Source of the DNA: an uncultured Armatimonadota bacterium
GTDB lineage: Bacteria > Armatimonadota > Fimbriimonadia > Fimbriimonadales > Fimbriimonadaceae
Reading direction: 5' to 3'
DNA: 64,000 nt
Assembly: GCA_903833215.1 (NCBI GenBank)
Contig: CAILEM010000010.1
Span: 1 to 64,000 of the forward strand
Each line of letters starts with the position of its first letter. Positions within the stretch are counted from its first letter, which is position 1. This document shows, in pieces, positions 1 through 64,000 of the stretch. The position numbers and the translations under genes were made by a program. The notes beneath the pieces are model-generated. The model was not told the origin of the DNA. It worked only from the letters and a program-made list of their open reading frames with translations, and ran no database searches.

Positions 1-586
1 ACGTGGAGGAGAGACAGCACCCAGCGGTGGGAGCGCCCAAACCAGCCACCGAAGGGAAATTAACGAGGATTCGAAACCACGGCGGTTCGGAGGACAAATG
101 AACGACGAACACCGAGCAACGCCAAGCAAGCCCGCCGACCTCAATCACCCGCAGGGTCCGGAAAGGGAAAGTCCAACTCGTCTCTCCTCAACGTCCATAA
201 TCGTCGCCGTTCGCTCATCGCTGGGCAGTCAGCGCGCCACTGTTTGAGGCCGAAGGGCCGAGTTTGGCGCGCGCCCTGCGATGACGAACGAAAAAGCGAC
301 GGTTCGGGACGTAGAGGAGAGACAGCACCCAGCGGTGCAAGCGACCAAACCAGACAGCGAACACAACAAACGACCGTATGGACCACCAAGACCCCAATCA
401 TCCGCAGGGTTCAGGACGTCGGGTGGAGACAGCAGCCAGCGGTGTGAGCGCCCATTCCAGCCAATAGTCAAAACCCAACGAGGAGTTGAACAATGAACCT
501 ATTGGAGGATAAATTCGGAAGGAAGCGCGAACTACAAAATTACCTAAATACCGTCAGCCCCACCCGAGGGCTGACAGCACCCCAAC
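1..586. repeat. Non-coding stretch with three degenerate ~50-bp repeats
   Basis: I see no credible gene here. A ~50-bp unit recurs at about 3-51, 311-360 and 418-465. All three copies carry the core gagacagcaCCCAGCGGTG or a close variant, followed by a diverged gagcgcccaaaccag-like tail. A second shared segment (CGGTTCGG with GACGAACG) lies near 82-110 and 283-308. Short open frames cross this block on both strands, but they are repeat-derived and show no protein-like composition. The rest of the stretch to the esterase stop at 587 shows nothing recognisable. Confidence 0.6.
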
Positions 587-1546
587 CTACAACCCGCCCA
601 AAAACTCAAAAATCATATCGTTAAACCCAGGCAACCCCTCGTGCCCAAAGTCTGGATACAACACCGCGCGCTTCGGCGAGCGAATCTTGTTAAACACCGC
701 ATACTGCGTCGAAGGTGGACAAATCGAATCCATCAACCCGATCCCCATCATAATCTCCGCCTCGATCCGAGGCGCCAGATTCTGGATGTCGATGTATCCC
801 AGTTGAGTGAAAACCTCTTCCTTCCGCTCATGTCGTGGATCGTGATTCCTGAAATAACTCCGAAGCTCGGCATAGGCATTCGTAGCGAGATCCATCTCCC
901 AAACCCGCATGTAGTCTGAGAGGAACGGGAACACCGGCACCGCCCTCTTGAGTCGTGGCTCTAGCGCCGCACAAGCGATGGTCAAGCCTCCACCTTGCGA
1001 TCCACCCGTAGCTCCAACGCGAGTTGGATCGACCTCTGGCATCGCCATCACGATCCCGGCAAGCTGGGCGCAGTCAAGGTAGATCTGCCGGTACAGCATC
1101 TTCTCGGGCTTGTCACTCAGTCCGCGAATAATGTGGCCGTTCAATGTCGTGCCGACAACTCCTCCGACGTCCTCCGACTTTCCACCCTGCCCACGACAGT
1201 CCATAAACGCCATGACCGCGCCGTTGGCCACGTAATTAAGCTTGTCCGACCAGTCTCCACTGTTCGCACTATATCCGTGGAACCCAACTATCGCAGGCGC
1301 TGGACCCTCCAGCTTCTTGGGAATCAGAAGTTTTGCGAAAATGCGTGCGCCTCCTACCCCCGTAAACCGAAGCTCAAAGCAGTCCGCGATCGACTGTTTC
1401 AGATCGTACGGCGTGAGCTCAATCTGGGGGTCCACCGCGCGCATTTCGGCAAGCCCTTGGTCCCAGAACGCATCAAAATCAACCGGCCTAGGGTTTCGAC
1501 CCTGGTAGACCTCCAACTCCGAAAGCGGCATATCGATCAACGGCAT
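587..1546 (-). CDS. Acetyl xylan esterase / cephalosporin-C deacetylase family protein (CE7)
   Basis: This 319-aa alpha/beta hydrolase matches carbohydrate esterase family 7, which removes acetyl groups from xylo-oligosaccharides and related small acetyl esters, usually in the cytoplasm. The N-terminal signature of the family (PLSELEVYQGRNPRP) is present. The nucleophile elbow GGSQGG places the catalytic serine at residue 183, the acid is probably Asp273 in LMDSICPP, and the histidine is His302 in DFGHEG. These positions are close to those known for CE7 enzymes, and RGQGG near residue 118 fits the oxyanion region. The length is typical. The start follows a ggagag ribosome-binding site, and no signal peptide is visible. 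The gene stands alone, divergent from the aminotransferase-like gene downstream. The exact physiological substrate is inferred, not shown. Confidence 0.9.
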   Translation of the reverse strand: MPLIDMPLSELEVYQGRNPRPVDFDAFWDQGLAEMRAVDPQIELTPYDLKQSIADCFELRFTGVGGARIFAKLLIPKKLEGPAPAIVGFHGYSANSGDWSDKLNYVANGAVMAFMDCRGQGGKSEDVGGVVGTTLNGHIIRGLSDKPEKMLYRQIYLDCAQLAGIVMAMPEVDPTRVGATGGSQGGGLTIACAALEPRLKRAVPVFPFLSDYMRVWEMDLATNAYAELRSYFRNHDPRHERKEEVFTQLGYIDIQNLAPRIEAEIMMGIGLMDSICPPSTQYAVFNKIRSPKRAVLYPDFGHEGLPGFNDMIFEFLGGL

Positions 1547-1585
1547 CGTGGACTCTCCATAGTCGAATTATGCCCGTTTCCTGCC

Positions 1586-1680
1586 GTGTAGGGGCGACGC
1601 GTGCGTCGCTTACGTCGCTTTCGCCGCAGACTCACAAATATCAAATTTTCCGCGTCGTGTAGGGGCGGCGCGTGCGTCGC
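1586..1680. repeat. Pair of 24-bp direct repeats, 71 bp apart
   Basis: The 24-bp unit beginning GTGTAGGGGCG and ending GTGCGTCGC occurs at 1586-1609 and 1657-1680 with one mismatch. The pair lies between the divergent esterase and aminotransferase genes, so it could hold regulatory sites or be a remnant of a dispersed repeat. Nothing in the sequence decides between these. Confidence 0.6.
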
Positions 1681-1718
1681 ATCAATCGTTGGCGCGCCAA
1701 AACGGAAAACTGAGTGTT

Positions 1719-3041
1719 ATGAACACTGCAAGCAGGAATCTCAGTCCAAAGCGCGAATCTTCCCCCGTGCTTTCCCGTCGCGACTTATTTGCCTCTGCCG
1801 TTTGCCTCGCTGCTTTCAGAAACGAAACGCTTGACATCGTTGCGAAGCTCATCGAACGAGCAGAGAGGAATCCTGAGTTAGCTGCCCAAGATGAAGACTT
1901 CTGGGCCCAGATTCAGCAATCGTTCGACCTCGACCGCAACGTCGTGAACTTTAACAACGGAGGGTGCGCACCCGCGCCGCGCATTGTCGAGGAAGCACTC
2001 AAGCGTCAGATTGACTATTCGAACAAGGCCCCTAGCTACTACATGTGGCAGCATTTGGAACCGGAAGTTGAGGCCGTCCGTCGTCGCCTGGCAACCGTTT
2101 TCGGCTGCGACTCCGAAGAGATCGCCCTGACCCGAAATGCGAGTGAGGCGCTGGAAATTTGCCTCCTGGGAATCGACCTCAAAGCCGGTGACGAGGTCCT
2201 GACCTCAAATCTCGACTACCCAAGAATGATCACCACGATCCAGCAGCGCGAGCGGAGGGATGGGATCAAACTCGTCCAGGTCAAACCACCTCACGTTCCG
2301 AAGTCTCCCAAAGACCTCTTCGATGCCTTCGCCGCTGGCCTCACTGACAAAACCAAACTGATCCTGGTGTCGCAAGTCTCGTTTATGAACGGCCAGATTT
2401 TCCCTGTGAAGATGGTGACGGACCTCGGCCGCAAGCACGGAATCCCCGTCATCGTCGACGGTGCCCACGCCTTCGCCCAATTCCCATTTCACCAAAAGGA
2501 CCTCGGCTGCGACTACTACGGCACCTCACTGCACAAATGGATATCTGCCCCAATGGGCACAGGTTTTCTTCACGTCAACAAAGCCAAGATCCCAACCTTG
2601 TGGCCCATGATGGCTGCCGCCGCTACCCAAACAAACGATATCCGTAAGTTCGAAGAGATCGGCACCCACCCCGCCGCCAACCACAACGCCATCGCCGAGG
2701 CCATTACGTTCCACGAAATGATCGGTGTCGAGCGAAAAGCCGCCCGCTTCCGTTTCCTAAGAAAGCGATGGACCGAGCGCCTGATCGATCATCCGAAGGT
2801 CCATTTCCACACCAACCTAAACCCCGAGCACTCGTGTGCTATCACCACCGTAGAAATCGAAGGCATCAAAGCCGGCGACCTAGGAGCCTGGCTGCTCGCC
2901 AAACACGGCATCTACGTCGTCGGAATCACCCAAGAATCCTTCTCCGGCATCCGAGTCACCCCCAACGTCTACAGCACCCTCGACGAAGTAGACCGCTTCG
3001 CCAGCGCCATGGAGCATGCCGCTAAACATGGTATCTCCTAA
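1719..3041 (+). CDS. Aminotransferase class V-fold PLP enzyme (isopenicillin N epimerase-like)
   Basis: The protein is about 440 aa and belongs to the class V aminotransferase / cysteine desulfurase fold, in the group often annotated as isopenicillin-N-epimerase-like. The PLP-binding lysine lies in TSLHKWISAPMG near residue 284, and the cofactor aspartate in VIVDGAHAFAQ upstream fits the fold. The N-terminus carries a twin-arginine-like motif (LSRRDLFASAVCL), so export by Tat is likely. The substrate cannot be read from sequence. I chose ATG at 1719; an in-frame TTG at 1689 would add ten residues. No clear operon partner is present. The assignment to fold is strong, and the reaction is open. 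Confidence 0.85.
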   Translation: MNTASRNLSPKRESSPVLSRRDLFASAVCLAAFRNETLDIVAKLIERAERNPELAAQDEDFWAQIQQSFDLDRNVVNFNNGGCAPAPRIVEEALKRQIDYSNKAPSYYMWQHLEPEVEAVRRRLATVFGCDSEEIALTRNASEALEICLLGIDLKAGDEVLTSNLDYPRMITTIQQRERRDGIKLVQVKPPHVPKSPKDLFDAFAAGLTDKTKLILVSQVSFMNGQIFPVKMVTDLGRKHGIPVIVDGAHAFAQFPFHQKDLGCDYYGTSLHKWISAPMGTGFLHVNKAKIPTLWPMMAAAATQTNDIRKFEEIGTHPAANHNAIAEAITFHEMIGVERKAARFRFLRKRWTERLIDHPKVHFHTNLNPEHSCAITTVEIEGIKAGDLGAWLLAKHGIYVVGITQESFSGIRVTPNVYSTLDEVDRFASAMEHAAKHGIS

Positions 3042-3069
3042 CGTTGCCAGCAACTAAAGACAGGCAGAC

Positions 3070-3200
3070 GGCACTAATTTCGGTCGATTCTTCGGTAGCA
3101 CTGCGCCATCGAGGCCCTCCACCGCGTCCGAGCGGGCGGAGGGTGGCGTGGGGGAAATCCGGTCAATAAAATTGTGTCGCGACGAAGTCGAGACTCCTTA
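3070..3200. repeat. Dispersed intergenic repeat, family A, copy A1
   Basis: This copy carries the hairpin-like core ccctccaccgcgtccgagcg followed by a GGAGGGTGG arm, then GGGGGAAATCCGG, then a paired GTCG(C/A)GACGAAGTCGAGAC motif. The same order of motifs recurs at 18440-18547, and in a copy split by the IS element (3358-3397 joined to 4735-4795). It does not encode a protein. Confidence 0.75.
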
Positions 3201-3226
3201 CACTTTTGCGCAAGATCAAGGCACAA

Positions 3227-3290
3227 AACCCGGCAACCGAAACCCACGTAGTCGGCGGTGATCGTACCGACGCAGCAGCCTCTGGAATTG
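3227..3290. repeat. Dispersed intergenic repeat, family B, copy B1
   Basis: The core GTAGTCGGCGGTGATCGTAC at 3248 continues with CGACG and contains GTCGG...CCGAC arms that can pair. A near-identical core lies at 4839, 34762 and 22483 (variant). The flanks 'gcacaaaacc' and 'gcagcagcct' are shared with the copy at 4816-4880. Confidence 0.75.
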
Positions 3291-3397
3291 ACCTGGATAT
3301 CGTGGTCCCGATTGAATGGGCCTACCGACATCACATTCGGTCGATTTCACAGGAGCCGCACGCCACTGATTTCCTCTCCCGCGACCAGCGGGGGAGG

Positions 3398-3449
3398 TGT
3401 GTAGACCAAGGACATAGGTGACACTTGTTCGGAGACATGGGTGACACTT
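3398..3449. repeat. Left terminal inverted repeat of the IS481 element
   Basis: This end pairs with 4678-4729 over about 52 bp with few mismatches. It contains two sub-repeats, GACATAGGTGACA (3411) and GGAGACATGGGTGACA (3431), which probably serve as two transposase-binding sites. The TGTG tip agrees with the TGT ends known for IS481 elements. Confidence 0.88.
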
Positions 3450-3483
3450 CCCTATCTCCTTTGTTTTGTTTCTTTAGTGTACC

Positions 3484-3537
3484 GGCGATGTTTGGAAGGC
3501 AAGGGAGCGTAGCGACCGCAGCCTTCCAAATATCGCC
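3484..3537 (-). terminator. Hairpin downstream of the transposase gene
   Basis: The arms 3484-3500 and 3521-3537 form a 17-bp stem with one G-U pair around a 20-nt loop. It begins 8 nt past the transposase stop and lies inside the IS. There is no strong U-run, so it may act as a weak terminator or protect against outside transcription. Confidence 0.5.
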
Positions 3538-3544
3538 GCGCCGC

Positions 3545-4690
3545 TCACGCGGGGTCGTTGAGGTCGATAATTTGGATTCGTGATCGGCCGAACCGAACTT
3601 CGAATCTTCCGTCCTTTTCGAACGGTCGGATGGCGACTGGGTAGCCTTTGAGCGCTTGTCCAACACGGAACGGGCGTCCTCTGAACGACAATATCCCGCC
3701 GTCTTGGACTTTCCGCACAATGTCGGGAGTTGCATATTCGGGAAGAGGAAGTGGTCCTTCCGGGAATGGCCTGCCACTGCAGACGTAGAGTGAGCCGGGC
3801 CTTTCGAGTCCAAGCGAATCGTGGGGGCGGACCAGGTTGTAGACGCCTCGAAATCTATCAAATGCTTTTTGACAATCTGCTAAGTCCGTAAATCCGCGCC
3901 TAACAATGACGTCCTCTTTCAGAGTCCTGTGAAAGCGCTCCTCTTTGCCTTGGGTTTGGGGGTGGTGTGGACGACCGTGCAAGACTTTGATTCCGACCAA
4001 AGACATCCATATGGATAGCGGGGTCACGTCGCGCGCTCCGCTGGAGCCCCAGCAACCTCCGTTGTCGCAAAGGATCGCGTTGGGCAGGCCGTAGGTTCGA
4101 AATGCGTTTGTGAGGTGCGATTTCACGGTCTCGCTGCGTTCGTCACTACATGCTTGAAGCGTGATGCAAAAGCGTGTTCGGTCATCCAAAACGTCGAAGG
4201 GGTGACATCGATCTCCACGGAGCATGGGAAAGTGACCTTTGAAATCCATCTGCCACAGCTCGTTCGGATACTCGCGTTCAAAGCGGATGTAATCCCGCCG
4301 CTGGCCCGCTCCAGGACCGTCCAAACGACCATGGCGGCGAAGGATCTCTGTGACCGTCGAAGCCGAGCATTTACCGACCAAGCGAGAGATCTTTCGCCCA
4401 CCCCAGGTCGGCTCTTCGTCACGCCACTTCAAGACTGCTGCCTCAACCTCTTGACCGGCACGGCGAGGCGCGGTATGAGGTCGGCGACTACGGTCTTTTA
4501 GGTCCGAACCGGATGCAGCCAGTGCTAACCACTTATAAAGCGTCTTCCGGGAAATCTTGAAACGAGTTGCGAGTTCGGCACGGTTCGCGCCAGGCACATT
4601 GGCCAAGGTGACGATTTCTTTTCGTAGTTCTTCCACTGTGTGTGATTGCCAGGGCATCGAGAGTTTATTGACTCCCGAAGTGTCACCCAT
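3545..4690 (-). CDS. IS481-family DDE transposase
   Basis: This 381-aa transposase has an N-terminal helix-turn-helix (NRAELATRFKISRKTLYKW, about residues 36-54) for binding the element ends, followed by an rve-type integrase core. The catalytic acids are Asp149 in WQMDFKGHF, Asp209 in ILCDNGG and Glu251 in GKEERFHRTL. Both length and motif spacing are normal for IS481. ATG at 4690 lies within the terminal repeat; ATG at 4657 (MPWQSHTVEE) matches the usual family start and may be the real one. The frame is intact, with no ribosomal frameshift site needed. It moves only the element that carries it. Confidence 0.95.
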   Translation of the reverse strand: MGDTSGVNKLSMPWQSHTVEELRKEIVTLANVPGANRAELATRFKISRKTLYKWLALAASGSDLKDRSRRPHTAPRRAGQEVEAAVLKWRDEEPTWGGRKISRLVGKCSASTVTEILRRHGRLDGPGAGQRRDYIRFEREYPNELWQMDFKGHFPMLRGDRCHPFDVLDDRTRFCITLQACSDERSETVKSHLTNAFRTYGLPNAILCDNGGCWGSSGARDVTPLSIWMSLVGIKVLHGRPHHPQTQGKEERFHRTLKEDVIVRRGFTDLADCQKAFDRFRGVYNLVRPHDSLGLERPGSLYVCSGRPFPEGPLPLPEYATPDIVRKVQDGGILSFRGRPFRVGQALKGYPVAIRPFEKDGRFEVRFGRSRIQIIDLNDPA

Positions 4691-4729
4691 GTCTCCGAAC
4701 GCCTGTCACCTATGTCTCCGGTCCGCACA
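4678..4729. repeat. Right terminal inverted repeat of the IS481 element
   Basis: This is the reverse complement partner of 3398-3449, ending CACA next to the GGAGG duplication at 4730. It contains the same two GACAT(A/G)GGTGACA sub-repeats, and the inner one overlaps the first codons of the transposase gene. Confidence 0.88.
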
Positions 4730-4734
4730 GGAGG

Positions 4735-4880
4735 CTAGGTGGGGGAAATCCGGTCTGAAAATGCGTCGTGACGCAGTCGCGACTCTTCGTTTATTTGCGT
4801 GCGACCAAGGCACAAACCGCCAGCAGCCACAGCCACCCGTAGCCGGCGGTGATCGTACCGACGCAGCAGCCTGTGAGGTT
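4735..4880. repeat. Right half of repeat A2 followed by repeat B2
   Basis: Immediately outside the IS, GTGGGGGAAATCCGGTC and a GTCGTGACGCAGTCGCGACTC block continue repeat A2, whose left half is 3358-3397. A family B copy follows, with its core GTAGCCGGCGGTGATCGTAC at 4839. So this block was one composite A+B repeat before the IS entered. Confidence 0.8.
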
Positions 4881-4883
4881 CAC

Positions 4884-5354
4884 CTAAATCTCGCTAGCCG
4901 CGCCAATCGAACCCCCAATCGCCACAAAAGTCCCCACGAACTCCCCACAAACAACTCCGCCCGACTCCACAACCGCCCGAACCTGAATCCGCCCCACCCC
5001 ATGGCGCTCCAGCCCCGCCAAACACTTTTCCCACTCGCTAGGCGCAACCGGCGACGTACTTGCCACAAACTCAGACTCTATCGGCCGCGTGTACTCAAAC
5101 GAATTAGATCGAATCACCAACCGGGGCCGGACCTCAAACCCACGAAACCGAACCCACAACAGCGACCAAGCACATAAAATCGCCGCCGAAGACTCGCTCC
5201 CCCCAAACACCGTCTGCCGATGATTGACATTCGGCTCCAACGGAAATCGAATCAGGACCCCGTCATCGCTTGCCGACACCACCGAAGCCCCCATGTACCC
5301 ACTCATCGGGATATGCAGATGTAAATAAGCCTCAACCTCGCTTTCCAAACTCAC
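4884..5354 (-). CDS. YiiD C-terminal-type hotdog thioesterase domain protein
   Basis: This 156-aa protein resembles the putative thioesterase domain first defined at the C-terminus of YiiD (Pfam YiiD_C). The conserved segment NHRQTVFGGSESSAAIL (about residues 43-59) corresponds to the family's NHxxTxFGGS motif, which sits on the central hotdog helix. The domain fills the whole protein; the acetyltransferase half of YiiD is absent, as in many stand-alone members. The substrate is not known for this branch. It has no signal peptide, so a cytoplasmic location is likely. It begins next to repeat DNA and has no obvious operon partner. Confidence 0.75.
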   Translation of the reverse strand: MSLESEVEAYLHLHIPMSGYMGASVVSASDDGVLIRFPLEPNVNHRQTVFGGSESSAAILCAWSLLWVRFRGFEVRPRLVIRSNSFEYTRPIESEFVASTSPVAPSEWEKCLAGLERHGVGRIQVRAVVESGGVVCGEFVGTFVAIGGSIGAASEI

Positions 5355-5410
5355 AAGGAATCATAGCAAATGAATTCCTAATAAGCGCTAAAGGTGCTCA
5401 ACAACAATAG

Positions 5411-5508
5411 CCTAGGGCGCCCGCCCTAGGTCACGATCGCGACAACAAACTCCCGATCCCACGGGAGCATCGCGCTACCGATTTCCTCTCTCGCGACCAG
5501 CGGGCTAC
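5411..5508. repeat. Hairpin-rich intergenic segment with a partial family A repeat
   Basis: A perfect 9-bp stem (5411-5419 with 5422-5430, CCTAGGGCG) is followed by CTCCCG/CGGGAG arms at 5450-5455 and 5462-5467. A truncated family A segment (GATTTCCTCT(C/T)TCGCGACCAG) then runs up to the stop of the downstream minus-strand gene. The first hairpin could terminate either neighbour, but no U-run supports this. Confidence 0.5.
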
Positions 5509-5513
5509 GAATC

Positions 5514-6131
5514 TCATCGTTTCGGCTTGCGTGGCGGACCCACTTGTGAGTTGTAACGAACGTAGAACACGAGTTGGCCGTCCTGAGGATCGCAGCTCAT
5601 TGCCGCGAGCATTTTCCCGTGGGAATCAACAAAGCTGCCTCCAAACGACCCTGCCGAGTTAGCGTCGGCAACCTCGCCATCGCGTGCCCACGAAAAGGAC
5701 TTCAGAACACTGCCAAATGGAATCCCCAGCTTAGTAGCCACCGCATAAAGGTGAGCCTTTGCCTGCGCGGCGTTCTGGCAGAACTGCTTCCCGGTTCGAC
5801 CCTTATTGCGGAATTGATCTTGCCTCCGTGCTTGAAAGGCATAGAAATTCACGTTTCCGACCGCATCAAGACCAATCCAATGTTCGTGTCCTCCTGTGTA
5901 GACAAGCCAGTCACGGCTACCACGCCTTGGATCTGCCGTGAGTAGCATATTCTTCAATTCGCCGGGGTTGTGTCCCAGCAAGCGGACGAAGTCAGCCGCT
6001 TTCGCGGCAACGACGGCTGGATGCAACTCTCCGGCTAGCAGCTTTCGGCCCGTCACGATCTTCTGGCCAAACGCCGAAGACAGCATCATACCAACGCTAA
6101 ATAGACATATCGTTCGACTTAAGTGTGCCAT
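5514..6131 (-). CDS. Secreted protein of unknown function
   Basis: I do not recognise this 205-aa protein. Its N-terminus (MAHLSRTICLFSVGMMLSSA ending FGQ) looks like a signal peptide, and the rest is soluble, with alternating beta-like segments and a basic C-terminus. I start it at ATG 6131 after a ggagac ribosome-binding site; a longer frame to 6197 lacks a credible site. It overlaps the 3' end of the larger secreted gene upstream by 13 nt, so translation is probably coupled and the two may act together outside the cytoplasm. Confidence 0.65.
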   Translation of the reverse strand: MAHLSRTICLFSVGMMLSSAFGQKIVTGRKLLAGELHPAVVAAKAADFVRLLGHNPGELKNMLLTADPRRGSRDWLVYTGGHEHWIGLDAVGNVNFYAFQARRQDQFRNKGRTGKQFCQNAAQAKAHLYAVATKLGIPFGSVLKSFSWARDGEVADANSAGSFGGSFVDSHGKMLAAMSCDPQDGQLVFYVRYNSQVGPPRKPKR

Positions 6132-7381
6132 CTTGTCTCCTGGCCTGGCGAGTTCGTATAGACTCCGTGCAGGCGCATATTCCAGTCTCCCCAACACTGC
6201 ACGAGCTGCCTAGGATCTCCCGTCCAACTTCCATTCTGATAAACCATTGGGATCCTAACGCGAGCCTCGTCTGCAGTGAATCCAAGCAGGAGGAGGCTCC
6301 AAAACGCATCGGCGCAAACCGCAGTCTGATCGGTGTACTTTGCAATGGACCAACCCAACTGCGTCTGATTCTCGCACCAGCCGCCATATGCGTTCGCGTA
6401 TGGATACAGAAACGCAGAGGCGAAGGCGTTGTTTTGTCCTGTGTAACAGGCGTCGTTGAATTCGAGCCAGATTGGCGGAACTCCGTTTGGGTTATAGGGC
6501 GGCAGGCCCCCCGTTCCGATCGCGTACGTCTCCTTTTCGAACACGGTCGAAGCCAGGATGTGATAGTCGGATTGGCTGTTGGCGGCATCACGGGGGATCT
6601 CATCCAAATCTGCCAAAATGAATGTATCCGAAGGTGGAGTCGGCGGATTCCAGCTTTGGTTTATATGTTCGCCATGCGTGTGGACATAGACAATACTTGA
6701 GCCTGACGTTTGAAGATCGCCGTAAAAGCGGGAAGACTTCCAGCCTTGGTCACTGGCACCGAGGGGGACGACGGTCTGGGTCGCCAAGATGTTCGCAAAG
6801 GAACAATACGCCTGAACAATCGGGATCCCTTTTTGGCCTGGACCGCCCGGGCTGATGACTTCGAAGTCATAGCGACCATAAAGGGCCGCACTGTTTTTGA
6901 CTGTCGAACTTCCCGACCCTGTGAAAAAGTTGCCGAGGCTGTCGTGCCCACTCGCTGTGACCGTGACGACAGAGCCATTTGCAAAATGAGTGCTGTCAAA
7001 GATCACCGATGGAAACATTGCGGCGTACATCATCGGTGGAGTCGCAGTAACCGTGCAGACGACTTCGCCGTTGATCGTGAGTTGCGAATCGACCATATTG
7101 GCCCCAGCGGCCGGATAGATGGCTCCCCCTGCTCGACATGCGGTGCCCGAAAAGTAACACGGCATTGTCTGGTTCTTTGCCGGTACGTAAGCTCCAGTAG
7201 TGGAATACATTGGGTGAACGTGACTAGCTTGCCCGATATCAGGTGCGGCTGAGGCCTGCCTTGACGCAAAAACCCTACGGGCGCCTCGATGCGTGACGAT
7301 GCTCGCGGTACTTATATCCGTCGCGGGTCCGGTATGCCCCACGATTACAGTGAAGAAAGCCACACAAGATCCGAAGATCAT
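6119..7381 (-). CDS. Secreted protein with a possible clan CD (caspase/gingipain-like) His-Cys dyad
   Basis: This is a 420-aa exported protein with an N-terminal signal-like segment (MIFGSCVAFFTVIVGHTG), starting at ATG 7381 after a gggaggtg ribosome-binding site. It has no family I can name. Two segments recall clan CD cysteine peptidases: a hydrophobic strand ending in a His (SIVYVHTHGEH, about residue 235) and, downstream, a strand ending Asp-x-Cys (WLEFNDACYTGQN, about residue 310). That order and spacing fit a His/Cys dyad, but key features of any named family are not visible. About ten cysteines suggest disulfides. It forms a coupled pair with the downstream gene. The peptidase idea is inference. 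Confidence 0.6.
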   Translation of the reverse strand: MIFGSCVAFFTVIVGHTGPATDISTASIVTHRGARRVFASRQASAAPDIGQASHVHPMYSTTGAYVPAKNQTMPCYFSGTACRAGGAIYPAAGANMVDSQLTINGEVVCTVTATPPMMYAAMFPSVIFDSTHFANGSVVTVTASGHDSLGNFFTGSGSSTVKNSAALYGRYDFEVISPGGPGQKGIPIVQAYCSFANILATQTVVPLGASDQGWKSSRFYGDLQTSGSSIVYVHTHGEHINQSWNPPTPPSDTFILADLDEIPRDAANSQSDYHILASTVFEKETYAIGTGGLPPYNPNGVPPIWLEFNDACYTGQNNAFASAFLYPYANAYGGWCENQTQLGWSIAKYTDQTAVCADAFWSLLLLGFTADEARVRIPMVYQNGSWTGDPRQLVQCWGDWNMRLHGVYTNSPGQETRWHT

Positions 7382-7747
7382 GCTTTCACCTCCCAAAGCG
7401 AACAACTTCTGCCTGCTACACAAATGCAAGTATATCGTACCACGAATGTGAAGTAATGTCCTTTTAAAAGATAAACCTGGTTCAATTGCCAGCATGTCGT
7501 GTCCCGGGGTGTTTCACGCGAAGGATAGGCCCCGCTATGTCAAACCCATCAACTGTCACCAGTCCAACGCACACTCAAGGCCATCTCCTGAAATCAACCG
7601 AATTACCATTTTTAGGCGACACTGGTAATGAGACACGTAGGCATCGCACCGTAGTCAACCTGCGGGGTGCCTCACCTAAACCAGACCGAGTTCTTTTGGC
7701 GCGGGCGTAGCGCCCACCCTACCCCCTGTGGTACATTATCTGAGCTT

Positions 7748-7823
7748 GGGTCGGTAGCTCAGTTGGTAGAGCAGATGACTCTTAATCATCGGGTCCAGGG
7801 TTCGAGTCCCTGCCGGCCTACCA
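7748..7823 (+). tRNA. tRNA-Lys (anticodon CUU)
   Basis: The cloverleaf folds completely: acceptor GGGTCGG with CCGGCCT (two G-U pairs), D stem GCTC/GAGC, anticodon stem GATGA/TCATC with loop CTCTTAA, giving anticodon CUU, and T stem CAGGG/CCCTG around TTCGAGT. The terminal CCA is encoded. It reads AAG codons. Confidence 0.97.
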
Positions 7824-7830
7824 AGTTATT

Positions 7831-7868
7831 AAATGGAAAAAGGGGCCTTCTGGGGCCCTTTTCCATTT
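7831..7868 (+). terminator. Hairpin terminator after tRNA-Lys
   Basis: AAATGGAAAAAGGGGCC pairs with GGGGCCCTTTTCCATTT over about 16 bp around a TTCT loop, 7 nt past the tRNA. The A-rich/T-rich arms give the U-tract of an intrinsic terminator. Confidence 0.8.
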
Positions 7869-7869
7869 G

Positions 7870-8030
7870 CGGTGGCCGTTTGTCCGGCAGGGACGAGAAG
7901 TGGAGCGAAGCGACATCCCGCCGAGCGTAGCGAGGGAAATGAACGAAGTGAATCGAGAAGTCCCTGCTGGCCCGCGCGCCGAAGCCTTGGCGAAGGTTCG
8001 TCTACCAGAAATTATCTGGCCCCCCACGAA
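7870..8030. repeat. REP-like structured repeat block downstream of the tRNA
   Basis: The block holds a series of related short units (GAGCGAAGCGA, GAGCGTAGCGAGG, GAACGAAGTGAATCGAG) enclosed by inverted arms CAGGGAC (about 7892) and GTCCCTG (about 7962). A tail near 7997-8021 (GGTTCG...CTACCAGAAATTAT) loosely echoes the 3' end of the tRNA-Lys and its flank. No gene is present. Confidence 0.5.
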
Positions 8031-8072
8031 ACTGCGGGTCTTTTCTTGTTTGGAGGGGCGAGATAACCGAAA

Positions 8073-8681
8073 CTAACCAATGACCAGCAAGTCATCCACG
8101 GTATATCCAGTCCCGACTGTTGCGCGCGCGATATGTTCTGCTCGTTGATTTTGCACCTCGCTGATCACCTTCCCCCGCAGCGTAACCACACCACCCGCCA
8201 TTTCGACTGATAGGTCGGATAGCCCGAGGTGATCGTCTTCAAGCAACGCTTGTTCCACACGATCAGAGATCTCACGATTCGGGGTGCTTGTACGGTCCGC
8301 TACTGCTCGGTTGGTTGAGGAATTGCGACCGCTGAACGAGCGGCCCGCCTCATTTGCGGCCGAGTGGATAGTCTTGCCGACATCGCGGAATCCGTTCCTT
8401 GCCATTTGTGTGCACCCCACGATCACGACAAATACGATTAAGGCGATCACACCAGCCACACGATTGTTTGCTTTGGTGCGGTCCGGCGTCGCAACTTCGG
8501 CGGGGGCCATTCGATTGTTCAGCCTCCGCGAAGGGGATCGAAGCGATCTCAAAATCTGGTCCAATGTGGCACCAGATTTCCGAGCGCCTAGCTTAGTATC
8601 GTCAGTTGTGCTCCGACGAAGGCTCTTAATTTTGCTGACAAACTTGATGGAAAAGGGGAAAGATGTTCTCTTTTTGGTCAT
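8073..8681 (-). CDS. BON-domain protein with one membrane anchor
   Basis: This 202-aa protein has a basic, Ser/Arg-rich cytoplasmic N-terminus (residues 1-75), one transmembrane segment (VAGVIALIVFVVIVG, about 76-92) and a C-terminal BON domain (about 135-202, REISDRVEQALLEDD through GVVTLRGKVISE). BON domains bind membranes or lipids and occur in periplasmic stress proteins such as OsmY. The topology puts the BON domain in the periplasm. The linker (95-130) is low complexity. It is a single gene with no clear operon, and its function beyond envelope association is not evident. Confidence 0.75.
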   Translation of the reverse strand: MTKKRTSFPFSIKFVSKIKSLRRSTTDDTKLGARKSGATLDQILRSLRSPSRRLNNRMAPAEVATPDRTKANNRVAGVIALIVFVVIVGCTQMARNGFRDVGKTIHSAANEAGRSFSGRNSSTNRAVADRTSTPNREISDRVEQALLEDDHLGLSDLSVEMAGGVVTLRGKVISEVQNQRAEHIARATVGTGYTVDDLLVIG

Positions 8682-8976
8682 GGAAAGCCTTAACTGAGCT
8701 TTTCGAATAACGGAAATAAGATATCAACAATCAATTGCTCAGTTAACCGGTTAGACCATTTCCAACACGGCTCCGACGGTTATTGGAAATACAGTGATGT
8801 GGGACCATACATCAAAAGTTTGTAGGCATAAGGGTCTTCGCTGCCTCCAATCTCAACCCATTGACCTCAATTCGGGCCCAATGGCGACTTGATTAGGAAC
8901 GGTCTGAGCGCTTCGTCACCCTGAAATCTCCAAGCCGAAAGCCCCAAATCTCGACTAGACTAAAGCAGGTACAACC
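8682..8976. other. Intergenic region without a recognised gene
   Basis: The only structure I see is an 8-bp perfect inverted repeat, ATTTCCAA at 8758-8765 with TTGGAAAT at 8783-8790, which could be an operator or a weak hairpin. The BON gene's promoter should lie close to 8690-8740 on the minus strand, but I cannot pick convincing boxes. Confidence 0.4.
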
Positions 8977-9198
8977 ATGACGCCAGAACAGCGAAGGCAA
9001 TCAGTCGGCGGCACAACCACGCTTGGTGACACTAAATCGAGCGAAGCCTCAGTTCGCTATTGGCAAACACGAACATACGAGGAGCGGCTCCAAGCCATTC
9101 TGGAAATTCGAGATCTTTATTACGAGGTGATGCGACCTGGCACCGGGGCTACAAGACTGGACAGATCTGTTGGTGGCACTCGATCACTTCGGGAATAG
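8977..9198 (+). CDS. Small conserved-looking hypothetical protein
   Basis: This 73-aa protein contains YWQTRTYEERLQAILEIRDL followed by a basic tail. The W...EERL...E.LR pattern resembles short proteins often encoded just upstream of nucleotidyltransferase genes in bacterial toxin-antitoxin-like loci, but no nucleotidyltransferase follows here: the next gene is convergent and encodes a secreted propeller. A gcaggt ribosome-binding site precedes the ATG. The family resemblance is from memory of the pattern and is uncertain. It could be an orphaned half of such a module. Confidence 0.45.
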   Translation: MTPEQRRQSVGGTTTLGDTKSSEASVRYWQTRTYEERLQAILEIRDLYYEVMRPGTGATRLDRSVGGTRSLRE

Positions 9199-9209
9199 GT
9201 ACCCAACAC

Positions 9210-11774
9210 CTACTTCACGTCAACCCACCGAACCGTGTGATCTCGATCATAAAGCGCAATCCCGAATTTCGTGGCAAATACACTCCAACTCAAGCTCCAT
9301 CCTGCCGGCTGATACCGCCAGATAATCTTCCCATTCCGATTTGTGGCAAGGAGCCCCTTTTCTGTGGTGAAATAGCACCTCTCGCCATCATAGGCAGTGC
9401 CATATGTGTCCGGCATCTCCGCTGGCAAAAGCGCCTGACTCTGAGCCTGGCCAGTCGCCGAGTAGAAAGCGATCTTTCGCGGCACGTTCTTCGGGCCGAA
9501 ATAGCTCAACTCCTCGATCGCAACAAGTTGCCCATCTGGCGCAACCGCACTTGGGCCCTCCATCCACGACTGGTCAGGAAAGCGTCTTAGGCGAGCGACT
9601 GACTTTCCACGCTCGTTAACAAGATGAATTCCCATCCACCGCCAATCTAACTGGGGCCGAATGGGAACTTCTGGTCCTTCTCCGTCACAGCCGGGCACAT
9701 AGCCGAGCCGCTTTCCAGAGGGTGAGAAATGCAAGAACCCAGCCGCCTCGCCTCCACTCAGATAAATGTCACTCGATAGCGTGATGATGAGTATCGCTTG
9801 GCCAGATTTGAATTCCTTTGGTGTTGGCTGGCAGACAAAGAGAGAATGTCCCTTCCGATCAAAGACATGAACCCCGCTTGTTTCGCTGTCTACTGCGTAG
9901 ATCCGGCCATCTGCCCCGACGTGAATTTGCGAGATTCTCCCGAGCCCTCCCCGCCGTTGTCGGCGGCCGACGGTTTCGGCAACGACTCCCTTAGCATCCA
10001 GTCGACAGAACCCAGATTCGGTGGAAATCCACGGGCGTAACAATCCGTCAACCCGGATGCTGTCATGGACGTCGATCTTGCGCCCATTGGCAAACTTGGC
10101 CGCGAAATTCCCCAAAACCTTGCCGTTTCGGTCAAGGTGAAAGCACCCATTCTCAGCCATGTCCACCAACCAAAAATTCCCATCTGGAAGACAGGTGATT
10201 TGCGTTGGATAGCTCAGTTTGCGGCCGACACTTTTGTCGAGATTGATGGATCGTACGAATTTTCCATCAGCCCCAAAGGTCTGAAGCGTGTGCCGGATAA
10301 CGTCGAGCACGACGACGTGCCCATTGGCATCGATCGCCACACCCTCTGGACTTAATAACTCCTCCGGGCCGCCCGAATAACCAGATTCACCATCCATCCA
10401 CATCAGCCGCCCATCAGGGCCGTAGAGGCTGAGATGGTCCGTCGCGGAGAACTTCAACGTTTCCATAGACGTCACTGCGAAGCTGCCATCTGAATGACCG
10501 GCGACAGATTTGATCCATGGCGATTTGAACTTGTCCAATGGAGTGACCTTGCCAGTCGACACATCAATGTTCCACGCATACGATTGAGTGTTTGCACCCG
10601 AAGCTGAAGACAATAGGACGAAGTGAGCTCCGCCCGTTTTGGCAAGAAAATCACGCGAGCTGGAATTCGATCCTTTAGGCATTCGAATTTCTCGAATCAG
10701 ATTGCCCTTCATGTCGACGACACACACGGATGGGGTCTTTCCGTTGCGGAGGAACACAATCTTGTCCCCCCAAAGTTGAAAGTCCGCCACATCGCGGATG
10801 GCTGACGACATGTCCACCGACGCAGAAATGGATACTGTTGCGGCTATCTTCTTCACCGCCGAAACAAAGGGCTGTCGTTTGACTTCGGTTACCTTCCAGT
10901 GCACCCCGGTTCGCTTAACCTCATAGGTGATTCGAGACCTACCTTTAATGGATCGGATTTCAAACCTGCCCGGTTGACTTACATCAAGGAGTGAACCACC
11001 TGTCCTCATTTCGGTTAATAGACGGGATCCTTCGCGCTCGCTGAAGTCCTTGTCGAAATCTCCCGGCAAGTCGAATTGCCACACAATCTTCGACGAAGAG
11101 TCGACCAGAGTGAAGAACTGCCCAATCTTCTCGGTCTGGCTGTCATACCGTTGCCAACTCGCTAGAATCAGGTCGGTGCCCTTCACCAGCTTCGCGCCCG
11201 TCACAAACACACCCGTCTGATCTCCGTCCACGCGAGGCAGAATCGTTCCGATTTGCGTCGCCTTCGAGAGGGAGTACACCCACCAAGACTCAAGCCCATC
11301 CCCGGTCTTTAGCCCTTCAACGCGCGTAATCATGCGGTCGTGGTCGGGGTCAAACAACAGCCCTTGCCAAGCCGGGCTTTGTCGTGAATCCGGGATTTGC
11401 TCCTGGTTGAAGTTCAAGGTCTTCACAACTCGAAGCTTGCCCGTGGAATCTGTGATCGCCGCAACGACTCGGGTTTCCCCGTCGCCGCCCGTCATGTACC
11501 CATATCCCCCCGCAATGCCGCTGTCGGAGATACCAACTGCTTCGAATGTGAACGGAAATCGCTTCTTCCAAAGCACCTTCCCGTCGCGCTTCGCCGTGCA
11601 ATTCGCCGGAAAAAGCAGGTTCGGCTCCGTAGGATTCACCCATAAGGTGGTTCTTCCCGAAGCAGACCGCACCGTAAAGGGATTAGGCGGCGCCGGCGGA
11701 ATCAACTGAGCGGCTGATGAAGCACCAGCCATCACAAAGCCCACCAACAAAGCCCCAAACCGACCCAACTTCAT
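9210..11774 (-). CDS. Large secreted NHL/beta-propeller protein
   Basis: The 854-aa protein starts at ATG 11774 after a ggggg-rich ribosome-binding site and opens with a signal peptide (MKLGRFGALLVGFVMAGASS, cleavage near AAQ). The body is almost all beta, with NHL-type blades in the middle to C-terminal part, such as LSPEGVAIDANGHVVVLD, LSYPTQITCLPDGNFWLVD and ISQIHVGADGRIYAVDSE. The first 350 residues form further, more diverged propeller-like strands. Such proteins usually act as extracellular or periplasmic binding scaffolds. No catalytic residues are evident. A longer frame to 11873 exists but puts 33 implausible residues ahead of the signal peptide. Confidence 0.75.
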   Translation of the reverse strand: MKLGRFGALLVGFVMAGASSAAQLIPPAPPNPFTVRSASGRTTLWVNPTEPNLLFPANCTAKRDGKVLWKKRFPFTFEAVGISDSGIAGGYGYMTGGDGETRVVAAITDSTGKLRVVKTLNFNQEQIPDSRQSPAWQGLLFDPDHDRMITRVEGLKTGDGLESWWVYSLSKATQIGTILPRVDGDQTGVFVTGAKLVKGTDLILASWQRYDSQTEKIGQFFTLVDSSSKIVWQFDLPGDFDKDFSEREGSRLLTEMRTGGSLLDVSQPGRFEIRSIKGRSRITYEVKRTGVHWKVTEVKRQPFVSAVKKIAATVSISASVDMSSAIRDVADFQLWGDKIVFLRNGKTPSVCVVDMKGNLIREIRMPKGSNSSSRDFLAKTGGAHFVLLSSASGANTQSYAWNIDVSTGKVTPLDKFKSPWIKSVAGHSDGSFAVTSMETLKFSATDHLSLYGPDGRLMWMDGESGYSGGPEELLSPEGVAIDANGHVVVLDVIRHTLQTFGADGKFVRSINLDKSVGRKLSYPTQITCLPDGNFWLVDMAENGCFHLDRNGKVLGNFAAKFANGRKIDVHDSIRVDGLLRPWISTESGFCRLDAKGVVAETVGRRQRRGGLGRISQIHVGADGRIYAVDSETSGVHVFDRKGHSLFVCQPTPKEFKSGQAILIITLSSDIYLSGGEAAGFLHFSPSGKRLGYVPGCDGEGPEVPIRPQLDWRWMGIHLVNERGKSVARLRRFPDQSWMEGPSAVAPDGQLVAIEELSYFGPKNVPRKIAFYSATGQAQSQALLPAEMPDTYGTAYDGERCYFTTEKGLLATNRNGKIIWRYQPAGWSLSWSVFATKFGIALYDRDHTVRWVDVK

Positions 11775-11805
11775 ACCCCCAGAGTAACGCAAAACTGGTC
11801 TGAGT

Positions 11806-12120
11806 ACCAACCGGCCAAGCACAAAGAGCGATGCATGCCGAACGCCATGCCACCCACCACTCCAGTTTGCCAAAGGCCATCCTTTCCCAAAAGCGAAGCC
11901 ATGCCCCGACGACGGGACTTGCCTGGAATCTGGCGCGCGACTCTACGAGATCAATCCCATTTGGATACGCGAACCAACCGCCCAAGCACACTGAGCGCCA
12001 CACGCCGAAGGTCATGCCACCGCCGACTCCGGTTTGCCACAGGCAATCCTCTCCAAAAAGCGAAGGCATGCCCCGACGACGGGGCTTGCCTGGAATTTGG
12101 CGTGCAGATCGACGTCTATG
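11806..12120. repeat. Imperfect tandem duplication, 167-bp period
   Basis: The segment from 11806 (ACCAACCGGCCAAGCAC) recurs from 11973 (ACCAACCGCCCAAGCAC). Both copies contain catgccacc..cgactcc, then a GCCCCGACGACGGGGC-type hairpin followed by TTGCCTGGAAT. The second copy decays after about 12110. The two copies are roughly 85% alike by eye. Open frames through them are not protein-like, so I treat the block as non-coding. Confidence 0.75.
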
Positions 12121-12441
12121 CCAAAGGTATAGCGTCCGCCACTTTCGAATAGTGCATTTTGCTACTGAAGAGAAGCCCTCCGGCAAACACCACTGAACCC
12201 AGAGCCCAATCAACATCGAAATCGATATCCCATCCGGCCGAACGCCGAAGGCGTTCTGTCCACAAAGCCCAGTGTTGCATCGCAAAGCGAGGCTACGCTG
12301 GGTTACGAAATCGAATTCGATCAACGCTGAAAGCGTTGAGTCACCGGCCCACCAGGGATGAAGTCGTTGAAAGCGATTTGATCAGTTCGATTTGCGACGG
12401 TTCAAGTCTTGGCGTTTCTGAGTGGTGGCAATCGCCGCCCG
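12121..12441. other. Non-coding region with perfect small hairpins
   Basis: Two perfect stem-loops share the same design: GAACGCC-GAA-GGCGTTC at 12240-12256 and CAACGCT-GAA-AGCGTTG at 12322-12338, each a 7-bp stem with a GAA triloop. They sit in DNA that continues from the tandem duplication. No gene is recognisable. Confidence 0.5.
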
Positions 12442-12978
12442 TCATTCACCACCAGGACGGTCCTCATCATCAAGTCTTTTTAAGTGGATGTTTCCACCTG
12501 GTACCGAGTGGAGAGTTAGGCTGTTCTCTTGATACTCCACTGTGCCGTCTCGCTGGGTCTCCGCAAACGTAATGGGATCGGCGAACATACCAAAGAATGT
12601 CGGTTCGAAGAAACGCATCTTCGGTCCCAACCACCCATGGCCCTTTCGGACATAGTTATCGTAGGTGCCCGCGGGGACACATGTCAACTTGAAGGTATCA
12701 CCATCCCGAACGTAGAAGGCAAGGATCTTTGACTTTGTGCCAGTGGTAGCTAGGATCAGTAACGCATCTTCTGGAGTGGAATTGATGATTTCTAGCCCGC
12801 AGTGTCGCGCCCCCAGATACTGCTCGCCGAACAATACTTCACCCGTGATGGGACGTGGAGAAAGCTGTACTGGCCTCGAGATAACGCGAGGAGCCAGGGG
12901 TGTGACTCGGGTCACGGTTGGCGGTGCAGTCGGCACCTCGTGAATCTCAATCGGAGTTGGTATCGGGGTAGCCGTCAT
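12442..12978 (-). CDS. Hypothetical protein with a C-terminal beta domain
   Basis: I do not recognise this protein (178 aa from ATG 12978; a GTG at 12996 is also possible). Residues 1-45 are rich in Pro and Thr. From about residue 50 a compact domain follows, with features like LEIINSTPEDALLILATTG, VRDGDTFKLTCVPAGTYDN and GMFADPITFAETQ. The phrase 'VRxGDxFxxxxVPxGTYxxY' is seen in small beta-sandwich domains attached to varied bacterial proteins, which suggests a carried domain rather than an enzyme. There is no signal peptide. The upstream neighbour on the same strand is the broken NYN gene, 238 bp away. Confidence 0.5.
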   Translation of the reverse strand: MTATPIPTPIEIHEVPTAPPTVTRVTPLAPRVISRPVQLSPRPITGEVLFGEQYLGARHCGLEIINSTPEDALLILATTGTKSKILAFYVRDGDTFKLTCVPAGTYDNYVRKGHGWLGPKMRFFEPTFFGMFADPITFAETQRDGTVEYQENSLTLHSVPGGNIHLKRLDDEDRPGGE

Positions 12979-13052
12979 CGGCCCATCACGCACCACCTGG
13001 TGCTTCTCATGTCGGTGGGAGCAGAGAACGAATTGTTATCGAACTCGCAGAC

Positions 13053-13190
13053 GTGGCGAAAGCGATTGGTTTCAACGCACAACAGGTTGAGCAAGTCGAG
13101 GAGATGGAGAAAGAGCGCGAAGCCATCGCAGATTTCTGGAGTTCAATCGGGGTCCCAGCCTCCTATGTTTGGGCTGGCGAAGTGGTTTAG
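13053..13190 (+). CDS. Possible small protein or C-terminal gene remnant
   Basis: A frame open from about 12972 reads SRERIVIELADVAKAIGFNA and continues through a Glu-rich helix to WAGEVV and a TAG at 13190. The composition is strongly protein-like, yet the only standard start in it is GTG 13053, giving 45 residues. It may be a short gene with a start I cannot identify, or the tail of a gene that lost its 5' part. No family is recognised. Confidence 0.3.
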   Translation: MAKAIGFNAQQVEQVEEMEKEREAIADFWSSIGVPASYVWAGEVV

Positions 13191-13215
13191 GGCCCCGACC
13201 CTCGCCATAAACTGG

Positions 13216-13932
13216 TCAGACGTCAGCAGATTGATTGTCTGGAATGGTCGCCAGGTATTCCCTATATGCCGAAGGTGGTGCCTGACGCCATCCACCCGGT
13301 CGGTGGTGCTTCCGTCCATTCAGTGATTCCCAGACCTGTGGCAACTGACTCTGGATCAGAAGGGCGACTGGTAACAAGCCAATCTCGTCGGCGATTTGCT
13401 TGAATTCGTGAGTTTTTCCGCGAATGGCGTCAACGTCCCTTCCAAGGGACGGAACTTTGATTTCAAGGCGCTTTTGCTTTTCCTTTACCATCTTCGCCGC
13501 TGGAGTGAAGTCCGAATCTCCCGACACCAGAACGCAAACGTCATACAGGTCAAGATAGGCGTCCCGGACCATGGTGGCGCCGATTGCGACATCGGTTTTC
13601 TTCTCTATTGGAACGGTGTAGACGCGCTCGCACTCTGCCGAGCATTCCTTTACTTGACAGTAGCAGTCTCGCAAGACGAATTTGCCCATCTTGACTTCGA
13701 CTTTGGGCATTTGCTAGAGGGCATCGACATAGGTTTGCTGGTTGTACCTATTGGGGCCGCTAATCCATGACGAAAAGAAATAGACTCGAACGACCTCGTC
13801 ATTCTCGTAGAGTTTCTCAAATAGGCGCTGCAAGTTCACCCACTTGCAATCCAAGGGCTTTGCAAGGCCACGATAGAGGTTAAATCCATCGACGTAAACG
13901 CAGATCCGCCGTTTTTTTGCAGTCGAACACAT
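13216..13932 (-). pseudogene. NYN-domain (LabA/DUF88-type) protein interrupted by one in-frame UAG
   Basis: From ATG 13932 the frame reads RRICVYVDGFNLYRG, the first aspartate motif of NYN/PIN-like nuclease domains, and ends at TAG 13714-13716 after QQTYVDAL. Without any shift, the same frame continues QMPKVEVKMGKF and then carries the other NYN motifs: KKTDVAIGATMVRDAYLDLYD and VLVSGDSDFTPAAKMVKEK. Together they make a normal-length protein of about 237 residues plus the stop. NYN proteins are putative RNA-cleaving enzymes. Either the gene is inactivated, a point error exists, or the UAG is read through. A second ATG at 13710 could start only the C-terminal part, which would lack the first catalytic aspartate. 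Confidence 0.85.
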
Positions 13933-13997
13933 AAAAAAATAGGTGGTCGCTAGGACCACCTTTGCTACCCCGAAGGGTAGGACGTCTTATTATTATA
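13931..13997 (-). promoter_or_regulatory. Leader with two hairpins and a U-run directly before the NYN gene
   Basis: On the minus strand a TATAAT box (13997-13992) is followed by hairpin CTACCC-TTCG-GGGTAG (13980-13965), then AGGTGGTC/GACCACCT (13961-13941, 8-bp stem) and ATTTTTTTATG, where the ATG is the NYN start. This is the layout of a transcription attenuator, or of a very short terminated RNA. The -35 region is not recognisable. Confidence 0.55.
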
Positions 13998-14025
13998 CGT
14001 TGATTTGACCGAATTCTTTCGATGT

Positions 14026-14057
14026 TAAAAATACGGGGTGGCTCGGCTGAGCCACCC
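14026..14057 (-). terminator. Intrinsic terminator of the fimbrial operon
   Basis: On the minus strand a 9-bp perfect stem GGGTGGCTC/GAGCCACCC (14057-14036) with an AGCC loop is followed by CGTATTTTT. It lies 19 nt past the usher stop codon. Confidence 0.88.
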
Positions 14058-14075
14058 TGGCATGTCGAGGCGAAG

Positions 14076-16745
14076 TCAGGCCCCCGGCACCTTCGCTTCA
14101 ACCACCAGCTTCAATCCATCCAAATACACTCCCGCCGGTGGAATCGTGATCTTCAGTCCATCGCCTACGGCCCGGTATCGACTGGTAGAAGCCGTCCGGA
14201 CAAACGATATCCCGATCCCGACCTTCTGAAACGCGAAATATCCGTCAAAGGCCGAAACCTGCGTTGCCAATATTTGGCCCTTTGCACCAACCAACTCAAG
14301 TGAAACACCGCCAATCGGTTCAGTGGCTCCGTCCTTCAATTCGAAAACGGTTCCCGTGACCTCACCCGTACATACGATAGGGAAGTCCAGCACCGGAACA
14401 TTTCCTGGACGAGGCGTGATCCGAACCCCGACCCGGGACGAAACCCAAAGGGGGTTGCTCAGCGTGGCCTCCGCCACCCGCAAGTCGACCGGTTTGTACG
14501 CAGGCAAGCTATCGATTAGCACAGTCCCGTCCTTAGCCGTGTGCCGCCCAATCGGAAGGTTGTTTGCAAACACCCCGACGTCTTCTAAAACCTCTTCCCC
14601 GGGGTCCAACTTTCCGCTGCCGTTTACATCACGAAATACCCGCACAAGCACGGCCCCCAATGTTGCTTGCGACGATGCGGTGTGCTTCCATTGGTTCGTC
14701 TGCGGATTCCGTACCGTCCCGAACGACAAACTCAGGCCTAGGACAATCCCATTCAGCTTAGAAACATCGACCGTATAGCCATAGGTGTAAGTCCCAAAAC
14801 TTCTCGCAAGCGACGCCGTGACTCCAAGGTTGCGATCCATCGGAGTCTCATACATGCCGTATGTCAGCACCCGCTGATTCGCATAGAACCTTCGAATCTG
14901 AAGACTGAGTTGGTTGATGCTGAGCGCATCGGTCCACGAGTAATGAATCGCACCCTGCAGTAACGGACCATCACCCCAGCGAGTCACGAGAACTTGTCCC
15001 TGCGTGCTGATCCCTTGTCCCGTTTGCTGGCGCCAGTCGAACCAATCGGTGATGCTATACCCATGGCTCTGAAAAGACATCCGGTCCCGGATTTCCCACC
15101 GCTCGATACCCCCTCGGGTTTTCTCATGAGCAAGGTACAAGTCGGTAGGTAACATGCCCGACCACCTGGGCATCGCGATATTGCCGATTTGAAGCCTGGT
15201 TTGTGACTTGATTGGGTCGAGGTTCTGGAGCAGTAACTCACTACGCAAATCCTGAACCCATAGCTGGTTAAGGGTCACGCTTGTTTCCTTCCAAAACCAC
15301 TGCACCCCCACTTCCTCCGCGGTCCCCGACTTTGGGTCAGAGGTCATCTCGGCATATCCGCGAACTCCAAGCGTAAAGGCTTGAAGACCCAACGAGCCGT
15401 AGGTATGGGGACCATCGGTAAGCGTCGTGGTTGCGAGTCCTACCGTCGTGGAAACATTGCCGGTCAAACCAAGATCAGTTCGGGCTGAGATCGGGCTCGC
15501 ACTTTCGAAACTCGGATCTACTACGACTCGATACCAATTCTCGCCAGGCGCAACAAGCTCATTCGCGATGTTCGAGGTTTTTGTCTCAACCCGCTGCTCA
15601 CCACCCGGACCATGAAACACAAGGCGATAGTAATTGACTCCAAACGCGAGCGGCACGTTCTTGAATGTGTATCTGCCGCTAGAGTTAGACATCTGATAGT
15701 CAACTAATGCAGTGCCAAGGAACAACTGAACATCCCACCCTGCGAGCAGAACCCCGGAAAAGGATGTGACATCAAACTGCGAAGAACGATCAATCGGATA
15801 GCTGCTAACAAGGAGTCCAGACTCAAGGTGGGTATCCCAAAGAAGCGGGAAGGCAGGGACGTAAAACTGTCCAACCGCGACCTCTCGGGCATGAAGACTG
15901 CCTAGCAGATGCCCATCAGGATCCGTTTGCCCAACCGACACCGATCCATTGGCAAGCGTCGAGCCAGAATCCAGTTGAAGGAATGCTGTCAGACCTTGGC
16001 GTTCCACATCAGCGGCGAGAAGTGCCGAATAATGTGCGTCCAAGCCCGTGCCTTTCGGTCCCAAACTCAATCCGAACGTCTGATCAAAGGAAGGTCCACC
16101 GAACATTTGATAGGGATTGGGCACCACCGGGAAGCCAGGGTCCCGGTAGGTAGAAAAGCCAGATGTCGCCAACTTTCCCTGCCTGTCGCGTTCCAGCCTC
16201 AGTTGTATCGGCAAAGGCTCCCCTGGCTGAACAGATATGTCCGACCCAAAGACGTCGACCTTGAGCCCAAGGTCGAACCATGTGCTCAAAATCTTGGCAT
16301 CGATGTAGATATCATTCCGATGCAACTCAATCCCGGCACTATCAAACGGGAGAGCGACACCGTTGAGGTTTGCGGTGTGTTTTGCAAGATCAAGTCGGAA
16401 CGGCCGATTCTTGATGCGTACAAATCCATCTGCAGTTCCGAGACCTACGTTGACATTAACCGACAACTCCAAGCAACGGCATATTTCACCAAGTGGCACC
16501 AAGACCCCACCTGGGTACTGATAGGCTTCGAGCCCAGGTGAGACCGATATTCCCGCCATGTGAACCGAGAGAAGAATCAGGCTGTCCTCTGGTCGTGAAA
16601 CGACACTAAGCCGATTCGTTTGCGGGGCGACAGATTTGGCAGGAACCTGAGTGAAACCGCTTGTGAAGAGAACACAGAGAACGGTGAGGAGACTTCGACT
16701 ACCGCGATGTCCGAGAAGTCGAACAGTTACTGCACGACTTCCCAT
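14076..16745 (-). CDS. Fimbrial outer-membrane usher-like protein
   Basis: This 889-aa protein is the likely outer-membrane pore and assembly platform for DUF4402-type fimbriae. It starts with a signal-like segment (LLTVLCVLFTSGFT), then an N-terminal periplasmic region (about 55-165). A long beta-rich stretch with many aromatic-ended strands follows (about 190-680), consistent with a barrel and plug, including GRYTFKNVPLAFGVNYYRLV. The C-terminal 200 residues contain two carboxypeptidase-regulatory/SdrD-B-like beta sandwiches (VRVFRDVNGSGKLDPGEEV; SAFDGYFAFQKVGIG). These tails are typical of ushers in alternative chaperone-usher loci. I chose ATG 16745 after an aggtg site. It is last in the operon, 34 nt after the chaperone, and followed by a terminator. 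Confidence 0.75.
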   Translation of the reverse strand: MGSRAVTVRLLGHRGSRSLLTVLCVLFTSGFTQVPAKSVAPQTNRLSVVSRPEDSLILLSVHMAGISVSPGLEAYQYPGGVLVPLGEICRCLELSVNVNVGLGTADGFVRIKNRPFRLDLAKHTANLNGVALPFDSAGIELHRNDIYIDAKILSTWFDLGLKVDVFGSDISVQPGEPLPIQLRLERDRQGKLATSGFSTYRDPGFPVVPNPYQMFGGPSFDQTFGLSLGPKGTGLDAHYSALLAADVERQGLTAFLQLDSGSTLANGSVSVGQTDPDGHLLGSLHAREVAVGQFYVPAFPLLWDTHLESGLLVSSYPIDRSSQFDVTSFSGVLLAGWDVQLFLGTALVDYQMSNSSGRYTFKNVPLAFGVNYYRLVFHGPGGEQRVETKTSNIANELVAPGENWYRVVVDPSFESASPISARTDLGLTGNVSTTVGLATTTLTDGPHTYGSLGLQAFTLGVRGYAEMTSDPKSGTAEEVGVQWFWKETSVTLNQLWVQDLRSELLLQNLDPIKSQTRLQIGNIAMPRWSGMLPTDLYLAHEKTRGGIERWEIRDRMSFQSHGYSITDWFDWRQQTGQGISTQGQVLVTRWGDGPLLQGAIHYSWTDALSINQLSLQIRRFYANQRVLTYGMYETPMDRNLGVTASLARSFGTYTYGYTVDVSKLNGIVLGLSLSFGTVRNPQTNQWKHTASSQATLGAVLVRVFRDVNGSGKLDPGEEVLEDVGVFANNLPIGRHTAKDGTVLIDSLPAYKPVDLRVAEATLSNPLWVSSRVGVRITPRPGNVPVLDFPIVCTGEVTGTVFELKDGATEPIGGVSLELVGAKGQILATQVSAFDGYFAFQKVGIGISFVRTASTSRYRAVGDGLKITIPPAGVYLDGLKLVVEAKVPGA

Positions 16746-16779
16746 AAGCACCTGCGTTCGTAGTGGACCGATCTAGCCT

Positions 16780-17679
16780 CTACGAAACATCCAGGGTGCC
16801 AATCGCGATCGGCTTGTTGCTTTCCGCTGCCGAGCGGATATACATGACCTTGATCGTCCCACCATGAAGATTCACACTTGTAGGAAGTGCAAGCCGAATT
16901 GAGAAATTCCGGTCCGTATTCGGTGAATACACCGCGACCCCACCGAGATTTCCGATTGGCGTCGAGACCATTCCGCTCTTGATGTACATGAGCTGAATTT
17001 CACCGTAAACCGAGGCATTACCCGTCCGCGTTAAGTGCCCGGTGACAACTTGCTCGCCAGAAACCGTTGTCGCAAGCTTCAAGTCCTTCATGCCAATCGC
17101 CGAACTCGTCTTGCCATGGCGCACGATGAGAGGAATGGAAACACCATAGATGGGTGCCAGTTGCATCGAAATGCCCGTCTCCCCCGAAGCCGTATTGACA
17201 ACGGTATCTGTGCCAACCGGCTCCGGTATCGCCCGGATGAGGATATGGGAGCGATACTCTCCTGCCTCAAGTTCAGCCGGCAGCCGAAGCTGGATGCGAA
17301 CGAGTTGAGATACGTTGGGTTCAAGAACAACCTGGTGAGGGCTGAACTGAACAAGCTCGTCCGCAAACCGCTCGCCAGGACCCGCTGTCTGGATCTCTTC
17401 TAGCTTGCCATCGTCGTTCATCCGTTGATGGATGAGTGAGATTCGATACGTCGCTCGTTTTGATCCTATGTTCAAAAGGTTAACGTCGATAGACCTCTTG
17501 GAGTCTTCGAGCATGACTCGAGTGGGGGCAATAAGGAGGTCGCCACTACCGACGCTCCGACCCTGAGTTGCGTGAGAGTTCGCCGACGCAATACAGGCGA
17601 GTGTCAAAAGTGTGAGCCTGAAGGGTCGGGCAGTGAAAGCTGAAAACGCATTGAGTGTCATAAGGAGAATTCCGAGCAT
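16780..17679 (-). CDS. Fimbrial periplasmic chaperone (PapD-like)
   Basis: This 299-aa exported protein has a long signal region (to about residue 40, ending SANSHATQG) and a PapD-like N-terminal Ig domain. It shows the LLIAPTRVMLEDSKRSIDVN strand and the chaperone hallmark FSPHQVVLEPNVSQLVRI, where fimbrial chaperones carry SP...PG..Q.VR. It should bind pilin subunits in the periplasm and deliver them to the usher encoded next. Length is somewhat longer than classical PapD. The start is uncertain between GTG 17682, ATG 17679 and ATG 17661. The position between pilin and usher genes supports the call. Confidence 0.8.
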   Translation of the reverse strand: MLGILLMTLNAFSAFTARPFRLTLLTLACIASANSHATQGRSVGSGDLLIAPTRVMLEDSKRSIDVNLLNIGSKRATYRISLIHQRMNDDGKLEEIQTAGPGERFADELVQFSPHQVVLEPNVSQLVRIQLRLPAELEAGEYRSHILIRAIPEPVGTDTVVNTASGETGISMQLAPIYGVSIPLIVRHGKTSSAIGMKDLKLATTVSGEQVVTGHLTRTGNASVYGEIQLMYIKSGMVSTPIGNLGGVAVYSPNTDRNFSIRLALPTSVNLHGGTIKVMYIRSAAESNKPIAIGTLDVS

Positions 17680-17752
17680 CACCCCATTTGGGGTCGACGC
17701 AAATATGTCGATATCAAGTTCGAAACCAGGGTTGTTGGTGCACTATCTCGAA

Positions 17753-18277
17753 CTACTGATAGTTGACCGTGACTGTAAATGTTCCGGTGTAAGCCCCTGG
17801 AACTTGGTTGCCACTAATTTGCAGCGTGGCACCGACTGTAATAACCGAAGTTCCACCCGCCGAAAGTGTTCCTGTCGCTGTCGGATTCGTAGTGAACTGG
17901 TTCACCACCATTGTCGAGCCGGTTGGCCCCGCAATGCTAATCGTTGTCGGCAGCGAGATCGTGTACACATAGTTAGCACCACCGGTCACTGTGAAGCTCG
18001 CCGCACCCACCGGGTTAGCCGATAGAGTCAGGGGGATAGGGCCAGCCGAAGTTCTCGTGCCTGAAGTTGAGACTACGACGTTTCCGCCAATCCCCGAAAC
18101 GAACATCCCAAACTGTAAGTCAGTAACTTTGACAATCGTCAAGGCCGATGCAATACCCGCCGTAGCATTAGCCGTTGCCGTTGACTGTCCAAGGGCGCTT
18201 TGTGCTCCAACTGTCATCAGGGCACCTGCCATGAGAACTGGAATCCACTTTTTCAGTGCAAATCTGCAATTTTTCAT
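17753..18277 (-). CDS. DUF4402 pilin-like protein 1
   Basis: The 174-aa protein has a signal peptide (KKWIPVLMAGALMTVGAQSA, cleavage after LGQ) followed by a DUF4402 domain. It begins with the conserved ATANATAGIASALTIVK...LQFG, with GTRTSAGPIPL and GAASFTVTG in the middle and ends GAYTGTFTVTVNYQ. DUF4402 proteins are thought to be structural fimbrial subunits. The alternating hydrophobic C-terminal strand is as expected for donor-strand assembly. It lies 74 bp upstream of the chaperone gene in the same direction, so it is probably the major subunit of this operon. Confidence 0.88.
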   Translation of the reverse strand: MKNCRFALKKWIPVLMAGALMTVGAQSALGQSTATANATAGIASALTIVKVTDLQFGMFVSGIGGNVVVSTSGTRTSAGPIPLTLSANPVGAASFTVTGGANYVYTISLPTTISIAGPTGSTMVVNQFTTNPTATGTLSAGGTSVITVGATLQISGNQVPGAYTGTFTVTVNYQ

Positions 18278-18439
18278 TTAACCGCTCCACGAAGCAGTGG
18301 TGAAGACTGCAAAACCCCACACAGGTTCCACTTGGGAACAAAACGAGTAGCCACCGCTAACACCGTCGGCCAATTCAGCGCCAGCGCAGCACAAGTTAAA
18401 TAGAACCCGAAAGACTCCAAACTCTCGAATCCACAGCAG

Positions 18440-18547
18440 CAGAACGGCACTGATTCCCTCCACCGCGTCCGAGCGGTCGGAGGGTGGTGAGGGGGAAATC
18501 CGGCCAGTCCAAATTGCGTCGAGACGAAGTCGAGACTCCTAACACCC
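18440..18547. repeat. Dispersed intergenic repeat, family A, copy A3
   Basis: The core ccctccaccgcgtccgagcg at 18459, the GGAGGGTGG arm, GGGGGAAATCCGG and GTCGAGACGAAGTCGAGAC occur in the same order as at 3070-3200. It lies between two DUF4402 genes and is the best-preserved uninterrupted copy, useful as the reference for the IS-split copy. Confidence 0.82.
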
Positions 18548-18558
18548 TAATGCCAGAA

Positions 18559-19080
18559 TTATTCGTAATGTACGGTAACCGAAAACGTTCCGTAATACGC
18601 CCCCGGCGTTTGGTTACCACCCACGGTAAGCGTCGCACCCACGCTGATCGTTCCTGAACCCTTTGAAGGTATGGTTCCGTGACCCGAAGGGCTGCTAACG
18701 AACTTGGTGAGCGTCATCTTCGACCCACTCGGGCCATTGAGGGTAACGGAACTCGGAAGCATAATCGTGAAATCGAAGTGGGACGAGCCGTCAACAGTGA
18801 AAGTTGCCGCCCCGACAGGGCTGTTCGCACTGGAGATTAAGATTGGGCCGCTCGCCGTGCGGGATCCTGTAGGATCGATCGTGATCGTTCCCGGCGTACC
18901 CGAAACAAACGTTCCAAATTGAAGATCGGCAATCTTACAGAGCTTAATCGCCGGCATCACCGAAGCCGTAATATCCGCCATCGTGCTCGTTTGACCGTAG
19001 GATGTCCGAACGCCTACTGCAATGAATCCGACGAACAGAATCCATTTTTTCGAGCGCAAACATGCAAACCTCTGTGCCAC
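18559..19080 (-). CDS. DUF4402 pilin-like protein 2
   Basis: This 173-aa protein is a paralogue of the neighbouring DUF4402 protein. It shares signal peptide type (KKWILFVGFIAVGVRTS), LQFGTFVSG, DPTGSRTASGPI, GAATFTVDG, and the ending GAYYGTFSVTVHYE. The two differ across most of the domain, so the duplication is old. It may be a minor or tip subunit. The start could be GTG 19080 or, judged by an agagg site, TTG 19059. It is separated from the first copy by a family A repeat of about 280 bp, so it may have its own promoter. Confidence 0.85.
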   Translation of the reverse strand: MAQRFACLRSKKWILFVGFIAVGVRTSYGQTSTMADITASVMPAIKLCKIADLQFGTFVSGTPGTITIDPTGSRTASGPILISSANSPVGAATFTVDGSSHFDFTIMLPSSVTLNGPSGSKMTLTKFVSSPSGHGTIPSKGSGTISVGATLTVGGNQTPGAYYGTFSVTVHYE

Positions 19081-19144
19081 TCCCTTGGAGACGATTCAAT
19101 GGGTGGCATGTTCCACCACTCACATCAATACAACCCATCCTTGC

Positions 19145-19894
19145 TTAAGCCTGAGGCGCCGTTACAACGCCGCCCGTCCGAAGATACTCGGCGAAATACT
19201 CCGGCAAACCCGCTGTAACTAGTCGTTGACAAGCGCTCTCAACGTCGTACTCGACCCGAATCTGTTCCGAACTCACTGCTCCACCTTCGATAGTCAACGA
19301 ACAATAGCCAGCCCGAACATCTCCATCCTTCGGACGGCCAACGCTGCCTGTATTCACGAAGTGAACTCCATTCACCATCCGATGGAATGGCACGTGGGTA
19401 TGCCCAAAAACAATCACTTCGGCACCGGCATCCGCTACACCATCAGCCGTGAACTGCTTCAGATAACCATCAGAGCGGTTCTCAAAAAGGTACTCCGTCG
19501 TATCTCGCGGTGATCCGTGGCACAGCAAAACACGAAGCCCATCAACCTGGCACCGAATCTCGCGGGGCAACTCTCGCAACCAGGCTTTATTGGGCTCCGA
19601 CGTATGCTCCCGGGTCCAGAAGAATGAGACGTTCGACATTTCGATATCGAACGGCTTGATGTAATGACAGCCACAGCTCTCCCGTTCAAACCCAACGCCC
19701 TCATCGTAATTGCCAAGCACAGTTGGGCAGCCCATCGCCACCACAACTTCTTGAACCTCGTTCGGTTCGCTGGCATAGCCGCCAAGGTCGCCAAGGCAAT
19801 AGACCAGGTCATAGTTACCGGCCGCAATGTGATCCCTCACCGCGAGCATCGCGGGCAAGTTGGCGTGAACGTCGGAGAAGATAGCGATTTTCAT
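19145..19894 (-). CDS. Calcineurin-like metallophosphoesterase (YfcE/DUF2436-type fold)
   Basis: The 249-aa protein has all motifs of a bimetal phosphoesterase: SDVHAN (Asp8, His10), CLGDLGGYA, LGNYDEG in place of the usual GNHD, CHGSP and VFGHTHVPF. It is cytoplasmic, with no signal peptide. The class hydrolyses phosphodiesters or phosphomonoesters; the substrate here is unknown. It starts only 6 nt after the arsA stop codon, so it is very likely the last gene of the ars transcript. A metallophosphoesterase is not a standard ars gene, which makes its context more informative than its fold. Confidence 0.88.
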   Translation of the reverse strand: MKIAIFSDVHANLPAMLAVRDHIAAGNYDLVYCLGDLGGYASEPNEVQEVVVAMGCPTVLGNYDEGVGFERESCGCHYIKPFDIEMSNVSFFWTREHTSEPNKAWLRELPREIRCQVDGLRVLLCHGSPRDTTEYLFENRSDGYLKQFTADGVADAGAEVIVFGHTHVPFHRMVNGVHFVNTGSVGRPKDGDVRAGYCSLTIEGGAVSSEQIRVEYDVESACQRLVTAGLPEYFAEYLRTGGVVTAPQA

Positions 19895-19900
19895 AGAGGT

Positions 19901-21631
19901 CTACTCGCAGGGTTGAGATCGATGCACCTTAGGGGTCCAAGCCATCCCCACAAGTCGATTCGAGAGCCTAGCCGCTTCCGCGAATGGCCCGGATTCCTGG
20001 TTGGCTTTGGCACGGAGCAAGGGATCCGTAGGTCCCGCCAAAGAGAGTGACTGGTTCACAATCCAGCCAAACGGCTCGATTCCAGCTCGGCGCAAATCGT
20101 CCTGCAACCGCTCCGCCTCATGAACCGGCGTGGGTTGGGGAAGGGTGACAATAACGATTTTCGTTTGAACCGGGTCCCGAAGCGTTGGAAGGAGTTGACG
20201 AACCGATTCCGGCATTTCCGAGGTGGTTCGTAGAACCTCCCTGTGATAAGCCTCCGCCGAATCGAGCAGTAAGAGACTGTGTCCAGTCGGGGCAGTATCC
20301 ACAACCACAAACCGTTGCTTGCCCTCAAAGACTGCTTCCGCAAACGCGCGAAACACAGCAATCTCCTCGGTACAAGGCGACCGCAAGTCCTCAACCAGCA
20401 ACGCAAGCCCCTCTTCATCCATTTCAGGTCGGGCTGCTTCGATAATATTCTCTGAGTACTTCTTGATTTCAGTTCCCGGGTCAATCGATCGGACGGTTAC
20501 GTTCGAAGGGAACTGAGATTTCCAGTCGTCAAGATTTCCCGCCGGGTCAGTGGTGGTTAGCAGAACTGGGAAATTGCGTCGTCCGAGTTCGAGAGCAATC
20601 TCGACCGCGATGGTGGTTTTTCCGACCCCACCTTTGCCCATCGTCATGATCACGCCGCTGCCCGACTGAGAGATTTCGTCGACAAACGTGCCGAAATCCA
20701 GCCCATGAGGAACTTCGATCAGATGATCGCCATCGCCAACCGTCGCTTGCATCGGCAAGACAAGGGCCTCAAGCGCCTGACGACCAACAATGTTGAACCC
20801 CATCATCGGTACTTGCGAAAGGGGTAGAAGCTTCAGGCCATCAGGCATGCTAGCCAACCCATTCCGACAACCTTCGGCAAAAGCCATCGCTACCGGGTCC
20901 TGCGTATCGGTCGCGACAAATACACCATTCACGACCAAGCGTAAGTTCCGGATTCCCAGTTCCGCCAACTCATTCTGCGTCCGGGCCGCCTCATTCAAGC
21001 TTGAGCTTTCGGGCCTTGCGACCAGAACAATGGTGGTTTGTCCAGGGTCCCCCAGACGCTCCAACGCGCTCTTGTACTTTTCGCGCTGATCTTGGAGTCC
21101 GGCAAGGGGGCCGAGGCAGCTCGTCTCCGATGTCGTCGTGTTCAGATATCCGTTCCAGGCACTTGGCAGAGAAAGTAGCCGCAGTGTGTGACCGGTTGGA
21201 GCGGTATCAAAAATCACCCTGTCAAACTTCTCAACAGTTGCTGGATCGGTAATGAGCCTCACGAACTCATCGAAAGAAGCGATCTCAGTGGTGCAAGCCC
21301 CTGAAAACTGCTCTTCCATGTTTCGAAGGACAGCTTCGGGGAGCACGCCACGGTACGGACCCACGATCTTCTCTCGATACGCTTGAGCCGCCGCTTCAGG
21401 GTCGAGATTGACTCCAAACAGCCCAGGAATACCGGATATCGGAGTTGGCTCCATGCCAAGTTTGGTCTCAAAGACCTCATCCAGATTCGAAGCTGGATCG
21501 GTGCTAATGATGATTGTCCGCAGTCCGAGCTCTGCAAATTGCAGTGCCGTTGCCGCCGAAAGGGAGGTCTTTCCGACCCCACCTTTTCCGGTGAAGAAAG
21601 CGAACCTTGTCTCCAGGTTGTCAATCCACAT
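19901..21631 (-). CDS. arsA: Arsenite/antimonite-stimulated ATPase ArsA
   Basis: This 576-aa protein is a full double-domain ArsA. Each half has a deviant Walker A motif (GKGGVGKTS near residue 14, GKGGVGKTT near 330) and the signal-transduction motif DTAPTGH. The three arsenite-binding cysteines known from plasmid R773 ArsA appear to be conserved: FSGACTTEIASF, ETSCLGPLAG and RSPCTEEIAVF. ArsA normally binds the ArsB membrane pump and powers As(III)/Sb(III) export. Its ATG (21631) overlaps the end of arsD by 11 nt; a GTG at 21649 is an alternative. No arsB or acr3 lies in this window. Confidence 0.95.
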   Translation of the reverse strand: MWIDNLETRFAFFTGKGGVGKTSLSAATALQFAELGLRTIIISTDPASNLDEVFETKLGMEPTPISGIPGLFGVNLDPEAAAQAYREKIVGPYRGVLPEAVLRNMEEQFSGACTTEIASFDEFVRLITDPATVEKFDRVIFDTAPTGHTLRLLSLPSAWNGYLNTTTSETSCLGPLAGLQDQREKYKSALERLGDPGQTTIVLVARPESSSLNEAARTQNELAELGIRNLRLVVNGVFVATDTQDPVAMAFAEGCRNGLASMPDGLKLLPLSQVPMMGFNIVGRQALEALVLPMQATVGDGDHLIEVPHGLDFGTFVDEISQSGSGVIMTMGKGGVGKTTIAVEIALELGRRNFPVLLTTTDPAGNLDDWKSQFPSNVTVRSIDPGTEIKKYSENIIEAARPEMDEEGLALLVEDLRSPCTEEIAVFRAFAEAVFEGKQRFVVVDTAPTGHSLLLLDSAEAYHREVLRTTSEMPESVRQLLPTLRDPVQTKIVIVTLPQPTPVHEAERLQDDLRRAGIEPFGWIVNQSLSLAGPTDPLLRAKANQESGPFAEAARLSNRLVGMAWTPKVHRSQPCE

Positions 21632-22001
21632 CGGAGCAGCACCCGTCACTCGGCAGCACGTTCAGCTGCTTACGTGGCTTTTCTTCGAGTGCGGCCGCAT
21701 CGAGTCCGAACCAACTTGCCATCTCGGCACGCGAGGGATAGCAGCCTTTCGCTCGTACGCTGTTGTTCACGATAAATAGCGGAAGGTTCTCAGCCCGAGG
21801 TCCCATTGCTGCCATCACCATCGGTGACCGCGTAAACGCCTGCGGTTGACGGCCCAAATTGAACCTCTCGACCGTGATCCCCTGGCCCTTTAGAAAGCTA
21901 ATATCCGATGCCAGCCGCAACAACTTTGGGTCCACACTCGGGCCGCACACTCCCGTAGAACAGCACATCGCAGGGTCATAAACGTATAACGTCGCACTCA
22001 T
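21621..22001 (-). CDS. arsD: Arsenic metallochaperone ArsD
   Basis: The 126-aa protein matches ArsD, which passes As(III) to ArsA. The functional cysteines of E. coli ArsD (Cys12, Cys13, Cys18) align with Cys13, Cys14 and Cys19 in AMCCSTGVCGPS. The thioredoxin-like fold motif with LPLFIVNN follows, and a C-terminal GCCSDVD adds a vicinal cysteine pair as in several ArsD proteins. The ATG overlaps the arsR stop codon (TAATG), and its 3' end overlaps arsA, so the three genes form one coupled unit. Confidence 0.95.
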   Translation of the reverse strand: MSATLYVYDPAMCCSTGVCGPSVDPKLLRLASDISFLKGQGITVERFNLGRQPQAFTRSPMVMAAMGPRAENLPLFIVNNSVRAKGCYPSRAEMASWFGLDAAALEEKPRKQLNVLPSDGCCSDVD

Positions 22002-22348
22002 TAGCAGCACTCCTCAGAAATCTTGGAATCGTGGTTAAGGTAGTCGGCAAGACGAGCCAGGGCAACTCGATTCACTCCGCAAATCATGTACTTGCCTCGC
22101 CGTTCGACGTGAATAAGACCTGCATCACGTAGCTCGTTGATATGGAACGAGATCGTGGAGTTGATCTTGTCCTTGCCTGTGATATGGCAGCAAACTTCAC
22201 CGACGGAAGGTCCATCGATCAGGTGAACGTCCCCCTCCTCACCGACCGCAACCGGACTACACCGGTCTCGCAAAAAGTCGAGTATTTGCACCCGAGTCTT
22301 ATCTCCAAGCGCCTTGAACATCAACGCCAGATCGGCAGAGGAATCCAT
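22001..22348 (-). CDS. arsR: ArsR/SmtB-family repressor
   Basis: The 115-aa winged-helix protein has the family N-terminus (ALMFKALGDKTRVQILDFL), a recognition helix region around STISFHINELRDAGLI and a wing at VERRGKYMICGV. Cysteines that may bind As(III) are the pair in VGEVCCHI at the start of the recognition helix region and the C-terminal EECC. It should repress the operon until As(III) or Sb(III) binds. It is the first gene of arsR-arsD-arsA-metallophosphoesterase, with inverted repeats directly upstream. Confidence 0.93.
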   Translation of the reverse strand: MDSSADLALMFKALGDKTRVQILDFLRDRCSPVAVGEEGDVHLIDGPSVGEVCCHITGKDKINSTISFHINELRDAGLIHVERRGKYMICGVNRVALARLADYLNHDSKISEECC

Positions 22349-22390
22349 ATGACGAAGGATACCGTAATCATTTCGTCATTCTTAGGAATG
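22349..22390 (-). promoter_or_regulatory. Candidate ArsR operator
   Basis: Two inverted repeats lie directly upstream of the arsR ATG: ATGACGAA (22349-22356) with TTCGTCAT (22372-22379), and CATTC-TTAG-GAATG (22377-22390). Either could be the ArsR binding site. The first overlaps where ribosomes would bind. Confidence 0.5.
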
Positions 22391-22835
22391 TTGGACTGAA
22401 TCGCGTTAAGGATCTATGAAAGTTCAAACAACCTCTACCACCGCTCGTCTCTGCCGCGACCCCTAACACTCCTACCACCCCCGTGGTCGACGGTGATCGT
22501 ACCGGCACAAGGACCTTGGAGATGTAACCCAACTCACACTCTTTCACCTTAAATTGCCTGATCAAACAACAAATTGGGATCACGCCATTGATGTCCTGAT
22601 ACAAACCCTGGCGGCTAATCCTGCGTCTGAAAGAATCGCCCTGGGACTAAATACTTTATGGACTCAAGCGTGGCCTTGAGTAATGAGCATGATGACTCAT
22701 TGTATTGAAAGTACCTGTAAGTACTAAGACTCATTACTGGGAACAAGGGCGACGGTTCTACCTACACCTATCCGATGATGCGAGATGTCAGTTGCGTTTC
22801 CACTCCGTTGTAACGGGGTGGCAGGAGAGTCGCCA
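22391..22835. other. Divergent intergenic region with a family B repeat and small hairpins
   Basis: A family B repeat variant (core GTGGTCGACGGTGATCGTAC at 22483) sits at about 22445-22515. Further on, GAGTAATGAG (about 22677) and its complement CTCATTAC (about 22730) recur, with CTCATT also at 22695. A hairpin CCACTCCGTT-GT-AACGGGGTGG spans 22800-22821, directly before the ribosome-binding site of the lipoprotein gene, and could influence its translation. I compared this leader with riboswitch classes I know and found no match. Confidence 0.45.
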
Positions 22836-23633
22836 ATGAAAACTCACATCTCACTTGCGTCGATAGCTGCAGTGGCACTGCTACTATCTCAGTCGTTTCT
22901 TCTCTGTTCCTGCGGTGGAGGGTCGGTGGCCAACCGCATTTCCCCCAAACAGGCATCCAATCAAGTAGCAACCGCTACAACCCCAGACCAGATGCACACA
23001 GCCTTCAACGGTGTTGTTTCGACAACGGGCATCGTCAGGCTCACATCAACGTCGAATGGCATCGGAGCCATTACCGCTAATACCCAGCAGGGCTACGAAG
23101 AGTATCAGCTCAATGCCCCGCCAAGCGCATATCCAACGCTGAGGCAGGCCTACCAAACCATGAACTCCGATCCCCTCTTGGCTGGAATTCGGTTAACCTT
23201 AACGGCCGAAGATGTCGCGGCGAGCATCGACTCGAACCTCGCTTACGCGTATGCACATCTGAATTCAACCGAAAGCGCCACCCTTGTGTTGCTTTCCTCC
23301 TCTCCCGGACACATACCCAGTCAGCCCCCGACAATCACGGCTGATTCGACTCTGTGCCCACTTCAGCTACTCATGTTAGCGAAGTACTTGGGCTTGTTGG
23401 TCGCAACTCGGGGGAATTACCATCTCGGGCCTACTTCGGCATATCAGTCCTGCATCAACGGCTGCAATGCCGCCTATTACGCGACGATTGCTGCCATCGG
23501 TGCCTTGGTCGCTGCTTGCTCCTTCGGAAGCGGGTTCCTTCTGTCCGTTGTTTGCGGTGCCTTGGGTGCCGTCGATGCAGCTTTAGCGAGTGATGTAAGA
23601 GATCAATGTCGCCAAAACTGCCACCACCAGTAA
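22836..23633 (+). CDS. Lipoprotein of unknown function with a cysteine-rich hydrophobic tail
   Basis: The 265-aa protein starts at ATG 22836 after a gcaggagag site. A lipoprotein signal (SQSFLLCSC followed by GGGS) predicts lipidation at the second cysteine of that motif. Residues 30-185 are soluble with no known domain. The last 65 residues form a distinct module: spaced cysteines (SCINGCNAAYY, AACSFGSG, VVCGALG, DQCRQNCHH) between hydrophobic helices, suggesting a disulfide-linked helical hairpin. Such a tail is unusual on a lipoprotein. The YjbH-like gene follows 128 bp later in the same direction, which hints at a shared envelope role. Confidence 0.65.
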   Translation: MKTHISLASIAAVALLLSQSFLLCSCGGGSVANRISPKQASNQVATATTPDQMHTAFNGVVSTTGIVRLTSTSNGIGAITANTQQGYEEYQLNAPPSAYPTLRQAYQTMNSDPLLAGIRLTLTAEDVAASIDSNLAYAYAHLNSTESATLVLLSSSPGHIPSQPPTITADSTLCPLQLLMLAKYLGLLVATRGNYHLGPTSAYQSCINGCNAAYYATIAAIGALVAACSFGSGFLLSVVCGALGAVDAALASDVRDQCRQNCHHQ

Positions 23634-23669
23634 AGGACCGGACTTGGCTGCCGGGCCTATTGGATCAAC

Positions 23670-23702
23670 GTACGCCTACCAAAGGATTCTTGGTAGGCGT
23701 AC
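23670..23702 (+). other. Perfect 13-bp stem-loop between the lipoprotein and YjbH genes
   Basis: GTACGCCTACCAA (23670-23682) pairs perfectly with TTGGTAGGCGTAC (23690-23702) around a 7-nt loop. There is no U-run, so it may be a processing site, attenuator or partial terminator that sets the ratio of the two products. Confidence 0.6.
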
Positions 23703-23761
23703 CAGGCAAATCACTACTCAGAGAGCGAACTCTTCACCGACTCTCTTTTCATGGAGGGGGA

Positions 23762-25684
23762 ATGACACATTCAAAACGACCTTGCGCTTGGACCCGTCGG
23801 ACTTCTACGGTGCCTATCCCACGCGTATCCACACTGTTGCCATTAGTAGTGGCTCTCACATCTCCAGCATCTGCTCAGGACAGAGCAAATCACGACGATG
23901 TCACCGCCGGCGCCTTCTCTGGATTGTTCCGGATGCCAACGACTTCCGTGGTTCGTGAAGGGGATATCCTCCTCTCATATAGCAGTGGAGAAGTGGTCCG
24001 TTTGGCTCGCCATCAGCATGGAATCAGTTCTCGAGCGGATAGCTACAATTTCACTCTTGGGTTCTTACCGGGGCTCGAAATTGGGGCTTCATTTCTATCT
24101 CCATCAGTATTTAATGGCCAACTCGACGATCGAGCGTTCTCGCTAAAAATCGCACCGTTGACGGAGGAGCGAAACGGCATCTCCTTTGCCCTCGGTGCGA
24201 CAGACGTCCAGGGCACCCAGAGAAGAGGCTCTCAATATGCCGTCTTGGGAAAAAGGGTGGGTTGCATAAGCTTATATGGCGGGGCTTCAGACGGCCAATA
24301 TCGAGGACCGATGGGCGGATTCTCCGTGGCCGTCAATCGGTCCCATTCATTGTGTTTCGAGGAGATGGGTGGGACCCCGATGCTTGGGTTGAAGTCTCAC
24401 CTGAGCGCACGGCTAAGTACGGCGATCGGCCTTGACCAAAAAGGTGGGCCGTTCTGTGGAGTGGGCTATTCATCTCCCCTGAAAACGATGGGTGACGTCG
24501 CATCGGAAGTTGAAGCGGCACCACATGTCCTCGACAGCCCCGCGCTGCAAGTTTCGAAGATCTGTCATGGCAGAGCCACCTGGAATGAAATCGATGGAAC
24601 CCTGCACGTCACCTATGACGACGTGGAAGTCCGGGACCCAATCTATACGCTTGGAGAAGTCATGCGACTGTGTGCATCCCAGGCTACCGAGAGGACTTCG
24701 GCGATTCGAATTCAGGTGACACGTTTTGGCCAGGACCTCGTTACCTTGCGTGGTCCAGCAGTCGATATAAGGTCATTCCTTCACGGAAAGATCACCACCG
24801 GGGAGTTCCTAGATCGTGTCGACATAACCGACTCGCAAGATGAGGACAATGCTCCAACCGAGGGTGCCACAAAAGCAGGAAGTTCCCCTACGGTATTGGT
24901 AACGCTCGAACCGGCCATTGGATACCGACTCGGACTCAAAAACCACCTACCCAACCGCGAGTGGTTCACCGCCACGGCCATCGCTACGCTTCCGAATAAC
25001 CTCCTCGCGGTTGTATCGCAAGACATATCACTGTGGAATACCCTCGACAACACCGCTTCGACTTCGATGCCAGGAGTAGGACTATACGCTTCGGAATCGT
25101 TTGCACCAGGATTTTGGACGCTCTTCGGACTGGATCGAGAGTCGGGATCGAAATGGTCCGCCGCTTTACGAACAAGCTATAGTTCGCCAGATTGGCCGCT
25201 GCAGCTTTCGGCTGGCCTTAGGAAGATCCTCGAGGGGTCGGAGCATCCAAGCTATTACGGTCAAGTCGGCGTAGAAGCCTACAGGGGAACCCTGTCGCTT
25301 TGGGCGCGAAAAGAGCGATATCTAGCAAGTGATGCCGGAGAATCCATCGGTGCGACACGCCGCTTTGGACAGACGTTTGTCACGATCTCAGCGCTCCGTA
25401 CTCACTACCCTGAGGGTATTCCTTACTTCGGCGGTCCATTGGAGAAGATCGGTATCGACCTCCAATTTCCACTGCCAGGAGCCTCTGTTGACATTGGTAA
25501 GGTACGAATTGCAACAAATGCAACCGCCAACTTCGCCTACATGCCAACCGTGAGGACGGCCCCGCCGAATGGTTTAGGCGAGCTCGACAAACCCCTACTA
25601 ACCCCCGAGACTCTCACCGGTCGTTACCAATTGACGGCCCTCCAAATAAAGCAGAGAATAGGAGAAATTCAAAAGAGATCCTAG
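23762..25684 (+). CDS. YjbH-domain outer-membrane protein
   Basis: This 640-aa exported protein starts at ATG 23762 with a ggaggggg site and a signal peptide ending PASAQ. The opening GAFSGLFRMPTTSVVREGDI and the following beta-strand pattern match YjbH-like proteins, which form an outer-membrane barrel and belong to exopolysaccharide export loci in Proteobacteria. The usual partner genes (YjbE/F/G-like) are not present; the only near partner is the cysteine-tailed lipoprotein. Length is near that of family members. The function in polysaccharide export is inferred from family context only. Confidence 0.72.
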   Translation: MTHSKRPCAWTRRTSTVPIPRVSTLLPLVVALTSPASAQDRANHDDVTAGAFSGLFRMPTTSVVREGDILLSYSSGEVVRLARHQHGISSRADSYNFTLGFLPGLEIGASFLSPSVFNGQLDDRAFSLKIAPLTEERNGISFALGATDVQGTQRRGSQYAVLGKRVGCISLYGGASDGQYRGPMGGFSVAVNRSHSLCFEEMGGTPMLGLKSHLSARLSTAIGLDQKGGPFCGVGYSSPLKTMGDVASEVEAAPHVLDSPALQVSKICHGRATWNEIDGTLHVTYDDVEVRDPIYTLGEVMRLCASQATERTSAIRIQVTRFGQDLVTLRGPAVDIRSFLHGKITTGEFLDRVDITDSQDEDNAPTEGATKAGSSPTVLVTLEPAIGYRLGLKNHLPNREWFTATAIATLPNNLLAVVSQDISLWNTLDNTASTSMPGVGLYASESFAPGFWTLFGLDRESGSKWSAALRTSYSSPDWPLQLSAGLRKILEGSEHPSYYGQVGVEAYRGTLSLWARKERYLASDAGESIGATRRFGQTFVTISALRTHYPEGIPYFGGPLEKIGIDLQFPLPGASVDIGKVRIATNATANFAYMPTVRTAPPNGLGELDKPLLTPETLTGRYQLTALQIKQRIGEIQKRS

Positions 25685-25689
25685 ACAAT

Positions 25690-25745
25690 GAACACCTCCA
25701 CCGCCGTAGTCGACGTCTCCCTGGCGTCGTCCGGAACGTGGAGGT
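25690..25745. repeat. Family B-like intergenic repeat (variant with CGTCCGGAAC)
   Basis: CCGTAGTCGACGTCTCC followed by TCGTCCGGAACGTGG resembles the block at 34680-34720 and the tail of the block at 45421-45475. It lies between the YjbH gene and the permease gene. Confidence 0.6.
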
Positions 25746-25839
25746 ATTAAGAGCTTCCACCAGAAATGACCCTATCACAACACCTGGACGCACAACGTAA
25801 CTAGGAAAGGAAACGCCGGATACCCGCGTAGAATAGCCC

Positions 25840-27051
25840 GTGAGTGGCATAAGCAGGCTCGGCGCGAACATCCAACAGGCGCTCCGAAGCCTCATTGAAT
25901 CTTGGACACGTTCGCTCCTGAGCGCGACCGGAGTCCTTGTGGGTTCTGCCGCGGTCGTCCTCTTGGTGAGCATCGCTCAGGGTGTTCGCAACGACGTCTC
26001 TGGCCAAGTTCGCGACATCGGAGTCAACGTCCTCGTCGTGATCCCGGGCCGCATCGAATCGGGAACGTTCAACCCGAACCTGGGTGGCATGAGCTATCTG
26101 ACCGATGAGGATGTGGTCAGCCTGAGAAGAGTGTCTGGCGTGGCCAGGTCGGAGCCGTTCACATTTGTCGGCGGAGGCATTCACCGAGGCAAAAAGGTCG
26201 CCACACCACTTCTCGTCGCGACCACCCCCGGCTGGTTCGATATGCACCCCACGAAACTGTCGGGCGGGCGTACATTCACCGATGCTGACGACCATCAAGA
26301 TGTCGTCGTTTTGGGGGCACTCGCCAAAAATGAACTCTTCGGAGATGCTCCAGCTGTCGGTCAGAAGGTCGAGGTCAACCAACGGCCTTATACAATCATT
26401 GGGGTTACCGACGACAAGAAGCAAGAGCAGAGTTTGATGAGCTTCGGCAGCTTCCAAAACCTTGTCTACCTACCGTATCGCCGCCTAAAGGCGCTCCAGC
26501 CGGACCTACCTCTCTCTAGGATCATGGTCCAGATACGGACTGACGCCGAGCCGAAGCGGCTCGTCAAGGCGCTCGATTCCACCCTGGGCAAGCGACTTGA
26601 CCGACAGCAGTATCAGGTTTTAACCCAAGAAGATCTCTTGGGGCTCGTTTATAAGTTATCCGGAATACTCACGTGGCTCTTGACGGGCCTAACATCGATC
26701 TCCCTCTTCGTCGGTGGTGTTGGCATCATGGCGATCATGCTGATGGCAGTCACCGAGCGAACGAAGGAGATCGGCATTCGCAAAACCGTCGGGGCCAGGC
26801 GATCCGACATTTTTAGCCAGTTCCTTGTAGAAGCCGCCGTCTTGGCGACTCTGGGCGGCTTTTTGGGCTTGGGATTAGGTGCTGCTGTCGATGCTGCCCT
26901 CGCCAAATGGACCCCCATCAAGCCCGACATCACCACCGGCGTCGTACTTCTCGCGTTTGGCCTTAGCCTCGGCGTCGGCATCGTTTTCGGGCTCATTCCC
27001 GCTGTAAGAGCCAGTCGACGAGATCCGGTTGAGGCAATTCGCTCGGAATAG
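25840..27051 (+). CDS. MacB/FtsX-type ABC transporter permease
   Basis: The 403-aa protein has the classic MacB layout. It has one N-terminal transmembrane helix (LLSATGVLVGSAAVVLLVSI, about 23-43) and a large periplasmic MacB_PCD domain (about 45-265, with MSYLTDEDVVSL and GRTFTDADDHQDVVVLG). Three C-terminal helices form the FtsX core, around GGVGIMAIMLMAVTERTKEI and GIRKTVGARR. It starts at GTG 25840. Such permeases need a separate LolD/MacB-like ATPase, and none is encoded beside it, so it either uses a distant ATPase or has lost its partner. Confidence 0.9.
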   Translation: MSGISRLGANIQQALRSLIESWTRSLLSATGVLVGSAAVVLLVSIAQGVRNDVSGQVRDIGVNVLVVIPGRIESGTFNPNLGGMSYLTDEDVVSLRRVSGVARSEPFTFVGGGIHRGKKVATPLLVATTPGWFDMHPTKLSGGRTFTDADDHQDVVVLGALAKNELFGDAPAVGQKVEVNQRPYTIIGVTDDKKQEQSLMSFGSFQNLVYLPYRRLKALQPDLPLSRIMVQIRTDAEPKRLVKALDSTLGKRLDRQQYQVLTQEDLLGLVYKLSGILTWLLTGLTSISLFVGGVGIMAIMLMAVTERTKEIGIRKTVGARRSDIFSQFLVEAAVLATLGGFLGLGLGAAVDAALAKWTPIKPDITTGVVLLAFGLSLGVGIVFGLIPAVRASRRDPVEAIRSE

Positions 27052-27208
27052 TGCCAGCTTTTTTGGTCCTTTTTGCTCTATCTCTAGCAGCAACGTCGCT
27101 CAAAACGACAATTTGAGTTACGATTCCGTCCGTCTTCTCAGAGCCCAGACGCAGATGTCTGACAAGGAGAATCGATTCTCGGCCTATTGCACGGGCTGAC
27201 TGTTTTCA

Positions 27209-29248
27209 ATGCTACTAAGTCTTTTGTGTTTTTTCGTGTCTGGGACCTCCACTCAAGTGGAGCCAATCCAGTGGTCCACCGGGGAGATGACCCTCGGCAT
27301 AACCTTGAGTTGCCCCTATGGGCTTGGGGTTTGTTATCCGGAAATCCATACCGCCCTGACTCGAATTCCTGGGTTGGAAACGATCTCCGAGACCGCTGAT
27401 CCAAACTCTTGGACCTGCCGTATCCATATGGCGAAGAACAAGATTTTGCGACCCTACGAACTGGATGCCTACCTGAGATCCCTTCACGCCGGTGCGACCT
27501 TGCGAGGCATTGAGGCAACCGTTGAGGGGCATCTCGAGGGAAGGGAAGGGACCTACTCCATCGTATCAGGGTCCAGCCGCTTGCCTTTGGAGGGATTGCG
27601 GGACACCGTCTATTGGGATGCCCGAAACAAACGTCCCAAACCTCTGTCGTCCGCCGACCGTCAAGCTTACGCAGATTTAGTCCAGTCGATCCAAGTGGGA
27701 TCGACTGTCAGGGTGACGGGTGTCTTGAGGGACCAATCGGAAACAGATATTCCTGCCCTGGAGGTCAGATCATTTGTCCGAATCAACCTTGATAAGGCTG
27801 GTTCTCATCCTGATGAAGCGACAGATGGCCTCATTGCCGATTTGCCGATCCCCGTAGAGCTCCAAGAGAATCCACCGGCGAATCCCATCTCAAGATTGGC
27901 CACATCCGACCCTTCGGTCATTGGAAGCTGGGGGCCAGTTCATCCTGCCCCGAAAGCAGCCGTGCATGCGCACCTCAACCCAAATGGCAAAGTCATGTTC
28001 AATGGCCTTGATGCGGAGATGCATACATTTGGTGCAGATGGTGTTCTAGGTACAGCTCAAACAGCTCCTTACAATGTGTTTTGTGGTGGCCACGCGTTTG
28101 CTGCCGATGGAAAGCTATTCATTTCGGGAGGGAATGGCCCGCAGATCACGGATGGTGACGATAGGGCAACAATCTATGACTCTGTGAGCGATAAGTGGAC
28201 AGTCTTGCCGTCGTCTGGCATGCTTCGCTGGTATCCAACTGTCGTTCAGATGCCGGGCAAGCAGATGTTGACATTGGGGGGATCATGCCCGAGTGATCAG
28301 CATTTGGGGGACATTCCGCAAATCTGGAACGGTGTCGAATGGATCAACCTCACCGGTGCGAGGCGCAAAGTTCCACAGTATGCCCAAGCCTATGTTGGAC
28401 CTGATTCCCGCGTCTTTGTAGCGGGGCCGGATCAAGTCTCGCTTTACCTCGACACCATGGGAATTGGGCATTGGAGCACGGGGCCAACCCGAACTTTCGC
28501 TGCTCGGGACTATGGTTGCTCGGTGATGTATTTGCCTGGAAAGGTCTTTTACGTGGGCGGTGGAAATCCGCCAACTCCGACATCAGAGTCGATTGATTTG
28601 AACTCGGCAAATCCCGCATGGCAAGCGATGGCCGCAATGCACTTTGCCCGCAGGCAATGCAATGCGACCCTCTTGCCCGATGGCACGATTCTGGTGAACG
28701 GTGGAACCAACAGTGCTAAATTCGACGATCCCGCGAACCCGGTAAATCAGTCTGAAATTTGGAATCCCACAACCAACACTTGGACTCTCGCAGCACCCCA
28801 AAAGGTCTATCGTGGATATCATTCGACCTCAATCCTGATGCCAAACGGCAAAGTCTTTTCGTGTGGAGGGACCGCCAGCGTTAATGTCGAGGTGTTTGCG
28901 CCACCTTACCTCTTCAAGGGCCCTCGTCCTGTGGTTTTGGCTGCTCCTAAGCAGATCATCGGTGGTCAGCAATTTAGCGTCATCTGCCCTGACACGACGA
29001 AGATCCGGAAGGTTTCCCTGATATCGCTTGGCTCGGCGACCCATGCCGGGAATCGAACCCAGAGATTCCAATGGCTGTCATTCTCTGCCAACAAAGGAAG
29101 CCTAACCATAACCGCTCCGACCGTGACACCCATGAACCCGGCCGGTTGCTATCTTCTGTTTGTCCTCAATGATAAGGGCGTGCCCTCTGTCGCGAAGTTC
29201 GTTCAGCTACAGCCGTCTCATGCGCTTCAACCTGAATCTCCGATCTAG
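27209..29248 (+). CDS. Galactose-oxidase-like copper-radical oxidase with an unusual N-terminus
   Basis: The 679-aa protein contains a galactose-oxidase-type propeller followed by a DUF1929 C-terminal domain. The residues that build the copper-radical site appear intact: Cys292 in NVFCGGHAF (partner of the Tyr-Cys crosslink), Tyr342 in RWYPTVVQ, Tyr537-His538 in RGYHSTS and His612 in ATHAGNR. So oxidation of a primary alcohol or aldehyde to give hydrogen peroxide is plausible. The first 100 residues are not part of known family members. They have a beta-alpha-beta-beta-alpha-beta pattern with CPYGLGVC, like a heavy-metal-associated domain, then an OB-like segment to about 195. A short hydrophobic N-terminus could be a signal peptide. 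Confidence 0.85.
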   Translation: MLLSLLCFFVSGTSTQVEPIQWSTGEMTLGITLSCPYGLGVCYPEIHTALTRIPGLETISETADPNSWTCRIHMAKNKILRPYELDAYLRSLHAGATLRGIEATVEGHLEGREGTYSIVSGSSRLPLEGLRDTVYWDARNKRPKPLSSADRQAYADLVQSIQVGSTVRVTGVLRDQSETDIPALEVRSFVRINLDKAGSHPDEATDGLIADLPIPVELQENPPANPISRLATSDPSVIGSWGPVHPAPKAAVHAHLNPNGKVMFNGLDAEMHTFGADGVLGTAQTAPYNVFCGGHAFAADGKLFISGGNGPQITDGDDRATIYDSVSDKWTVLPSSGMLRWYPTVVQMPGKQMLTLGGSCPSDQHLGDIPQIWNGVEWINLTGARRKVPQYAQAYVGPDSRVFVAGPDQVSLYLDTMGIGHWSTGPTRTFAARDYGCSVMYLPGKVFYVGGGNPPTPTSESIDLNSANPAWQAMAAMHFARRQCNATLLPDGTILVNGGTNSAKFDDPANPVNQSEIWNPTTNTWTLAAPQKVYRGYHSTSILMPNGKVFSCGGTASVNVEVFAPPYLFKGPRPVVLAAPKQIIGGQQFSVICPDTTKIRKVSLISLGSATHAGNRTQRFQWLSFSANKGSLTITAPTVTPMNPAGCYLLFVLNDKGVPSVAKFVQLQPSHALQPESPI

Positions 29249-29270
29249 GTTCTGATGCCTCAGAACCTAG
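29245..29270. terminator. Bidirectional hairpin between convergent genes
   Basis: CTAGGTTCTGA (29245-29255) pairs perfectly with TCAGAACCTAG (29260-29270) around TGCC. It overlaps the stop codon of the oxidase gene and lies 12 nt from the stop of the convergent propeller gene. Confidence 0.75.
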
Positions 29271-29282
29271 ACTCCTCTCGCC

Positions 29283-32123
29283 TCAAGGCGTAACGGAAAG
29301 CGAGGTCGTTTTCACGATTCCGGCAAGACTGGCAGTCAGCGTCACAGACGTCTGCACCGTCACTTTGCTGTGGGCAACTTTGAAGGTGGCACTTGACTTC
29401 CCAGCCGGCACTGTAACCGTAGCTGGCGGCTTTGCGGCAGCAGTATTTGAGCTCTGAAGGTTCACAACCAACCCGCCAGTTGGGGCAATGCCAGTTAGAG
29501 TGACCGTTCCCGTAACCACCGTATTAGACAACCCCTTCACCGTATTGGGTGAAACGGAGACTGAGGACAGGAATGGCTGCTGAATCGTGATCTGTGCCGG
29601 CTTAGAACTTGCTCCAAGTTTCGCCGTCACTGTGGCTGTCGCCGAGACCTTGACGGCTTTCGTCTTCATCGTAAATAGGGCGACAGAGCCGCCTACGCTC
29701 ACAGAAACAGTCGCTGGCACCGTTACGGATGGCGAATTTGAGCTTGTGTTCACGACAACCGGACCGTTCGCAAAGCTCGGAATGCCGTTCAAAGTGATCG
29801 TTCCCGCCGTATTTGAGCCGCCCGTAACAACCGACGGTCCAATGCTAAGTGAAAGAACCTTAAACGGGTCAAGAGACAATGTGCCGGTTCGTGTGAGTCC
29901 GCCTGCCTTCGCCGAAATCGTGAAGACCTGAGTTGTCGTGACTTTCTTGTGGGTTACGGTGAACGTTGCAGACTGCGCCCCAGCCGCAATCGTCACCGAG
30001 GTAGGAACTTTGGCAAGAGTCGAACTAGAGCTTGAAAGAGTGACCACTTGGCCCCCCGTCGGAGCAGGTCCGGTGAGGCTCACCGTACCCGACACGACGG
30101 TTTGCGATCCACCAACTGCAGGATTCGGTGAGAGCACGACACTGTCTAGCGTGGGAGCTTGGATTGTTAACTGTGAATTCAGCGATGTTCCGGCGAACGA
30201 CGCAGTAATGGTTGCCGTCATCGTACTACTCACCGACTTCGTCGGAATGACAAACGACCCTGATTTGGTACCACCACCGATAAAGGCAGAAACGGGGATG
30301 AGGGCATTTGCACTACTGGATGTCAATCCAACAGAAATGCCACCACTAGGCGCAAAGCCAGAGAGAGTGACTGACCCCGCCGACTGACCTCCGCCAACGA
30401 TCGTTGTCGGCGTAATCGAGAAATTCGTAAGTGTCGGCGGAAGAATGCTTAAGGTTGCTGACTTCGTGACTCCATTAAGGGTTGCCTTGACGTTGGCTGT
30501 CGTTTGCACCAGGACTCCAACTGTATTGATAACAAATGTTCCGGTTGTCGAACCCGCACTCACCGTTATGGAGGCGGGAACGCTGGCGCTTCCGTTATCA
30601 ACCGACAAAGCTACGAGTGTTCCGCCTGCGGGCGCTGGCGTACCCAAACTTACTGTTCCGGTTGAGGAGTTGAATCCCTGCACTGTAGTGGGGGAAACAG
30701 AGACGTTCGACAGGGTTGCTGGCGGCGTCAAGTTCAGTGTCGCGGACTTCGAGCTCGTTCCGGATGTTGCTGCGATCACCACATCCAGATTTGACTGGAC
30801 CTGACTTGTCGTGGCGGTAAAGGTCCCCGTCGTGCTGCCCGCCGGAATAGTGATTGAGGCCGGAACCGTCACGGCAGCGTTTCCACTCTGCAGTGTCACG
30901 AGGTCGCCACCGGTCGGCGCGGCCTGAGTTAAAGTTACTGTTCCGGTTGAAGTCGATCCCCCCGTCACACTTGTCGGATTGAGGGTGATGCTAGTGATAG
31001 GAACAGTAGTCACCTTGGTGCCGATCGCGTAAAACTTGAAGTCCCCGGACCCAACCAGGAGAACTCCATCGGCTCCGATGACAGGGCCATTATTTGCAAA
31101 TCCTCCCGTGCCAAACACCCACTTCTGGGAGCCATCAGGGTTCAGCGCGTAGATATTGAAGTCCATTGAGCCGAAATAAACCGTTCCATCGTTGCCAATC
31201 GCAGCCGAAGACTCAATAGACCTGCCCGCCGTGAATTTCCACTTCAACGTTCCGTCTGACTTGATCGCGTAAAAATTCTTGTCGTCAGAGCCAATATAGA
31301 CGGTGTCATCCGAGCCAATTGCGGGTGATGCCCACACGAGACCGTTCGTAGAGAACACCCACTTCTGGCTTCCGTCCGACTTGAGCGAGTAGACCTTGTT
31401 GTCCCAGCAGCCAAAAGTGATCGAGCCATCGGAACCGATCGCAGGTGCCCCCACGATCCCCGCATTGGATGGCACGGTGTAGTTCCATTTCTGGGTGCCA
31501 TCGCTGTTCAGTGCGTACAGGACTCCTGCTTGACATCCAAAGTAAATCGTGCCATCAAGTCCAACTGCCGGTGAGGAATTCACTCCGCTATAGACTGGGT
31601 ACTGCCAATACTGATTTCCGCTTGGGCTGAGGGCATGAAGGTAGCCATCGTTGGTGCCAAAGTAGACTGTCCCGTTTGGCCCAAAAGCCGGTGCCGTTGC
31701 AGCGTAGCCGCCACAAGGGTAACTCCACTTCTTTGTGCCATTGGTATTGACCGCGTAGAATTTATAGTCGTCTGAGCCGACATAAATCGTCCCATCGTCC
31801 CCGACACCAGGTGCGCCGTAGATCTGTGATCCCGTCGCGAAACTCCACTTCTGAGTCCCATCTGCATTCAATGCCAGTAGGTTGGCGGCTGCGCCAAAAT
31901 AGATGGTCCCGTCCTGGGCCACCACTGCTGGTGATAGCGTGTTGTAGGTTCCTGCTGCAAACATCCACCGCTGGATTCCGTTGGACCCACCCGAAACACC
32001 TACCGCAGTGTTGAGATTATTCTGCCGAAACATCGGCCATGGGGAACCGATTTGCTGTGCGTGGGAAGTGAACGAGAGAGCAAGCAAGCTGAAAACTGAA
32101 GCAAGGCGGAATTTATTAAACAT
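29283..32123 (-). CDS. Secreted PQQ-type propeller with six tandem Ig-like repeats
   Basis: The 946-aa protein begins with a signal peptide (MFNKFRLASVFSLLALSFTS, cleavage after HAQ). Residues 30-370 carry about eight PQQ-like blades, each containing DGTIYFG...ALNADGTQKWSF or close variants, a known outer-membrane or extracellular scaffold type. From about 375 to the end, six Ig-like modules of about 95 aa repeat, each opening with a Val-x-Gly-Gly motif after a proline (such as LNPTSVTGGSTSTGTVTL) and carrying VTVPAGKSSATFKV-like strands. The architecture suggests a surface adhesion or stalk protein. The very regular codon use gives long open antisense frames, which are shadows. Confidence 0.82.
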   Translation of the reverse strand: MFNKFRLASVFSLLALSFTSHAQQIGSPWPMFRQNNLNTAVGVSGGSNGIQRWMFAAGTYNTLSPAVVAQDGTIYFGAAANLLALNADGTQKWSFATGSQIYGAPGVGDDGTIYVGSDDYKFYAVNTNGTKKWSYPCGGYAATAPAFGPNGTVYFGTNDGYLHALSPSGNQYWQYPVYSGVNSSPAVGLDGTIYFGCQAGVLYALNSDGTQKWNYTVPSNAGIVGAPAIGSDGSITFGCWDNKVYSLKSDGSQKWVFSTNGLVWASPAIGSDDTVYIGSDDKNFYAIKSDGTLKWKFTAGRSIESSAAIGNDGTVYFGSMDFNIYALNPDGSQKWVFGTGGFANNGPVIGADGVLLVGSGDFKFYAIGTKVTTVPITSITLNPTSVTGGSTSTGTVTLTQAAPTGGDLVTLQSGNAAVTVPASITIPAGSTTGTFTATTSQVQSNLDVVIAATSGTSSKSATLNLTPPATLSNVSVSPTTVQGFNSSTGTVSLGTPAPAGGTLVALSVDNGSASVPASITVSAGSTTGTFVINTVGVLVQTTANVKATLNGVTKSATLSILPPTLTNFSITPTTIVGGGQSAGSVTLSGFAPSGGISVGLTSSSANALIPVSAFIGGGTKSGSFVIPTKSVSSTMTATITASFAGTSLNSQLTIQAPTLDSVVLSPNPAVGGSQTVVSGTVSLTGPAPTGGQVVTLSSSSSTLAKVPTSVTIAAGAQSATFTVTHKKVTTTQVFTISAKAGGLTRTGTLSLDPFKVLSLSIGPSVVTGGSNTAGTITLNGIPSFANGPVVVNTSSNSPSVTVPATVSVSVGGSVALFTMKTKAVKVSATATVTAKLGASSKPAQITIQQPFLSSVSVSPNTVKGLSNTVVTGTVTLTGIAPTGGLVVNLQSSNTAAAKPPATVTVPAGKSSATFKVAHSKVTVQTSVTLTASLAGIVKTTSLSVTP

Positions 32124-32229
32124 CAGGAAACCTAGGCCCTATGCATAACATAGCACCGTGTTAAGGAATTGGGGGAAAGACTAGGGTCGATTTCTCAATT
32201 CATAATGAGATGACCTATCGTCACTCGCA

Positions 32230-32829
32230 ATGCAAGTACCCACCATCCTCTTCATCAGCGGCCTGAGTTGCTCAGGGAAATCGACACTGGCCCAGAACCT
32301 GGCCGTCGCGCTGAATGGTGAAAAAATCCGCATCGATGATTACTACTTCGAGACCGATCCAGCCGAGTTTGAGAAGACTGACTTTGACGACCCGAATACC
32401 ATAGACGTCAACCTGCTGGCTTCTCATCTCGGTGCCCTCAAATCCGGTACAGCCATCGAATCCCCTCACTACGACTTTGTCGAATGCAGGTACACGGAGT
32501 TTAGGACCATTCATCCTCAGCCCTACCTAATTGTCGAGGGGCAGTATGCAGCCTATTATCCGGCGCTGCAGAAGCTCAGTGATATGACCATCTTTCTCGA
32601 TGTCCCGATAGAAACATGCCTGAACCGTCGGCTTGAGAGAGATCAGAAGATCCTCCACCGCTCGCTGGAGGATTCGAAGAACCGCTTCGAGCAGCGCGTC
32701 GCGCCAACATTTGTGGCTCATCGAAAGGTGATCATGGAAAACAGTTCCTTGTGCCTTTCCTCAGCTTCGCAATTCGAATGGCAAACCGCCGTATTGGCAG
32801 CGCTGCAGCTCAAAGCCTGTCAAGTGTGA
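32230..32829 (+). CDS. Uridine-kinase-like P-loop NTPase
   Basis: The 199-aa cytoplasmic protein has a Walker A motif GLSCSGKST (residues 11-19), then IRIDDYYFE, the DDPNTIDVNLL segment and PHYDF, in the order found in uridine kinase and related phosphoribulokinase-family enzymes. The lid region RRLERDQK with arginines follows. It probably phosphorylates a nucleoside or another small hydroxylated substrate; uridine is the default guess. Its length is close to Udk. It stands between secreted-protein genes with no operon context. Confidence 0.75.
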   Translation: MQVPTILFISGLSCSGKSTLAQNLAVALNGEKIRIDDYYFETDPAEFEKTDFDDPNTIDVNLLASHLGALKSGTAIESPHYDFVECRYTEFRTIHPQPYLIVEGQYAAYYPALQKLSDMTIFLDVPIETCLNRRLERDQKILHRSLEDSKNRFEQRVAPTFVAHRKVIMENSSLCLSSASQFEWQTAVLAALQLKACQV

Positions 32830-32842
32830 GAAAAGGAATCGC

Positions 32843-33070
32843 CTAAAGACCTAAGGTCGCAGCCAAGGCCACACGATATACAGCTTCTTCGCCGTACCGC
32901 GTCCCTAGGTAGTCGAGAATTTCAGGGTCGCATTCAAGGTCGGTACGGTTCGGAAGGACGATGCAACGCATCAAGTGCTCGTCCCCATTGGGCTCAATAA
33001 TCATGACGTCAGCCTGGCGTCCTTCAGCGGATGGCACGTCATTGACGATTCGTCCCCGCAACTCCCGCAT
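32843..33070 (-). CDS. Small hypothetical protein
   Basis: I do not recognise this 75-aa protein. The sequence reads like a real small domain: an N-terminal beta strand (RGRIVNDVPS), ADVMIIEPNGDEHLMRCIV, and a C-terminal helix pair (PEILDYLGTRYGEEAVYRV). It is convergent with the uridine-kinase-like gene, 13 nt apart. There is no signal peptide. The evidence is only frame length and composition. Confidence 0.45.
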   Translation of the reverse strand: MRELRGRIVNDVPSAEGRQADVMIIEPNGDEHLMRCIVLPNRTDLECDPEILDYLGTRYGEEAVYRVALAATLGL

Positions 33071-33396
33071 TGTCCCATTCTACAATGTGTTTTGCAGAAA
33101 AGAGGAAACTTGCAGAAAGACATCCGCTTTGGTAAATTTGTGCGGCTCAGATGGTTTTTGTGCAACTAAAAGACAAAATGTCGGATCAGGTTCCTTCTCC
33201 CCTGCTCCAGGGGCAGAAGGTCAGGATGAGGGGTAAATCATCTAAAGGTTCCAACGCCGTCGGAACAGCCTTGTCCACTCTGCCTTACAACCATGAACCA
33301 TTTCACAATGTGTGCCATCCATCTTGATCATCGAGTTTTCCCATCTCTCCGAATTCACGGCCGAACGCATCAGGACGAGGCGCGCAAGCAACAAAA

Positions 33397-33885
33397 CTAG
33401 GCTGCGACCTTGGGTGTAGCTTGCTGGGCTCGAGACGCGAGCCATTTATCAATCGCTTCTGCCCGATACCGAAAGATCCCTTCGATTTCTTTACGCACGA
33501 AAAGGGCGTGGGCAATGAGTCCGATCGGCCCAAACGGCAAGGCGTAGTCCACGGAGTCCCACATGCGGGTTTTGTTTCCCTCTGCCTTAAATTTGTGTTC
33601 ATGAACCCACTTGGTATAAGGTCCGCTGAGTTGCCGGTCAACAAATCGTACCCCCGGTTCCCATACCGAGATCTCCGTCCGCCAGCGAACGGGAATGCGA
33701 TGAATCCGGAGGCGGTAATCAATCAGACATCCCGTCTTCATCACGATTGGGAGGGGGGTGAGGATCTCGAAGCGCAATGAGGTTGGACTGAGTTTTTCCA
33801 AGTTCTCTGCCTTCGAGAAGAACTCAAAGACATCGGCTAAAGGAGCATCCAGGAGCACTTCTGAAGAATAGCGAAAAGCTTTCAT
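33397..33885 (-). CDS. SRPBCC/START-like ligand-binding protein
   Basis: The 162-aa protein begins with FRYSSEVLLDAPLADVFEFF and NLEKLSP, the opening of the SRPBCC cyclase/dehydrase group often mislabelled as a 'cell division inhibitor'. A deep hydrophobic pocket is expected between the long C-terminal helix (about 115-150) and the beta sheet. The ligand and role are unknown. ATG 33885 is preferred to 33897. It is a lone gene. Confidence 0.78.
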   Translation of the reverse strand: MKAFRYSSEVLLDAPLADVFEFFSKAENLEKLSPTSLRFEILTPLPIVMKTGCLIDYRLRIHRIPVRWRTEISVWEPGVRFVDRQLSGPYTKWVHEHKFKAEGNKTRMWDSVDYALPFGPIGLIAHALFVRKEIEGIFRYRAEAIDKWLASRAQQATPKVAA

Positions 33886-34034
33886 GGGCCAACGCATGCA
33901 TACGAGATTTAACGCCCCGTAATCTCATCCGCTCGGGGAGGGACGTTCCTCTTCGAGCAGTGTCCCCGTAATTGGGGCCATCAATTCCGTCGATATGACC
34001 CATTTCGGCGATCTTTTCTGACCATAATTGCGAG

Positions 34035-34265
34035 GTGACTACGCTGAGCGTGCATGAAGCCAAGGCTAGGTTCTCTGAGGTGCTTCGACTTGTTGAGGCC
34101 GGTGAGACGGTGATTGTCACTCGCCATAACGCTCCCGTCGCCGAGATCAAGCCGCTCGTCCCGATTCAAATCAAGTTGGGTGCATTTCAGGGAGAGTTTC
34201 CTGTTCCAGATAGCGCGTTCGCCCCGCTAACGAATGAAGAGATGAAGGAGTGGTACGGTGAATAG
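34035..34265 (+). CDS. Phd/YefM-type antitoxin of a VapBC-like pair
   Basis: This 76-aa protein starts at GTG 34035 and carries the Phd/YefM DNA-binding fold: TTLSVHEAKARFSEVLRLVE followed by GETVIVTRHNAPVAEIKP. The C-terminal part (SAFAPLTNEEMKEWY) is the likely toxin-wrapping segment. The gene overlaps the PIN toxin gene by 8 nt, the usual arrangement of antitoxin first. It should repress its own promoter together with the toxin. Confidence 0.9.
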   Translation: MTTLSVHEAKARFSEVLRLVEAGETVIVTRHNAPVAEIKPLVPIQIKLGAFQGEFPVPDSAFAPLTNEEMKEWYGE

Positions 34266-34653
34266 TCTTCGCCTCCTGCTCGATACGAACGTCTTCATCT
34301 GGGCGGCCGTGGATCCTCGCAAACTCAGCGCCACCGCCGCTGCTGTCATTGCCGATCCAGACATCATTCGATACGTCAGCGTTGTGACCGTCTGGGAAAT
34401 GCAGATCAAGCACGCGGTGGGGAAGTTACCACTTAAGGAAAACGCCGACCTCACCGCCGCGCGCTTTGCGAAAGAACTCCGCGCCGAATTCATTGCCCCC
34501 AGCATCCTCCACGTCGCCGAACTCCAGCGCCTGCCGAGAACCCACAACGACCCTTTCGACCGAATGATCATGGCCCAAGCCATCACCGAAGGCCTAACCC
34601 TAGTCACCCCCGACCCCATCTTCGCCGGCTATCCCGTCTCCGTGCTTTGGTAA
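34258..34653 (+). CDS. PIN-domain ribonuclease toxin (VapC-like)
   Basis: The 131-aa protein is a PIN-domain nuclease that probably cleaves RNA when freed from its antitoxin. The acidic site residues are present: Asp9 in LLLDTNVFIW, Glu47 in TVWEMQIKHAVG, and Asp98 and Asp101 in HNDPFDRMIMAQA. It starts at GTG 34258 inside the antitoxin stop region. Length and motifs match the group of PIN toxins paired with Phd-type antitoxins. It forms a complete type II toxin-antitoxin module. Confidence 0.92.
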   Translation: MNSLRLLLDTNVFIWAAVDPRKLSATAAAVIADPDIIRYVSVVTVWEMQIKHAVGKLPLKENADLTAARFAKELRAEFIAPSILHVAELQRLPRTHNDPFDRMIMAQAITEGLTLVTPDPIFAGYPVSVLW

Positions 34654-35025
34654 TCACAAGCGTCCACCCACAACCTCCACCCACCCCGTAGTCGAAGTCT
34701 CCGTGGGTCGTCCGGAACTTGCTTGTTCGTTAACCGAAAACCCACAATCTCCATCCGCCCCGTAGCCGGCGGTGATCGTACCGACGAGGGAACTTGCAGC
34801 GTCAACCAAATTCTCGAACGCTAAGAGAACTACATAACGATGCCGACGATGAACACGGATAGCCATCGACACAAACAACCCTGAGGTTTCGGAGAAGGAA
34901 GTCCCCGCCGAGTTAGCTGCTATGTTGCCGTACTCCTGCGCCTCTCAAGAATCCACAACGACGCCATCTCCGCAAAAAATGAGTGTTTCTGTGGTGGTAG
35001 CCGGAAGCTTTTGGCGCAATCCTCA
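34654..35025. repeat. Two adjacent family B-type repeats, then non-coding DNA
   Basis: Variant B5 lies at about 34665-34725 (CCGTAGTCGAAGTCTCC...TCGTCCGGAAC). The standard B4 core GTAGCCGGCGGTGATCGTAC is at 34762. After 34805, up to the stop of the nucleotidyltransferase gene, I find no gene, hairpin or repeat of note. Confidence 0.65.
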
Positions 35026-35562
35026 TTAGCCAGATCGATAGAACGACTCAAATAAGTTGAACGCCATGCTGCCGCCTTCGGCGAGGCACCAACTCTTTAA
35101 CGCGTCGACGTCAATCGGACGAACGCACGCAACCGCTGCGGCTTGTCTCGCTGAATTGGCATCTCGCCAATGGATAGCAGCCGCCATCCGATCCTTCACA
35201 CAGTCCAAGGGAGTTACGATATATAACGTCTTGCCATCTCTCTCCCAGGTTTCCCACGCGGTCACAACTGTGTCTCCGACCGCTAGCGGTCCAGGAAGAA
35301 ATTCCAGCGTGTACGGAATATCGGGATGGGCATAAATGCCACGGGATTTGGTTTCATAGAATCCCAGATCCAGAATTGGAGCCGCACTGGGCATTGCCAC
35401 CGCGAAATGAAGAATGAAATCGAGGTCGCGTGTCTCGTTTGCTCGTGGGGAATATACCGAAGCGGCCCCTCCTCCTGAAAGCACCACGGTGACGCCAGCG
35501 TTCTTGAGAGCTGTACACACAAGAAAAGCAACGTCTTCAATTGTGTCATCCTTAAGGTCCAT
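35026..35562 (-). CDS. Nucleotidyltransferase-fold protein (AbiEii/MNT-like)
   Basis: The 178-aa protein shows the nucleotidyltransferase pattern GGGAASVYS followed by ETRDLDFIL, where the Asp-x-Asp pair of the catalytic site should lie, and a later VTPLDCVKDRMAAA segment common to AbiEii-like and related proteins. It overlaps the winged-helix gene by one nucleotide (TGATG), so it is the second member of a two-gene operon. This layout resembles type IV toxin-antitoxin modules in which a winged-helix antitoxin represses the operon and a nucleotidyltransferase acts as toxin. Toxicity is inferred. ATG 35562 is preferred. Confidence 0.78.
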   Translation of the reverse strand: MDLKDDTIEDVAFLVCTALKNAGVTVVLSGGGAASVYSPRANETRDLDFILHFAVAMPSAAPILDLGFYETKSRGIYAHPDIPYTLEFLPGPLAVGDTVVTAWETWERDGKTLYIVTPLDCVKDRMAAAIHWRDANSARQAAAVACVRPIDVDALKSWCLAEGGSMAFNLFESFYRSG

Positions 35563-35900
35563 CAAAGCTCCTTTCCAGGGCGTCGAGGTCTTCGCCGCAA
35601 TTCAGAAACCGCCTGAACGAGTCCCGGATGAGAAGACGCCATTTTCTCCAACAGCGGCATCAATTCGTTTTTGTATGGATAACGAGGATTGATCGAAACA
35701 CGTCTAGAACGTCCTTCCAATACCCCGGAAAGGACTCCCGCTTGTTCGAGTGAAAGAATCGCTTTGTTCACGTTCGTCGCATTGGCATCGAGTATCCGCG
35801 CGAGTTCCCGTCCATGACTCTCTCCAAGAAGTGCCAAAAGGAGCAAGACGTTCGTGCGTGTGCCCGTCCCGAACAAGCCGACATCGCGTGTAATCCCCAT
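35562..35900 (-). CDS. Winged-helix transcriptional regulator
   Basis: The 112-aa protein has a helix-turn-helix (GRELARILDANATNVNKAI, about residues 30-48) and a wing (LEGRSRRVSINPRYP), then a C-terminal helix. Such short winged-helix proteins often precede AbiEii-like nucleotidyltransferases. It probably binds the 21-bp inverted repeat that begins 14 bp upstream of its start codon and so controls both itself and the small divergent gene at 36042. It is coupled to the nucleotidyltransferase by TGATG. Compared with AbiEi it is shorter and lacks the second domain. Confidence 0.75.
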   Translation of the reverse strand: MGITRDVGLFGTGTRTNVLLLLALLGESHGRELARILDANATNVNKAILSLEQAGVLSGVLEGRSRRVSINPRYPYKNELMPLLEKMASSHPGLVQAVSELRRRPRRPGKEL

Positions 35901-35913
35901 TGTAAATAAGTAT

Positions 35914-35972
35914 GACCTCTTTTGGAATTCATATGGATACTATTAGTGTTTATATGAACTCCAAAAGAGATC
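35914..35972. promoter_or_regulatory. 21-bp inverted repeat, probable operator
   Basis: GACCTCTTTTGGAATTCATAT (35914-35934, 21 nt) is matched by the reverse complement of 35952-35972 with two mismatches, separated by 17 bp. It lies between the divergent winged-helix gene and the gene at 36042, in an AT-rich region that should hold both promoters. Confidence 0.85.
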
Positions 35973-36029
35973 AAAAGATGATGATTGGAAGTTTTCCGAA
36001 ATATTTCGTATAGGTAGACAAATATATAC

Positions 36030-36035
36030 TATAAT
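36030..36035 (+). promoter_or_regulatory. -10 box placing the transcript start at the ATG
   Basis: A perfect TATAAT at 36030-36035 lies only 6 nt before the ATG at 36042, so the mRNA would be leaderless or nearly so. No ribosome-binding site precedes the ATG. The -35 element is not clear. Confidence 0.5.
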
Positions 36036-36041
36036 GCTCTC

Positions 36042-36287
36042 ATGACTCCCGACGAGCAAGTCAAAGACGTTCTTCAGTTCTTCGCCGATCACACACGTAA
36101 CCGACCTCTGATCTATGAAGAGATCGCAAAAACCGCCAACCGATGGGACGATCTGAACCCAGATCAAAAGGTTGTTTTGTTCGAGCGCTGCGCCCGAAGA
36201 TTTGGGGCCGTCCATCCGACATTGGCAACAAAGGACCGCGTGACGCACGCGCGAGAAGCGGTCACAAGAATCGCTGCCCTCGCCTAA
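36042..36287 (+). CDS. Small hypothetical protein divergent from the winged-helix/NTase pair
   Basis: This 81-aa basic protein has an all-helical look (EQVKDVLQFFADHTR, LNPDQKVVLFERCARRF) and ends IAALA. No domain is recognised. It faces the winged-helix/nucleotidyltransferase operon across the 21-bp inverted repeat, so it may be co-regulated with it. The start is supported by a TATAAT box with a leaderless layout. It ends 64 nt before the histidine kinase gene. Confidence 0.55.
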   Translation: MTPDEQVKDVLQFFADHTRNRPLIYEEIAKTANRWDDLNPDQKVVLFERCARRFGAVHPTLATKDRVTHAREAVTRIAALA

Positions 36288-36351
36288 TGCGGGGACGGTC
36301 GGACGAAATTCAGCCCATAGGGCAGCCTCCACGGGTTAAGCTAACTGCTGA

Positions 36352-37554
36352 ATGGGCTTGATCCAGAAGTTCACCAAAGACCTGTCATCGCGGCGCGCCC
36401 AGCACCTTGTGTACTTACTACACATTTGGCTCTGCGTCCCGTTCTTGTTCTTTTGGGTCTTGGACCACCGAACGACCAAGCTATTACAGCCGCAAATAGT
36501 CTTTCAACTGAAGGGCCTCGTCATTGGAATGATCGCCTACATGATCGTTCGTACGTGGCTTGCTTACGTCGATCCGCCAAACCTCAAGTGGTGGTACGTG
36601 TTTCCACCCATTGACGTAGGTGTCATCACGCTGTTACTGCTAACCACTCAGCGAGGACCCATGAGCAACATTACGTTGCTCTTCTTTCTCCCAATCGTGC
36701 AGGCGTCAGGGACACTGAATGTTAGGTGGTCCGCCGCCGTTGGATTGATGGTCGTGGTCGGAACCGCCCTCTCCACACTAACGGCAGATCCGAACATCGC
36801 CCTCGCTGCTCCAACGAACTTCCGGGAGCTTTTGCACGACGACCCCCTGAACGTAGTCTTTCGGGTTTATTTCCTCCTGATCATCTCAAGCCTCATGGCG
36901 TATCAAGCCCTGATTGCAGCTGGATTCCGGGAGCGGCTGGGTGTCGCCGCCGACCGAAACCGAATCGCGATGGACATGCATGACGGTTTGCAGGGCCATC
37001 TCATCGCGATTGCTTCTCAGCTAGAACTCATCTCCCACGTCGCCCTCAAGGACGGACCTCGTGCTGCAGAACTTGCTCAAGAGGGCCGAGAATCCGCCCG
37101 CCAAGCCGCCGACGAGTTGCGCTTCCTGGTTCAACGCTTGAGAACTCCAACTCTCGCCAGTGGGTTTGTTGGGGCTCTGCGCCAATACTCCCATAACATC
37201 TGTGATCGTCACAGCATAAGCTTGGTCTTCGAGGTGGAGGGGACCGAAGAGGCGATGGAACTCGATGTTGAAAACGCTCTCTTTCGCATCGCTCAAGAGG
37301 CGCTTACCAACGTCGTCAAACACGCCAACGCCAAAGCCGTGACAGTTACTCTTAACCTCTCCGGCACCAAAGCACGTCTGGTGGTGGCGGACGATGGATG
37401 CAGCTTCGATCCTACACTTGCGCCCGAGGGAGTAGGACTGGAGAGTATGCGAGCCAGAGCTATCACTTGCGGTGGTGAGGTCAAAGTCCTTGCAGACCCA
37501 ATGAACGGAACCCGAATCGAAGCAGTATTCAAACGAGGTGCCAACCATGCCTGA
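36352..37554 (+). CDS. NarL-type sensor histidine kinase
   Basis: The 400-aa membrane kinase has about six transmembrane helices in residues 20-190, with no large periplasmic sensor loop, so it may sense a membrane or internal signal. The HisKA_3 dimerisation motif RNRIAMDMHDGLQGH places the phospho-accepting histidine at about residue 210. The HATPase domain follows (FRIAQEALTNVVKHA for the N box, VVADDGCSFDP for G1, GVGLESMRARA for G2). Its end overlaps the response regulator gene by 8 nt, so they form one two-component unit. The signal is not identifiable. Confidence 0.92.
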   Translation: MGLIQKFTKDLSSRRAQHLVYLLHIWLCVPFLFFWVLDHRTTKLLQPQIVFQLKGLVIGMIAYMIVRTWLAYVDPPNLKWWYVFPPIDVGVITLLLLTTQRGPMSNITLLFFLPIVQASGTLNVRWSAAVGLMVVVGTALSTLTADPNIALAAPTNFRELLHDDPLNVVFRVYFLLIISSLMAYQALIAAGFRERLGVAADRNRIAMDMHDGLQGHLIAIASQLELISHVALKDGPRAAELAQEGRESARQAADELRFLVQRLRTPTLASGFVGALRQYSHNICDRHSISLVFEVEGTEEAMELDVENALFRIAQEALTNVVKHANAKAVTVTLNLSGTKARLVVADDGCSFDPTLAPEGVGLESMRARAITCGGEVKVLADPMNGTRIEAVFKRGANHA

Positions 37555-38218
37555 ACAAAGAATCCGAGTTCAAATCGTCGAAGACGATAGCGTCCTACGT
37601 CGTACCCTCGCCGAACTGATCCGCCTAGAGGACGACCTCCTCGTCGTGAGTGAAGCATCCAACGGAGAGCAAGCTTTTGCCGAGGCGATGGTGGTTCATC
37701 CCGACGTCGTCCTCATGGACATTCAGATGCCCCGTATGAACGGTATTGACGCCACTCGCCGCATTCGTGAGAAGTTGCCTGAGACCCACGTCGTTATGCT
37801 CACGAAGTTTGGTGATGACGAAAACGTATTCGCGGCAATCAAAGCAGGCGCGCTCGGCTATGTCCTAAAAGACGCTGGCCTTGAGGAGATCGTAAGGGTC
37901 ATCCGCAACGCAATGAAAGGCGACGGATCGCTGAGCCCCGCTCTCGTTGCTCGAGTGATGGCCGAGTTCAATCGACTATCACAGTCGGCCATCCATAACC
38001 GACAAGTATTCGCGGAACTCAGTCGCAGGGAAGTCGAAGTACTTGAGTGCATCGCGGCTGGAATGAAGAACGCAGCCATCGCCGACAAACTCTTCCTAAG
38101 TGAGAAGACCGTTAAAAGCCACGTCGGCAGCATCTTTAAGAAGCTCCAAGTGAATGATCGAACCGAGGCTACCATCCGAGCCAAAGAGGGTGGCATCTCA
38201 CCTGCCACCCAGAACTGA
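37547..38218 (+). CDS. NarL/FixJ-family response regulator
   Basis: The 223-aa protein has a receiver domain (about 5-120) with VEDDS near the start, the phosphorylation site Asp58 in VVLMDIQMPRMNG and the Lys in MLTKFG, and a LuxR-type helix-turn-helix (about 160-215; LSRREVEVLECIAAGMKNA and LSEKTVKSHVGSIF). It should be phosphorylated by the kinase encoded just upstream. ATG 37547 is preferred to the GTG three codons earlier. Target genes are not obvious. Confidence 0.94.
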   Translation: MPEQRIRVQIVEDDSVLRRTLAELIRLEDDLLVVSEASNGEQAFAEAMVVHPDVVLMDIQMPRMNGIDATRRIREKLPETHVVMLTKFGDDENVFAAIKAGALGYVLKDAGLEEIVRVIRNAMKGDGSLSPALVARVMAEFNRLSQSAIHNRQVFAELSRREVEVLECIAAGMKNAAIADKLFLSEKTVKSHVGSIFKKLQVNDRTEATIRAKEGGISPATQN

Positions 38219-38226
38219 TCTGTGCT

Positions 38227-39237
38227 CTAGGCTGGACGAGAATTCGGGCCGAAGTTCGCTGAGTAGTAGTTGACGTGATGCGAACCAGGTTCGAAGATTT
38301 CATCAATCTGTTTGAGGGTTTTTTCGGTGAGCGTGGTTTGACAAGCCTCAATCGACTCACGAAGCTGAAGTTCAGAACGCGCGCCGATGATTGGCGATGT
38401 GATCCCAGGCTGCGAAGCCACCCACGCCAAACTGAGCTGCGCCATCGTCATTTCCAGTTTCTCCGCCACCTTTTTGAGCCGCAGAAGCTTTTGGGTGGGA
38501 AGTTGCTTCAGACGTCCTGCGGGATCGCTGGAGGAATACCGTGCACCGTCTGCCTTACCATCCAGATATTTTCCACTGAGCATTCCGCCGGCTAGAGGCG
38601 ACCAAGGAATCACAGCGTAGTCGTAGGTGCGACAGAAGGGAAGCAACTCGCGCTCAACTCGACGATCCAAAAGATTGTAAGGAGGCTGCTCCGACACGAA
38701 GCCTGCTGCCCCAAGCGACTTGGCAACATAATGCGCCTCGCACACTTGCCAGGCGGCAAAGGTGGAGCACCCTGCATACCGAATCTTTCCCGCCCGCCTA
38801 AGGTCATCCAAAGCGCGGATGGTCTCATCAATCGGAATCTGAGGCTGCGGACGGTGGATCTGATAAAGGTCAATCCAATCGGTCTTAAGGCGCTTCAAAG
38901 ATGCGTCGCAAGCCTCGATAATGTGCCGGTAGCTGTTACCCCAGGCATTCGGGTCGTTGTCATCCATTTTCCCATGGCACTTGGTAGCAAGAACGATCCG
39001 TTCGCGCTTACCACCCTTGAGTGCTTTCCCAAGAATCTTTTCGCTAGTGCCTCGCGCGTAAACGTCGGCCGTGTCGAAAAAATTGACGCCAAGGTCGATC
39101 GCCATGTCCGTAAGTTGAATGGAGGTCTCCTCATGAGATCCCCAGTCGTTCGGCTCCCACCCAAAAGTCATCGTGCCAAAACACGCCACGGAAACCTGAA
39201 CGCCAGTTCGGCCAAGCGGTCGATAAACCATGTTCAT
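38227..39237 (-). CDS. Aldo/keto reductase
   Basis: This 336-aa cytoplasmic NADPH-dependent oxidoreductase starts at ATG 39237 (YRPLGRTGVQVSVACFGTM). The catalytic tetrad is seen: Asp and Tyr in FFDTADVYARGTSEKILG, Lys in VLATKCHGKM and His in LYQIHRPQP. The C-terminal cofactor segment SPIIGARSELQLRESI is present. It belongs to the large group of uncharacterised AKRs similar to YghZ/L-glyceraldehyde-3-phosphate reductase-type enzymes, and its substrate is open. It is divergent from guaB. Confidence 0.92.
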   Translation of the reverse strand: MNMVYRPLGRTGVQVSVACFGTMTFGWEPNDWGSHEETSIQLTDMAIDLGVNFFDTADVYARGTSEKILGKALKGGKRERIVLATKCHGKMDDNDPNAWGNSYRHIIEACDASLKRLKTDWIDLYQIHRPQPQIPIDETIRALDDLRRAGKIRYAGCSTFAAWQVCEAHYVAKSLGAAGFVSEQPPYNLLDRRVERELLPFCRTYDYAVIPWSPLAGGMLSGKYLDGKADGARYSSSDPAGRLKQLPTQKLLRLKKVAEKLEMTMAQLSLAWVASQPGITSPIIGARSELQLRESIEACQTTLTEKTLKQIDEIFEPGSHHVNYYSANFGPNSRPA

Positions 39238-39303
39238 CCTTTTACCTCGCAGCAAGGGTGAGCCGACGCGTGCCATAATCAAATGAAAAGCCAAGGAGCC
39301 CCA

Positions 39304-40782
39304 ATGCCCGCTTTTCGCGAAGGTCTCAGCTTCGACGACATTCTTCTCGTTCCAAAACACACCGAAGTCTTGCCCAGTCAGGTCGATCTCTCGACCGCGT
39401 TTCTTCCTGGAATTAGACTACGAGTCCCGATTGTGTCCGCCCCAATGGATACCGTCACAGACGCCAGATTGGCAGTAGCAATTGCTCGGGAAGGAGGCGT
39501 CGGCGTACTTCATCGAAATATGCCAATAGAGCTTCAAGCCGAAGCAGTTGATCGAGTCAAACGATCTGAGAGTGGCGTCATCACCAAGCCATTCAAACTT
39601 GAGGCAGATAAAACGCTTCAAGACGCGATGAACTTGATGGAGCGATTCCATATTTCAGGCGTTCCCATCGTTAGTTCCGACGGCAAACTCGTCGGCATCC
39701 TCACCAACCGCGACATCCGCTTCGAAACCGACTTCACCAAGAATATTTCCGAGCGAATGACCAGCAAGAACCTCATCACCGGTGCTGTGGGGACAACTCT
39801 TGAGCAAGCCCAAGAAATGCTTGCTGACCACCGAATTGAAAAGCTCCCGATCGTTGACGATCAGGGACATCTCAAAGGCCTTATCACCATCAAGGACATC
39901 TTGAAGGTGAAGCAACACCCGCTTTCCACCAAAGACGCAAAGGGGCGACTGATCGTTGGTGCTGCTATCGGTGCCTTACGGCAATCCTACGAGCGAGCCA
40001 AAGCTCTCCAGGATGCAGGTGTCGACTTCATCGTGATTGACGCGGCTCATGGACACTCGGCTGGTGTCATGAACTGCCTCAAGATGTTGAAGGAGAAACT
40101 GCCCGACCTCAAAGTCATTGCAGGAAATGTCGCCACAAAGCAGGGCGTCAAAGACTTGGTTGCCCTTGGCGCCGACGCTTTGAGGCTCGGCATCGGAGCA
40201 GGTTCCATTTGCACCACACGCGTCGTTGCCGGCGTCGGTGTTCCTCAGTTCACTGCCGTTCTAGACTGTTGTGAAGAGGCCAATCGACTTGGCATTCCCA
40301 CCATTGCTGACGGAGGAATCCGTTCCTCTGGCGACATCGTCAAGTGCCTGGCTGCGGGCGCGAGCAGTGTCATGATGGGCAACATGTTTGCCGGTTGTGA
40401 GGAAAGCCCAGGAGAAGTAGAAATCTTCCGAAACCGTGCCTATAAGGTCTATCGCGGTATGGGAAGCGTCAGCGCTATGAAGCAAGGCTCTTCCGATCGC
40501 TACATGCAGGTGAAGGAAGCTGGTGGTGTCATCGTTCCAGAAGGTGTCGAAGGTCGAGTGCCATTCAAGGGGTCGCTGGCCGACACCATGAATCAGTTGG
40601 TTGGCGGCCTCCGTTCCGGAATGGGCTATGTCGGCGCTCCCGATCTCGTGGCTCTGCGTGAATCCGCTGAGTTCCTCAAGATCACCAACGCTGCGCTTCG
40701 AGAGAGTCATCCTCACGACGTGCAGATCACCAAAGAGCCACCGAACTACACCAGTCCATGGGGTAGCAGCGAAGGCGAGTAA
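39304..40782 (+). CDS. guaB: IMP dehydrogenase
   Basis: The 492-aa enzyme converts IMP to XMP, the committed step of GTP synthesis. It has the N-terminal FDDILLVP, two CBS domains (about 95-145 and 155-205) inserted in the TIM barrel, the catalytic loop [17 protein letters not shown] with Cys303, the [18 protein letters not shown] segment and the flap YRGMGS. ATG 39304 follows an aaggag site; the ATG at 39283 does not. Size and domain order are canonical. Confidence 0.98.
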
Positions 40783-40807
40783 CGAATCTCGAAGCCGAGA
40801 ATCGAAA

Positions 40808-40837
40808 GAATCCTCTTGGCGATTGCCAAGGGGATTC
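40808..40837 (+). terminator. Hairpin after guaB
   Basis: GAATCCTCTTGGC (40808-40820) pairs with GCCAAGGGGATTC (40825-40837) over 13 bp with one G-U pair, 26 nt past the guaB stop. No U-run follows, so it may be a weak or Rho-assisted terminator. Confidence 0.6.
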
Positions 40838-40893
40838 CTGATATAGAATCACCAAATCGACTTGAGAATGATCGCGTAGGGAGGCTCCTCTCG

Positions 40894-41532
40894 ATGAAAC
40901 GAATCCTTTGCGTCTTGATGTTTACTGCGGTAGCTGCCATGGCGGCGGCGCAACAAGACTTCTTTCATAGGCCGAGTCCACGCGCCGGACGAACGTTGTT
41001 AACTCTCTCTCTTTTCGAAGAGGTCAGAGCTGAACTGAAGACGAACGACGAGTTCAGCGCGAAAACCGACGGCTTGCTCGAAAAGCTCCAAGGGGAAATG
41101 CAGGAAACCTTCCAGAAGGCGATTGGAGACGCTTCCTCAATTTGGCCCTCGATGGAAAAGCTCAATGCCAAATATGACGAGGAGATTGTGAAACTGCTCA
41201 GTGTGGATCAAGTGGCTCGACTGAAGCAGCTTTTCATTCAGTTCAACGGCGCTGCCGCCATCACGAATCCTCTGATTTCACGAGACTTGGAAATCACCGA
41301 CGATCAGAAAGCGAAAATCAAGACGCTTCAAGAGCAGAACGTCAAGAGGATTGCCGAGAGTTTTACAAATGGGGATGGACCCAAAGATCGGCAGGAAACG
41401 ATGGCGAAACTCCAAGATGACCTCAATACCGCGCTTGAACAACTACTTTCCGAAGGGCAAAAAGCTAAGTTCAAAACCATGGTTGGTGCCCGATTTGAGT
41501 TCAAAAAAGTCATCGCTCACGGTATTTTATGA
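40894..41532 (+). CDS. Helical periplasmic protein (Spy/CpxP-like in character)
   Basis: The 212-aa protein starts at ATG 40894 after an agggagg site and has a signal peptide (MKRILCVLMFTAVAAMAAA, cleavage after AQQ). The mature part is almost all helix, with charged heptad-like stretches (KTDGLLEKLQGEMQETF, VARLKQLFIQFNG, LEITDDQKAKIKTLQEQ, LSEGQKAKFKTMVGA). This is reminiscent of periplasmic chaperones with LTxxQ-type motifs, but homology is not certain. A TolC-type gene follows 31 bp later and may be co-transcribed. Confidence 0.6.
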   Translation: MKRILCVLMFTAVAAMAAAQQDFFHRPSPRAGRTLLTLSLFEEVRAELKTNDEFSAKTDGLLEKLQGEMQETFQKAIGDASSIWPSMEKLNAKYDEEIVKLLSVDQVARLKQLFIQFNGAAAITNPLISRDLEITDDQKAKIKTLQEQNVKRIAESFTNGDGPKDRQETMAKLQDDLNTALEQLLSEGQKAKFKTMVGARFEFKKVIAHGIL

Positions 41533-41563
41533 ATCGGGAGAGCAGTAGAATCTCTTCATCCTC

Positions 41564-42898
41564 ATGATGCTCTCGTTCCTCATCGCAATACTTCCTTGCA
41601 CATTGCCTCAGGTGGCGCCCGCAACGCATCAGAGCAAAACGCGAAAAATCTACGCACTTGATGATCCTCAACTGAAGATTCCTCTCAGTGTCGAGGAGGC
41701 GGTCATTCAAGGCCACCGCAACAATCCCGAAACGTTCATGACACGTGCGGCGACGGGATCCGCTTTCGAAGCGTGGAAATCGCTGAGGGCTTCTCCACCC
41801 ATTACCGTTGGTTTGACTCAGGTTCAGGGATCGAGCCCTGAACCAACCCTCATCGGTGAGCCAAGAGACACCATCCTCGATATCGGCCACGTCCTCGACA
41901 CCAGTGGTCAAAGGCGTTTTCAAGCAGCGGAAGCAAAGTCGACCTTCCGGTCCACGCAGCTTCAAGCCCAAGAGAATCTCGTATTCTTAGAACACGAGAT
42001 TCGGGACGCGTATTGGACGTTGGCGGCCATGAGGGCTCAACTCAAGATTGCGCAAATCAGCTTGGCCGAGGCGAAGCGGATTGAGAGCCTTTCTCAAACG
42101 CAGGTTGTGGCGGGAGCCGTCCCAAAAACAGACGTCCTTCGTGCTTCGATTGAGGTCGCAAATGCTGAGCAGGCGGTTACGACCGCTGAGGCGGCAGAAA
42201 GGACCGCTCAGATTTTGCTCAATAATTTCCTTGCCCGCCCGCAGCAGTCGACCATCAACCTGACTGTGGATATTTCTGATGAAAATGTCGAGGTATCTGC
42301 GGCAGAGGAAACTAATGTCAAAGACCTCACTGCCAAAGCTCTGGCGAATCGCCCACTGTTTCTAACTTCTGTTGAGCAAGTCACAGCGGCCAAATATGCT
42401 CTCAAGCAAGCGGAAGCATCGCGCTTTCCGGACGTAACGTTTCTATATTCCAGATCGCTTGTCCAGTCGCTCGATACGATCGGCGTCAACATAAGCTTTC
42501 CTCTCATCGACTTTGGCAGTGTTCGGCATTCCATTTCCAGTGCGAAATGGCTCAGGGAGCAAGCCGAAGCCACCCAAGCCGATGTGCAGCAGCAAGTGAC
42601 GCAGGAAGTCTCACAGGCTTGCTCCGATTTGACCGCAGCAATGAAGTCTGCTCAAAGCTACAAACGTAGAGCCCTAGAGCCATCCATCCAACTCGCCACT
42701 TTGGCGAAGACAGGGTATTCCCACGGAGCCACGAGTATTCTCGCCGTCATCGATGCGGAATCGACTCAGAGGAACTCACGAGTAACCTATATCAACTGCC
42801 TATTGTCGGTTTACAAAGCCTCAGATGCGGTTCGGGCTGCAGTCGGAACGAGTCTTTCAACCACCACAAGCCTGTCCGTGTACCAGCCGAAACGTTAG
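41564..42898 (+). CDS. TolC-family outer-membrane channel protein (first copy)
   Basis: The 444-aa protein has a signal-like N-terminus and the repeated helix-barrel plan of TolC-family outer-membrane efflux proteins. Two similar halves (about 45-235 and 245-430) are made of long helices such as QAQENLVFLEHEIRDAYWTL and VQQQVTQEVSQACSDLTAAM, with short strand pairs between them (DVTFLYSRSLVQSLDTIGVN). No adaptor or pump is encoded next to it, unlike the second TolC-type gene in this window. Its stop codon overlaps that of the convergent flavoprotein gene by 4 nt. Confidence 0.87.
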   Translation: MMLSFLIAILPCTLPQVAPATHQSKTRKIYALDDPQLKIPLSVEEAVIQGHRNNPETFMTRAATGSAFEAWKSLRASPPITVGLTQVQGSSPEPTLIGEPRDTILDIGHVLDTSGQRRFQAAEAKSTFRSTQLQAQENLVFLEHEIRDAYWTLAAMRAQLKIAQISLAEAKRIESLSQTQVVAGAVPKTDVLRASIEVANAEQAVTTAEAAERTAQILLNNFLARPQQSTINLTVDISDENVEVSAAEETNVKDLTAKALANRPLFLTSVEQVTAAKYALKQAEASRFPDVTFLYSRSLVQSLDTIGVNISFPLIDFGSVRHSISSAKWLREQAEATQADVQQQVTQEVSQACSDLTAAMKSAQSYKRRALEPSIQLATLAKTGYSHGATSILAVIDAESTQRNSRVTYINCLLSVYKASDAVRAAVGTSLSTTTSLSVYQPKR

Positions 42899-44154
42899 CG
42901 CAAGAGTCGATCGAGGTACGGATTTCTGAATTTCCCGGTGGGATCCATCGACTGAACTAGCCGGCGAAACTCGTCATATTTTGGATAGCGCGCCTGAATA
43001 GTGTCTGACGGCATTGAGAACAATTTGCCCCAGTGAGGACGAGCCGAAAACGGAGATAACAATTCTTCGAGTTTCGGCAAGATCCCCAAAACCCGAATAG
43101 GGTCCTTTTTCCACGTGAAGTGAATGGCGACACTGGGCCGTTCATAACAAGGACTCATCCAATACGAATCTGCCGAGATACACCTCACCTCGGTGGTGTG
43201 GATGATCGGATAGATCTGATCCCGAATAGTGTTCACTGCACTCAAAGCTTCCCAGGCATCCTTTCGATCCACGAAATACTCGGTCTGAAGCTCCTCACCG
43301 CTGCTTGGTGTGAATCCCATCCGAAAGTGGGGAAGTCGATCAAACCAGGGACCCGGTATTCCAAGTTGGTCGGTGCAATTCTCTATGTCACCGTCTGGAA
43401 CGGGAGAATGTTTGCGCGTCGCCCGGATGGCACCGAAGTCGGAAGGGTCCGAAGAGGGCTTGGGCTGGTCAGCGCGTGCTTTGACCCAGACCTGGTTGAC
43501 CTCCGGCTGGTCCCAGTGAATGAACAAGCTCACACTGTAGCCCCCCGACATGATCTCGTCAAAATGGGTGTCCAACGTATCAAATGGCAGGTTTTCAAAG
43601 ACGTTCTGGGTAACCGCAAAGGATGGCTCAACCTTTAGCGTGAGTTCGATGACGACACCAAGTGCCCCCAGCGCAACCACCGAACCGCCAAATACCAGGG
43701 AATCATCGCCTAGGTTTAAACTCGATATGTGCCCATCCGCAGAAACGGACCTTATTCCGACGACTGAACTGGAGAGGCTTCCGTTCAAAACGCCTGAGCC
43801 ATGGGTAGCTGTGGCAACCGCCCCAGCTACAGAAATATGAGGCAGCGAAGCCAAGTTATGAAGTGCGAGCCCCTCCGCCTCAAGAAACTGGCACAGTTCG
43901 CCATAACGAATTCCAGCCTGAACCGTAACGGTACCCTCCGACGCGTTCAGGCTAAGGACACGATTGAGCCGTTCAGTAGAGATGAGATCGCCAGAAGTAT
44001 CTGCGATTTCATTAAACGAGTGCCTAGTCCCCGCCGCCTTCACCCGGTCGCTTTGTGAGACGATAGCTTGGACCTGCTCCTCTGATTCCGGAACATGGAC
44101 CCGAGCGGCCCCAAACTTATAGCTATGCGACCAATTAGCCAGCCTTGCACTCAT
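42895..44154 (-). CDS. Alditol-oxidase-like FAD-linked oxidoreductase
   Basis: The 419-aa protein matches the vanillyl-alcohol-oxidase/aldonolactone-oxidase fold: an N-terminal FAD_binding_4 domain (about 12-180) and an ALO-type C-terminal domain. The covalent-FAD motif AGTRHSFN places the flavin-linked histidine at His45, very close to His46 of Streptomyces alditol oxidase, whose length (about 418 aa) is also matched. SVAGAVATATHGSG is the second FAD motif. Such enzymes oxidise polyols such as xylitol or sorbitol with release of hydrogen peroxide. No signal peptide is seen. It is codirectional with the sulfite-oxidase-like gene 29 bp upstream, so they may share a transcript. Confidence 0.88.
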   Translation of the reverse strand: MSARLANWSHSYKFGAARVHVPESEEQVQAIVSQSDRVKAAGTRHSFNEIADTSGDLISTERLNRVLSLNASEGTVTVQAGIRYGELCQFLEAEGLALHNLASLPHISVAGAVATATHGSGVLNGSLSSSVVGIRSVSADGHISSLNLGDDSLVFGGSVVALGALGVVIELTLKVEPSFAVTQNVFENLPFDTLDTHFDEIMSGGYSVSLFIHWDQPEVNQVWVKARADQPKPSSDPSDFGAIRATRKHSPVPDGDIENCTDQLGIPGPWFDRLPHFRMGFTPSSGEELQTEYFVDRKDAWEALSAVNTIRDQIYPIIHTTEVRCISADSYWMSPCYERPSVAIHFTWKKDPIRVLGILPKLEELLSPFSARPHWGKLFSMPSDTIQARYPKYDEFRRLVQSMDPTGKFRNPYLDRLLR

Positions 44155-44183
44155 GAGGCATAGAGTACACCCTCAAGAATCAA

Positions 44184-45392
44184 CTACCGGACATCGACTT
44201 CAATCGGTATCACCTGATTGATCATATAGTTCTCGCGATCCAAGTCACGGGTCATCGGCTGGGTATTTCCCGCAGCGTCAGTAGCCCGAGACATCAGAGA
44301 TACGTGCCTCGCCTTCGCTGGTGTCTTCCACTCAAATTCCCAAAGCTGCCAAGCGCCTTCGACCGCAGGCGTAGTGAGCTTCGCCGCATTCCAAGACTTG
44401 CCCCCATCATCGCTGACTTCGACCTTGGTAATTCCACCCTCACCGGCCCAGGCTGCGCCTTTCACCTTGACTGTCGAACTTGCCTTAACGCTCTCTTTGA
44501 AAGACGGTTTGGAAATCTGCGACTTCACTAAAAGCGAGGTTAAGGGCACACGCACCGGGAATCCGTTCTCATGCTGCCAGTAGGCGTAATCGATGGTCTG
44601 GAAATATCCCGAGTAGGGTTTAGTGACGATGTGAAGTCTTTTGAGCCACTTTACCGAAGCCACCGCGTACCATCCAGGCACGATCGCTCGAACGGGAAAA
44701 CCGTGAGATACAGGAAGCGGTTGCCCGTTCATCTCATAAGCGATCAGCACGTTATCCTGCATCGCCTTCTTAAGCGGCAAGCTTCTTGAAAAACTAAGAG
44801 CCGCCCCGGGACGTGGTGGGTCTTTGATTTCGCCTGAATCCGAACCTTCAAGTACCACCTCAACTGCGTCAGGGTTCAACCCAGCCGCTGCCAGAATATC
44901 CGCGAGTCGAACACCAGTCCATTCTGCAGTACTCACTGCACCTTGCTCCCATTGCACGCCACGAGCGGGCGGGGTGAGATAGACGCGACTATTTCCAGCG
45001 CATTCGAGAGTCGCCGTCACCTTATGAGAAGGAAGTGCCTTCAACTGATCATAAGTTAGGGTGAACGGTTTTGCCACCGAACCTTCAATTTGCAGCTTCC
45101 AATCCGCCGCACTCAGGTGTGGAGTCGCAAAGTGGGTGCGGACATAGAACAAATCCGTAGGGGTGATCGGGCCGTCGAGAGCATCGAATGGAGACTCCAA
45201 ATTCTCGGGCTCACGCTGCCGAGTGATCAGTCGCGCACCATGATCCGCAACCTGCGCCGGTGTCAGCGCATTGGCGATTCCGTTGATACCAAACGGAGCC
45301 AATCCCGCCCCCGCCAACTTCAAGAAGCTCCGCCGAGGAAGCTTGGTTGTCTCATTGGGAACCACATCGTCCAACTGCTCATCCCTGTTCAT
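44184..45392 (-). CDS. Tat-exported sulfite-oxidase-like molybdoenzyme
   Basis: The 402-aa protein starts at ATG 45392 with a twin-arginine signal (LPRRSFLKLAGAGLAPFG), so it should fold with molybdopterin in the cytoplasm and be exported. The oxidoreductase domain (about 70-255) carries the molybdenum-ligating cysteine at Cys131 in LECAGNSRVYL, and a dimerisation Ig-like domain follows (about 280-400; KVEVSDDGGKSWNAAKL). This is the plan of SorA/SoxC-type periplasmic sulfite oxidases. No cytochrome partner (SorB/SoxD) lies beside it, and the true substrate is not certain. Confidence 0.9.
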   Translation of the reverse strand: MNRDEQLDDVVPNETTKLPRRSFLKLAGAGLAPFGINGIANALTPAQVADHGARLITRQREPENLESPFDALDGPITPTDLFYVRTHFATPHLSAADWKLQIEGSVAKPFTLTYDQLKALPSHKVTATLECAGNSRVYLTPPARGVQWEQGAVSTAEWTGVRLADILAAAGLNPDAVEVVLEGSDSGEIKDPPRPGAALSFSRSLPLKKAMQDNVLIAYEMNGQPLPVSHGFPVRAIVPGWYAVASVKWLKRLHIVTKPYSGYFQTIDYAYWQHENGFPVRVPLTSLLVKSQISKPSFKESVKASSTVKVKGAAWAGEGGITKVEVSDDGGKSWNAAKLTTPAVEGAWQLWEFEWKTPAKARHVSLMSRATDAAGNTQPMTRDLDRENYMINQVIPIEVDVR

Positions 45393-45420
45393 CCGCCAAT
45401 CATACTTCAACCCGCCGAAC

Positions 45421-45475
45421 CACCACCTCCCCCTTTGACGCGGTGATCGTTCCGACGTCCGGAACTCGTAGACTG
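45421..45475. repeat. Family B-type intergenic repeat (variant)
   Basis: GACGCGGTGATCGTTCCGAC at 45437-45456 followed by GTCCGGAACTCG combines the B core with the CGTCCGGAAC tail seen at 25690 and 34690. It lies between the sulfite-oxidase-like start and the histidine kinase stop. Confidence 0.6.
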
Positions 45476-45497
45476 GACCTGCCCGTGATCATGGCGC

Positions 45498-46790
45498 TTA
45501 CTCCGCCGCTAACGGAACTCGAATTCGAATGCAAGCCCCACCAACCGTGGGAAGAAACTCGACATTCCCATCGTACGACTGCACAATCTTTTTAACCACT
45601 GCCAACCCAATTCCGACCCGCCCCGCTTCGGGGCTCCGGGCCTTGTCAACCCGATAGAACCGGTCAAATGCTGCCAAGCGATCCTGGTCGGATAGCTCTG
45701 CCCCGCGGTTTTCGACGGTCAGCTCAGCAAATTCTCCTGATGCTTTCAGCTTCACAAGAATCGGTGTTCCTACAGTCGCGTACCGCAGCGCATTTTCCAG
45801 GATATTCCTCAGGACGATCCGGAGTTCATCCTCAGAAAACCTGGCCGACGCTGGTTCCAGATCTTGCTCAAAACGCAAAATCTCTTGCGGTTCCGCGTTC
45901 CATTCGTCGATAACATTTTTGGCTGTGATGGAGAGGTCAATCGTCTGAGCAGATGCGCCAGCCTGCCGGGCAGACAAGAGGAGAGTTTCAACCAATGCCG
46001 TCATCCGCTCGACGGTCACCAACATCGTTCGAAGCGAATCTGCGTATTCACTGGGTTGGCGCTCGCGAAGCAGCGTTGTCTCAATCCGTGTTCGCATCAA
46101 CGCGAGTGGGCTTCTCAACTCATGAGCTGCATCGGCCGCAAATTGTTCCTGTAGCTCGCCGGAATATCGCACCCGACCAATGAGCTGATTGAGGGATTCT
46201 GCCAGTTCGGCAAACTCAGCTTGGTCGGTGGTTGTCAGAAATCCTCCGTCCGATGCTCCCGAAAGGCGATTCGCCGAGTCAAGGAGTTCTCGAATCGGCT
46301 TGATAACGAGTCCGCCGCCAAGCCAAGTAACCACCGCGGTGAGAATCGACAGCGGGAGCCAAAGGACAGCCAATACCAGAGCAAGTTGGCGGAGCCCGTT
46401 TTCAGTGTCTAGCCAGGAAACGGATCCAACCACAATGGCGTCGCCTGCAGGCTTGGAAACAAGTAAACGGTGCTTCAGCTTTGCTTGGCCAGTGACGAGA
46501 GGCAGTGGGACCTTGGATGAAGAAACCTTTAGTGTTCCGTCCAACCCATACACGCTGAAGCTGAGTGAAGGGAAGTCCTCTTGCTCCTCTCGAATCGAGT
46601 GATCAACTGTCCATTCATGAGCGACAACCAACACGCTTTGGCTAAGATCAGCGAATTTTGCGGAAAGAGATTGTTGACGGACAACGAAGAATACAACCGA
46701 AAAAACCACCCCCAGCGCAATCGCAACATAGGCAGTAAGGATCGCGGTAAGTCGAATTCTATGGTTGACTCGGATCCAGTGCAAGGACAT
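45498..46790 (-). CDS. Sensor histidine kinase of the efflux-linked two-component system
   Basis: The 430-aa kinase has two transmembrane helices (about 10-35 and 140-165) enclosing a periplasmic sensor of about 105 residues, then HAMP (about 170-225), HisKA with the histidine in DAAHELRSPLALMRTRIE, and HATPase (LRNILENALRYA, GRVGIGLAVVKKIV). I prefer ATG 46790; the frame is open to 46820. The start overlaps the upstream regulator gene by about 32 nt, so the two are tightly coupled. Context with a PepSY protein and a divergent RND pump suggests it senses an envelope insult or metal. Confidence 0.92.
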   Translation of the reverse strand: MSLHWIRVNHRIRLTAILTAYVAIALGVVFSVVFFVVRQQSLSAKFADLSQSVLVVAHEWTVDHSIREEQEDFPSLSFSVYGLDGTLKVSSSKVPLPLVTGQAKLKHRLLVSKPAGDAIVVGSVSWLDTENGLRQLALVLAVLWLPLSILTAVVTWLGGGLVIKPIRELLDSANRLSGASDGGFLTTTDQAEFAELAESLNQLIGRVRYSGELQEQFAADAAHELRSPLALMRTRIETTLLRERQPSEYADSLRTMLVTVERMTALVETLLLSARQAGASAQTIDLSITAKNVIDEWNAEPQEILRFEQDLEPASARFSEDELRIVLRNILENALRYATVGTPILVKLKASGEFAELTVENRGAELSDQDRLAAFDRFYRVDKARSPEAGRVGIGLAVVKKIVQSYDGNVEFLPTVGGACIRIRVPLAAE

Positions 46791-47436
46791 ACCCTCTTCC
46801 GCGGACGGTGTGAATGACACGACTCATCCCGTGTGTTTCGGTCTTCTTTCTTACGTAATTGACGTACAACTCGACGAGATTTTCATCACGGTATCCAGTG
46901 TCATGCCACACCTCGGCGAGAATCTGTGTCTTTGACAATGTCTCCTCCGGATGCCTGAGGAGCACCTCAAGGACTCCAAATTCTGTTCCCGATAAGGAGA
47001 TCTCGCGTCCCTTGCGGGTCACGGTGCGTTTCGTACAATCCATATCGATATCGTGCCATCGCAACTGAGCCGTTGAATCCTTGGTTCGTCGCAGGAGAGA
47101 CCGAATCCTTGCAAGGAGTTCATCAAGCCGAAATGGCTTGACGAGATAGTCATCTCCTCCTGAGTCAAGCCCTTGGATAATGTCTTTAGGGTTATCTCTG
47201 GCTGTTAGGAAGATTACCGGCGTCTTGACTCCGGACGCCCGAAGTTGTTCGACCATCTCGAATCCTGTGATGTGCGGCATCATCACGTCGACCAAAAGAA
47301 GATCAAAGAGATGTGCCTGAGCGAGCCCATCTCGACCGTCTTGAACAGAATCGCATTGATAGCCAGATTCGCGCACAGCTTGCACAAGTAACGTGGCTAG
47401 TTCGGCATCATCCTCAACAACTAAGATTCGATTCAT
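46759..47436 (-). CDS. OmpR/PhoB-family response regulator
   Basis: The 225-aa protein has a receiver domain (about 1-120; VVEDDAEL, LLLVDVMMPHITG with the phospho-Asp, and the Lys in YLVKPF) and a winged-helix DNA-binding domain (about 128-225; SGTEFGVLEVLLRHP, RGRGYVLA). It starts at ATG 47436. It is followed by its kinase gene on the same transcript and preceded by the PepSY gene. It probably regulates the divergent TolC-adaptor-pump operon. Confidence 0.95.
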   Translation of the reverse strand: MNRILVVEDDAELATLLVQAVRESGYQCDSVQDGRDGLAQAHLFDLLLVDVMMPHITGFEMVEQLRASGVKTPVIFLTARDNPKDIIQGLDSGGDDYLVKPFRLDELLARIRSLLRRTKDSTAQLRWHDIDMDCTKRTVTRKGREISLSGTEFGVLEVLLRHPEETLSKTQILAEVWHDTGYRDENLVELYVNYVRKKTETHGMSRVIHTVRGRGYVLALDPSQP

Positions 47437-47538
47437 GGAGACGATTTCACCATATTCCACGAATTTATCCTGAATTGAGGTCAGATGAGCGCCAGCGACA
47501 AAAATTCTCCGACGCTCACGAAAAGGTGAAAAGGGGGA

Positions 47539-47979
47539 TTAACCTTCCTTTGCCATCTTTGCAAGTTCAGCCTTGAACTCTTTCGCTTCGGAATCTGCGG
47601 TGAAACTCTCAACATCGCCGACCTTACCGGAAGTTGCATCAATTTCGACTTCCATAAGCTTGTGGGCATTCACGACCACAACGCCATAGATCCACTTGCC
47701 ATCTTCAAATTCGAAGGTTGCGATCTTTGCCTTGCCGCCCGTCTTGCCTTCGGCAAGCTTCATCGCGTCAACCGGAGATAGCTTTGCTGAGGGCTTGGTC
47801 GGTTTGGTCGCTTTTACCGATTTAGCCTCCTTTTCGTCATCCTCAACTTCCTTCTGCTTGGCTTTGGACTGCAGTAGGGTTTTCCCCGAAGCAAATGCCG
47901 GGCTTGCCATCACCGAAAACGTGGCAACAAAGCTTGCTGCAATGAGGGATCCCAAAACGAGTCGGAATGCGTTCTTCAT
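47539..47979 (-). CDS. Periplasmic PepSY-domain protein
   Basis: The 146-aa protein has a signal peptide (MKNAFRLVLGSLIAASFVAT, cleavage after AFA), a charged Lys/Glu-rich linker (about 33-65) and a PepSY domain (about 68-130; VDAMKLAEGKTGGKAKIATF and EVEIDATSGKVGDVE). PepSY proteins often sit beside two-component systems for metal or antimicrobial response. It heads the regulator-kinase operon and faces the efflux operon across a 189-bp divergent promoter region, so it may modulate the kinase. Confidence 0.85.
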   Translation of the reverse strand: MKNAFRLVLGSLIAASFVATFSVMASPAFASGKTLLQSKAKQKEVEDDEKEAKSVKATKPTKPSAKLSPVDAMKLAEGKTGGKAKIATFEFEDGKWIYGVVVVNAHKLMEVEIDATSGKVGDVESFTADSEAKEFKAELAKMAKEG

Positions 47980-48168
47980 ACTTCCACCTTCAGTCTTTCC
48001 TCACATTGCTGTGAGCTCAATCCCATTCAAGAGTTTTCCTCGGATCTCTAGCCTGTGAAATCACAAAGCGACGTTGTTAATGAACTGTGCGCCTTCACAG
48101 GCGCCTGCAAGCTAACTCTGTTCAAAGTACTGACTCGTTGATGGGTGAAACCCCCCGAAGGAGCAGCC

Positions 48169-49374
48169 ATGAGAATGCTACGGATTAGGTTCGTCCCCGC
48201 GATTGTAAGCATTGCGCTCGCCACTTCTGCCACAGCGCAATCCCCACGTGAAGTGGTACACCGCGCTCTACAAAACCGGGCGAAAATGAAAGGTGCGTAT
48301 GCCCAGAATTCAGCCGCTAGAGACATCGCAGCAAGCACTTCTGCGTACCCACTGACCAGGATCGAGACGGGAGATACAACGCGACCGGATCCGACGGGTG
48401 GTGAAGACCTCACGTTATTCCAACCCATCGACATCTTTGGGAAGACTCGCGCCGCACATGCGGCTGGAGCTGCCGTTGTCAGAAACGCTGACGCTAACCT
48501 GAGGCTGGCGCAGCTGAATATTCAGCACGAGACACTAACGGCTTACGCTGCCCTTGGCAATGCCATTCGAAGTCACGTTTATGCACTGAGCCAGCTGAAA
48601 ACCTTAAAGCAAGTCGCCGAGGCGACGCGAAAGTTGGTTGGTGCCAAGGTGCTGCCAGAGACGCAGCTGATCCGTGCCGAACTCGAATTAAGTCGGGCAG
48701 AGCAAATTGATATCGACAGACTCGCCGCAATCCAAGTTGCCAGAGTGCGAATGCAACAGGCCATGGGAGTGACCGAGTTGAATTTCACGGAAAGTGGGAC
48801 AGAACCGATCGAACCAACGTTACTGAAAAAAGCAGATCCGGAACACCGACTGCCTGAAATGCTTTCGTTGATGGCTGAGCGCGATGGATTTCATGCCGAC
48901 TTCGAGGCAGCAAAACTAAGCCGTCTTCCAGATGTCGAAATTCAGGTCCGTCGAACCCCTTTCTCAAGTTTTGAAGATCGATATGGAGTTCGACTTGAAC
49001 TCATCATTCCGTTGTGGGACCATGGGGCAGCTAAGAACAAAATGGCTGCGGCTCGAAAGCAATCTCAGGCGTCTAGCTTGGAAATACTCGATTTGAAGAG
49101 CAGAATCGCTGCCGATATCGAGAGTGCCACCATCCAGGTGAACGCATGCCAAAGATCACTCGCTGCTTACGAACGCATAGTTGATGGATCAAAGGTGATT
49201 CTCGCCAAAACGAAACGCGGTTTTGAGTTGGGGGCATTAAGCTTACTAGAGGTTTTTGATGCTAAGAGATCGCTCGACGATGCGCTGGCCGGGTTAGCAT
49301 CGGCACAATATAGTCTTGATCTTGCTGTCGAGGCCGCACTCCAAGCACAAGGTCAGCTACTTGAGGACAAATAA
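48169..49374 (+). CDS. TolC-family outer-membrane channel protein (second copy, pump-linked)
   Basis: The 401-aa protein starts at ATG 48169 after a gaaggag site and has a signal peptide (RFVPAIVSIALATSATA). Two outer-membrane efflux repeats follow (about 30-205 and 215-395), with typical long helices and RTPFSSFEDRYGVRLELIIP as the inter-repeat strand. It is only distantly related to the copy at 41564. The adaptor gene begins 3 nt after its stop, so it is the outer channel of the tripartite pump encoded here. Confidence 0.9.
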   Translation: MRMLRIRFVPAIVSIALATSATAQSPREVVHRALQNRAKMKGAYAQNSAARDIAASTSAYPLTRIETGDTTRPDPTGGEDLTLFQPIDIFGKTRAAHAAGAAVVRNADANLRLAQLNIQHETLTAYAALGNAIRSHVYALSQLKTLKQVAEATRKLVGAKVLPETQLIRAELELSRAEQIDIDRLAAIQVARVRMQQAMGVTELNFTESGTEPIEPTLLKKADPEHRLPEMLSLMAERDGFHADFEAAKLSRLPDVEIQVRRTPFSSFEDRYGVRLELIIPLWDHGAAKNKMAAARKQSQASSLEILDLKSRIAADIESATIQVNACQRSLAAYERIVDGSKVILAKTKRGFELGALSLLEVFDAKRSLDDALAGLASAQYSLDLAVEAALQAQGQLLEDK

Positions 49375-49377
49375 TTG

Positions 49378-50916
49378 ATGGGAAAAGCACCGATACTCTT
49401 CTTTGTTGGATGTTTCGCTCTAGCCGGCTGCGGCAAACCAGCCGCAACTGAAGAAGCGAAAGCACCTGAATCGGTGCAAACGATCGAGATGGCGGTCGCT
49501 AAACACCAGCCCATTCGTGAGCTGCTCGCTGTCGATGGCTCGTTTGTGATTGCTGCTGGCGATTACGCCAAAGTCTCTCCTCTCATGGCGGGGAAGTTGG
49601 TGAACGTGCTTGTCAAAGAGGGCGACATTGTCACGAAAGATCAGGTTGTCGCTACGGTGAGTACCACTGTCCAAAGCGCTCAACTTAATAGCGCGGTGTC
49701 AGGGGCGAATGCGGCCAAAGCCCAAGCTGACGAAACCCAGCAACTCTTTAGTGCGGCCAAGTCAGATTACGCTTCATCGGTGAAGACTGCCCGGCTCAGC
49801 CTTGAATCCGCTGTCGCAGAAAGAGACTCAAATGTTGCTCAAGCCAAGGTTGATCTTGAAAAGCTCAAGGCCGGATCGCGACCTCAAGAAATTGCCCAAG
49901 CCGTCCAGGCCGTCCGACAGGCGAATGTCAACCTTGTTCGAGCCAAGGCTACTGCGGAACGCGATAAAAAACTACTGGCCGAAGGAATCGTTTCTGGACA
50001 GCAATCTGAAGCCAGTGATGCTGCCCTTGAACTCGCAGAATCGAGTCTCCAGCAGTCAAAGCAGCAACTCGAACTCACTCGACTCGGTGCGCGAGTCGAG
50101 GATGTGAAGGCCGCTGAGCTACGTCTTAAGGCGGCAAAGGACTTAGGAGAAAAGAAAGTTCTAGCAGCGCAGGCAGCCTTCGATCAAGCCAAGCAAGGAA
50201 AGCTCGCCCTCGGTGCCAAAGCCAAGGACGTTGAAGTTTCGAAACTGTCGGCAAGCCAAAAAGGTGCCGACGCCGCTGCCGCTTCCGCCCTAGCCGGATT
50301 CGGAGCGATTCGGGCTCCTTTTGATGGCGTCGTTACGAAGAGACTCCTTGGTGCAGGATCTTCTGTCGACACCACAACTGTGGTCTTGGAAATAGCAAAA
50401 CGAACTGCCAAGATTGAGTTTGCGGGACAGGTGACTCCGGTAAACGCGGTCCGCCTCAAGGAAGGCATGAAGGTCGTCATTGGAGATTCTGAAGGTGCCA
50501 CAGGAGCCTTAACCTCAGTAGGAGTGGCGGATTCCCAGACCGGTCAGGTGCCTATCCGAGTTGTCTTTGATCAGCTCCCCGCCAAAACTGCCGCCGGGCA
50601 GTTTGCCAGAATTCAAGTTATTCTGCGTACGATTTCCGACGCAGTCACCGTGCCCGAGCTTTCCGTTCTCACTCGCGAAGACAAGTCGATTGTGTTTGTC
50701 GTAGCCAACGGCGTAGCGAAGCAGCGCGACGTGGTGGTTGGACCGACCGATCGTGGAACGGTGGCGATTGAAAAGGGCCTGAAGGACGGCGAAAAGGTTG
50801 TCATCTTGGGCCAACACGAGCTGTCTGATGGTGCGAAAGTTGAGGAAACAAAACCGGATGAGCCCAAGCCAGCCGAATCGAAGCCGGAAGGCAAAAAGGA
50901 TGGAGACGACAAGTGA
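49378..50916 (+). CDS. RND efflux periplasmic adaptor (HlyD/MFP family), lipoprotein
   Basis: The 512-aa protein has a lipoprotein signal with the lipobox FALAGCGKP. It then shows the adaptor plan: a biotinyl-lipoyl half (about 60-100), a very long coiled-coil hairpin (about 105-285, with the repeated AKAQADETQ/AKVDLEKLKAG heptads), the second lipoyl half (GAIRAPFDGVVTKRLLGAGS), and beta-barrel and membrane-proximal domains to about 475. A Lys/Pro/Glu-rich tail follows. The long hairpin fits docking to a TolC-type channel. Its stop overlaps the pump start by 4 nt (GTGA). Confidence 0.93.
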   Translation: MGKAPILFFVGCFALAGCGKPAATEEAKAPESVQTIEMAVAKHQPIRELLAVDGSFVIAAGDYAKVSPLMAGKLVNVLVKEGDIVTKDQVVATVSTTVQSAQLNSAVSGANAAKAQADETQQLFSAAKSDYASSVKTARLSLESAVAERDSNVAQAKVDLEKLKAGSRPQEIAQAVQAVRQANVNLVRAKATAERDKKLLAEGIVSGQQSEASDAALELAESSLQQSKQQLELTRLGARVEDVKAAELRLKAAKDLGEKKVLAAQAAFDQAKQGKLALGAKAKDVEVSKLSASQKGADAAAASALAGFGAIRAPFDGVVTKRLLGAGSSVDTTTVVLEIAKRTAKIEFAGQVTPVNAVRLKEGMKVVIGDSEGATGALTSVGVADSQTGQVPIRVVFDQLPAKTAAGQFARIQVILRTISDAVTVPELSVLTREDKSIVFVVANGVAKQRDVVVGPTDRGTVAIEKGLKDGEKVVILGQHELSDGAKVEETKPDEPKPAESKPEGKKDGDDK

Positions 50917-53900
50917 AGCTGTCTGATTGGGCAGTTCGAAATATTCGTCCCATTCTCTTTCTGACGATCATCCTGGCGATTGCGGGAGCGGGAATATACA
51001 GCTCCTTTCCCGTATCGATTCTGCCGGACGTCACATTCCCCAGAGTCGTGATAGTGGCGGAGGCGGGAAGTCGCCCTGCCAAGACAGTCGAAATCTCGAT
51101 AACCCGACCCCTTGAGGAAGCTCTTGCGACGATTCCTAACGTCAAGAGGATCAAATCAAGCACCAAAATCGGCTCCACCGAAATTTCGGTTGATTTCCTC
51201 GATAGCACTGACATTGTCGTTGCGGAGCAACTGGTGAACGCTAAGGTCAATCAGGTTCGCCCTGAGCTGCCTCCGGAGATGACGACGGAAATAGAGCGGA
51301 TGAATCCGACCGTGTTCCCAGTGTTGGGCTTGACTGTGAAATCCAAGTCTTTGACTCAGACGGAGCTGTGGAACCTCGCAACCTACAAATTGCGACCTAG
51401 GCTCGCCCGTGTTGAGGGTGTTGCAAGAGTTCTCGTACAGGGTGGTCGGCCCCCAGAGATTGAAGTTTCGGTAAAGCCTGGGGAACTCGCTGCCGCGGGA
51501 GTATCCAACACTGACGTCGTCACTGCCATTCAAACGAACAATGCAATCCATGCCGTTGGGAGAATAGATCGACAGTTCAAACAGTACGCTGTTGTCCTAA
51601 ATAACGAGCGTCAAACGGTCCAGGACATAGGCAATATCGTTGTCTCACAGCGTGGTGGAGTGCCCATCAAGGTCTCGGACGTAGCAGCGGTGAAACCTTC
51701 AACAGAGGACCGAACGACCGTGGTATCAGCCAACGGCTCTGAGTCGGTCTTGGTGAACATCATTCGCCAGCCCTCGGCGAATAGCGTCGCAATGGTGCAG
51801 GCAGTTAATGCTGAGCTTGCCGCGATGCGGTCAACACTACCAAATGATGTTCAGATTGGGCTCTACTACGACCAATCGGTGCTCATCAAGGAGGCCGTTG
51901 GCGGAGTCAGAGACGCCGTCCTCATTGGTGCCCTTCTGTCGGTCGTTGTGTTGCTTTTGTTCCTCAGAAACTTGCGAGCAACCCTTGTCACGGCCAGCAT
52001 CATCCCCCTCACACTGCTCATTACATTTCTGCTCATGCGCCTATCAGGGTTGACGCTCAACCTCATGACTCTAGGAGCGTTGGCGGTGGGTATTGGCCTC
52101 GTGATTGATGACGCCATTGTCGTTGTTGAGTGTGTTTTTAGGCACCTCACGGCGAGTGTTTCTATCGAGGAAGCTGTGCACGCGGCTTCTCAGTCCATTG
52201 CCGCTCCGATGATCTCGTCAACTTTGACGACTGTCGTTGTGTTTCTTCCCCTTGCGTTCTTGCAAGGTGTGGCTGGAGCATTCTTTTTAGCCTTGGCCCT
52301 GACGCTTACCATGGCGTTGTTGGTCTCACTAGCCTTAGCGCTTTGTGTGAGTCCAAGCCTGTGTGCCGCATTTCTTAAATACCGAGAAGGGCTGCATGAT
52401 GAAGGCAAAGGTTTCCGATGGTTTGTTCGAGGTTATGAGCGAGTCCTAACCGGCCTGCTACGGCAAAAGTGGGTTGTCCTCCCGATTATTGTTGTAACGG
52501 TAGGCCTAACCGTGGTTTTGGCGGGCAGGCTTCCTTCCGGATTTATGCCATCGATGGACGAAGGGGCATTTGTTCTCGACTACTGGACTCCTACCGGGAG
52601 TTCATTAAGTGAATCGGACCGACTCCTGAAAAAGGTCGACGAAATCCTGCAGGCAACTCCGGAGATTTCAACCTTCTCAAGGCGAACAGGGACGGAACTT
52701 GGTCTCGCCATTACCGAGGCGAATCGCGGTGACTACGCGATCATGCTTAAGAGCAACCGAAAAAGAACGATTGAGGAAGTCATCGCGGAGGTTCGAGGCA
52801 AGATTCAATCCACTATTCCGGGATTGGATGTTGAGTTCGTTCAAGTCCTACAAGACCTTATTGGAGATCTTGCTGGCACACCGAATCCAATTGAGGTCAA
52901 ACTTTTCGGTGAAGACAAAGCGGAGACGGAAAAGGTCGCCCAGTCTCTAGCCGAGAAACTTGGCAAGATCAAGGGCCTTGTCGATGTGAAATCCGGGGTT
53001 ATCGAAAGTGGTCCCCAGATCCAATTTATTCCAAACGATGCTGAACTTGGCCGGCGAGGGCTGAACGGCGATCAAGTTTCGGCACAAATGAACGCGGCAC
53101 TCCTCGGAACCGTTGCCACCGAGGTGGTTCAGGTAGATCGCCAAATACCGGTCCGCGTTAGGCTGCCTTTAGGTAGCCGAACAACACTCGAAGGCATATC
53201 GACGCTTCCAATTACGACGCCTTCCGGAATTGCGCAGCTCAGCGATCTTGGATCTATCAAGCTGATTTCAGGCACAACTCAATCAGCTCGAGAGGATCAA
53301 AGACGTCTCGTCGCGGTTACTGCGGGCCTCGAAGGGGTCGATCTTGGGACAGCAGTGAAAAGTGTTCAGACAGTCCTTCGCGATCTTAAACTCCCTGCCG
53401 GAGTAACAGCCACGCTTGCTGGTCAGTTCAAGAGCCAACAAGACTCATTCCGAAACCTCACCATGGTATTAGGTGCTTCCGTGTTGCTCGTCTTCACGGT
53501 CATGCTATTCCAGTTCAGGAGATATGAGGCCCCGATCGTTGTTCTTCTGCTAATGCCCCTTGCGATGTTCGGAGCTGCGGCTGGGCTCGCAGTGAGCAAC
53601 ACGGCACTGAATCTGTCCTCTTTCATGGGGGTCATCATGTTGGCGGGGATTGTCGTGAAGAATGGAATTCTGCTTCTCGATCAGGCGCAAAAAGCTTGGC
53701 TGGGAGGAGCAAGTCCAGAGGAGTCTGTTTTGAGCGCCGGACAGACGCGGTTGAGACCCATCTTAATGACAACCCTAACTGCGGTTCTGGGATTGATGCC
53801 CTTGGCCCTAAACCTTGGTGCGGGCGCCGAAATGCAAAAGCCTCTAGCCGTCGCCGTCGTGGGCGGCCTGTTGTTCTCAACGGTGATTACATTGTTGATA

Positions 53901-53960
53901 GGTCCAGTAATGTACGCCCAAGTTCTGACTTGGCGTGCTGCGGCAAGACTAGAGAACTAG
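50913..53960 (+). CDS. RND-family efflux pump (HAE1/AcrB-like)
   Basis: The 1015-aa inner-membrane pump has the twelve-helix, two-porter-loop plan of RND transporters. Proton-relay acids lie in helix 4 ([17 protein letters not shown]). [20 protein letters not shown] and later segments belong to the porter domains, and [20 protein letters not shown] marks the helix 10 region. It starts at GTG 50913. The acidic pair and the lack of a metal-type 'DGAVV' motif favour the drug/organic substrate (HAE1-like) branch over heavy-metal pumps, but the substrate is not certain. It forms the pump of the TolC-adaptor-RND operon, and its stop codon overlaps that of the convergent hybrid kinase. Confidence 0.95.
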
Positions 53961-56900
53961 GCGAATACCTGAGATCCCCAAAACCGCAGCATCTTGATCA
54001 TCTCGCCCCGAACAACTGGCTTCGCGAGATAGTCGTCCATTCCGCACTCAAGGCACCTCTCACGGTCGCCTTGTTGAGCGTGGGCGGTGAGGGCTAGGAT
54101 AGGTGTTCGTGTCCCGCTGGTCGCTTCTAGCCGTCGTATCTGATCAGTTGCTTCCAAGCCATCCATGATGGGCATTTGAAGGTCCATCAGGATGATGTCA
54201 TAGGTACCTTCACGGTATTTTGCAAGCAGTTCTTTCCCATTATTGGTGGAGACAAAACTGCATCCCAATTCCGCCAGCGTGATCTCAAGAATCATCAGAT
54301 TGACTGGATTATCTTCGGCAATCAACACTTTCAGGCCAAGCTCAATTTTCTCTTTGGCGGGTCCCAATCCAGACACTTCGGGCGCAACAGGCTCTTCAAA
54401 TCCGCCAAGAGCGTTGGAAAGGGCGGATAGCAATTGCTTCTTCCGAATCGGCTTACTGACGCTCCAAATATGCTCGCCCAAAGGAGCCGCTTGAGCGGAT
54501 GTGTTGTACCAAGAAGGAGTCAAAAGTATCAGCGGAGAAGATTCAAATCCCGCAAGAGAACGAATGGCTTCGCAAATCGGCTTCTCCGTGCCCGTAGGCA
54601 ACAATGGGTCCAGCAACATCAGGTCAAAGTGACGTTTGCCATGCATCGCAAGTAGGGTGTCGATAGCGGCTTGAGTACTCAGCGATTCATGCACTTCGAA
54701 GTCACAATGCTCAAGTTGCGAACGAAGGACGGCTCGGGTAACTGCACTGTCGTCAACGATGAGTGCCGAGCGAGCAATCGAGCAGGATTCAAATGGACTT
54801 TCTACCAGTTCTCCTTGGACGACTTCGATGGGAATTTCAACCCAGAATAGGCTTCCCCTTCCTTCCTCGCTCTGCATACCGATTCGCCCGCCCAAAAGCT
54901 CGGTGAGCTGCCGAGAAAGAGTCAAACCAAGGCCGGTGCCACCATATTTACGAGTCATGCTTCCGTCGGCTTGAGTGAAGCTCTCAAATATCTTGTCCTG
55001 GCGATCTTTGGCAATTCCGATCCCACTGTCTTCAACTTCGATCCGTACGAAGCCGGAGTCGCCTGACACCTGAACGAAGCGCACACGAACGACGATTTCG
55101 CCTTTGGTCGTGAACTTGATCGCGTTCCCAACAAGATTCGTAACAATTTGTCTTACTCGAACGGCATCGCCGAGCAGTGCCCGTGGAAAGTCGAATGGAA
55201 TATCACAGATGACCTCAACGGGCTTTTTTTCAATCCGTGAGGCCATCATTTCCGCGATCTCTTCAGTGCAGGTTCTCAGATCAAACTCTGCGTGCTCGAT
55301 TTGCATCTTCTTGGCTTCGATCTTTGAGAAATCGAGAACATCATTAATAACCGAGAGAAGAGCCTGTGCACTGTTTTGAACGATGGTTGTGTACTCAAAT
55401 TGTTGCGGGGTCAACTGCGTCTCAAGCAGGAGCGAGGTCATGCCAATGACGCCGTTCATCGGCGTCCGTATTTCGTGACTCATGTTGGCGAGAAACTCAC
55501 TCTTAACTTGCGTCGCCTGGACAGCTTGATCGCGAGCTTGTGTTAGCTGGTCCGCTTGGCACCGTAATTCTTCCTCGGCAGCACGCCGTCGAACCAACTC
55601 GTCTTCGCGCTCTTTGAGCAATGAGGATTTTTGGATCGCCGCTGCGGCGTGATCAGCGAAGGGCACGAGTCTCCGGACATCATCCTCAACAATCGGCCGT
55701 TGCGTCAAAAGATTATCGACACTGATGACCCCAACCGTCTGATTATTTACTCGAAGATAGAGCAGGGCATGGGCGTGAACATCTGCCATCGTTTCGTCGG
55801 GTGGAGCTTCATATTGAGTCTGGAAATCGTCAACAAGGACATATCTCGGAACTTCGTATTGTGAACCCGATTCCCAAAGCCATTTGTCCTCACTACTGAC
55901 CGGATAGGCGTCTTCATGAATGTCTTCCGCATTACCGTCACGGTCGGTACCCCAGGTCCCATGCATCATGGAATCCCCTTTGTCATACAGGAAGACACCA
56001 GCGCGGTCAAATCCACCCGTCTCAACAACCGCGTCTCTCAGAAGACGCAATATTTCGCTCAAATCAAGAGTGCTGTTCATCAACGCGGTGAGTTCTATCA
56101 ATCGTTTTTGGTGGCGAACAACCTTATCTCGTTCATCAAGAATCCTGGCCCTGGAAATGGCCGCCGCTGCCTGGTGTGCGAATGGCAGCAGCATCCTCAC
56201 ATCGTCGTCAGCGATGGATCGATTGCTCAGAAGATTATCGACGCTTATGAATCCGACTACTTCACTATTAACTCGGAGGTAAACACGAGCGTGAGCTTTG
56301 ACATCTCTCATCGGATTTCGCTGGTCAAGGTGGTAATTCGCTGCGTAGTCGGCGACGATGTGGTACTCGGTATGGTCCGCTTCGCGCTCTAGCCCCAATC
56401 TGATCCGATCTTCTTGACTTACTGGGTGAACTTCAGAATAGATGTCTTCGGCGTTTCCATTCCGATCTGTGCCCCACGTCCCACGCATGGTGCTTGTGGA
56501 TGCGTCGAACAGAAAGACGCCTGCTCGATCAAAACCTCCGTGTTCGACGGCAGCATCTCTAACAAGCCTAAGGACCTCTCGTAAATCCATCGACCCGTTC
56601 ATCATCGCCGTAAGGTCCATGAGGCGTCGTTGTTGTGCAACCACTTTCTCACTCTGAGAAAGGACCTGCGATTTGAAAATTGCCCCCGCGGCTTGTGCGG
56701 CGAAAGGCAATAGATCGGCCAAATCTTTCTCACTTATTGGGCGCTGCGTGATGAGGTTGTCAACTGTGATGAACCCAACCGTTTGCCCATTAGCCTGCAT
56801 TCGAACAACGCCGTGGTCATCAACTCCGCGCATCCTTTCGTTTTCCCGATTGCGCTCAATATCTCCAAAGTTCTGAGTTAAGGTGTAGCCAGGATTAGTC

Positions 56901-57673
56901 GGATCAGTAATTCCCCATCGGCGAAGGTCGTCCTCATGTACAGAAAAGACACGATCCCCTGTAAATTGAACCTCGCCATTTCGATCCGTTCCCCAAAAAC
57001 CTCGTGCAAGGTTGGTCGACTCGTTGTAAAGGAAAACACCAGCTCGAGCAAATCCACAGTGCTCGACAACCGTATCACGGATCAACCGGAGTGCACTGCT
57101 AAGATCAGTGCTTTGATTGATTGCGTGTGTCAGCTCAAGCATTCGATCTTGATGCGCCAACTTCTGCTTGTAGGTTCTGACGATGCGGATATTTTCAAGT
57201 GACGAGGCAAGCAGCAATGCGGCAGCGGGAACGATCTGGGCCTCATCATAAGTGAACCTACGCTTTCCAGTGGTCGTCGCTATGATCACCCCAAGCATCT
57301 TTCCGCCCGCAAGAATGGGCGCGCCCACAAGACTCGTTACGGGACCTTCACATTTGGCCCAGGCCCTTTCTGCTGAGGAGGCAAGTGAGAGATCGGGAAT
57401 GAAAACAACCGTCCGAGTTTCTAGAACAGCTTTGAACGCGCATGCACCAAGAGAGTCCACATGGACTGCGGGTACTTCCACATCCTTAGCCAGGATCCGC
57501 CGAATCGGAAAGCTTAAGTTGGCGTTGAGTTGATCAAGGAGGGCAATGGAGATACTCCCTTTAGGGAAGATGTTGCCTTCGAGAGCCTCCACGACTTCCC
57601 GAGGAATCCTCGTCTCATTTGTTGCCTCACAGAGGGCTTTTGAGACCCGATATAGAATGTTTGGGTCACTCAT
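53957..57673 (-). CDS. Hybrid sensor histidine kinase with one GAF and three tandem GAF-like modules
   Basis: This 1238-aa cytoplasmic sensor has a GAF domain (about 20-160), then three related modules of about 165 aa (about 185-345, 355-515, 525-690). Each has DLxxxLRLxRDxxVE at the start, [21 protein letters not shown], and VGxISVDNLLxxRxI near its end. The HisKA box [15 protein letters not shown] carries the phospho-histidine (about residue 760), and the HATPase domain ends with [14 protein letters not shown]. Two receivers follow: the first is diverged ([14 protein letters not shown], with the aspartate in [11 protein letters not shown]), the second canonical ([13 protein letters not shown]). 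No membrane segment is seen. The triplication is old but clear. Confidence 0.93.
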
Positions 57674-57899
57674 GAGGAAATGGCCAAATCGAATAAAAGA
57701 TGACGAAGCCCCACCTCACATTGTGACATTGTGAAGTTCACACGGCCTCCAATAATCTGTCCCCATTTTTGGGCGTCTCATCCGTAATCTGTTACTGCAG
57801 TGAATGAGAAGTCCTGCTGTTTCACGAAGATGGGGCAAGCGAAAAGATCCATTTTTGTTGCCAGAATGAGGGGACAGGTTTGCGAATCGGAATTTGCCT
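57674..57899. other. Divergent intergenic region with short inverted arms
   Basis: CTGTCCCC (57757-57764) and GGGGACAG (57870-57877) form 8-bp inverted arms about 121 bp apart, possibly a decayed mobile element or a regulatory hairpin. The direct repeat CATTGTGA occurs twice near 57719. Promoters for the kinase and the GH76 gene should lie here. Confidence 0.35.
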
Positions 57900-58985
57900 A
57901 TGTTGATACCCGCCTCTCTAGTAATCGCAATTTTCGGTGGTTTAGAGCCCAACTTTGCCGCTTGGGGGCTTGAAACCATAGACTCAATCCAAAATGAGCT
58001 GTTCATATCTTCGAGTGGTTTGTACGGAGAAGAAGCTCAACCTGGGAAACCTCCTGCCGAACCGGCATTTACTTGGAGTGTCGGCGTAATGGTTCAAGCA
58101 CTTAATGCTGCAACCCGTGCGAGGCACTCATATTCTCCCTTCTTGCAGCATTATATTGAAGCCACCAAAGTCTATTGGAATCCGGCTGGCCCTGTCGCGG
58201 GTTACGATGTTCTGCCGATGCCAAAATCTCCAGATCGCTACTACGACGACAACGAGTGGATGATTTTGGCTTTTGCGGAATCGGCAAAAGTCTTGCGCTC
58301 TAAAAAGCCCCTTGAGCTGGCGAAAAGTGCCTACCGCTTTGTCATGAGCGGTAAGGACTCTGTGCTTGGCGGAGGCGTCTATTGGCGAGAAGTGGAGAAG
58401 ACCTCTAAAAACACCTGTTCGAACGGCCCCGCTGCCGCATCCGCTCTCGCGCTGTATGAGGCGACGAAGGACAAGGGCTATCTTCAAACCGCCGAGGAGA
58501 TCTATGCTTGGACCAAGCAGCACCTGCGAGACCCATCGGATGGTTTGTACTGGGACAACATTTCACTGAAAGGCAATATCCAGAACTGGAAATTCTCCTA
58601 TAACACTGGCCTCATGTTGCGTACTGCCTGCGACCTTTATCGATTTACGAAAAAGCCCGAATATGCTGGAGACGCCCGCGAGATGCAAGCGTCAAGCCTG
58701 AATTTCTGGTGTGACAAAGATGGCAGTTTCAAGGATGACCTGAAATTCATGCCTCTCCTGCTAGAGAACTGGCAACGTGCCTTTCGGTACGTTCCAAACA
58801 CAGCCGATCCGCGTCCTGTTATCAAACTCGGCTTAACGCGGATGCACGATGAAGCTCGAGACAGCCTGGGTCATTACGGAAACAAGTGCAACGACAAGCC
58901 CAACGGCAAGCCATACGCACCATTCAAACTCATCGACCAAGCCTCTGCCGCCCTCATGTATCTGCTTGCAGCATCCGACAAGTGA
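57900..58985 (+). CDS. Glycoside hydrolase family 76 protein (alpha-1,6-mannanase-like)
   Basis: The 361-aa protein has the (alpha/alpha)6 barrel pattern of GH76. The catalytic Asp pair is Asp116-Asp117 in YYDDNEWMILA, the family hallmark. GGGVYWREVEK, TCSNGPAAASALALYEAT, GLYWDNI and FSYNTGLMLRTACDLY are further conserved segments. The N-terminus is hydrophobic (MLIPASLVIAIFGGL), a likely signal peptide, so it should act on extracellular or periplasmic alpha-mannan or related glycans. ATG 57900 is preferred to TTG 57894. It is a lone gene, with no sugar transporter nearby. Confidence 0.9.
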   Translation: MLIPASLVIAIFGGLEPNFAAWGLETIDSIQNELFISSSGLYGEEAQPGKPPAEPAFTWSVGVMVQALNAATRARHSYSPFLQHYIEATKVYWNPAGPVAGYDVLPMPKSPDRYYDDNEWMILAFAESAKVLRSKKPLELAKSAYRFVMSGKDSVLGGGVYWREVEKTSKNTCSNGPAAASALALYEATKDKGYLQTAEEIYAWTKQHLRDPSDGLYWDNISLKGNIQNWKFSYNTGLMLRTACDLYRFTKKPEYAGDAREMQASSLNFWCDKDGSFKDDLKFMPLLLENWQRAFRYVPNTADPRPVIKLGLTRMHDEARDSLGHYGNKCNDKPNGKPYAPFKLIDQASAALMYLLAASDK

Positions 58986-59000
58986 CCAATCTCTGTAGAT

Positions 59001-59201
59001 GCGAGGCGTGCCTAAATGTCAAACAGTCTTGGTATTTCAACAGCCGCCGTAGCCGCCGGATGGCTTGTGCCGGCGTTCGGACCGTTCGCTAAGACCAAAA
59101 ATGGGTTCAAGCCGCGAGCTGGGTGCGCGACCGCACACCATGCCGCGGCTACAGAACAAGACCATTCTGCCAAAACTGTTTGACATTAAGGCGTGCCTCG
59201 C
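59001..59201. mobile_element. 201-bp MITE-like element with 32-bp terminal inverted repeats
   Basis: The ends 59001-59032 and 59170-59201 are inverted copies with about four mismatches in 32 bp (gcgaggcgtgcctaaatgtc continues aaacagtcttgg on the left). The inside has no gene and folds further: AGCCGCG (about 59114) pairs with CGCGGCT (about 59147), enclosing GGTGCG/CGCAC. I see no clear target duplication. It lies between two convergent genes. A non-autonomous transposon is the best reading; a large structured terminator or RNA is possible. Confidence 0.65.
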
Positions 59202-59234
59202 TAACCCAACTGTTGGTTCGCCAGAGCCATCGAC

Positions 59235-59259
59235 TTAGTGAGGTATCCCGCCTCACTAA
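59235..59259. terminator. Hairpin overlapping the Asp-box gene stop
   Basis: TTAGTGAGG (59235-59243) pairs perfectly with CCTCACTAA (59251-59259) around a 7-nt loop. The right arm contains the stop codon of the minus-strand gene, so it probably ends that transcript. Confidence 0.65.
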
Positions 59260-62200
59260 CCAACAGACACACGCAATTTCTCGACCCTCTGCTTGAGGTC
59301 AGCGAACGCATTCTGATACAGAGACAGCGGGGCAGAAGGTGCGCTCTGCACGGCGCCTTTGACTCCCTCTAGCGCATCAATAATTCGTCGCAAACTTCCG
59401 AAGTCCATAGGCGCTGTGCCACCTTGGTCAGGTGTTCCGGTGCCGCCTGCCCCCAAAATCCTCAGCAGCCGAGACTTTTCCGAAGCCGAAACCTTTGACT
59501 TGAGTTTCGACTGAATCCTATCTCGTAGGCTCGTGGCTAGCTTGATCTCATCTCCAATCCTAAGTGATAACTCAAATTGAGCCTTCAAATCCGCGACTGT
59601 CGCGCTGACTCGAGGATCCTTGATGACAGCAAGGCGAGTGGAATACATCTGGCCGTCGATCGTCATGGAAAGCCTATAGTCGCCTGGAGGCACGAGCGGA
59701 CCGTCGTCGGAACGATATCGAAGATTCCAGATCAACCGGTGGGTTCCCCTCTTGCTTGAAATTGATGCTTGAGGTTTGACCCAATATGCAGGAATCTCGA
59801 GCTGATTCGGGTCGATAACAGAGATCTTGTCCGTACTCGACAAGTTACGAACAAGTTTCCCCTGAGCGTCGACGATGGTGAACCGGACGGACGAGAAATC
59901 CTTCCCGAGTGCGTAGTCGATCACGGCCCCCCATGGTGCGTTTTCACCTTGAGGCTCTTCCGGAGGTAAGGGAGTTCCTTCGTCAAACGCCCCAAACCCA
60001 AATGTCCCCGCTCTCTGAAAAGGCATCGCGGGCGATGGGCGAAACAGCGCGGTAGGCATGATAGAGCCCTCAGACTGTCGAATCGGCGCTGGGTCGTCAA
60101 GAACCCAAATCGCCCGGCCATGAGTTCCAACCACGACATCGTTACCGCCAAATGCGATGTCTCGTACCGATGCTGGAGGAAGATTCATCTGGAGTGATTG
60201 CCAATGACCGCCATCATCCAGAGAGTAGTACACACCCCAATCGGTGCCTGCATAAAGGAGTCCGGGGCGCTTCGGGTCTTCGCGAACGACATTGACGAAT
60301 TGGTCCTCCGGCAAACCGTTCGTGATAAGCACCCAATGCTTTCCTCCATCCCGCGTCCTGTAAATGTAAGGATGATTATCATCAATACGATGTCGGTCAA
60401 CGGCAGCGTAAGCGGTGTCTGAGTAGAAGTGAGACGCATCAATCAGACCGACTTTGCTCCACGGTCCAAGGCTTGGCGGCGTGACGTTATCCCAATGTCC
60501 ACCTTCGTCCGTCGTCTTCCAGATAAGGCCATCGTCGGTGCCAGCCCAAATTTGGTGAGGCCGAACCGGTGATGGAGCAAGCCAATAAACCACCGCGCGT
60601 CGCGCCTGCCCGTCATGGTCGGCAATGGTTGCCGCATCCAGTTTTGGCGGATTCGTCGTTGTCTTCCTCGTGAGGTCAGGACTGATGCATTTCCAAGTGT
60701 TTCCGCCATCTGCAGATCGGAAAATCATTTCGTGGCTCACATAAACCACGTGTGGGTCGGTTGGGGAGATCGTCATGGGCTGCGTCCATTCGCTACGCCA
60801 GTTGCGATCCACGGAACCCAGAGTGGGGTCAATGTTCTGTTCCCACCCCGTTTCAAACTGCTCTTTACTTCCACCGCTAGAATAGAGGAGCCCAGGATGC
60901 AAAGGGTCTGGGGCTATCGTGCCACTCTCTCCTCCCGCATCGATCGGACGCTGGTAGAGCGCGCTAATGCCCGTATGAATCGTGCGGCTAGGGATAGCCA
61001 TTGCCCCTGAGTCCTGTTGCGATCCATAGATCCAGTAGGGAAATCGATTGTCGGTGACGACATGATAGAACTGACCCGTCGGCTGGTTGTACCAAGAACT
61101 CCATGTCGACCCATTGTCGACGCTTACTACCGTTCCTTGGTCGCTACCTAGGATGATGCGAGCGGGATCCTCGGGATCAATCCAACAGGAGTGATAGTCA
61201 TCGCCACCAGGCGCACCTTTGAACGCAGTGAACGATTTCCCACCGTCAAACGATCGATAGGCCGACGTGTTCATCACATAAACCTTGTCTGCGTTCTTTG
61301 AATCCGCAGTGATGCCGCAGAAGTACCAACCTCGGGACCAGAGCCGGCGATCGCCGGTCATCAGTTTCCAAGTCGACCCACCATCGTCTGAACGGTAAAT
61401 GCCACCCGTTTTCTCGTTGTTGGTGTCCACGCAAGCGTAAATCCGTTGAGAATCTACCGGTGAGACTGTGATGCCGACATGCCCAACAAAGCTGGGGAAG
61501 CCACCCCCCCTCACTTGGGTCCAAGTCGCTCCGGCATCTGTCGAACGATAGAGCCCACTTCCCGGACCGTTGCTTGGTGGATAGTAGCTCCAAGGTGGAC
61601 GTCTGGTCTGCCACATACTCGCGAAGATGACGTTGGAGTCCTTGGGGTCCATGCAGAGATCAATCGCCCCAGTATCGGCATCTTTATATAGGGATTTGGT
61701 CCAATGGCCTCCGCCGTCGATAGACTTGTAGACGCCGCGCTGAGTGTTCGGGCCGTACTGATGGCCCAGAGCTGCGACATAAACAATATCCGGGTCGCCT
61801 GGATCAACGATGATCTTCCCGATCTGCCGAGAGTCATCGAGCCCAAGGTGTTTCCACGTCTTCCCAGCATCTGTCGATCGATAAACGCCATGCCCCTGCT
61901 GGATGTCATTTCGCATGTCAGCCTCACCAGAGCCGACATAAATCACGTTCGGGTCACTCGGCGCTACCGCGATGGCACCAATGGAAGCATCTCGTTCCTT
62001 GTCGAAGATTGGGACCCAGGTGCGACCCGCGTTTTCGGTCTTCCAGACCCCCCCGCCAACCGCACCAAAGTAGAACTTCTCCGATTGGCCATTGACTCCA
62101 GAAACGGCTAGCACACGTCCACCGCGGAAGGGACCCACCAAACGCCAATGCAAACCGCCCGTGATCGAAGCTCCGGTCGGTTGCCCCCAGCAACTGATCT

Positions 62201-62264
62201 GCAAAATGAGGGTAGCGATCGCCACCACCGCGTATCGTGTGAGTCTGACCCAAGAGCAAAGCAT
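59256..62264 (-). CDS. Large secreted VPS10/Asp-box (BNR) propeller protein
   Basis: The 1002-aa protein opens with a signal region (YAVVAIATLILQISCWGQ) and then a long propeller rich in Asp-box motifs (S/T-x-D-x-G-x-T-W). Examples are STDAGKTWKHL, SIDGGGHWTK, STDAGATWTQV, SDDGGSTWKLM, SADGGNTWKC and TRDGGKHWV. The sequence resembles the large 'glycosyl hydrolase'-annotated sortilin-like proteins of Acidobacteriota and relatives, whose function is unknown. No catalytic residues of a sialidase are evident. The last 250 residues form a beta sandwich (PPGDYRLSMTIDGQMYST) and a helical tail. ATG 62264 is preferred. Confidence 0.85.
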   Translation of the reverse strand: MLCSWVRLTRYAVVAIATLILQISCWGQPTGASITGGLHWRLVGPFRGGRVLAVSGVNGQSEKFYFGAVGGGVWKTENAGRTWVPIFDKERDASIGAIAVAPSDPNVIYVGSGEADMRNDIQQGHGVYRSTDAGKTWKHLGLDDSRQIGKIIVDPGDPDIVYVAALGHQYGPNTQRGVYKSIDGGGHWTKSLYKDADTGAIDLCMDPKDSNVIFASMWQTRRPPWSYYPPSNGPGSGLYRSTDAGATWTQVRGGGFPSFVGHVGITVSPVDSQRIYACVDTNNEKTGGIYRSDDGGSTWKLMTGDRRLWSRGWYFCGITADSKNADKVYVMNTSAYRSFDGGKSFTAFKGAPGGDDYHSCWIDPEDPARIILGSDQGTVVSVDNGSTWSSWYNQPTGQFYHVVTDNRFPYWIYGSQQDSGAMAIPSRTIHTGISALYQRPIDAGGESGTIAPDPLHPGLLYSSGGSKEQFETGWEQNIDPTLGSVDRNWRSEWTQPMTISPTDPHVVYVSHEMIFRSADGGNTWKCISPDLTRKTTTNPPKLDAATIADHDGQARRAVVYWLAPSPVRPHQIWAGTDDGLIWKTTDEGGHWDNVTPPSLGPWSKVGLIDASHFYSDTAYAAVDRHRIDDNHPYIYRTRDGGKHWVLITNGLPEDQFVNVVREDPKRPGLLYAGTDWGVYYSLDDGGHWQSLQMNLPPASVRDIAFGGNDVVVGTHGRAIWVLDDPAPIRQSEGSIMPTALFRPSPAMPFQRAGTFGFGAFDEGTPLPPEEPQGENAPWGAVIDYALGKDFSSVRFTIVDAQGKLVRNLSSTDKISVIDPNQLEIPAYWVKPQASISSKRGTHRLIWNLRYRSDDGPLVPPGDYRLSMTIDGQMYSTRLAVIKDPRVSATVADLKAQFELSLRIGDEIKLATSLRDRIQSKLKSKVSASEKSRLLRILGAGGTGTPDQGGTAPMDFGSLRRIIDALEGVKGAVQSAPSAPLSLYQNAFADLKQRVEKLRVSVG

Positions 62265-62474
62265 TGGGTGCAGTATGGAACGCCAAACGGACCAACACAA
62301 GAGGGAAGCGAGCGAATCAATGAAACCGTTGATCTTCTGACAGATCGACACTCAAATGCATGCTTCCAAACGAAATGTTAACGAAACACAGCGTCCCCCA
62401 AAGCTTCGTGATTGGGGAAGGCGCTAGGATACGCAGCGATGAAAACGTAGATTGACTTACTGCCGCCGAAGAAC

Positions 62475-62912
62475 CTAACTCACTGTAGGTCCGCTCGACG
62501 ATGTCGAAGTTGACCCATCAACGGCAGGATCTGCCGGTGATGGGTCAGGATCTTCTTGATCGACCACGTCAGACGACTCATCCGACGAAGGGCGGCTAAC
62601 AGTTGATTCGGGAGCTGGATTCGTGAATGCGCTGTACCCGTCGTACCAGCCCAAGTCATTTGTCGGTACGGTGGCACCATTGTTTTGAGCTACCTGCTTC
62701 ACGGAGACGTATTGTGGCTTTGGCTCAATCACGACGCCAAATTGACTTAATATGTCGAAATTCGATTCCGGAATGGGTCGCGACTGGACTCTTCGATCAC
62801 GCTCACTTCGTTCGAAAGGTGAGCCAGTGGAGGTCATTGAACTGCGCAAGGGGAGGGCAATGATCATCGCCATGGCAAAGGCGAAACCGAAAATTTTCGT
62901 GGCTGTGTTCAT
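62475..62912 (-). CDS. Secreted low-complexity protein
   Basis: The 145-aa protein starts at ATG 62912 after a gagg site, with a signal-like segment (MNTATKIFGFAFAMAMIIAL). The middle (about 45-95) may fold (ESNFDILSQFGVVIEPKPQYV); the C-terminal 55 residues are Ser/Asp/Pro/Thr-rich and acidic, probably disordered and surface-exposed. No family is recognised. It is divergent from the next gene. Confidence 0.55.
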   Translation of the reverse strand: MNTATKIFGFAFAMAMIIALPLRSSMTSTGSPFERSERDRRVQSRPIPESNFDILSQFGVVIEPKPQYVSVKQVAQNNGATVPTNDLGWYDGYSAFTNPAPESTVSRPSSDESSDVVDQEDPDPSPADPAVDGSTSTSSSGPTVS

Positions 62913-63108
62913 CGTCAGAATCCTCTGTGAATCCCAAAAATCAAGACTACATGGTAATAATATTCTAACTTTAACGAAAATCCCAGCGAATTGGGGCCAA
63001 TGACCGAAATATCTCGCCAAATTGCCTCTGGAATCTGAAACCCAATCGGATTGATGCCGTCACTTCTATTTGGTGACATTTCAATTTTTGTCGCGGGGGT
63101 AAAGGATC

Positions 63109-64000
63109 ATGAATAAAGGTGCTATGTGGACGTTATCATCAGTGCTTGCGGTTGCTGCAATAGGCGCGGTGGCACAAACACCCTCTGCGCCTTTGGTGAA
63201 CCAATCCTTCAAGGATAGCGATGGCGGCTGGATGGCAATCGGACAATCCGGGAAAGTGAGTATCTCTCATGAGCCGGAGATCACTTTGGCTGGAGCTGGT
63301 GCCCTCAAATTCGAATACACCCTCGCGAAAGGCGAGTTCAGCGCCCTGATGCTTCCTGCGGCTCTTGATGCTTGGACAAAGGCCAAGTCATTCAAGTTTA
63401 GGATCCGATCTGACAGCAACGCCATGTTCGCCGTAGCTCTTCAGGAACAAGATGGCGGTAGGTATACGGCTATGCTTCAGGTCCCGAAAGGCAGTTGGCA
63501 ACCCGTTGAATTGGCAGCATCCGATTTCATCCTTTCACAGGATGCAACTGATCCGAAAGATCCTGACGGTAAGTTAGACCTCGACCGTGTGACCGGGATC
63601 GCGATTACGGACATCGCGGCGTTCCTGCTATCGATTGATAACCCGGCATTGGTGTCAATGTTTGATATCAAGCCTGGTGCCCGTACGGTCTATCTTGATA
63701 GCTTTTCTATCGGAACCGCACCCATCTCTTCAAGTACATCAAGCGCCGGTGACACCGTGCAACTTGATAGCCTTGTACACCCTCAGCTTTCTTGGCTCTG
63801 TTTGGGTGGGCTTAATTTGACGAAATCGGCAGGAAAACCACTGGACTCCGTCGGAATTCGTGCGGATTACCGTCAGGCGGGTGGCAAGATTTTCTTCCTG
63901 AGTCGGGCACTACCTTCTTGGGTACTTACGGGTTCGAAGGTTCTGACATTCGATATTGCCTCCGTCGAACCAACGAAGCTGATCGTTCAATTCGAGCAGT
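63109..64000 (+). CDS. Secreted carbohydrate-binding-like protein, 3' end outside the window
   Basis: ATG 63109 follows an aaagga site and opens a frame that stays open to the last base (297 codons and one base). The N-terminus is a signal peptide (MNKGAMWTLSSVLAVAAIGA, cleavage after VAQ). The next 170 residues (NQSFKDSDGGWMAIGQSGKV and EFSALMLPAALDAWTKAKSF) have the jelly-roll look of carbohydrate-binding or CIA30-like domains. A similar segment seems to begin again near 63780. The protein is truncated here by the window edge, so its full function cannot be judged. Confidence 0.7.
   Translation, partial: MNKGAMWTLSSVLAVAAIGAVAQTPSAPLVNQSFKDSDGGWMAIGQSGKVSISHEPEITLAGAGALKFEYTLAKGEFSALMLPAALDAWTKAKSFKFRIRSDSNAMFAVALQEQDGGRYTAMLQVPKGSWQPVELAASDFILSQDATDPKDPDGKLDLDRVTGIAITDIAAFLLSIDNPALVSMFDIKPGARTVYLDSFSIGTAPISSSTSSAGDTVQLDSLVHPQLSWLCLGGLNLTKSAGKPLDSVGIRADYRQAGGKIFFLSRALPSWVLTGSKVLTFDIASVEPTKLIVQFEQ

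Follow-up and report, generated by a model that had tools for sequence, protein, structure and literature searches.

A probable Car1-type arsenate reductase in a proposed split ars regulon of an uncultured member of the Armatimonadota

Introduction

What does an arsR-arsD-arsA operon do when its last gene encodes a metallophosphoesterase (MPE) and neither a pump gene nor a familiar reductase gene accompanies it? This question is raised by a four-gene locus of an uncultured member of the Armatimonadota, found in a stretch of 64,000 nucleotides (hereafter the window). The original prediction saw no pump or reductase here, and proposed that ArsA serves a distant pump, or that ArsA and ArsD drive some other process involving the phosphoesterase, which might, for example, hydrolyse an organo-phosphate or a nucleotide signal. 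We consider it highly likely that the locus belongs to an ars regulon split over three places in the genome, with a Car1-type reductase, an ArsD-ArsA pair energising a distant Acr3, and common ArsR control. The operon would thus be part of a complete, split detoxification pathway, and nothing new, because its phosphoesterase is most likely the reductase and the pump is encoded elsewhere.

The operon and its genes

The features of the locus, all within the window, are the following.

22368..22394, no strand assigned: predicted ArsR operator, a partial palindrome 5' of arsR (27-nt matrix, 18.0 bits)
22001..22348, minus strand: arsR, encoding a 115-aa repressor of the ArsR/SmtB family, at the head of the operon (family models)
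21621..22001, minus strand: arsD, arsenite metallochaperone (NF033727; Cys13, Cys14, Cys19)
19901..21631, minus strand: arsA, arsenical pump-driving ATPase, 576 aa from ATG (TIGR04291; Cys113/172/420)
19145..19894, minus strand: car1-type gene, calcineurin-like metallophosphoesterase and predicted arsenate reductase, 249 aa (CGC motif and metal ligands, ars context, AlphaFold2)
19667..19675, minus strand: codons of Cys74-Gly75-Cys76 in the car1-type gene (translation)

The predicted gene order and coupling proved exact, by coordinates and by family models: arsR and arsD are coupled by TAATG (arsD ATG at 22001), arsD and arsA overlap by 11 nt (arsD end at 21621, arsA ATG at 21631), and 6 nt separate arsA (stop at 19901-19903) from the phosphoesterase gene (ATG at 19894). 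The arsenite-binding cysteines are indeed intact, as Cys113/172/420 in ArsA and as the N-terminal CC...C motif (Cys13/14/19) in ArsD, and ArsA also has two P-loops (GKGGVGKT in each) and two DTAPTGH motifs. In the family-model search, ArsA scored 727 bits with TIGR04291 (equivalog cut-off, 650) and ArsD 105.8 bits with NF033727 (cut-off, 90), while the phosphoesterase matched PF12850 (94 bits), PF00149 and TIGR00040/YfcE. ArsR carries Cys53/Cys54, Cys90 and the C-terminal Cys114/115. By tblastn, Acr3, ArsC, ArsM, MIP, ArsP, ArsH and ArsN2 found no match within the 64-kb window, in agreement with the earlier statement that it holds no pump, arsC or arsM; the operon thus departs from the classical arsRDABC arrangement in having no pump gene of its own. 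A scan of promoter and terminator consensus sequences gave no signal beyond chance level.

Directly 3' of the ars operon, on the same strand and after a gap of 64 nt, lies another gene group (14076-19080, minus strand). It encodes two pilin-like DUF4402 proteins, a protein resembling a chaperone, and a large outer-membrane protein that is usher-like but has no Usher Pfam match. This group is possibly a divergent chaperone-usher pilus.

The phosphoesterase and its cysteine motif

According to the 2025 account given in PMC12124457, which cites Shen et al. (2024, doi 10.1111/mmi.15289), Car1 of Rufibacter tibetensis is a metallophosphoesterase-type As(V) reductase in which Cys74 and Cys76 are essential. 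The window protein carries Cys-Gly-Cys (CGC) at exactly residues 74-76, as does a homologue from Rufibacter latericius (L205; about 44% identity to the window protein), and the comparison with Car1 rests on this homologue and on residue numbering, not on the R. tibetensis sequence. All ligands of the binuclear metal site (D8, H10, D36, N62, H126, H165 and H167) are kept in the window protein and, like CGC, are invariant in 65 aligned relatives. In line with this, the sequence very probably encodes a Car1-type arsenate reductase.

The AlphaFold2 model of the protein (mean pLDDT 96.2) found metallophosphoesterases as its top Foldseek matches (TM about 0.75-0.80), and the Ap4A hydrolase SapH is among the solved folds closest to it. 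Because of this last match, we keep as a rival, although a quite unlikely one, the reading that the protein is an ordinary phosphodiesterase or phosphatase (YfcE- or Ap4A-hydrolase-like) cleaving an arsenic-stress nucleotide alarmone or an organo-phosphate. The wholly conserved hydrolase fold and metal ligands would suit such an enzyme, and Car1 itself reportedly has limited phosphatase activity. Against it stands the distribution of the motif: CGC is invariant in its clade and does not occur in the examined non-ars homologues, of which two, from cyanobacteria, have the variant CDC. In a quick ML tree, the window protein fell inside a clade of 10 Armatimonadota CGC proteins (SH-aLRT 100), and the CGC label required 3 changes, versus 13.2 with shuffled labels. 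Homologues outside the CGC clade and devoid of CxC occupy settings unrelated to ars, with few exceptions (L093, L248 and tandem second copies).

A long-branched MPE pair from cyanobacterial plasmids (L095 and L250) has CDC replacing CGC. Its neighbours are folE, hemB, hisI and thrS paralogues and genes for GTP-binding proteins; such surroundings resemble a metal-starvation cluster and not an ars locus.

Genomic context and exchange with arsC

Our survey of the genus, family and order covered 61 genomes. Close orthologues (73-79% identity) were found in seven other genomes, together with one decayed remnant (G016); six of the seven accompany ars genes and the seventh (G025) adjoins an aquaporin gene and arsR. 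The four-gene order, which was looked for across the lineage, recurs identically in G020 (arsR-arsD-arsA-MPE). Other arrangements are arsR-arsM-arsR-MPE-aquaporin in three genomes of the same genus (G004, G007, G019), arsR-acr3-MPE in G005, and an MPE gene facing arsA on convergent strands in G017. The phosphoesterase gene is an ars gene.

The remnant in G016 (L082:4650-5100, same genus) is frameshifted and its N-terminal half, with CGC, is gone; this genome is also without arsC.

Beyond the order, plasmid relatives with 36-45% identity stand in operons annotated as ars in Rubrobacter, Hymenobacter, Adhaeribacter, Pedobacter, Flammeovirga and Paraclostridium. Public genomes were then scanned genome-wide with patterns from which CGC was absent; as no more than the query's 80 best matches were retained, the sample is skewed to close relatives. 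CGC was present in 80/80 of these best loci (L215 was counted since its sequence reads CGC despite ambiguous bases breaking the pattern); a neighbouring ars-type or aquaporin gene was seen in 67 of the 80, and a core ars gene in 59. Of the other 13, which show no ars neighbour, at least four lie in pst/phoU operons. Metallophosphoesterases without the cysteines also occur in ars operons, as in Flammeovirga (L093, beside arsA), Pedobacter (second copy, L092) and Deinococcus (L248). Ars context alone is therefore no proof of reductase activity, and these copies lend some weight to the ordinary-hydrolase reading.

Two further groups were observed in these loci. In four Chloroflexota MAGs (L167, L168, L172, L177), CGC Car1-like proteins are encoded in or beside pst/phoU phosphate-transport operons, where they may reduce arsenate at its entry route or may keep an ancestral phosphate-related role. 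CxC-less MPEs were seen in ars operons at L092:5775-6509, L196, L208, L217, L218, L220, L226 and L240, and in many Bacteroidota, for example Pedobacter and Dyadobacter, the CxC-less protein is a mrme2-like tandem second copy directly after the CGC copy.

Within the genus, the arrangement arsM-arsC-aquaporin (G001, G015, G018) is matched by arsM-arsR-car1-aquaporin (G004, G007, G019), so that the phosphoesterase gene takes the operon slot of arsC. It also nearly excludes arsC: five of the six car1 genomes have no arsC, and 12 of the 14 genomes without an intact car1 have one (Fisher p=0.007, each species counted as independent and shared ancestry uncorrected for). Both facts, together with the close functional precedent of Car1 as related in PMC12124457, argue against an ordinary hydrolase. 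Regarding classical reductases, PF03960 ArsC had no match in the 61 genomes, the window genome included. The arsC-type proteins of the surveyed genomes were found via PF01451 and show the motifs CVHN.GRS and CGVD..CP; the sole PF01451 match in the window genome has CLGNICRS, is LMW-PTP-like and is devoid of the ArsC cysteines.

A distant pump and a predicted shared operator

A search for arsB and acr3 elsewhere in the window genome found acr3 on another contig (C12:17682-18668, 448 bits) and no match to ArsB. A third locus, on contig C77, is an arsR-arsM-aquaporin (MIP) operon. The claim that pump and reductase are lacking thus fails at genome scale, and is most likely wrong for the operon too, because the phosphoesterase very probably fills the reductase role.

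The three loci appear to share an operator. Nine arsR promoters, all from other species, were aligned by hand into a 27-nt matrix, with which 191,848 positions of the window genome were scored. The top three matches were the arsR promoter on C77 (30.2 bits), the stretch preceding acr3 (29.4 bits) and the arsR promoter of the window (18.0 bits), the last being the weakest of the three. Over all 6.2 Mb, the core pattern had an exact match only before acr3 and two mismatches at C77, with background elsewhere. Since this predicted operator stands before acr3, the gene has probably left the operon yet stayed in the regulon. A pump gene inside the operon in relatives, which the original prediction had counted against its own reading, is found in part: a related Armatimonadota MAG (L163) has arsR-arsD-arsA-acr3-car1 in one run, and arsD-arsA-acr3 form one operon in G012.

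These data bear on a second rival, in which ArsD and ArsA no longer serve arsenic efflux and instead drive another process, the distant Acr3 working alone. Acr3 permeases can indeed function without ArsA, the window operon has no pump gene, and four relatives (G004, G020, G022, G031) have arsA and no acr3 or arsB match. We nevertheless judge this reading very improbable: none of the metalloid cysteines is missing, the two nucleotide sites are intact, ArsA exceeds the equivalog cut-off, relatives (G012, L163) keep arsD, arsA and acr3 in one operon, and acr3 carries the same predicted operator. The idea of a distant pump served by ArsA is thereby strengthened, acr3 lying behind the lineage's predicted ArsR operator. 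By contrast, the notion of another process, powered by ArsA-ArsD, in which an organo-phosphate or a nucleotide signal is hydrolysed finds no support, given a phosphoesterase that has the Car1-type Cys74-Gly-Cys76, occupies the slot of arsC and occurs in ars loci across many phyla.

Three further candidates were rejected: an overlooked ArsB pump (the ArsB search of the window genome found none), a housekeeping ArsC elsewhere as the reductase (no PF03960 match, the lone PF01451 match being a plain LMW-PTP), and the phosphoesterase as an incidental neighbour (every complete close orthologue, at 73-79% identity, adjoins ars genes or an ars-linked aquaporin).

Two observations concern arsM in other loci. 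In G017, of the same genus, a single 412-aa frame (L042:5742-6980) fuses ArsM (residues 8-297) to ArsD (301-395), with arsA directly after it; both halves exceed the NCBIfam cut-offs, and a literature search found no description of an ArsM-ArsD fusion. On a Paraclostridium bifermentans plasmid, codon 196 of an annotated arsM (L094:5776-6534) is an in-frame TGA, where other ArsM have the conserved cysteine of YVGC-VAGA. Because this TGA replaces a conserved cysteine codon, the ArsM in question is probably a selenoprotein.

Proposed mechanism and wider meaning

From a mechanistic point of view, the preferred reading assigns to the operon one half of a complete system for arsenic detoxification, namely arsenate reduction and arsenite delivery; we infer the reaction steps from the precedent of Car1 and from what is generally known of Ars proteins. 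As(V) would enter the cell, probably via phosphate uptake, and be bound at the calcineurin-like metal site of the Car1-type protein. Cys74 would attack the arsenate and Cys76 resolve the intermediate, releasing As(III), and the resulting Cys74-Cys76 disulfide would be re-reduced by thioredoxin. ArsD would take As(III) and pass it to ArsA, which would energise the Acr3 permease encoded on C12. The C77 operon may offer a second route, through As(III) methylation and exit by the channel. ArsR-type repressors are expected to bind the common operator before all three loci, allowing joint induction.

On a wider scale, there is perhaps an even chance that Car1-type reductases form a large class of arsenate reductases, present in a dozen or so phyla and usually annotated as metallophosphoesterase or YfcE, which replace arsC gene for gene, with a pst/phoU branch that may detoxify entering arsenate and derived cysteine-less copies serving a further ars step. 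For the locus studied here, the annotation of a gene as a phosphoesterase would be corrected and an apparently incomplete ars operon made complete. The exchange of the arsC slot and the near mutual exclusion offer independent comparative evidence for Car1-like arsenate reductases outside Bacteroidota. Finally, the probable loss of a pump gene from the operon, with its operator apparently kept, calls for caution in judging resistance systems by one locus.

Comparison with known systems

Car1 of R. tibetensis, as far as the cited account describes it, resembles the window protein in its calcineurin-like fold, binuclear metal ligands, Cys74/Cys76 and location in an ars operon. The window gene differs in being the last of an arsRDA operon of the Armatimonadota with no acr3 alongside, and its activity is predicted from sequence. 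In Paraclostridium, an ars-operon metallophosphoesterase about 40% identical to Car1 shares Cys74 and Cys76; its operon comprises orf1 (the metallophosphoesterase), arsM, arsP, arsD and arsA, in a strain that reduces and methylates As(V) (PMC12124457). Here too a Car1-like gene, arsD and arsA share one ars cluster, but the gene order is different and a permease is present in the cluster. The homologue on the P. bifermentans plasmid (L094) and the window protein share 36% identity.

In Mucilaginibacter gossypii P3, the metallophosphoesterases mrme1 and mrme2 belong to ars operons and were described as uncharacterised (PMC10652896). As in the window, metallophosphoesterase genes are fixed members of ars operons; those of M. 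gossypii adjoin acr3 and, unlike the window gene, form a tandem pair, of which the second copy, by analogy with the Pedobacter and Dyadobacter loci, is probably without CGC. With arsRDABC of plasmid R773, the window operon shares ArsR, ArsD and ArsA with conserved cysteines, whereas the window genome has no arsB, encodes an Acr3 pump elsewhere and relies on a predicted reductase of the Car1 family rather than the ArsC family. Sinorhizobium meliloti has the order arsR-aqpS-arsC-arsH. Its reductase gene beside an aquaporin exit channel recalls the car1-aquaporin pairs of the genus studied here; the reductase family is different, and in the window genome the aquaporin gene sits with arsM on another contig.
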